From positions 1 through 21,720 of IMG/VR virus record IMGVR_UViG_3300037070_007697: a stretch of DNA of 21,720 nt; one strand, 5' to 3'. The notes beneath the pieces were generated by a model. It was not told the DNA's origin, made no database searches, and was given only the letters and a program-made list of their open reading frames with translations. The translations under genes and the position numbers were made by a program. The first letter of the stretch is position 1. Every line of letters begins with the position of its first letter. Shown here piece by piece: positions 1 through 21,720 of this stretch. The stretch is from a virus.

Positions 1-240
1 GAAGCGGAACACCGGATCGGGCATCACGGGCGGCAGATCACCTTCCGCGACTTCCGCGTAGCTGGCGCTTGAGATCAACAACTCAATGACGCCATAGTCG
101 CGATCAAGGCGGATGTCCACAAGCCGGGCGTCTTCCGGTAGGGGATTGGCGACCACCTCAACGGCTTGCGGCCCACGCGTCAAGTAAAGATTCAGCAAGA
201 AGATATCAGAGATTTGGAGACGTTGGAGACGGCGCGTCAC
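1..240 (-). CDS. Hypothetical phage protein, 3' end cut by window edge
   Basis: Eighty codons are open from a GTG at 240 to the window edge, so only the N-terminus is present. The GTG is chosen because AAGGAGA lies 7 nt upstream on the minus strand, one of the better ribosome sites of the left arm. The visible protein begins with an Arg/Gln/Leu-rich stretch and continues as an acidic, beta-rich sequence with no motif I recognise. It follows the head-morphogenesis gene by 12 bases, so it probably belongs to the same leftward head operon, where a scaffold, decoration or capsid-associated protein would be expected. That role is only inferred from position. Confidence 0.6.
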   Translation of the reverse strand, partial: MTRRLQRLQISDIFLLNLYLTRGPQAVEVVANPLPEDARLVDIRLDRDYGVIELLISSASYAEVAEGDLPPVMPDPVFRF

Positions 241-252
241 GGTGGGTCTCCT

Positions 253-846
253 TCAGGGGAGTTGAAAGCCGGTTTGTCCGCTTGCTGTCCGAGTTACGCA
301 GCGACAGTTTGATAGGCATTGCGTTTCGCCCTGCCCGGGCCAGGTGGGCATATCGTCCGGTCGATAAGGCGAGCGGCTGGCGATCGAGGGGCAATCCGAG
401 CAGGATGCGGCGCCGTCATCGAGCAGCCAATAAATGAGCGTTGTCTCCGGCGGCAGGGTCAGCCCCCACGTCTGGTTCGCGGTGCCGACGAGCCTGCCGG
501 CGTAGAGGGACGCCCGCTGCTGCGCGGCGCCCAGCCTGAAATTCCCCTCGGCGTCGAGGTAGCGGTCATCCTCCAGGTCGGACACGAAGCCGGCGAGGAA
601 CTCGGCCTCGTGGTCAACGATGGTCCGAGCGAAGCGCCGGTCATCCTCCTCGAGCGGGGCGAGGTCGCCGGCGTGGTGGCGGCCGATGACGACGGCTTCG
701 ATGTGGGCTTCCTCGAGGTGTGCTGCCATAAGATCGCCAAACTGGCGCGGTCCGATCTCGCCTGCGGCCACCTGGCCGACGAGGGCGCGGAGCTGCTCCA
801 AGGTGTCGGCGTGGAGGGCGAGGAACTGCTCATGGGAGGTTGCCAT
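253..846 (-). CDS. Phage head-morphogenesis / minor head protein (C-terminal domain type)
   Basis: The C-terminal part carries CSDCPSIASRSPY, then LPT-like MPTWPGQGETQC and NCRC. This Cys-Cys, Pro-Tyr, Pro-Gly-x-Gly-x-Thr-x-Cys, Asn-Cys-x-Cys layout is the usual ending of Mu gpF-like/head-morphogenesis proteins, which take part in capsid assembly near the portal. The N-terminal ~130 residues are helical and acidic. At about 197 residues it is shorter than many relatives, which often carry a longer N-terminal region. ATG 846 is used; a TTG at 876 and GTG at 873 in the same frame would add 9-10 residues, and none has a clear ribosome site. It lies in the leftward structural operon, downstream of a methyltransferase. 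Confidence 0.7.
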   Translation of the reverse strand: MATSHEQFLALHADTLEQLRALVGQVAAGEIGPRQFGDLMAAHLEEAHIEAVVIGRHHAGDLAPLEEDDRRFARTIVDHEAEFLAGFVSDLEDDRYLDAEGNFRLGAAQQRASLYAGRLVGTANQTWGLTLPPETTLIYWLLDDGAASCSDCPSIASRSPYRPDDMPTWPGQGETQCLSNCRCVTRTASGQTGFQLP

Positions 847-959
847 GAAGATCGTTCTATCGCCAACCGTCACCAATGATGCCGCTTATTGGGAGGGCAT
901 CCAGTACTGGAAAGAATGGTGCCTGGCCTATCTGGATCTTTGCGTGCGCTATGCCCTCT

Positions 960-2405
960 TCACTCGAGGCAGTCGGACCAGGCGGCCAGGCGGCGCCGGG
1001 TGATCGCCAGGTATTCCGGGTTCAGCTCGATCGAGACGGCCGAGCGGTTGTGCTTGAGGGCGACGAGGGCCACGGTCCCGGCGCCGCCGAAGGGATCGAG
1101 CGCCGTCGCGGGGATCGGGTCGCCGGCGTTGCAGGTGCAGGTGGGCTGCCAGCCGACCTCCTGCCGCTCCCTATAGGTATTGGGATAGACGGTCTCGACC
1201 TTGCCCCCCGGCCGTGACCAGGCGGAGAGCGAATCGTCTCGCTTGACGGGCGTCACCAGATCGCGAAGCGGCTTGCCATCCTCGCGCCGGAGTTCGCCCT
1301 TCTCCACCACCCGCACCCAGCCCGCCCCACACGCCGGGCAGACGCCCCTGGCGCTCGTGCCGGCGAGGAGACATGGTTCCACGAGTGCTTCAGGAAAAAC
1401 CGCGAAGTGCCCTTCGGGGAAGGGTTGCGGCGTGATCTCCCAGACGGTGCGGCGGTTGCGGCGGCCAGTATCTAGCCAGAGACGGTTCTCGCCTTCGTTG
1501 CCCGTCACCAAGCCGAAAGAGCCACGTCCATTGTCTGCTTGCGTGGCCTTCGACCAATTCGCGATTCCCTTCTGGCGTTGCCGTGCGAAGCCGGACGTTC
1601 CTTCCGAATCTTCTCGGATCGCCTCGGCATCATAGAAGTAGGTTGGTCGCTTGGCAAGCAGGAAGAGATACTCATGGCTGCGGGTCGGCCGGTCGGTGAC
1701 GCTTTCCGGCATCGGATTCGGCTTCGAGTAAATGATGTCGGAGCGCAGATACCACCCCTCCGCTTGCAGCGCGAACGCGAGCCGCCAGGGGACGCCCATG
1801 AGGTCTTTCGGCTTGAGGCCGGTGCCGTCGAAGGCCGCATGGAACTCTGGCCGCCGGTTCTGGCTAAAGCCATTCGTCCAGCCATTCGTATCGGAGGCGG
1901 GCGGCTCCCCCTTCATCCGGGCGTTCTTGTCGCCCCAATAACCGGCGTAAGAATCCCCCATGTTGAGGAACAGTGTGCCATCGTCCCGCAGCACTCTCCA
2001 GACCTGGCGAAACACACCGACCATGGTCTCCAGATACTCGGCCAGCGAGCCTTCCAGCCCGATCTGCCGATCGACACGCCGGGCGCCGCAGTGGCCGCAG
2101 AGGTCGCGGAACTGGGTGACGCGGGTATTCTCCTGCTTCTTCTCGCCGGGCGCGTTCCCCCAACGCTCGTTGAAGCCGACGTTGAGGTTCTGCACCTGCT
2201 CGACATGATCGCAGCCCGGCTCCCCGCCCTCCCACTCCCCCGTTCCGTAATCGCGAAGCCCGAAGTATGGCGGCGAGGTGATGACGCAGTGCACCGACTG
2301 CGCCGGCAGTTCTGCCAGCACCTCGCGGCAATCCCCGAGGAGGAGCCGGGCCTTCGGGCCGCCGGCGTATTCGAGCGGGAGACGCGGGAGGGTGGAGGGT
2401 TTCAT
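960..2405 (-). CDS. DNA methyltransferase (N4-cytosine/N6-adenine type, SPPY motif)
   Basis: This is an S-adenosylmethionine-dependent amino-methyltransferase of the N6_N4_Mtase family. The catalytic motif TSPPYFGLRDYG is near residues 43-54 and the AdoMet-binding motif DPFGGAGT is near 437, so motif IV precedes motif I (beta-type order). Cys pairs CGHC, CPAC and CTC could form zinc knuckles. No restriction enzyme gene is adjacent, which suits an orphan phage enzyme protecting phage DNA or altering its methylation. Start: ATG 2405 lies 32 bases after the portal stop but lacks a clear ribosome site; GTG 2492 would add 29 low-complexity residues and overlap the portal gene. It is embedded between portal and head gene. 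Confidence 0.9.
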   Translation of the reverse strand: MKPSTLPRLPLEYAGGPKARLLLGDCREVLAELPAQSVHCVITSPPYFGLRDYGTGEWEGGEPGCDHVEQVQNLNVGFNERWGNAPGEKKQENTRVTQFRDLCGHCGARRVDRQIGLEGSLAEYLETMVGVFRQVWRVLRDDGTLFLNMGDSYAGYWGDKNARMKGEPPASDTNGWTNGFSQNRRPEFHAAFDGTGLKPKDLMGVPWRLAFALQAEGWYLRSDIIYSKPNPMPESVTDRPTRSHEYLFLLAKRPTYFYDAEAIREDSEGTSGFARQRQKGIANWSKATQADNGRGSFGLVTGNEGENRLWLDTGRRNRRTVWEITPQPFPEGHFAVFPEALVEPCLLAGTSARGVCPACGAGWVRVVEKGELRREDGKPLRDLVTPVKRDDSLSAWSRPGGKVETVYPNTYRERQEVGWQPTCTCNAGDPIPATALDPFGGAGTVALVALKHNRSAVSIELNPEYLAITRRRLAAWSDCLE

Positions 2406-2437
2406 AGGAGCAGGTTCGGCAGTCGTGCCGGCCGTCC

Positions 2438-3829
2438 CTACGCCTCCCGACCGTTCCCGTTCCGCTCGGCGAGTTCCCGCCGCTCGCGCCACTTCCGGGC
2501 GATGTCCTGCCGCACGCTCGCCGCCTGGCGCTGCTCCTCCTCGCGGTCCTGCGGGTTGCCGCCGCGAGCCTGATCTCCCACCGCCCCACTGCTGCTGCTG
2601 TTTTGGGGATAGAGGGAGTCGCCGTCACGGACGGGATCGAGCCCGACCTGGGCGCGTGCTTCATTGACCGAAAGCCAAGGTCCGCCGACGGCCTTGGTCA
2701 GGCGGTCGTGTAGCTTGTCCATGTCTTCTGCCAGGGCCCGAACCTTGCTGTAGTCGCGGCCGAGCCGGATGCCGGGCCGGTAGCCCGACATCTGCGGCAT
2801 AAGCTGGAGGGTGAGCTGGCTGTCGAAGATCCCCTGGAGCGGCATGAGCACCTGTTCATAAGTGCCCTCACGCGCCTGCTCCATGTTCGCGTAAGTCTTA
2901 CTATCCGAAGGCAAGCCGATCAACATCGGGTCGATCCCGAGCGCCGAGAGGATGCGCGGGGTCGGCATCCGGGCGATCTTGTCCAGCGCCATCTGCTCGG
3001 GGCTGAAGCCCAGGTTCTGCACGTCCACCGGGAGCGACGGGATCATGACATCGCCCCGGTTGTCACCCGTGAAGAGGTCGCGGAACAGTTCCTTCATGCG
3101 GGCGGCCACCTCGGGCGGGATCGGCTCGTCAGCGTCTTTGGGACTGATGATCGCGCCAGGCACGCCCATATTCCGGAGAATGCTCGCCGTGTAGGTCTGC
3201 GCCTCGTTATCGGTGCAGATGGCCCGGAGTTCCGCCGCGAGCGGCGAGAGGCCGCGCAGGTAGTTCGCCGGGTCCGTGCCATTCTGGAAATGGATGACGT
3301 CTTCGACCTTCAAGGGGATCGTCTCGCCGTCCCGCCGGTAGTCGTACCGGGTCCGGTAAACGGAGCCGTCTTTGCTGCCGATCGGCGTCATGAGATGGTG
3401 GGGGATGTAGATCAAGCCGACCGGGACACCGGCGCCGGAGCGCTCCACACTCCAGTAAGCATTACCGTCCGCGCACCAGGAGAGGAGCGTCGACATCCAC
3501 AATACGCTCGCGTCATACCAGCGGTTCGGCTGCGCGAGCAGATCGGTTAGCGGGTGCGGCTTAAGCTGCTCCTCTTCGTCACCGACGCGCTCATAGACGA
3601 CGTGGGGGGCGTCCTGCCAGTTGCGCGCGAGCCACTGGGTTGCAGACCAGACCGGTCCCGATAGGTAGAGCGGGCCGGCATCTCTCCGGTAGTCATAGCG
3701 GGCGCCCGGCAGAATCGGGAAGGTGCCACCGAGCCAGGAGCCGCTGCCCCATGACGCCGTTCTATTCGTCGGGAAGCGGAATCGCTTGAGGCCGGCGAGC
3801 CCCCGGCCGATCCGTGTTAGTCCGTTCAT
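2438..3829 (-). CDS. HK97-family phage portal protein
   Basis: The 463-residue product has the organisation of HK97-type portals: an N-terminal segment, the SGPVWSATQWLARNW and LLAQPNRWYDA regions, PLKVEDVIHFQNG, RGLSPLAAELRAI, then IARMPTPRILSALGIDPMLIG and a C-terminal VNEARAQVGLDPVRDGDSLYP segment. The portal forms the dodecameric ring at the capsid vertex through which DNA is packaged and leaves. After SLYPQN comes a Ser run (CAG-type codon repeat) and an Arg/Glu/Gln-rich tail. The 27-nt stretch encoding that junction (2588-2614) recurs at 8372-8398 outside any gene. ATG start; only a weak AAAGGG lies upstream. Length is normal for the family. Confidence 0.95.
   Translation of the reverse strand: MNGLTRIGRGLAGLKRFRFPTNRTASWGSGSWLGGTFPILPGARYDYRRDAGPLYLSGPVWSATQWLARNWQDAPHVVYERVGDEEEQLKPHPLTDLLAQPNRWYDASVLWMSTLLSWCADGNAYWSVERSGAGVPVGLIYIPHHLMTPIGSKDGSVYRTRYDYRRDGETIPLKVEDVIHFQNGTDPANYLRGLSPLAAELRAICTDNEAQTYTASILRNMGVPGAIISPKDADEPIPPEVAARMKELFRDLFTGDNRGDVMIPSLPVDVQNLGFSPEQMALDKIARMPTPRILSALGIDPMLIGLPSDSKTYANMEQAREGTYEQVLMPLQGIFDSQLTLQLMPQMSGYRPGIRLGRDYSKVRALAEDMDKLHDRLTKAVGGPWLSVNEARAQVGLDPVRDGDSLYPQNSSSSGAVGDQARGGNPQDREEEQRQAASVRQDIARKWRERRELAERNGNGREA
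2588..2614. repeat. Dispersed 27-nt repeat, copy A (inside portal gene)
   Basis: On the plus strand it consists of ACTGCTGCTGCTG followed by TTTTGGGGATAGAG. An identical 27-nt copy is at 8372-8398 and a related copy at 5892-5915. In this copy it encodes the Tyr-Pro-Gln-Asn-Ser-Ser-Ser-Ser junction of the portal on the minus strand. Confidence 0.85.
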
Positions 3830-3896
3830 TCGGCGTGAAAGAGCCCTTTAAGTAGGAGGAGGAGGGCGACGGTGAACAGGAAGGTGACATCCAGGG

Positions 3897-4025
3897 TCAG
3901 TCATCGCGGGTGCCGCCGAGAATCCAGAGCATGATGAACCAGAGCGCGAGCAGCACGGCGCCGACAAAGAGGATGCCGCCGGCACAGGCGAGCCAGTATA
4001 AGAAAACGTCGAAGGGACCGATCAC
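3897..4025 (-). CDS. Small single-span membrane protein between terminase and portal
   Basis: A 42-residue product begins at GTG 4025, which overlaps the TGA of the terminase nuclease ORF (GTGA), so translation is probably coupled. Residues ~8-36 form one hydrophobic helix (YWLACAGGILFVGAVLLALW then FIMLWIL), ending in a polar GGTRDD tail. No family is recognised. Right behind it, 3829-3900 on the minus strand is open in another frame from a CTG overlapping the TGA, coding a second hydrophobic peptide (FLFTVALLLLLKGLF) that would end on the portal ATG; without a standard start codon that one is only a possibility. Membrane peptides are unexpected at this place in a packaging operon. Confidence 0.6.
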   Translation of the reverse strand: MIGPFDVFLYWLACAGGILFVGAVLLALWFIMLWILGGTRDD

Positions 4026-4504
4026 GCGACCGTCCAGGTCCGCTTCCCAGCGAGCTTGTTGAACGCCAGAGCGCAGGCGTCTACCTGGTCATCATGGCGA
4101 CCGGCCGGAAAGACGATGAACTCCTCGATGAAGACCTGGTTCCACGTCGCCTTGAGCAGCTTGACGTTTCCGGCCTCAAGCTGCGCCGCGAGCGGCATGG
4201 CGCGGGTCACTTTGTCCCCGGTGGTCCGTTCGGCGCGAATGGTAAAGCCCTGGAGCAGGCGCACGAGGGATGCCGTCACGCTCTTGCCGGAGGAGCCAGG
4301 CTCCTCTTCCACCCAGACCGCCGTGGCAGTGCCATCCATCTGCGCCGTCGTGAGGATGATCTGGTCGCGGGCGTGAGGGGTCCAACGGCCGCGAATGACA
4401 TCCTCCACGTAGAAAAAGCCTTTCGCTGACTTGGCGAGCTTCACGCCGCAGGTCCAGTCCCCCTCCTCGGTCGCCGCCAGATCCCAGGCCCGCACTCGCT
4501 GCAC
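4022..4504 (-). CDS. Terminase large subunit, nuclease domain (separate ORF)
   Basis: The 160 residues match the RNase H-like nuclease domain of phage large terminases, the part that cuts concatemeric DNA. Likely metal ligands are Asp8 (RAWDLAAT), the acidic WVEEEPG segment (Glu66-68) and Asp138/139/142 in HDDQVDA. The ORF starts at GTG 4504 with GGAGGGGG just upstream, a good ribosome site. It lies in the same reading frame as the ATPase ORF, separated only by one TAG and five sense codons, so the two would make one protein of about 499 residues of normal TerL length if the stop were read through. Confidence 0.9.
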   Translation of the reverse strand: MQRVRAWDLAATEEGDWTCGVKLAKSAKGFFYVEDVIRGRWTPHARDQIILTTAQMDGTATAVWVEEEPGSSGKSVTASLVRLLQGFTIRAERTTGDKVTRAMPLAAQLEAGNVKLLKATWNQVFIEEFIVFPAGRHDDQVDACALAFNKLAGKRTWTVA

Positions 4505-4519
4505 GCTTCCCCCTCCGGT

Positions 4520-5521
4520 CTACTCGAGCGGCATGGCGTCCACCAGGGTCAGCCATTCCCGTTGAAAGATGGCTCCCGAGCGCGGCGCCGGCCTCTGTTG
4601 GAGTTGCCCGGCAGCCCGAAGCGGCGTCAGGTCTGCCATCAGGCGCTCGATCTCGACGTCCCCGAAGCGCCCCGGGTCGAGCAGTTCGCCGTCTCGGGTG
4701 CGCGGATCCACGAAGCCGAGGGCGGTCTTGCTCTTGTAAGGGTGATCGGGCTCATAGCGCGCCGGCAGGCAGAGGTGGTCATAGGTTCCCTTGGCGATGA
4801 CGTGGCCGCAGAGATCCTCCTCGTGGACCCGCTGCGCGATGATAACGCGGGCAACGGTCTGCGGATTGTTGCCGCGTGTCGACATCGCCGCGTCCCACCA
4901 GTTGAGCACCTCGCCGCGTTGGACGTCCGACTCGGCCGCCATGACGTTATGCGGATCGTCACACAGAAGCACATCTCCGCCGCTTCCTGTCACCTGCCCG
5001 CCAACCGAGGTAGAGAGCCGGTAGCCGCCGGCGGAGTTATCGAATTGGATCTTGGCGTTTTGATCCTCCATCATCCGAAACCGATCGCCCCAGCGGGATT
5101 GATACCAGGCGGAGGAGATGAGCCGCCGACACTTCACCGAGTCGCGAATGGCGAGGTTCTGGGCGTAGGAGGAGCAGAGCCACCGGGCCGCCGGCTTGTG
5201 GATCCAGACCCACGCCGGCCACATCACCGAAGCGATGGTGCTTTTGGCGCTCCGAGGCGGGATGTTGATAACCAGGTTGCGGATCCGACCTGCCGTGACG
5301 GCTGCCAGGTGATCGCAGATCGCCTCGAGGTGCCAGCCGGGCACGAAGGGGTCGGGGTCCACCTGGGGCCATGCCTGGCAGACGAACTCATAGAGGTTCC
5401 TCTCCGCCAGTTCCGTTTCGACCGTTTCCAGCAGCCTGGGCAGATCCCGCAAGGACACGCTTAATTTCGCGGAGCTGTTCCGTCGAATAGGTGCGGAGAT
5501 CGACTGAGATCGGGCCGCCAT
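4520..5521 (-). CDS. Terminase large subunit, ATPase domain (separate ORF)
   Basis: This is the packaging motor ATPase domain. The Walker A-like INIPPRSAKST is at residues ~86-95, Walker B-like DVLLCDDPHN at ~183-192, and the coupling-type segment IIAQRVHEEDL follows. It ends with AIFQREWLTLVDAMPLE and TAG, exactly where related terminases run on into the nuclease domain. ATG 5521 has AGGAAAGG upstream but overlaps the small-subunit gene by 134 bases; a GTG at 5458 or TTG at 5452 would shorten the overlap and are possible real starts. The protein acts at the portal vertex with TerS and the nuclease domain. Confidence 0.92.
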   Translation of the reverse strand: MAARSQSISAPIRRNSSAKLSVSLRDLPRLLETVETELAERNLYEFVCQAWPQVDPDPFVPGWHLEAICDHLAAVTAGRIRNLVINIPPRSAKSTIASVMWPAWVWIHKPAARWLCSSYAQNLAIRDSVKCRRLISSAWYQSRWGDRFRMMEDQNAKIQFDNSAGGYRLSTSVGGQVTGSGGDVLLCDDPHNVMAAESDVQRGEVLNWWDAAMSTRGNNPQTVARVIIAQRVHEEDLCGHVIAKGTYDHLCLPARYEPDHPYKSKTALGFVDPRTRDGELLDPGRFGDVEIERLMADLTPLRAAGQLQQRPAPRSGAIFQREWLTLVDAMPLE

Positions 5522-5843
5522 CCTTTCCTGCTACCTCCACCCGCTCCGTCCGCGCCCAATCCTCGGGCCGGCGTCGTTCCAGCCACCACGCCGCCGCCTG
5601 CCAGGTGCCGGCCTGCGCCGCCTTGCGGACGACAAGGGTATTGGCCGCTACCGCTTCACTCTCCGCTTTTTCTACCTGGCTCCTAAAACTCTCACTAGAT
5701 GCCTGATAGCGGTAGAGCGTGCTTTCCCCGACGCCACACGCCGCCGCCGCGTCTTTCTTCGGCACGCCAGCCTGCAAGAGTTGCAAGAGCCGATGCTCCA
5801 CCTCCGCCGTAATCGCCGGCGGTCGGCCGCCTTTACCTGCCAT
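5388..5843 (-). CDS. Terminase small subunit (HTH DNA-binding)
   Basis: The product of 151 residues opens with a basic MAGKGGRPP segment and a helix-turn-helix (LLQAGVPKKDAAAACGVGES then TLYRYQ, residues ~20-50), followed by a helical QVEKAESEAVAANTLVVRKA region and WWLERRRPEDWARTERVEV, the typical layout of phage small terminases that recognise the packaging site. ATG 5843 is preferred; TTG 5849 in frame adds two residues. Its 3' end overlaps the large-subunit ORF by up to 134 bases, which is long even for phage genes and makes the large-subunit start doubtful. Confidence 0.85.
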   Translation of the reverse strand: MAGKGGRPPAITAEVEHRLLQLLQAGVPKKDAAAACGVGESTLYRYQASSESFRSQVEKAESEAVAANTLVVRKAAQAGTWQAAAWWLERRRPEDWARTERVEVAGKDGGPISVDLRTYSTEQLREIKRVLAGSAQAAGNGRNGTGGEEPL

Positions 5844-5891
5844 CGTCAACCTGCGTCACGCCCGGCGGGGTCTGAACACCCATCGGGCATC

Positions 5892-5924
5892 CTGCTGCTG
5901 CTGTTTTTAGGATAGGGGGGGGGG
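5892..5924. repeat. Dispersed CTG repeat, copy C, with adjoining G10 tract
   Basis: The sequence CTGCTGCTGCTG is followed by TTTTTAGGATAG, resembling the copies at 2588 and 8372, then runs into ten G residues at 5915-5924. It lies between the ParB-like methyltransferase stop and the terminase small subunit. The homopolymer is a possible slippage or sequencing-error site but is not inside either reading frame. Confidence 0.7.
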
Positions 5925-5933
5925 AGGGAAAGC

Positions 5934-7178
5934 TCACGTCAGCCGCCTCGCGGTCTCTCCGGTGGCCGCCTCGTATCTCGCCAGGCAGACATCGGCATAT
6001 CTGGCGTCGATCTCGCAGCCATAGGCCACCCGACCGGTGGATTGGCAGGCGAGGATCGTTGAGCCCGAGCCGAGGAACGGGTCGTATACCAGATCACCAG
6101 GTCGGGAGGAGTTCTTGACCATCGTCTCGATGAGGGCAACGGGTTTCATGGTCGGGTGCTGCTCGCTTGCCTTCGGGCGCGGCACCTCGAAGACGCTATC
6201 GTGAGTGCGGTCATCGGTGAAGTAATGAGCGCCTGGGAGCCAGCCGTAGAGAATGTTTTCGTGGCGGAAGTGGTAATCACCGCGCCCGAGCACAAACTGA
6301 TCCTTGATCCACACGAGTTGCCAGCGATATTGAAAGCCGATCCCTGCCACTGCCGCGATGAAATGCGGCAGTAGCGTGCCCGCCGGGCACGCTACATAGC
6401 AACCGGCTCCCGGCTCTCCGTATTCTGCCGCGAGCTGGAGTGCCTCCTGTGCCAGACGTTCGGTAGCCGCTTCGGAAGCGTGGTCACCGCCCATCTCGAC
6501 TTCGCTTCGCCGGCCGCCGTCTGCCTCATTCAGAAACGCATTCTTGTCCGCGTAGGAAACCCCGTAGGGGGGATCGGTCCACACCAGCCGCAGCCGCTTG
6601 CCGTCGAACAGCCGGCCGACGCCCTCCGCATCCGTGCAGTCACCCACCCAAATCTTGTGCTTGCCTAATTGCCAGAGTTCGCCCGGCTGACAGCGTGTCT
6701 CTATCGCCTCCGGTATGACGTCGGGGTCGGCGCCCTCGACCAGGCCGGAAGGGGTCTCCAGCCCGCGCAGCAGCGCCTCCAGCTCATCCCCGGTCCAGAG
6801 CGCCGAGAGGTCGATCTCCTGGGCAAGCGCCGCGTCGATCTCGGCAGGGTTCCACTCGAGGTCTAACTCACCCGCACGATTGTCAAAAAACGCCAGCTTG
6901 CGCGTGGCCGGCTCATCGAGGTCCAGATCGGTGCGCTGCACCGCGACGAGGCGGCTGCCATCCGTCTCCACGATGATCGCCTCGGCGAGCCCAGCCGCCA
7001 TCGCCTGCTCGGTCGCTTTATTCCCAGCGATCAGTTTCCGGTTGCGGTCGATCAGCACCGACCGGCCGGCGCCGAACTCCTCCAGGCTCTTCCGGAGCAC
7101 CTCACGACCGCGCTCGGTGCCGAGATTGGCGTTCGCAGAATCGGGCAAGAGCGAACTGAGGGGAACGATTTCTGCCAT
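5934..7178 (-). CDS. ParB-like domain fused to DNA N4/N6 methyltransferase
   Basis: Residues 1-100 resemble a ParB/Srx-type N-terminal domain (IVPLSSLLPDSANANLGTER, then SVLIDRNRKLIAGNKATEQA), common in phage orphan methyltransferases. The C-terminal half is an amino-methyltransferase: LVWTDPPYGVSYADK gives DPPY at ~202-205, and VYDPFLGSGST gives the AdoMet motif at ~366. HPTMKPVALIETMVKNS is also typical. It probably methylates phage or host DNA. ATG 7178 starts the family-like MAEIVPLSSL sequence; TTG 7229 would add 17 unrelated residues. A strong leftward terminator hairpin ends only 5 bases before this ATG, so expression may require readthrough or antitermination. Confidence 0.9.
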   Translation of the reverse strand: MAEIVPLSSLLPDSANANLGTERGREVLRKSLEEFGAGRSVLIDRNRKLIAGNKATEQAMAAGLAEAIIVETDGSRLVAVQRTDLDLDEPATRKLAFFDNRAGELDLEWNPAEIDAALAQEIDLSALWTGDELEALLRGLETPSGLVEGADPDVIPEAIETRCQPGELWQLGKHKIWVGDCTDAEGVGRLFDGKRLRLVWTDPPYGVSYADKNAFLNEADGGRRSEVEMGGDHASEAATERLAQEALQLAAEYGEPGAGCYVACPAGTLLPHFIAAVAGIGFQYRWQLVWIKDQFVLGRGDYHFRHENILYGWLPGAHYFTDDRTHDSVFEVPRPKASEQHPTMKPVALIETMVKNSSRPGDLVYDPFLGSGSTILACQSTGRVAYGCEIDARYADVCLARYEAATGETARRLT

Positions 7179-7183
7179 AGCGC

Positions 7184-7216
7184 AAGAAAAACACCCCCAC
7201 CGTAAGCCGGTGGAGG
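7184..7216 (-). terminator. Rho-independent terminator abutting the methyltransferase start
   Basis: Read on the minus strand, CCTCCACCG pairs with CGGTGGGGG (9 bp with one T-G wobble) around loop GCTTA, followed by TGTTTTTCTT. It would end leftward transcripts from the 7325-7813 gene, or act as an attenuator for the next gene. The plus strand has no T-run after the stem. Confidence 0.8.
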
Positions 7217-7324
7217 CGTCAGGACACAAAGGATAGGGAGAGTATGGGCCGGATGAAAGCGTAAAGCAAGAGCCCGTTCGGCTGCTTTCGGGGCAATGGA
7301 GGAGGACGGATTGGTCTGCGCTCT

Positions 7325-7813
7325 TTACCCGCCGACTTCAGCGGAGGCGCAACAGGCCGCATAGAGCTGGCCGAGGTCCCGCAGAAAACGGTAAGGATGC
7401 CGGATCAGATCGTCTGGGTGCTCACCCACCAGCCGGCTGCGAAAGCGGACCGGCTCCCGATCCACGACACCCCATCGCTCGGGATAGATATGCAGGCCGG
7501 GGTTCGTCGGCGTGACGTTCCGGACACAGGCCAGGAGCATCTTCGCCTGCCGGCGATGCTCGACGGCAAGATCCCGCCGGGAGCGTCGGAGGAGCAGGCT
7601 CGCCTCGAACGCGAGCACCCGCACCCGCCTGGCGCCGACCGTCTCGCCGAGGAGTTCGGTCAGCTCCCGTCCGATCTGTCGCCAGGGGCAGCCCGACACA
7701 ACCAGGAGGGCCGTTTCGGCCTGGTCCCGGTAGAGACCGGCCTCCTCGCACATCGCGGCGAGCCATGGAATGGCCCGCCACTGCACTCCTGCTTGTTCGG
7801 CGACAAACCGCAT
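7325..7813 (-). CDS. Hypothetical helical protein, first gene of the leftward arm
   Basis: The 162-residue product is not recognised. It is mostly helical and Arg/Leu-rich; GCPWRQIGRELTELLGE could be a helix-turn-helix-like segment, followed by a long basic helix (FEASLLLRRSRRDLAVEHRR) and a C-terminal part with several aromatic residues and a CC pair. A competing plus-strand frame (7397-7924) is judged a shadow, because direction, codon look and an upstream minus-strand promoter favour this one. The promoter's predicted start is only a few bases before ATG 7813 and there is no clear ribosome site, so the message may be nearly leaderless. A DNA-binding role in the packaging operon is conceivable but unproved. 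Confidence 0.6.
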   Translation of the reverse strand: MRFVAEQAGVQWRAIPWLAAMCEEAGLYRDQAETALLVVSGCPWRQIGRELTELLGETVGARRVRVLAFEASLLLRRSRRDLAVEHRRQAKMLLACVRNVTPTNPGLHIYPERWGVVDREPVRFRSRLVGEHPDDLIRHPYRFLRDLGQLYAACCASAEVGG

Positions 7814-7822
7814 CCTGTACCA

Positions 7823-7852
7823 AGGATAGCACGGCGCGGGCTATTATGCCAA
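7823..7852 (-). promoter_or_regulatory. Leftward promoter, extended -10
   Basis: On the minus strand TTGGCA (7852-7847) and TATCCT (7828-7823) are 18 bases apart, with TGC directly before the -10. Transcription would start near 7816, almost at the ATG of the leftward gene at 7813. It would drive the packaging arm. Confidence 0.5.
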
Positions 7853-7889
7853 GGTTACGAGCAAGTCTTTCCGCTGGTGGCGGCCGGGA

Positions 7890-8039
7890 GTGCTGGAGAT
7901 ACGCCACCTGCTGTCAGCTCGTAGAGAGATTCTGGACTGCTTTCCCGACCGCCAGGCGGCCTGTGGGAGTTGCACCCACCCCGCAGGAGCGCGGCAAGAC
8001 CATGACGCTCTCCCGGGAACTATTGGCCGCATGAAGTAG
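7890..8039 (+). CDS. Possible small Cys-containing ORF in the divergent region
   Basis: Forty-nine residues can be read from GTG 7890. The sequence has a helical start (LEIRHLLSARREILDCFPDR) and then CGSCTHP, which looks protein-like. However, no ribosome site precedes the GTG, and a second overlapping frame from ATG 7846 to 8034 is equally open. It could be a small regulator, a gene remnant or chance. No function is proposed. Confidence 0.25.
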   Translation: MLEIRHLLSARREILDCFPDRQAACGSCTHPAGARQDHDALPGTIGRMK

Positions 8040-8206
8040 TCGGTGAGGGCAAGCGGGGCTCGACGTCAGGGCCGCGCGGCGAGCGTTCCCCTACCGCGAA
8101 ATAGGCCCGCCATGCTACTCGACCGACTGGGGGCATGGTATCGGGAGAGGCAGGGAAAGTCAAGAGAGGGATAGGTCGAAACACGCTCATCGCCGCTCAC
8201 ATAACT

Positions 8207-8230
8207 GTCAATTTCGGAAGTTGACTTTTT
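8207..8230 (+). terminator. Weak terminator-like hairpin or operator dyad
   Basis: GTCAATTTC and GAAGTTGAC form an 8-bp stem (one wobble) around a CGG loop, immediately followed by TTTTT. This fits a weak rightward intrinsic terminator. The same 19-bp imperfect palindrome could equally be a repressor operator upstream of the promoter at 8448. Confidence 0.45.
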
Positions 8231-8241
8231 CCTGATGAGTG

Positions 8242-8279
8242 GGCGCCGGGGGCCAGCTCGTCCGAATACCCCCGGCGCC
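8242..8279. repeat. 11-bp perfect inverted repeat, 16-nt loop
   Basis: GGCGCCGGGGG (8242-8252) is perfectly complementary to CCCCCGGCGCC (8269-8279). Neither strand has a T-run next to it, so it is not an intrinsic terminator. It lies in the non-coding divergent region and may be a protein-binding site, a structured RNA or an origin element. Confidence 0.7.
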
Positions 8280-8371
8280 TGGTTCCGCCCGTCCAGTCGC
8301 GGGCAGGTTCGGCAGCCGTCGTCCCTCCTCCTCCCTGCAACTCCCGAACGTTTTCCTGGCTCCAACCGGGT

Positions 8372-8398
8372 ACTGCTGCTGCTGTTTTGGGGATAGAG
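8372..8398. repeat. Dispersed 27-nt repeat, copy B (intergenic)
   Basis: Identical over 27 nt to 2588-2614 in the portal gene. Sequence beyond it also resembles the portal/methyltransferase junction: on the minus strand both regions have AACG-TCGGGAG, then ACGAC, and then TGCCGAACCTGC (8298-8358 against 2408-2452), but here the spacing is much shorter and no frame is kept. Confidence 0.8.
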
Positions 8399-8435
8399 AG
8401 GAGAGGGAAAAAGGCGCAGATTCTTTTCCTCACTA

Positions 8436-8498
8436 CTCGGTATTTCGTTGACATTCCCCCGGATCTGAGGTAATATATATTCAGTAGACAATCAGACG
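8436..8498 (+). promoter_or_regulatory. Promoter P1 with shared upstream and downstream boxes
   Basis: TTGACA (8448-8453), 17-base spacer, TAATAT (8471-8476): a near-consensus sigma70 promoter. CTCGGTATTTCGTTGACA is identical to promoter P2 at 10426-10443. Eleven bases after the -10 lies ACAATCAGACG (8488-8498), nearly the same and at the same spacing in P2. It drives the small-gene operon starting at 8522. Confidence 0.9.
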
Positions 8499-8521
8499 CC
8501 CGACGACAAGGAGAACGAGAG

Positions 8522-8689
8522 ATGCCGCTCCCGAAGCACATTCCGCAGCCCGTATATCGCAAGCCGAACCAGACTCCCCTTCCGATCTGGGCATGCCACA
8601 GCTACAGTACGCCAGAGGAGAAGAAGGCCCGCGCCGAGCGAATGAAGGCCGAGGGCGAGCGCCTCCATCGGGAAGGATGGTTCAAGTAA
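8522..8689 (+). CDS. Small hypothetical protein, first gene after P1
   Basis: A 55-residue product starts at ATG 8522 with AAGGAG 8 bases upstream and promoter P1 just before. It is Pro-rich at the start (MPLPKHIPQPVYRKP), has one Trp-Ala-Cys-His segment and ends in a charged helix (EEKKARAERMKAEGERLHRE) capped by GWFK. No family is recognised. Being first in the rightward transcript it is probably expressed early and strongly. Confidence 0.75.
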   Translation: MPLPKHIPQPVYRKPNQTPLPIWACHSYSTPEEKKARAERMKAEGERLHREGWFK

Positions 8690-8715
8690 GACAGAAGTGC
8701 ATTCGTGACCCGCCC

Positions 8716-8734
8716 GGAGGGGCTGCCCCCCTCC
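8716..8734 (+). promoter_or_regulatory. Intergenic RNA hairpin before ribosome site (cassette 1)
   Basis: GGAGGGG pairs with CCCCTCC around a 5-nt loop (CTGCC), 24 bases before ATG 8759. It belongs to a series of 5-nt-loop hairpins preceding genes in this operon (also 10696, 11097 and 11606). Confidence 0.55.
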
Positions 8735-8758
8735 CCTGCCCCACAAGGAGACCGAGAG

Positions 8759-8977
8759 ATGAGAGTGACACGAGCGGACCAGGTGCGAATTGACGAGCGG
8801 ACAGACGTGCGGGAGGTGATCGACGCCGAGGTTGACGCGGAGTGTCTGGAGGAGTTGACCTGGCGCGTTGAGCATGGGCAGGCGCACCTGGATCCGGGGC
8901 TGATGGGCTGGTGGCCATATACGCACACGCTGACGCTCGCTGACGGAACGACCTATCACGCGACTGTGGAGAACTAG
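8759..8977 (+). CDS. Small acidic hypothetical protein
   Basis: The 72-residue product starts at ATG 8759 with AAGGAG 8 bases upstream; the frame opens earlier at 8705 but that part lacks a ribosome site and contains the hairpin. The sequence is acidic (TDVREVIDAEVDAECLEEL) and ends in a beta-like TLTLADGTTYHATVEN. No family is recognised. The next gene starts four bases after its stop. Confidence 0.75.
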   Translation: MRVTRADQVRIDERTDVREVIDAEVDAECLEELTWRVEHGQAHLDPGLMGWWPYTHTLTLADGTTYHATVEN

Positions 8978-8981
8978 CGCC

Positions 8982-9362
8982 ATGACTACCGCCCAACGCC
9001 GACAGGATGGGATCGTTTACGAGGGCAAGCGCGGCTCCCTCCCCGGAGAGATTTGGGTCTGGTTCACGGCGCCCCGGTTCCGGGGCATTCGCGTGCCACT
9101 ACCGCTGCGCCTCGACCTGTTCAATCACTCGCCCCTCGGCTACGAATGGGGCTATCTCGGCTCCGGACCATCGCAGCTCGCCCTCGCGATCCTAGCCCAT
9201 GCCACGAAGAGCGATAAGAAAGCAATGCTACTGCACCACGACTTCAAAGAGGCGTTCATCGCCGGCATCTCCCGGGAGGTCGGGAGCGAGTGGCGGATCA
9301 CCCGGCAGGAAGTGCTCGCCTGGGTCGCGAAGCAGGAAGCGGCAGCAGAGGAGACGCCATGA
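8982..9362 (+). CDS. DUF6166-like phage protein
   Basis: The central HSPLGYEWGYLGSGPSQLAL and following AILAHAT match the hallmark of DUF6166 proteins (F/Y-E-W-G-Y-G-GSGPAQLALA), with the N-terminal YEGKR start and the C-terminal W-x-IT-x-x-E-x-x-x-W part also as in that family. The function of the family is not known to me; it recurs in phages and mobile elements of diverse bacteria. It has 126 residues, a usual length. ATG 8982 follows the previous stop by 4 bases, with GGAG partly inside the upstream gene, and its own TGA overlaps the next ATG (ATGA). Confidence 0.8.
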   Translation: MTTAQRRQDGIVYEGKRGSLPGEIWVWFTAPRFRGIRVPLPLRLDLFNHSPLGYEWGYLGSGPSQLALAILAHATKSDKKAMLLHHDFKEAFIAGISREVGSEWRITRQEVLAWVAKQEAAAEETP

Positions 9363-9706
9363 CGCAGGCGGAGGCGACGGCGCGCTATGGCGAGGTCCAC
9401 GCGACCCGGCTCTTCGTGGAGGGTATCGGGAAGAATGCCGTGCCCGGACAACCGCCCAAGCCGGCGATGCGCGCTGGGGACCGGGTGCGCCGCGTCAAGG
9501 GCGGTCCGGAGGGGCTCGTTCTCTCCGTCTTCCTCACCGTCTACGGGCGGCAGCGCTGGACGGCGCGGGTCCGGTGGGCGAAGACCCTCACCGGCGGCCG
9601 GCGTCTCGGGACGGGAACGACGTCCATTGTCAGCGCCATGCGCTGCGACCAGCTCATCACGCTCGCGTGGGGACCGGCGTGGCCGCATACGCAGGAGACG
9701 CCATGA
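9359..9706 (+). CDS. Hypothetical protein with SH3/KOW-like segment
   Basis: ATG 9359 overlaps the stop of the DUF6166-like gene, so translation is probably coupled. Of 115 residues, PAMRAGDRVRRVKGGPEG followed by LVLSVFLTVYGRQRW and RVRWAKT looks like a small beta-barrel (SH3/KOW-like) with alternating basic and hydrophobic residues, which would suit nucleic-acid or ribosome binding. The assignment is from appearance only. Its last codons overlap the next gene in the same ATGA manner. Confidence 0.7.
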   Translation: MTQAEATARYGEVHATRLFVEGIGKNAVPGQPPKPAMRAGDRVRRVKGGPEGLVLSVFLTVYGRQRWTARVRWAKTLTGGRRLGTGTTSIVSAMRCDQLITLAWGPAWPHTQETP

Positions 9707-9924
9707 CACTCGCCGAGGCGAAGGCTAGCGGCGCCGTCTTCGCCCTACTGGCCGACTATGAGGGCGAGGAGACGGAAGCCGCGATCCACGCCGAGGCGGT
9801 CGTGCGCCGGCCGAGCGACGGCGAGACGCGCCTCTTCTCCGTTCTTTGGGAGGGCCGGTATGTCGGCGCTCTCTGGTTCCCACGCCCCGCACCTGAGGAG
9901 AAATCCGATGCCGATACAAAATGA
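9703..9924 (+). CDS. Small acidic hypothetical protein
   Basis: A 73-residue product starts at ATG 9703, overlapping the preceding TGA. It contains LLADYEGEETEAAIHAEAVV and a short beta stretch TRLFSVLWEGRYVGALWF, then an acidic, Pro-containing tail. No family recognised. The next gene (ATG 9908) begins inside its 3' end, so the operon is compressed here. Confidence 0.65.
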   Translation: MTLAEAKASGAVFALLADYEGEETEAAIHAEAVVRRPSDGETRLFSVLWEGRYVGALWFPRPAPEEKSDADTK

Positions 9925-10147
9925 AGACCAGATCCGCGATGCCAGGATCGAGCCAGAATTCTCCCGCGACGATCCCGACCCGGGAACCATGTGCGACCTG
10001 CTCTCCGCGATCTCGGAATGGGCCGGCGGCGACGCGGCAGCGCAGCAGACATTCCGCTACCTCTTCCGCGACCGGCTGAACGCCGCCGGCTTCTACACGC
10101 GCGGGAGCGTGCCTGACGATGCGCCCATCGATGACCCGTTCTCCTGA
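9908..10147 (+). CDS. Small acidic hypothetical protein
   Basis: The 79-residue product starts at ATG 9908 with GAGGAG about 8 bases upstream, lying within the end of the previous gene. It is acidic at both ends (EDQIRDARIEPEFSRDDPDP and DDAPIDDPFS) and has a helical middle with FRYLFRDRLNAAGFYTRG. No family recognised. Its 3' end overlaps the SWIM-type gene. Confidence 0.65.
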   Translation: MPIQNEDQIRDARIEPEFSRDDPDPGTMCDLLSAISEWAGGDAAAQQTFRYLFRDRLNAAGFYTRGSVPDDAPIDDPFS

Positions 10148-10382
10148 CGCCGCGAAGCTGGCTCGCCTCGAGCGGGCGATGACCGAAGGGCCGGCGATGA
10201 CGTTCCGCCGGCTCTCGCCCGGCGTCTGGGAGGTCCGGAGCCCCTCCGGGACCACCTACCACGTCAGCCAGGGCGGCTGCTGTTCCTGTCCGGATTCGCT
10301 CTTCCGAGCGGGGCCGGCGCAGACGCCATGCAAGCACAGGATCGCGCTCGCCCTCCACCTCCTCGCGACTGGTCAGGTATAG
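10119..10382 (+). CDS. SWIM-type zinc-finger small protein, copy 1
   Basis: The C-terminal half carries C-x-C-(n)-C-x-H: CSCPDSLFRAG then CKHRIALALHLLATG, the SWIM zinc-finger layout, preceded by a beta hairpin GVWEVRSPSGTTYHVS. It is clearly paralogous to the protein at 10755 (VxSPxGxxYxV, C-x-CPDxLxRAG, CKHxIALxxxLLAxG). SWIM domains bind DNA or protein partners; stand-alone small ones are common in phages without known role. ATG 10119 has GGGAG about 10 bases upstream; ATG 10131 or 10179 are alternatives. It ends the first rightward operon before promoter P2. Confidence 0.75.
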   Translation: MRPSMTRSPDAAKLARLERAMTEGPAMTFRRLSPGVWEVRSPSGTTYHVSQGGCCSCPDSLFRAGPAQTPCKHRIALALHLLATGQV

Positions 10383-10425
10383 CCCGGGATCTCCCGAAAA
10401 TAGCCCCAACTTTCTGCTCATTCCT

Positions 10426-10488
10426 CTCGGTATTTCGTTGACACTAGTGCCTGGATCGGGTATACTGAGTATAGTAAACAATCACACG
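10426..10488 (+). promoter_or_regulatory. Promoter P2 with shared upstream and downstream boxes
   Basis: TTGACA (10438-10443), 17-base spacer, TATACT (10461-10466). CTCGGTATTTCGTTGACA is identical to P1. ACAATCACACG (10478-10488) is 11 bases after the -10, exactly as in P1, with one base changed. It drives the gene at 10509 and the genes after it. Confidence 0.9.
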
Positions 10489-10508
10489 AAAGCCTGGAGG
10501 GAGACAAG

Positions 10509-10685
10509 ATGGACATCGGAACGCGAGTAAAACGGAAGAGTTCAGAACACCTCGGAACCATCATTGGAAAGAGCAGCGCCCTTCCCGAAAAACGGCGAGT
10601 GGAGTTCTGGAACCCCGAGCCGCGATGGGATTTTGACGTAGAGACCTTCTGGGTCCACATAGACGACCTGGAACCCGTCGAGTAA
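10509..10685 (+). CDS. Small basic/acidic hypothetical protein, first gene after P2
   Basis: The 58-residue product begins at ATG 10509 with GGAGGGAG 5 bases upstream. It looks like a compact beta domain (MDIGTRVKRKSSEHLGTIIG, then RRVEFWNP and FWVHIDDLEPVE), similar in rhythm to small SH3-like proteins. No family is assigned. First position after a strong promoter suggests early, abundant expression. Confidence 0.7.
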   Translation: MDIGTRVKRKSSEHLGTIIGKSSALPEKRRVEFWNPEPRWDFDVETFWVHIDDLEPVE

Positions 10686-10695
10686 GCAGCCCCCC

Positions 10696-10718
10696 GAGGC
10701 CGGGGACCTCCCGGCCTC
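10696..10718 (+). promoter_or_regulatory. Intergenic RNA hairpin before ribosome site (cassette 2)
   Basis: GAGGCCGGG pairs perfectly with CCCGGCCTC around loop GACCT: 9-bp stem and 5-nt loop, 36 bases before ATG 10755, with GAGGGAGACAATG at the start codon. Different stem sequence but same form as the hairpins at 11097 and 11606. Confidence 0.65.
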
Positions 10719-10754
10719 CCACCCGAGCGCAGCGCGAAAGAGACGAGGGAGACA

Positions 10755-11084
10755 ATGGAAAACCGCACATTCGATCAAGACAGCCGGATCAGCAGAGCCC
10801 TCGGAACCGTCCTTCCCGACTACCAGTTCACGCCGCACAACCCCGGCGAGTGGATCGTGGAGAGCCCGGAGGGGAACTGCTACCTGGTGAACGAGACGAC
10901 TTGCACCTGCCCGGACGCCCTGTATCGCGCCGGAGAGGCCGGGGGCAAGTGCAAGCACCAAATCGCGCTCGGGCACAAACTGCTGGCCGACGGGATCCTG
11001 CCGGCGCCGAAGGTGACGACGCCGGCCCGGCGTCAGTATACGCCGGAGGAAGAAGCCGCCATCGAGCGCATTTTTACCTGGTAG
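10755..11084 (+). CDS. SWIM-type zinc-finger small protein, copy 2
   Basis: This 109-residue protein repeats the domain of the gene at 10119: GEWIVESPEGNCYLV, then CTCPDALYRAGEAGGKCKH and IALGHKLLADG, giving C-x-C and C-x-H zinc ligands. Unlike copy 1 it has an extended N-terminus (FDQDSRISRALGTVLPDYQF) and a C-terminal tail with a TPEEEAAIERIF helix. ATG 10755 has GAGGGAG upstream. The two copies lie in adjacent transcription units, each under one of the twin promoters, which suggests duplication of a promoter-gene block. Confidence 0.8.
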   Translation: MENRTFDQDSRISRALGTVLPDYQFTPHNPGEWIVESPEGNCYLVNETTCTCPDALYRAGEAGGKCKHQIALGHKLLADGILPAPKVTTPARRQYTPEEEAAIERIFTW

Positions 11085-11096
11085 AGACCAATGCAC

Positions 11097-11119
11097 GCCC
11101 CTCCCCGGCCGGGAGGGGC
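11097..11119 (+). promoter_or_regulatory. Intergenic RNA hairpin before ribosome site (cassette 3)
   Basis: GCCCCTCCC pairs with GGGAGGGGC around loop CGGCC; 19 bases later is ATG 11139. Hairpin arm, spacer and start (GGGAGGGGCAGAAAGA, then GAGGGAGACGATG) are almost identical to cassette 4. Confidence 0.8.
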
Positions 11120-11138
11120 AGAAAGAACGAGGGAGACG

Positions 11139-11372
11139 ATGGAAGCACCAAAGATCGGCGGGAACGGGGAACGATACCTCTTCGTGAGGACAAAGACCGG
11201 GAAGAAGATCCATCTAGCGTCAGCAGGATCCTCCGTCTGTCGGTGTGGCCACTGGCTGAAGACGTCGAGCCGAAACCGCGAGGTGAGCCCACAGAGAGTG
11301 GAATCACAGCACCTCTGCGAAAACTGCTGGACCCCGGCCACGCAGACGGACGCCAAGGCATGGACACGATGA
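11139..11372 (+). CDS. Small Cys-rich (zinc-ribbon-like) protein
   Basis: The 77-residue product starts at ATG 11139 with GAGGGAG upstream. After a short beta segment (RYLFVRTKTGKKIHLASAG) come CRCGHW and HLCENCW, two Cys pairs about 30 residues apart, likely one zinc ribbon. No family is named. Its TGA overlaps the next ATG (11369), so the following gene is probably coupled. Confidence 0.7.
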   Translation: MEAPKIGGNGERYLFVRTKTGKKIHLASAGSSVCRCGHWLKTSSRNREVSPQRVESQHLCENCWTPATQTDAKAWTR

Positions 11373-11596
11373 CGAAGCAGCAGATTTATCGGACGTCGGA
11401 CGGTCGCAACGGCGGTGAGGATGCCTGCCGGGCGTGGGGCTACTGCTACCAGGAGACGCATCAGGTGGTCGTCTTCCAGAATGTGCAGCCGCAGGGCTCC
11501 TGCGAATGCCGGTGGCCGGTCTGCGACAAGCACGCGAAGGCGTTCTATTTCCGGCACCTGGGCGTGCCGGTTCACTTTGAGCCGAAGGACGGATAG
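11360..11596 (+). CDS. Small Cys/His-rich protein
   Basis: A 78-residue product from ATG 11360; ATG 11369 is an alternative, forming an ATGA overlap with the upstream stop. The middle contains EDACRAWGYCYQETHQVVVF and the end GSCECRWPVCDKHAKAFYF, so Cys and His residues could bind zinc (C-x-C-x4-C-x2-H). No known family is recognised. It follows the zinc-ribbon-like gene and precedes a third Cys-rich gene. Confidence 0.65.
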   Translation: MDTMTKQQIYRTSDGRNGGEDACRAWGYCYQETHQVVVFQNVQPQGSCECRWPVCDKHAKAFYFRHLGVPVHFEPKDG

Positions 11597-11605
11597 AGAC
11601 GCCGC

Positions 11606-11628
11606 GCCCCTCCCCTACCGGGAGGGGC
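11606..11628 (+). promoter_or_regulatory. Intergenic RNA hairpin before ribosome site (cassette 4)
   Basis: GCCCCTCCC pairs with GGGAGGGGC around loop CTACC; 19 bases later is ATG 11648. Stem, spacing and ribosome site match cassette 3 nearly base for base, while the loop differs. Confidence 0.8.
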
Positions 11629-11647
11629 AGAAAGAGCGAGGGAGACG

Positions 11648-12139
11648 ATGAACGGAGCGATTCTTTTGGCAACCTGCGATCGCTGTGGGGCTAATCAGCA
11701 CCGAGAGGCAATCCGTGAGAGCGGCACGTTCCTCTTCTGCGTCGATGAAGACGGCTGCGTGGCACGCCTTTCGGGCCGCAAGAATGCCGAATGGACGAAG
11801 AGGGCGAAAGAGGCCACGGAAGGTGAAATCTGCTCCGAAGCCATCGCCCATCTCGTCGGCGACGAGACCCTGTGGGAGGCGATCGTGCGGCTTGCGGGAG
11901 AACGGGACGCGGCGCGCCAACAGGTAAGCGAAGCCATCGACCTCCTCGGAGGAGTGATCGATGGCGATGACGTCATCACGGCGGCGGCGGTCTGGCTCGT
12001 CGATGCCGAACGAATCATCTTTCCCACCGCGTTCTGCGACATGAACCGCTGCCAGGAGCCCGCCACCGAGTTCTCCCCCGACGGCGTGGCCAAGTACTGC
12101 GCCCGACACTGGGCCGAGGTGACGAGAGAGCTAGGGTGA
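11648..12139 (+). CDS. Hypothetical protein with N- and C-terminal Cys clusters
   Basis: The 163-residue product opens with LATCDRCGANQHREAIRESG and a following FCVDEDGC, and closes with FCDMNRCQEPATEFSPDG and YCARHW: two separate zinc-site candidates joined by a helical middle (WEAIVRLAGERDAARQQVSE). The C-terminal cluster resembles small treble-clef-like sites found in phage proteins. Function is unknown. ATG 11648 follows GAGGGAG; the stop overlaps the GTG of the next gene. Confidence 0.7.
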   Translation: MNGAILLATCDRCGANQHREAIRESGTFLFCVDEDGCVARLSGRKNAEWTKRAKEATEGEICSEAIAHLVGDETLWEAIVRLAGERDAARQQVSEAIDLLGGVIDGDDVITAAAVWLVDAERIIFPTAFCDMNRCQEPATEFSPDGVAKYCARHWAEVTRELG

Positions 12140-12375
12140 GGCAGCCATCCCAGCGTGTGGAGTTCTGGGCAGACGATGGCCGGACTCGCCCACAGCTCAT
12201 CGAGATCCACTACTTTGACCCGGAGCAGGAGTTGACGGCCGCCGCCCGGGAACGCTGCCGGGAACTGACGGCGCTCCATGGCGGCATCATCGTCGCCCGG
12301 GACCGGGAGGGTATCCTCCTCGCGAGCGCGCAGGGGATCGCCGTAAACGGCACGAAGACATATCCGGAAGGGTAG
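12136..12375 (+). CDS. Small hypothetical protein
   Basis: GTG 12136 overlaps the preceding TGA (GTGA), so translation is probably coupled. The 79 residues look alpha/beta (RPQLIEIHYFDPEQELTAAA then HGGIIVARDREGILLASAQG). I recognise no family. Confidence 0.55.
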   Translation: MRQPSQRVEFWADDGRTRPQLIEIHYFDPEQELTAAARERCRELTALHGGIIVARDREGILLASAQGIAVNGTKTYPEG

Positions 12376-12401
12376 GGGAAGACCGAGATACGGAGGGACC
12401 A

Positions 12402-12683
12402 ATGGCACGACCGCTGCTGCTCGATTTTCGCGATGACGTCACCCTGCATTATGACATCGGCCGGCGTAAGATCCGGTCCTGGTTCGGCCCGAGGAGAAGC
12501 GATGCGCTCATGGTGCAGATCCACAACGGCGACCGCTCCCGGGATCTCCTCCTGCTCTTGACCGAGGGGCAGGCGGAATCACTGCTGCTGCTGTTATTGG
12601 AAACACTGCCGGAGGTGGGAACCGGGAACCGGGAGGATCTGCTGACGCAGGCCAGCATCGTGCTGAAACGGGAGGGGGGATAA
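12402..12683 (+). CDS. Small hypothetical protein with Leu runs
   Basis: ATG 12402 has GGAGGGA 4 bases upstream. The 93-residue product starts with a beta-rich part (DFRDDVTLHYDIGRRKIRSW) and carries Leu runs RDLLLLLTEGQAESLLLLLL that are too interrupted by charged residues for a sure membrane helix; they read more like two amphipathic helices. No family recognised. It precedes the annealing protein candidate by two bases and may belong to the same recombination or replication function. Confidence 0.65.
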   Translation: MARPLLLDFRDDVTLHYDIGRRKIRSWFGPRRSDALMVQIHNGDRSRDLLLLLTEGQAESLLLLLLETLPEVGTGNREDLLTQASIVLKREGG

Positions 12684-12685
12684 GG

Positions 12686-13453
12686 ATGGATCCGAAGTTT
12701 ATCGTCTCGCTCCAAGGCCGCGAATATCCACTTTACGCGGGCATTCTGGCCGAAGCGCACGAGCGCGGACTAAAGGCAATCGAGGTGGAGATCGTCCAGA
12801 TTCCAACGCAGGAGAATGAGCATACCGCCATCATGCGGGCGACGGTGATCATGCAAGATGGCGCTAGCTTCAGCGATTACGGCGATGCCAGCCCTCGCAA
12901 CGTGAATAGCAAAATCGCCACCGCACTGTTACGAATGGCCTCGACCAGGGCCAAGGGGCGGGCGCTGCGGGACGCCGTCAATGTTGGACAGACCATGCTC
13001 GAGGAGTTGCCGGATCAGGAGGCTGCCGCCCCGCCTGGGAGCGCCAAGGAGCGCGCGAACGCCGCCCTGCTGGAAACCGCCGCCCGGAATCGGGAGCGCA
13101 TGGCGAGCCTTCCGCAAACCGGCCGCCCGGGTCATGAGAACGGGAAAGCGAAAGCCACTGCCGCCGTTCAGGCCGCCGAAACGGAGACCGTGGCCGATCA
13201 GGTATCTACCCCCGCCGGCCCCGGCTTCGAGGCGTGGTATGAGGACCCCAAAGGCAAGCGGCTTCAACGTATCGCCATGATCTCCGCCTGCCGGTTCGAT
13301 ATCGGCCAGGCGGAAGACCTCGGCCTGACCGTCGAGGCAGTCGAGCCCGAAACGCTTGCGAACCGGGATCTGCACGAGTTCGGACGGGCGCTGCGCGCTT
13401 CGCTCAAGGCACAGAAAACCGCCCGAGAAGGAGGAGCCCCAGGGCCAGGATGA
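12686..13453 (+). CDS. Putative single-strand annealing protein (Rad52/Sak-like)
   Basis: The N-terminal ~105 residues (FIVSLQGREYPLYAGILAEA, EVEIVQIPTQENEHTAIMRA, FSDYGDASPRNV, then RMASTRAKGRALRDAVNVG) have the pattern of a phage/bacterial family close to Rad52- or Sak-type annealing proteins, where a T-R-A-K-x-R-A-L-R helix ends the core. Such proteins pair complementary single strands in recombination and replication. A 70-residue low-complexity linker follows, then a small helical C-terminal domain (RLQRIAMISACRFDIGQAED). Assignment to the superfamily is by motif memory only. Its last 50 bases overlap the converging gene at 13404. Confidence 0.55.
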   Translation: MDPKFIVSLQGREYPLYAGILAEAHERGLKAIEVEIVQIPTQENEHTAIMRATVIMQDGASFSDYGDASPRNVNSKIATALLRMASTRAKGRALRDAVNVGQTMLEELPDQEAAAPPGSAKERANAALLETAARNRERMASLPQTGRPGHENGKAKATAAVQAAETETVADQVSTPAGPGFEAWYEDPKGKRLQRIAMISACRFDIGQAEDLGLTVEAVEPETLANRDLHEFGRALRASLKAQKTAREGGAPGPG

Positions 13454-13871
13454 GCAGCCCACACGCCACTGCCAGACCCACCACCCAGGCGCGCAGGCGG
13501 ATCTCACGCTCGCGCGCCGTCCGCTCTCTCTGCTCCGCCATCGTCCGACCCTCCGAGAGTTCCGGCAGCCGGCTCGCTTCCGCCTCCAGATAGCCGAGCC
13601 GGCTCGCCGCCGCCTCGTGCCGCGCCAGGAGCTCCCGGTAGAGCAAGAGCCACTCCGATGCCGGGTTCGGGACGGGCTCCGGCACGTCTTCCGGCTCGCG
13701 CTCCTCGGCCGGCAGCACCTCTCCCGGTAGCCGCACGCGCCACTGCCGGCCGGCCTTCGTCTCGACCTGCCACGCCTCGACCTGGCCGGCCCGGATCCGT
13801 TTCCGCAACGTCTTCTCGGACAGATCAAGGATCCGGCACGCCTCGCGAAAGTTGACTCCCTCCTCCGTCAC
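13404..13871 (-). CDS. Membrane-anchored helix-turn-helix protein
   Basis: The 155-residue product starts at GTG 13871 with GGAGGT 5 bases upstream. Residues 6-47 form a MerR/excisionase-type HTH (VNFREACRILDLSEKTLRKR, QVEAWQVETKAGRQWRV). A Pro/Glu linker (51-72) leads to a long heptad-like helix (73-125), and residues ~127-150 are one strong membrane span (AWVVGLAVACGLLILALGLL). The DNA-binding part would stay in the cytoplasm. This is the only leftward gene among the early rightward genes and it overlaps the end of the annealing-protein gene tail to tail. It could tether DNA or a promoter to the membrane; no homologue is recalled with certainty. Confidence 0.8.
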   Translation of the reverse strand: MTEEGVNFREACRILDLSEKTLRKRIRAGQVEAWQVETKAGRQWRVRLPGEVLPAEEREPEDVPEPVPNPASEWLLLYRELLARHEAAASRLGYLEAEASRLPELSEGRTMAEQRERTAREREIRLRAWVVGLAVACGLLILALGLLLLGRFSVP

Positions 13872-13932
13872 TGCGCACCTCCGGGGAGATTTTCGGCAGG
13901 AAAGCACCCCAGTCCCTCGCGAACTTAAGTGC

Positions 13933-14298
13933 ATGGACCCGACCGCGGAACAGAAGGCATGGCTCGAGGGGATGGAGCGGCTCGCCCAAGAGCAGCCGAT
14001 GCAGACGTGGAGCCTGCTCACGGCGCTGCTGGAACAGTATGCCCTGAAGGTCCACGGCGAGACCGGCATGCCACCGGACGAGGCCGCCCGGCTCGTCACC
14101 GCCGGCCGGCGGATCGCGCAGGCGGCGCTGGGCGAATGGAAGCGGAGCGAGGCCCCGGCCCTCTCCATGCTCTGGGCGCTCTCCCTCCTCGCCGCTGCCC
14201 TCGAATCCCTCCTCCAGACCCCGGACGCACAGAGCCAGGCGCCCCGCGCTCTCCGCGAAGACAAGCCGCGCGCCCCGCGCCGGCGCCGCCGGGCCTAA
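13933..14298 (+). CDS. Helical hypothetical protein with basic tail
   Basis: The 121-residue product from ATG 13933 is almost wholly helical (QKAWLEGMERLAQEQPMQTW, ARLVTAGRRIAQAALGEW, LWALSLLAAALESLLQT) and ends in a run of Arg after Pro-Arg repeats. It is divergent from the membrane-HTH gene, 61 bases away. The frame is open from 13852 but the earlier part overlaps the leftward gene's start. No clear ribosome site. The Arg-rich tail suggests nucleic-acid contact. Confidence 0.55.
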   Translation: MDPTAEQKAWLEGMERLAQEQPMQTWSLLTALLEQYALKVHGETGMPPDEAARLVTAGRRIAQAALGEWKRSEAPALSMLWALSLLAAALESLLQTPDAQSQAPRALREDKPRAPRRRRRA

Positions 14299-14330
14299 AG
14301 GGGGGCGCAACGCGCGCGAACTGGAAAACG

Positions 14331-14564
14331 TCAATCATCGGCCTTCAGCCACGGGTTTTCATTCTCTGCGCACAGCACCTCTTTGCGAAGAACGGTCAGG
14401 TCTGGGTACAGTCGTGCCCGACTGGCAAGATGACACGCCACCTTCCGCGCCTCGTCCCGCTCTGCCATCAGACGCTGCGCATGCTGAAATAGTGTCTCGT
14501 CGGCGGCGCGGTCAGCAGCAAGCGCCATAAAATCCACCCTGGACATCGCGTCCGTGTCACTCAT
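14331..14564 (-). CDS. Small helical hypothetical protein
   Basis: ATG 14564 has GGAGGGGAGACG directly upstream, the same GGGAGACGATG start context as in the rightward cassettes, and is preferred over the earlier in-frame ATG at 14663. The 77 residues (SRVDFMALAADRAADETLFQ, LMAERDEARKVACHLASRAR) are helical and charged. Function unknown. It converges on the 13933 gene with 32 bases between. Confidence 0.6.
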   Translation of the reverse strand: MSDTDAMSRVDFMALAADRAADETLFQHAQRLMAERDEARKVACHLASRARLYPDLTVLRKEVLCAENENPWLKADD

Positions 14565-14799
14565 CGTCTCCCCTCCGCTTATACGTTGCGCGTTGTGCTT
14601 TCCCCCTCCCTCCACTACCCTCCCCGCATTGTGCCTTCCCCTTCCCTTCGGGATATACTTCAACCGAGAGAGCCTCTGCCGAACCGTATGGTGGGCTACC
14701 AGTCCATCGGCGGAACAGCAGCCTGTCTCGTCTCGGTAGTTTGTAGCGACTGGCTACTCGCTCGGTTAGCAGGATCGCTGCGTAGATGGGAGAAGACAA
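14565..14799. other. Divergent intergenic region with two pyrimidine-rich direct repeats
   Basis: GTTGTGCTTTCCCCCTCCC (14592-14610) and ATTGTGCCTTCCCCTTCCC (14628-14646) repeat about 36 bases apart. A weak rightward promoter candidate is TTGTGC (14629) with a 19-base spacer and TATACT (14654-14659), which would serve the envelope gene group at 14800. No gene is seen on the plus strand here. Confidence 0.4.
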
Positions 14800-15204
14800 G
14801 TGCAACGCATGAAAGCCTCGATCGAGCGGCTGCGCCGGAGACTCCACCGGGAGATGGTTGCCCTGTGCCTGCTCTGTGGGATCGTCGGGTTTGCGACCGG
14901 CGCTCTGGCCGCGAACACGCTGCCCCACCGGCAGGAGGGCCGGCTCGTCGTCGGCCTGAAGAAACCGCTCACCCCGCTCATGATGCGGGATCTGAACCGG
15001 CTCTTCCCGGGCCGGGTGGTGAGCATGCCGACGAACGGAACCTACGTCCTGCTCCTGCTCTCCAAGGGCCAGACGCCGCTCCAGGTGCAGAAGAAGTCCC
15101 CCCTCATCCTCTTCGTCGAGCCCGAGATCACCATGGGTATTCCGGGGCCGGAGGGAAGCAGGATGCTCCTCATCGCATCCCCTGGTCCAGAAGAAGAGCG
15201 CTGA
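14800..15204 (+). CDS. Secreted stand-alone protease-propeptide (I9-like) paralogue
   Basis: GTG 14800 has GGGAG about 8 bases upstream. A signal peptide or membrane anchor (MVALCLLCGIVGFATGALAA, residues 19-38) is followed by a 65-residue domain, 47-111, that parallels the propeptide of the next gene's subtilisin: EGRLVVGLKKP and ILFVEPEITM here against TGRLIVKFAEP and IEYVEPELVM there. Inhibitor_I9 propeptides fold and inhibit subtilases. A free copy, with no protease domain, next to its protease could be a separate inhibitor, chaperone or immunity factor. The gene lies 28 bases before the protease. Confidence 0.65.
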   Translation: MQRMKASIERLRRRLHREMVALCLLCGIVGFATGALAANTLPHRQEGRLVVGLKKPLTPLMMRDLNRLFPGRVVSMPTNGTYVLLLLSKGQTPLQVQKKSPLILFVEPEITMGIPGPEGSRMLLIASPGPEEER

Positions 15205-15232
15205 ACTGCGGGTCGCGCGGAAAGGCCAATCC

Positions 15233-17032
15233 ATGAGATACCGATTCTGGCCGTCGCTCCTGGGTCTGCTGTTCGCGATCCCGGTTGGGGCCGTGCCCCA
15301 GGCCCCGCTGTCCACCGGCCGGCTCATCGTGAAGTTTGCGGAGCCCCCGCCGCCCCAAAAGCTCCTCTCGCTCGCCATGCACCTCGGCGCGACCTACCTC
15401 AAGGGCGGCACCCAAACTCCCTACGTGCTCGTGAAAGCGACAGGGCGAGAGAGTCTCCACCGGGCGGTAGCGAAAGGGCGCATCGAATACGTTGAGCCGG
15501 AACTGGTCATGTCGAGCCCGGATGTGGGCATCCCAGGCCTGAAATCGCTGGCGCCGCCCCCCCGCCGACTGATCCTGCGCGCCCACGGGATCGGCGCTCC
15601 GGCCTCAGGCTACATGCCGGGGCACGCCTTCGCCTTAGAGGTCCAACCGTCAATCCCCACCGACCCGCTCTTTGGGAGGCAGTGGGGCTTTCAGGACAGC
15701 GGCTACGGATTACGGCTGCCGAGCGCCCGGCGCTATACACTCGGTCAGGGCGTTATCGTCGCCATCGTCGATACGGGCGTCAAGCAAAGCCTCTCCGATC
15801 TGGCGCGCACGGAGTTTTTGCCCGGTTACAATGCGATCACTTCCGGCACCGGGGCGCTCGACGATAACGGACACGGCACGCATATCGCCGGCACCATCGC
15901 GCAGTCCACCAACAACGGGCTGGGATGCGCGGGCATCGCCCCGGCCGCCCGCATCCTGCCGATCAAGGTCCTGAACGCGCAAGGGCTGGGCAGCAACTAC
16001 ACGATCGGGGTGGGAATCCGCTACGCCGTAGACCACGGCGCCCAGGTCATCAACTTGAGTATCGGGGGCGCCGCCTCCCAGACGCTCAAGGATGCCATAA
16101 ACTACGCGCTGAACAAAGGAGTGACGGTGGTCTGCGCCGCCGGAAACGGCGGCACGGGCGCCCTCTCCTATCCGGCCCGCTATGCCGGCGTGATTGCGGT
16201 GGGAGCGAGCGATCAGAGCGGCGCCAAAGCGTCATTCTCGCAGTATGGCCCCGGTCTCTCGCTGCTCGCGCCCGGGAAAGACATCCTCCAGCAGACCTTC
16301 TCCAGGCAAACCGGGCAATCCGGCTACTACTACTACTCGGGCACGAGCATGGCGACCCCCTGCGTGGTGGGCACGGTGGCGCTCTTGAAATCGCTCTCCG
16401 CGTCGCTCTCACCCGTGGAGATCAAGAGCATCCTCACGGGAACGGCACGCGACGTGGGCGCCTCGGGATGGGACCAGATGACGGGAGCGGGTCTTCTCGA
16501 CGCCGCCACCGCTTGCCTCCGGGTCTACCGTCCCGGTCCTGCGCCGATCCCTCCCGGCCCGACCCCGGCCCCTCCCGGTCCCGAGCCGATCCCCTTCCCG
16601 CCCGGTCCGCCCCAACCGGAGCCCGGCGCTCCCCCGCCACCGGACGCCGCTCCCGTGAATCCCGATGCGGTGCAGTCGAACCTGCTTTCACTCTTCAACG
16701 AAGAGCGAACCCGGGCGGGTCTTCAGCCGGTCGCGCTACACGCCGCGCTGACGGATGCGGCCCTACGGCACGCCACCGAGATGGAGGCACGGAACGTCCT
16801 CTCCCACACCGGGGCCAACGGCAGCAATCCCGGCCAACGGTTGACGCGCGCCGGCTACGCCTGGCGCACCTGGGGCGAGATCATCGCCATGGGTCAGCCG
16901 ACGCCGCTCGCGGTGCTCTCTGCCTGGATGAACTCACCCGGCCACCGGGCCATCATCGTGGGCGCGGAGTTTCGAGAGGTGGGGATCGCGAAGGCGGGGG
17001 CTTACTGGTGCGCGACCTGGGGAGCACGGTGA
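15233..17032 (+). CDS. Secreted subtilisin-like (S8) protease fused to a CAP/SCP domain
   Basis: The signal peptide is residues ~1-20 (WPSLLGLLFAIPVGA). A propeptide (28-93) and linker precede the S8 catalytic domain: Asp180 in AIVDTGV, His214 in NGHGTHIAGT, oxyanion Asn305 in AAGNGG and Ser372 in SGTSMATP, so the triad is complete. A Pro/Gly/Glu-rich linker (~430-475) leads to a C-terminal CAP domain (LFNEERTRAG, LRHATEMEARNVLSHTG, WGEIIAMGQPT, WMNSPGHRAIIVG, EVGIAKAGAYW). CAP domains occur in secreted proteins, sometimes with surface or peptidoglycan roles. It likely acts outside the cytoplasm. The stop overlaps the next gene's GTG. A phage-encoded S8-CAP fusion is unusual. Confidence 0.92.
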   Translation: MRYRFWPSLLGLLFAIPVGAVPQAPLSTGRLIVKFAEPPPPQKLLSLAMHLGATYLKGGTQTPYVLVKATGRESLHRAVAKGRIEYVEPELVMSSPDVGIPGLKSLAPPPRRLILRAHGIGAPASGYMPGHAFALEVQPSIPTDPLFGRQWGFQDSGYGLRLPSARRYTLGQGVIVAIVDTGVKQSLSDLARTEFLPGYNAITSGTGALDDNGHGTHIAGTIAQSTNNGLGCAGIAPAARILPIKVLNAQGLGSNYTIGVGIRYAVDHGAQVINLSIGGAASQTLKDAINYALNKGVTVVCAAGNGGTGALSYPARYAGVIAVGASDQSGAKASFSQYGPGLSLLAPGKDILQQTFSRQTGQSGYYYYSGTSMATPCVVGTVALLKSLSASLSPVEIKSILTGTARDVGASGWDQMTGAGLLDAATACLRVYRPGPAPIPPGPTPAPPGPEPIPFPPGPPQPEPGAPPPPDAAPVNPDAVQSNLLSLFNEERTRAGLQPVALHAALTDAALRHATEMEARNVLSHTGANGSNPGQRLTRAGYAWRTWGEIIAMGQPTPLAVLSAWMNSPGHRAIIVGAEFREVGIAKAGAYWCATWGAR

Positions 17033-17733
17033 GACGCTTTCTCTGGCTCTGGCTCGTCGGCCTGCTGCTGCTGTTGGGCTGGCTCTGGATCGTCCTGAAG
17101 GCGACGGTCTTCCGCGCTGGCGCGGCCGTTCCAAAGCCGAAGGAAGTCTGGATGACGGTGCCAGGCTATCCGGTGGGTGAGTTCAAAGAGCCGCCCGTCG
17201 CGATCCTCACCCAGGTTAACGGGAAGACCACGATTCGCCTCAAGCGGTTGGACGATCCGACGCAGACGCTCGAGGCTCCGGTCGAAGCACTCAAGCTGGT
17301 GGATATCTTCTCCCGGCAGACGAAGCTCGGCATCTGCACAGGAAAGACGGCGCTTCGCATCGGGAAGACGCGGCCCCGGAATCGCCGCTATTATTTCAAC
17401 GCGAGAATAGCGTGTGCAGCCTATACCGCCGCGATCCTGAGGCATTGTGGCCGGCCTGGTGGCTCCTTTTCCGCGAGCGCCCAATACGCACAACTCCGCC
17501 GCCGAGGGGCAAAGGTCGTCTCTACCAAGATGAGCACCCGATACAACCCGTATCAAGCCTACCTGAAAAGCGGCGACTTCATTTTCTATCACAAGGCCGG
17601 CGGGCGTATCGGCCATGTGGAAATCTACGTGGGTAGCGGGAAAGTCTCCGGCACCTCCAGCTCGGCAGGGTATGTCGCCATCCGGCGAATTGGTAACAGG
17701 GGCTTCGCGAGGTGCAGTGTATTGCGGCTTTAA
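17029..17733 (+). CDS. Membrane-anchored NlpC/P60-like (CHAP-like) cysteine hydrolase
   Basis: GTG 17029 overlaps the protease TGA (GTGA), with GGGGAG upstream. Residues 4-24 are a membrane anchor. After an SH3-like beta region (~45-95) the C-terminal domain has ARIACAAYTAAILRHCG with candidate nucleophile Cys129, then SGDFIFYHKAG and GRIGHVEIYVGSG with His196, the order and spacing of NlpC/P60 or CHAP peptidoglycan hydrolases. It probably cuts cell-wall peptides at the membrane outer face. The C-terminus NRGFARCSVLRL reappears, diverged, behind the next gene, which points to an insertion event here. Confidence 0.75.
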   Translation: MRRFLWLWLVGLLLLLGWLWIVLKATVFRAGAAVPKPKEVWMTVPGYPVGEFKEPPVAILTQVNGKTTIRLKRLDDPTQTLEAPVEALKLVDIFSRQTKLGICTGKTALRIGKTRPRNRRYYFNARIACAAYTAAILRHCGRPGGSFSASAQYAQLRRRGAKVVSTKMSTRYNPYQAYLKSGDFIFYHKAGGRIGHVEIYVGSGKVSGTSSSAGYVAIRRIGNRGFARCSVLRL

Positions 17734-17742
17734 ACAAAGGAT

Positions 17743-17781
17743 AGTCTCCACACAGAGTAGAACTATATGCGTGAGGAGACT
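17743..17781 (+). promoter_or_regulatory. Hairpin covering the endonuclease ribosome site
   Basis: AGTCTCCACAC (17743-17753) is complementary at 10 of 11 positions to GTGAGGAGACT (17771-17781), with a 17-nt loop. The 3' arm contains the GAGGAG used by ATG 17788, so the fold would block its translation on long transcripts. Confidence 0.65.
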
Positions 17782-17787
17782 GCGAAA

Positions 17788-18468
17788 ATGGCAAACATTC
17801 CCCTAGGCGGATGGCGTGGTGAGGGACGGTTCATTCAGGTGTCGGACCACAGACTCGGAGCATTGCCAACCCTGGAGTGGCGGATCAAGAAGTTTCAGCA
17901 CGGATATGAACAGGTCATCCGAGCCGGATCCGAGGGATGGCGCTTTCCCCTGGCCCGCATCATCATGGCGCAGATCGTTAACCGGTCCTTGTTAAAAACG
18001 GAGCATGTTCATCACCGAGACGAAGATCCGCTCAACAACACGGACGAGAACCTGCTCCTGATGACGAAGGGGCAGCATATCGCGGAACATAACCGGCGCA
18101 ATCGATCCTACGAACGAGCCGAGCAATCCGCGACAGAGAAACGTCGCTCCGATCCCGGCTGCGGCGCCTACCACAATCACAAAAATCGCTGGTCGGCCTA
18201 CTTTCTGGGCAAATATCTCGGAATGTTTCCCACCCAGGAAGAGGCGGCAGCATGCTATCGAAAGGCGCTTGAGGAGGGGATCGACGCCGCCCGGGTCGTC
18301 AGGCGCGATCCGAACAACGAGAACAGGGGGCTGTATTTACAGCCCAGCGGGCGATGGCAAGCCCGGTTTCGTGCCCGAAGTCTCGGCACTTATGACACCA
18401 AGGATGAAGCCATCGCGGCCTATCGAAAGGCCGTCGCCGATCATGAGGCCAATCGAGAGCCAGGATAG
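17788..18468 (+). CDS. HNH endonuclease with two AP2-like domains (homing type)
   Basis: The 226-residue product has an N-terminal HNH nuclease (RFPLARIIMAQI, HVHHRDEDPLNNTDENLLL, KGQHIAEHNR; key residues His73-76, Asn84/Asn88, His97, His101) and two AP2-like DNA-binding repeats at ~125-164 (RWSAYFLGKYLGMFPTQEEA) and ~181-218 (GRWQARFRARSLGTYDTKDE). This is the build of free-standing phage homing endonucleases. ATG 17788 follows GAGGAG; ATG 17767 in frame has none. It lies between the NlpC-like gene and a second copy of that gene's last 12 codons, as expected for an invading element. Confidence 0.92.
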   Translation: MANIPLGGWRGEGRFIQVSDHRLGALPTLEWRIKKFQHGYEQVIRAGSEGWRFPLARIIMAQIVNRSLLKTEHVHHRDEDPLNNTDENLLLMTKGQHIAEHNRRNRSYERAEQSATEKRRSDPGCGAYHNHKNRWSAYFLGKYLGMFPTQEEAAACYRKALEEGIDAARVVRRDPNNENRGLYLQPSGRWQARFRARSLGTYDTKDEAIAAYRKAVADHEANREPG

Positions 18469-18502
18469 GGGCTTCTCAAGGATGAGTGTGCTCCGGTTGT
18501 GA
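18467..18502 (+). pseudogene. Detached copy of the NlpC-like gene's 3' end
   Basis: Right after the endonuclease, AGGGGCTTC and onward encode DRGFSRMSVLRL and TGA, matching NRGFARCSVLRL of the gene ending at 17733 in 9 of 12 residues. No gene leads into it. It is probably the original end of the NlpC-like gene, or the end of a lost second copy, cut off by the endonuclease insertion. Confidence 0.7.
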
Positions 18503-18536
18503 TGACCCGGAACCTCCCGGGAAGGCGGAGGAACCC

Positions 18537-18638
18537 ATGCGGCTGCCGGGCAACTTAACACCGGAAATCTGGTTCTTGCTCGTCCTGTGCCTCCTGCTGC
18601 TGCTGGTCTATTTACAGTTCATTCCGACGCTGTCGTGA
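18537..18638 (+). CDS. 33-residue single-span membrane protein
   Basis: ATG 18537 is preceded by GGCGGAGGAACCC, an excellent ribosome site. The product is one hydrophobic helix (IWFLLVLCLLLLLVYLQF) with short polar ends. The TGA overlaps the GTG of the next membrane gene, so the two are probably coupled. Near an amidase and cell-wall enzymes, a holin-associated or spanin-like role is a guess from context. Confidence 0.7.
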   Translation: MRLPGNLTPEIWFLLVLCLLLLLVYLQFIPTLS

Positions 18639-19042
18639 ACGAGTTATTCGATAGCATTATCAGCGGACTATTAGCCGGTTGGCTACTCCTGTTACTTTTG
18701 GCAGTTGCGGCGGCTCTGGCCGGGGCGGTCTGGATGATCGCCCGGCGGGGCCGCGAGGAGAACGAGATGTCGAATGCAGATTTTCGGGGCGGCGTGAAGA
18801 GCGGCGTGCTGGACGCCGAGGTGAAGGCCGGGGCCGGAACGGAGGGAGTTTCCGGCTCGCTGGACGTGGCGCTCAAGCCTGAGGTGCGGGATCTGGTCTC
18901 GGCGGCGTCGGGGATGCTGCTTGCGGGGCTCGCGGGACCGTGGGGACCGGCGGTGCTGGTGGCGGCCGGCGCGGGGCTCTGGCTCTACCGGAAGCAGAAG
19001 GCAAAATCCACGCCGCCGGGACCGGGCACGCCCGGACGCTGA
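18635..19042 (+). CDS. Two-span membrane protein, possible holin-like, with internal start
   Basis: GTG 18635 overlaps the upstream stop. The 135 residues have one membrane helix at 12-36 (LLAGWLLLLLLAVAAALAGA), a middle part with polar beta-like repeats (VKSGVLDAEVKAGAGTEGVS) and a second hydrophobic region at 90-117, then a basic Pro/Gly tail. An internal ATG at 18767 has GAGGAG before it and would give a shorter form lacking the first helix. Dual-start membrane proteins are known among holins, but no holin family is recognised here. Confidence 0.65.
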   Translation: MNELFDSIISGLLAGWLLLLLLAVAAALAGAVWMIARRGREENEMSNADFRGGVKSGVLDAEVKAGAGTEGVSGSLDVALKPEVRDLVSAASGMLLAGLAGPWGPAVLVAAGAGLWLYRKQKAKSTPPGPGTPGR

Positions 19043-19545
19043 TGGGGGCACGGCGCCTGACGGAACGGCGCCGGGGCCGGCGCGCCAAGGAGCGTGGCGG
19101 CGACGAACGGCGCTGCACCTGGCACGTCGAGCCGGTAACGACGGATCTGTTCGCACCGCGTCCACCTGAGGGCACGGTGCGCATCGCCCGGAGGGGGGAT
19201 CAAGTCCTCTGGGCCAGTGACGTCCCCGGCTTCTGGGAGTTCCGGGCCTTCCTGACGCCGGCGCTCTCGCGGCCGGGGGAAGGTCCGGTCTGGGCGATCA
19301 GAGGAGACGAGGAGATGCCACGGATCGCGAAGGCAAACGCGCTCTTGCAAGCGGAACGGCTCGAGGACGACATCGAGGCGCCGGGCCCCGGCGGCATTCC
19401 CATGACGATCGGGGCCAGCGGCGACTGGGCGACCTACGCCGAGACGCCGGACGGTGAGCTAATCTTCAAGGGGTTTCTGACGGATCTTGAGTATAGAGAA
19501 AAATGGGTGCGCGTCGAGGGCGGCCGGCTCATGGAGCGGCGCTAG
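19042..19545 (+). CDS. Hypothetical protein, possibly translated in two forms
   Basis: ATG 19042 overlaps the preceding TGA by one base. The 167-residue product has a basic Arg-rich start (ARRLTERRRGRRAKERGG), then a beta-like middle (VRIARRGDQVLWASDVPGFW). An in-frame ATG at 19315 is preceded by AGGAGACGAGGAG, so a 76-residue C-terminal form (ANALLQAERLEDD, DWATYAETPDGELIFKGF) may also be made or be the main product. The end shares a CTAG with the stop of the converging amidase gene. Family unknown. Confidence 0.6.
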   Translation: MGARRLTERRRGRRAKERGGDERRCTWHVEPVTTDLFAPRPPEGTVRIARRGDQVLWASDVPGFWEFRAFLTPALSRPGEGPVWAIRGDEEMPRIAKANALLQAERLEDDIEAPGPGGIPMTIGASGDWATYAETPDGELIFKGFLTDLEYREKWVRVEGGRLMERR

Positions 19546-20084
19546 GTTTGTAGCAGCCGCCCAACCCGGATCCGCAGCTCCGCGCCCGGGGTCATGTCTT
19601 CCCACTCCTCGCCAGCCGGCCAGGAGCGAACGCTGACATCCCATTTTCCCCTCTGAACCCGGCCGTATACGTCTTCCACCTCACAGTGCATCAAGAGCCC
19701 CCGCTCGTCCGGTTTGATCGAATAACGCCGGCAGAGGTCGGCCGCCGCGATGATGGCCGCGTTCCACTGGACGCGCGTCAAGGGGAACGGTCCCGGCGCG
19801 AACGGCTTCTCATTGGCGCCAGCCATCCCGCAGAGGGACAACCCGATACTCCCGGTGTTCAGCCCGCGCGTATGGGCCGCATAATCGCCGTCGGCGGTCG
19901 AGAGGTTGTCGGTGATCGCATGCTCGCCCCGGTGGACGTGACCGACCCGATTGACCAGGATATGGTAGGCTTCCAGATCCTCGGCAGAGGGAAAAGAAGC
20001 CCCCGCTGTCCAGTGGCAGACGATCCTCTTGATGCTACCCGCCGGGCAGGCCGGCATCCAATCTCCCGGGATCACTTTCGGCAT
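19542..20084 (-). CDS. N-acetylmuramoyl-L-alanine amidase (Amidase_2), endolysin
   Basis: The 180-residue product matches type 2 amidases, which cut between muramic acid and the stem peptide. Probable zinc ligands are His24 (RIVCHWTAG), His133 (LLMHCEVED) and Asp149 (GKWDV); YHILVNRVGHVHRG and AAHTRGLNTGSIGLSLCG give the substrate groove and core strands. There is no signal peptide or separate wall-binding domain, so release probably needs a holin. ATG 20084 is chosen because GGGAGG lies 9 bases upstream; the frame extends to 20156 without support. It has its own leftward promoter and converges on the small membrane gene cluster. Confidence 0.9.
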   Translation of the reverse strand: MPKVIPGDWMPACPAGSIKRIVCHWTAGASFPSAEDLEAYHILVNRVGHVHRGEHAITDNLSTADGDYAAHTRGLNTGSIGLSLCGMAGANEKPFAPGPFPLTRVQWNAAIIAAADLCRRYSIKPDERGLLMHCEVEDVYGRVQRGKWDVSVRSWPAGEEWEDMTPGAELRIRVGRLLQT

Positions 20085-20104
20085 GGTCGGTTCCCTCCCG
20101 TCCC

Positions 20105-20134
20105 ATTCTAGCATTCGAGGGGAAGGTCGCGCAA
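20105..20134 (-). promoter_or_regulatory. Leftward amidase promoter, extended -10
   Basis: On the minus strand TTGCGC (20134-20129), 18-base spacer and TAGAAT (20110-20105), with TGC directly before the -10. Predicted start near 20098, leaving a short leader that still contains GGGAGG. Confidence 0.6.
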
Positions 20135-20160
20135 TCTTTCTCGTTTTCCAGGGCATTTTG

Positions 20161-20217
20161 TTGCCCGCAGGCCGATGGATGTGGTATCATGAGCATGAGG
20201 CAGCAGTCAATCAGACG
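20161..20217 (+). promoter_or_regulatory. Promoter P3 with TCAATCAGACG box
   Basis: TTGCCC (20161-20166), 18-base spacer, TATCAT (20185-20190) with TGG just before it. Downstream, TCAATCAGACG (20207-20217) matches the ACAATCAGACG box of P1 in 10 of 11 bases, though 5 bases farther from the -10. It drives the tandem-HTH gene. Confidence 0.65.
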
Positions 20218-20232
20218 CTTAAGGGAGGGCTC

Positions 20233-20730
20233 ATGACGGAGGAGAACGACCAGCGACTCACAACCAAAGAGGCGGGGGTCCTGGTAGGGATGTCGGAACG
20301 GAACATGCGGATCAAGGCGAGCCGGGGGGAACTCCCCTCGATTTTCGGCCGGCGCTCCGACAGCCGGATGCCGGGCTACCTGATCCGGCGCGAGGATCTC
20401 GATGCCTGGGCGAAGGGGCGCGGGCTCAACGAGCCGTCTCGTCTGCCGGAGGAGCTGCACGATCATTGCTGCACGATGCGGGAGGCAGCGCGGGTGCTCT
20501 GTCTCCACCATCAGACGATCGAGCGGGCGATCTCGGAGGGCCGGATCCCGACTTACAAACAGGGCCGGCGCAAGCGCTCCCTGGTGAAGCTCGGGGACGT
20601 CGAGGCGTGGCGGCGCAGTAAACGCCAGGGCCCGGCTCGGATGAAGCCGTTAGTAGTCAACGAGGGGCTCGTGGCGGCATTGCTGGCGCAGCGACGGAAC
20701 ACCGCGCCCGACGCCGCGAGCCAGCCATAA
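20233..20730 (+). CDS. Tandem helix-turn-helix (excisionase/MerR-type) DNA-binding protein
   Basis: ATG 20233 has AAGGGAGGG upstream. The 165-residue product has two HTH_17-like units: residues ~9-60 (LTTKEAGVLVGMSERNMRIK, YLIRREDLDAWAKG) and ~81-128 (TMREAARVLCLHHQTIERAI, SLVKLGDVEAWRRSK), each ending with the wing and D-L/V-x-A-W motif. The C-terminal 35 residues are basic and Ala-rich. It probably acts as a regulator, excisionase-like factor or origin-binding protein. Its stop lies on the T-run side of a leftward terminator. Confidence 0.8.
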   Translation: MTEENDQRLTTKEAGVLVGMSERNMRIKASRGELPSIFGRRSDSRMPGYLIRREDLDAWAKGRGLNEPSRLPEELHDHCCTMREAARVLCLHHQTIERAISEGRIPTYKQGRRKRSLVKLGDVEAWRRSKRQGPARMKPLVVNEGLVAALLAQRRNTAPDAASQP

Positions 20731-20761
20731 AAAAAGGCCCGGCGCGCGGGGCGCCAGGGCC
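20729..20761 (-). terminator. Strong leftward intrinsic terminator
   Basis: On the minus strand GGCCC-T-GGCGC pairs with GCGCC-GGGCC (10 bp, one bulged base) around a 5-nt loop, followed by T7. It faces leftward only, against the direction of both flanking genes. Confidence 0.85.
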
Positions 20762-20779
20762 GCAACGAACAAACCATAC
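20729..20779 (-). ncRNA. Candidate ~50-nt leftward small RNA
   Basis: A promoter (20815-20786) and an intrinsic terminator (20761-20729) face leftward with only about 50 bases between predicted start and T-run, and no gene fits between. The RNA would consist of a short U/G-rich 5' part and the terminator stem, and would touch the 3' end of the tandem-HTH message by antisense pairing over its last bases. Small RNAs of this build are usual in phages; the role is unknown. Confidence 0.5.
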
Positions 20780-20785
20780 AAATCC

Positions 20786-20815
20786 ATTCTAACACGAAAG
20801 ACCGGCTATTGTCCA
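20786..20815 (-). promoter_or_regulatory. Leftward promoter of candidate small RNA
   Basis: On the minus strand TGGACA (20815-20810), 18-base spacer, TAGAAT (20791-20786) with TGT just before the -10. The -10 is the same as in the amidase promoter. Confidence 0.55.
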
Positions 20816-20825
20816 GAGAGTTTTG

Positions 20826-20851
20826 CGGCTGCTTCCTGTAGGTTGCAGCCG
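20826..20851. promoter_or_regulatory. 26-bp palindrome, operator-like
   Basis: CGGCTGC-tt-CCT-gt-AGG-tt-GCAGCCG is symmetric at 20 of 26 positions, with the mismatches also placed symmetrically. It lies between the small-RNA promoter and the winged-helix gene at 20928, the usual place for a dimeric repressor site. Confidence 0.6.
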
Positions 20852-20927
20852 TCAACAGGGAGTTTCGTCATGGGAGCAGGAATGAGGAACACCTCCGCTT
20901 TTTCAGCGGTATCGGGAAGGGGAGGGA

Positions 20928-21242
20928 ATGGACGAACCATTTATCCGTCCGGAAATCTCCGGCGTGGAGTGCGTGGCGGTGCCACGCTGGCTGTTGGAGC
21001 GGCTCGGTTCGCTGGGCGACGAGCCGTTGCGGATCGTTCTGACATTTTTAGTCGCCGAGCATGCGGCGAAACAGGCAGGAGTTCCCGTGACCCTTGGGGA
21101 ACTCGCAGAAAATGCGGGACTCAGTGTGGGTCGCACCTCCCTGGCGCTCCTCTCCCTCGTCCGCGAGGGGGTGGTTAGCGTCGAGGAGGAGCATCGGTTT
21201 GGGCTAGTGGCATTGCTGCCGCCGGCTGCCGAGCCTGGATAA
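20928..21242 (+). CDS. Small winged-helix-like DNA-binding protein
   Basis: ATG 20928 is preceded by GGGGAGGG. The 104-residue product shows VPVTLGELAENAGLSVGRTS followed by LALLSLVREGVVSVEEEHRF, a winged helix-turn-helix with wing, typical of replication-initiation or regulatory proteins (DnaD/RepA-N-like region in outline). Its N-terminal half (PRWLLERLGSLGDEPLRIVL) is helical. The next gene starts 5 bases after the stop and also has an HTH-like region, so the two may form a replication or control pair. Confidence 0.65.
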   Translation: MDEPFIRPEISGVECVAVPRWLLERLGSLGDEPLRIVLTFLVAEHAAKQAGVPVTLGELAENAGLSVGRTSLALLSLVREGVVSVEEEHRFGLVALLPPAAEPG

Positions 21243-21247
21243 GCAAG

Positions 21248-21720
21248 ATGCCCAGAGGCGACCCAAACGGCACTCGAATCCTCACACCCGCAACGCGGCG
21301 GGCCTTTGCCCGTGAGGTCAACGGACTTATGGATATCCCTGCCTTGAAGACGGGGCACTTCCTGCTGATGGAAATGACGGCCGCCGGCTTCGTCCCGGTC
21401 GCTGCGTCCCTCGCCAACATCCAGTTCGCGACGGGGCTCTCTCTCTATAGTGTGCGCCGTTCGCTCGAGACGCTCGAGGATGCGCAGATCATCGCGCGGC
21501 GCCGGCGTATCGGACATGCGCAAACGGATCTCTACGCTCCGGGGACGGCGATCAACGGGCAGGCAAGCGACGAGGAGGAGATCGAGGTCCACGTTCGGGG
21601 TCCGACCATGTTAACAACCCCACGGCGTTCGCTGCGCCGTGGGGTTGTTATTCCGTTTGCTTGCCCCTTCAGCCGAGGAACGAAGCAGCCATTCGATTGT
21701 GTCCACCCAGATTGTAACAC
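21248..21720 (+). CDS. HTH-containing protein, 3' end cut by window edge
   Basis: ATG 21248 opens a frame that stays open to the window end (157 codons seen). Residues ~50-85 (AASLANIQFATGLSLYSVRR, SLETLEDAQIIARRRR) look like a winged helix as in replication-initiator or phage replisome organiser proteins. An acidic link follows. Around residues 123-135 the DNA forms a 16-bp perfect hairpin that the frame reads through, after which PFACPFSRGTKQPFDCVHPD and Cys could be a zinc site. No ribosome site is clear; coupling to the upstream gene is likely. Confidence 0.6.
   Translation, partial: MPRGDPNGTRILTPATRRAFAREVNGLMDIPALKTGHFLLMEMTAAGFVPVAASLANIQFATGLSLYSVRRSLETLEDAQIIARRRRIGHAQTDLYAPGTAINGQASDEEEIEVHVRGPTMLTTPRRSLRRGVVIPFACPFSRGTKQPFDCVHPDCN
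21612..21650. repeat. 16-bp perfect inverted repeat, terminator-like
   Basis: TAACAACCCCACGGCG (21612-21627) pairs with CGCCGTGGGGTTGTTA (21635-21650) around a 7-nt loop. The stem ends AACAA/TTGTT make it look like a bidirectional terminator, yet it lies within an open frame on the plus strand. Confidence 0.85.

Follow-up and report, generated by a model that had tools for sequence, protein, structure and literature searches.

The locus lies in a window of 21,720 nucleotides (the whole stretch of DNA analysed, a 21.7 kb fragment filed as an IMG/VR virus record) and comprises three plus-strand genes packed between positions 14800 and 17733. Gene 1 (14800..15204, starting with GTG at 14800 or ATG at 14809) encodes P0001, a stand-alone paralogue of a subtilase propeptide. 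Gene 2 (15233..17032) encodes P0002, a predicted exported protease in which Pfam recognizes an S8 and a CAP domain, and gene 3 (17029..17733) encodes P0003, a predicted exported or membrane-anchored NlpC/P60-like protein. A 28-base gap separates the end of gene 1 at 15204 from the start of gene 2 at 15233, and the stop codon of gene 2 overlaps the GTG start of gene 3 by four bases (GTGA, 17029-17032). A preliminary description of this DNA had placed the three ORFs and both junctions in just these positions. It had also called the set secreted or membrane-bound, which agrees with the hydropathy profiles, as a hydrophobic export-type N-terminus is present on all three proteins; export of P0001, P0002, and P0003 is thus predicted from N-terminal hydropathy. 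The three ORFs of that description stand, but it overlooked that the run of genes goes on past 17733 to 19042, with an HNH gene and, behind it, three genes for small membrane proteins. As to the operon limits, no sigma-70-like promoter or terminator was found in their support, and the search for a structured leader RNA gave no Rfam match and a fold z of about -1.7.

The window carries a portal gene (Phage_portal, 1.9e-55), a terminase, two DNA methyltransferases, and an Amidase_2 endolysin, and therefore belongs to a tailed phage. Positions 4-5917 recur with 100% identity in a second contig, from a different sample, so that this stretch is no assembly accident. Three copies of the repeat CTGCTGCTGCTGTTTT(G)GGGATAG occur at 2589-2629, 5892-5932, and 8373-8413, one in the 3' part of the portal gene and two apparently intergenic, and the second contig ends at the 5892 copy. 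Two 46-base stretches between small genes, at 11096-11141 and 11605-11650, form a direct repeat (93%) with a GC-rich inverted repeat inside it; the repeated element may be regulatory or a terminator. As for the host, portal matches with E < 1e-80 were found in 3 of 350 Chloroflexota genomes and in none of the 349 and 346 genomes searched in the phyla of a Rubrivivax and a Streptomyces genome. The Chloroflexota matches reach about 39% identity and their genomes have no further gene in common with the window, so this phylum is a weak lead drawn from a single protein.

A related phage was found as the 63.9 kb viral contig IMGVR_UViG_3300036851_000534 (loci L002, L083-L085, and L138), with identities to the window of 62% for the portal, 72% for the terminase, and 72% for a MuF-like protein. 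Window positions 12734-13056 map to the start of this contig and those from 13533 onward to its end; because the window spans both contig ends in order, the map of the relative is probably circular and about complete. The large terminase is a single ORF in the relative (L085 243-1712) and two minus-strand ORFs in the window (4520-5521 and 4022-4504, together spanning 4022-5521), a split due to a frameshift, a sequencing error, or a split gene. Upstream of the module, both phages encode on the minus strand a conserved protein with an excisionase-type HTH, a TM helix at its C-terminus, and possibly a coiled coil (window 13404-13860; L083 1660-2196). The relative also carries a gene for an NrS-1-type primase-polymerase/helicase (PF22763, PF08706) at L083 10327-12972.

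The product of gene 2 is laid out as a signal, a propeptide (about residues 26-96), an S8 domain (171-420), a proline-rich linker, and a CAP domain (485-588). Pfam scores Peptidase_S8 (PF00082) at 3e-56 and CAP (PF00188) at 3e-17, the latter with 64 bits against a cut-off of 21.1, and Savinase is the best solved relative. The S8 residues D180, H214, N305 (oxyanion), and S372 are invariant in both phages, and the CAP residues H513, E549, and H571 are intact in both. Domain matches and alignments thus support P0002 as a predicted S8-CAP protease with intact catalytic residues. An identity as a mycosin was rejected as the score fell under the mycosin cut-off, and a defence system was likewise set aside, since the only matches were to generic subtilase and IetS-like entries.

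P0001 begins with a basic n-region and a hydrophobic stretch, followed by a possible AxA cleavage site near residue 34, an I9-like core (residues 43-112), and a tail about 20 residues long. BLASTP aligns it to the propeptide of P0002 with 30% identity over 90 residues (E 1e-4) and, similarly, to the protease propeptide of the relative. In shuffling tests, the alignment to the P0002 propeptide has a z of 5.8, with none of 2000 shuffles reaching its score, and that to the relative's propeptide a z of 4.9 (2 of 2000 shuffles), whereas z is about 0 when the partner is gene 3 or the remainder of the protease. The Pfam and NCBIfam I9 models match neither P0001 nor the phage proteases' own propeptides, and a PDB search with the propeptide profile returned no sequence match. 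AlphaFold2 models the core as beta-alpha-beta-alpha-beta with a pLDDT of about 70-80, for which the top Foldseek structures are pro-subtilisin E, the BPN' prosegment, fervidolysin, PAM protease, and POIA1. Residues 43-112 align to residues 7-77 of the BPN' prosegment (1spb_P, 68 residues) with a Z of 7.2 and an rmsd of 2.6. The fold alone is not decisive, because this moderate-confidence model matches other ferredoxin-like folds almost as well.

The residues by which a propeptide would hold its protease are also kept. Glu104 and Glu106 of P0001 fall on the helix-capping Glu69 and Asp71 of BPN', and Met109 falls on the P4 residue of the S4 pocket. All three are invariant in P0001 and the two phage protease propeptides, and their spacing matches that of BPN' and PfSUB1. 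Capping acids and a hydrophobic P4 residue are the features used for the malarial inhibitor SUB1-ProM (PMC6993865). Together, sequence comparison and the model support P0001 as a true, I9-like paralogue of the P0002 propeptide. The preliminary description had proposed this paralogy, which the alignment statistics bear out, and it had staked the proposal on an I9-like fold, which the resemblance of the predicted core to subtilisin propeptides favours.

Gene 1 is not decaying debris. Its codon-position GC of 0.67/0.44/0.86 is a coding signature, with a contrast of 0.42. Between P0001 and the P0002 propeptide, 60% of synonymous sites differ (pS 0.60); this matches the distance between the two phages, for which pS is 0.55-0.61 in most genes, and the propeptide duplication is therefore old. 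When neutral decay of propeptide DNA was simulated (a simple substitution model at 65% GC), the frame stayed open in 96-247 of 2000 runs (about 5-12%), and the GC contrast of 0.42 was reached in none of 2000 at every distance tried.

In P0003, the NLPC_P60 match of Pfam is marginal (24.1 bits against a cut-off of 23) and confined to the C-terminal half (GDFxFyhk...HvEIYVG), the half with the cysteine being without a Pfam match. C129 and H196 are invariant in both phages. Alignment to solved NlpC/P60 hydrolases puts G208 at the third catalytic position in both, and activity is uncertain because the canonical third residue is thus replaced by glycine; the structure model is too poor to place a substitute. 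The preliminary label of peptidoglycan enzyme is therefore uncertain, and P0003 is a possible peptidoglycan enzyme as judged from sequence. A permuted papain, with its cysteine near the C-terminus, was rejected since the relative does not conserve that cysteine.

Behind gene 3 stands an HNH homing-endonuclease-like gene (17767..18468, plus strand), followed at 18467..18502 by a second copy of the gene 3 tail. The HNH gene does not occur at this place in the relative, and by this comparison it is an insertion. The tail copy (RGFSRMSVLRL*) spans 11 codons that differ from those at the end of gene 3 itself (RGFARCSVLRL*) and from the relative's (RGFKLMTVLRL*). The end of gene 3 is thus duplicated on the far side of the insertion (17767-18502), which left the target frame whole. 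That gene 3 stayed whole after the insertion suggests that this gene and its C-terminus matter.

Three small plus-strand genes for membrane proteins follow. The 33-residue single-TM protein MRLPGNL... (18537..18638) is conserved in the relative at 69% identity with a pN/pS of 0.60, and the 91-residue protein with a C-terminal TM region (18767..19042) at 66% identity with a pN/pS of 0.44. Between them, a 45-residue single-TM ORF with a GTG start (18635..18769) overlaps the preceding gene; the relative has an unlike 31-residue TM ORF nearby. None of these proteins matches a holin family, and the 91-residue protein is a holin-like candidate from its size and place only. The Amidase_2 endolysin (19542..20084, minus strand) is convergent with the module; the relative's copy, 66% identical, is at the matching place and likewise on the opposite strand. 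Being on the other strand, the endolysin is outside the transcript of the module. Of the two parts of a lysis cassette, an endolysin with a holin beside it, the endolysin is present and the holin is putative. A 76-residue protein (MPxIxKANAL...), encoded after the small TM genes and before the endolysin, is conserved in both phages; it lies on the plus strand in the window (19315-19545) and on the minus strand in the relative (L083 6763-6996), so that the segment is inverted.

The two phages share the gene order protease-CAP, NlpC-like protein, 33-residue TM protein, 91-residue TM protein, and amidase endolysin. The protease-CAP and NlpC-like proteins are 50% and 54% identical, and their genes are coupled by a four-base overlap in both, GTGA in the window and ATGA in the relative. 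A profile search across the whole contig of the relative found the protease's own propeptide and no free one. The expectation of the preliminary description that the three-gene order would recur is therefore not borne out: the conserved unit is genes 2 and 3, and the free propeptide is not essential to the module. Conclusions on the locus rest on these two genomes. Contig scans used exact short peptide patterns, by which distant relatives can be missed; with these, P0001 and P0003 found nothing singly among viral contigs, and the 91-residue TM protein and P0005 found the same relative only. The NlpC-like alignment recovered that one relative, nothing in genome contigs, and none in the 350 Chloroflexota genomes; P0003 had no match in phages or plasmids. 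Among 52 loci of endolysin relatives, the module is in none except the known relative within the DNA compared. A profile built from three sequences found no free propeptide beside other phage S8 genes in the loci compared.

Among known systems, the closest functional parallel to P0001 and P0002 is the Plasmodium pair SUB1/SUB1-ProM. SUB1-ProM, whose gene adjoins subtilase genes, resembles a propeptide but stands alone and inhibits a subtilase of egress; its structure is closest to the SUB1 propeptide, with the capping residues and the hydrophobic P4 residue kept (PMC6993865). The pair differs from the phage set in belonging to a eukaryotic parasite and in having neither a CAP domain nor a peptidoglycan or membrane partner; its inhibition was measured, whereas P0001 is a putative inhibitor. 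POIA1, the yeast peptidase B inhibitor, Arabidopsis SPI-1, and TgMIC5 are, like P0001, propeptide folds made as gene products of their own. The first three are without significant sequence similarity (PMC6993865), unlike P0001, a detectable paralogue of its neighbour's propeptide. Compared with stand-alone I9 inhibitors, P0001 adds an export-type N-terminus and its tail of some 20 residues. Free-standing propeptide inhibitors named in PMC6993865 come from fungi, a plant, and protists. No bacterial or phage example was met in titles and abstracts, which is weak evidence as subscription literature is thinly covered at this level.

The partners have separate parallels. Bacillus phages Goe8, FADO, and PJN02 also encode an S8 catalytic domain; phage S8 proteases are 25-45% identical to P0002, mainly over this domain, and among the phage matches listed the CAP domain is uncovered and no S8-CAP fusion occurs. 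Bacterial YkwD-type CAP proteins share the conserved His/Glu/His of P0002, and in none of the 11 closest cellular CAP loci found is CAP fused to S8. NlpC/P60 peptidases share Cys129 and His196 with P0003, which differs by the glycine at the third catalytic position.

The reading put forward here, tentatively and at somewhat below even chances, is that of an exported module for breaking the envelope, located next to the lysis region, in which a free propeptide restrains the protease in trans or aids its folding. Gene 2 would supply a secreted subtilase cutting a hypothetical host protein layer or surface proteins, its C-terminal CAP domain probably helping its action at the cell surface, and gene 3 would add an NlpC/P60-like partner, also exported. 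Disruption of the membrane and the wall would fall to the small TM proteins and the amidase endolysin. Gene 1, an I9-type propeptide sharing its family origin with that of the protease, would yield an exported product that binds the mature protease in trans and keeps it inactive, or aids its folding, until release is due late in the infection. Among the roles raised in the preliminary description, that of lysing an envelope layer is favoured by the small TM proteins and the endolysin, which are conserved, but the lysis role itself stays conjectural; the other two, a superinfection block and a toxin-immunity pair, are possible roles. The sharper claim that phage lysis here includes a third, proteolytic step, with the subtilase-CAP protein held by a trans propeptide inhibitor of the same operon, is rather unlikely.

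Another possible, if doubtful, explanation is an accessory module for surface remodelling or superinfection, made in infection or lysogeny, whose exported protease trims host surface proteins or digests outside proteins while the free propeptide shields the producing cell; the lysis side would then be simply a common place for accessory genes. In its favour, S8 proteases are widespread in other phages, CAP relatives from cells stand alone and have export-like N-termini, the endolysin gene runs on the other strand, and the free propeptide varies between the two phages as accessory genes do. Yet, the block of protease, NlpC-like, and small TM genes persists in both phages at 50-69% identity, like core genes, and the proteins scanned (a non-exhaustive set) include no integrase. 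That genes 2 and 3 encode virion (tail) proteins for entry is very improbable: the PHROG matches of P0003 are tail lysins, albeit weak (4.5e-05), but the export-type N-termini of both proteins and their place, far from the structural genes and adjoining the endolysin, point away from the tail.

For gene 1 itself, a role mainly as a trans folding chaperone (foldase) and not as a timing inhibitor is improbable. Subtilase propeptides are intramolecular chaperones that also bind the mature enzyme tightly (PMC6993865), and P0001 retains the fold and the binding residues; however, the stand-alone relatives known from PMC6993865 act as inhibitors, and P0002 has its own complete propeptide, so that a second foldase would be unneeded. 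A non-functional remnant of the propeptide duplication would fit the absence of gene 1 from the relative and the fast divergence of propeptides (pN/pS 0.70 between those of the two phage proteases), but an ORF still open at such synonymous distance, with its own export-like N-terminus and a GC contrast that none of 2000 neutral simulations reached, makes this quite improbable. Subtilisin propeptides sometimes inhibit heterologous subtilisins (PMC6993865), and P0001 might thus be aimed at a host or competitor subtilase, shielding virions or lysis proteins from proteolysis; there is very little chance of this, as gene 1 directly precedes the protease gene and is homologous to the protease's own propeptide.

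No phage system with a lysis-side protease and a separate propeptide seems to have been described before. A free propeptide encoded by a phage, adjacent to a protease with a similar propeptide, would be an example from a prokaryotic virus whose ancestry is clear. Were the protease to act in release, lysis would include a proteolytic step in addition to holin, endolysin, and spanin, which would bear on how phages exit from hosts covered by protein layers. A lysis system with such a step and a trans propeptide inhibitor, if true, would be the phage equivalent of the egress protease of malaria parasites with its inhibitor.
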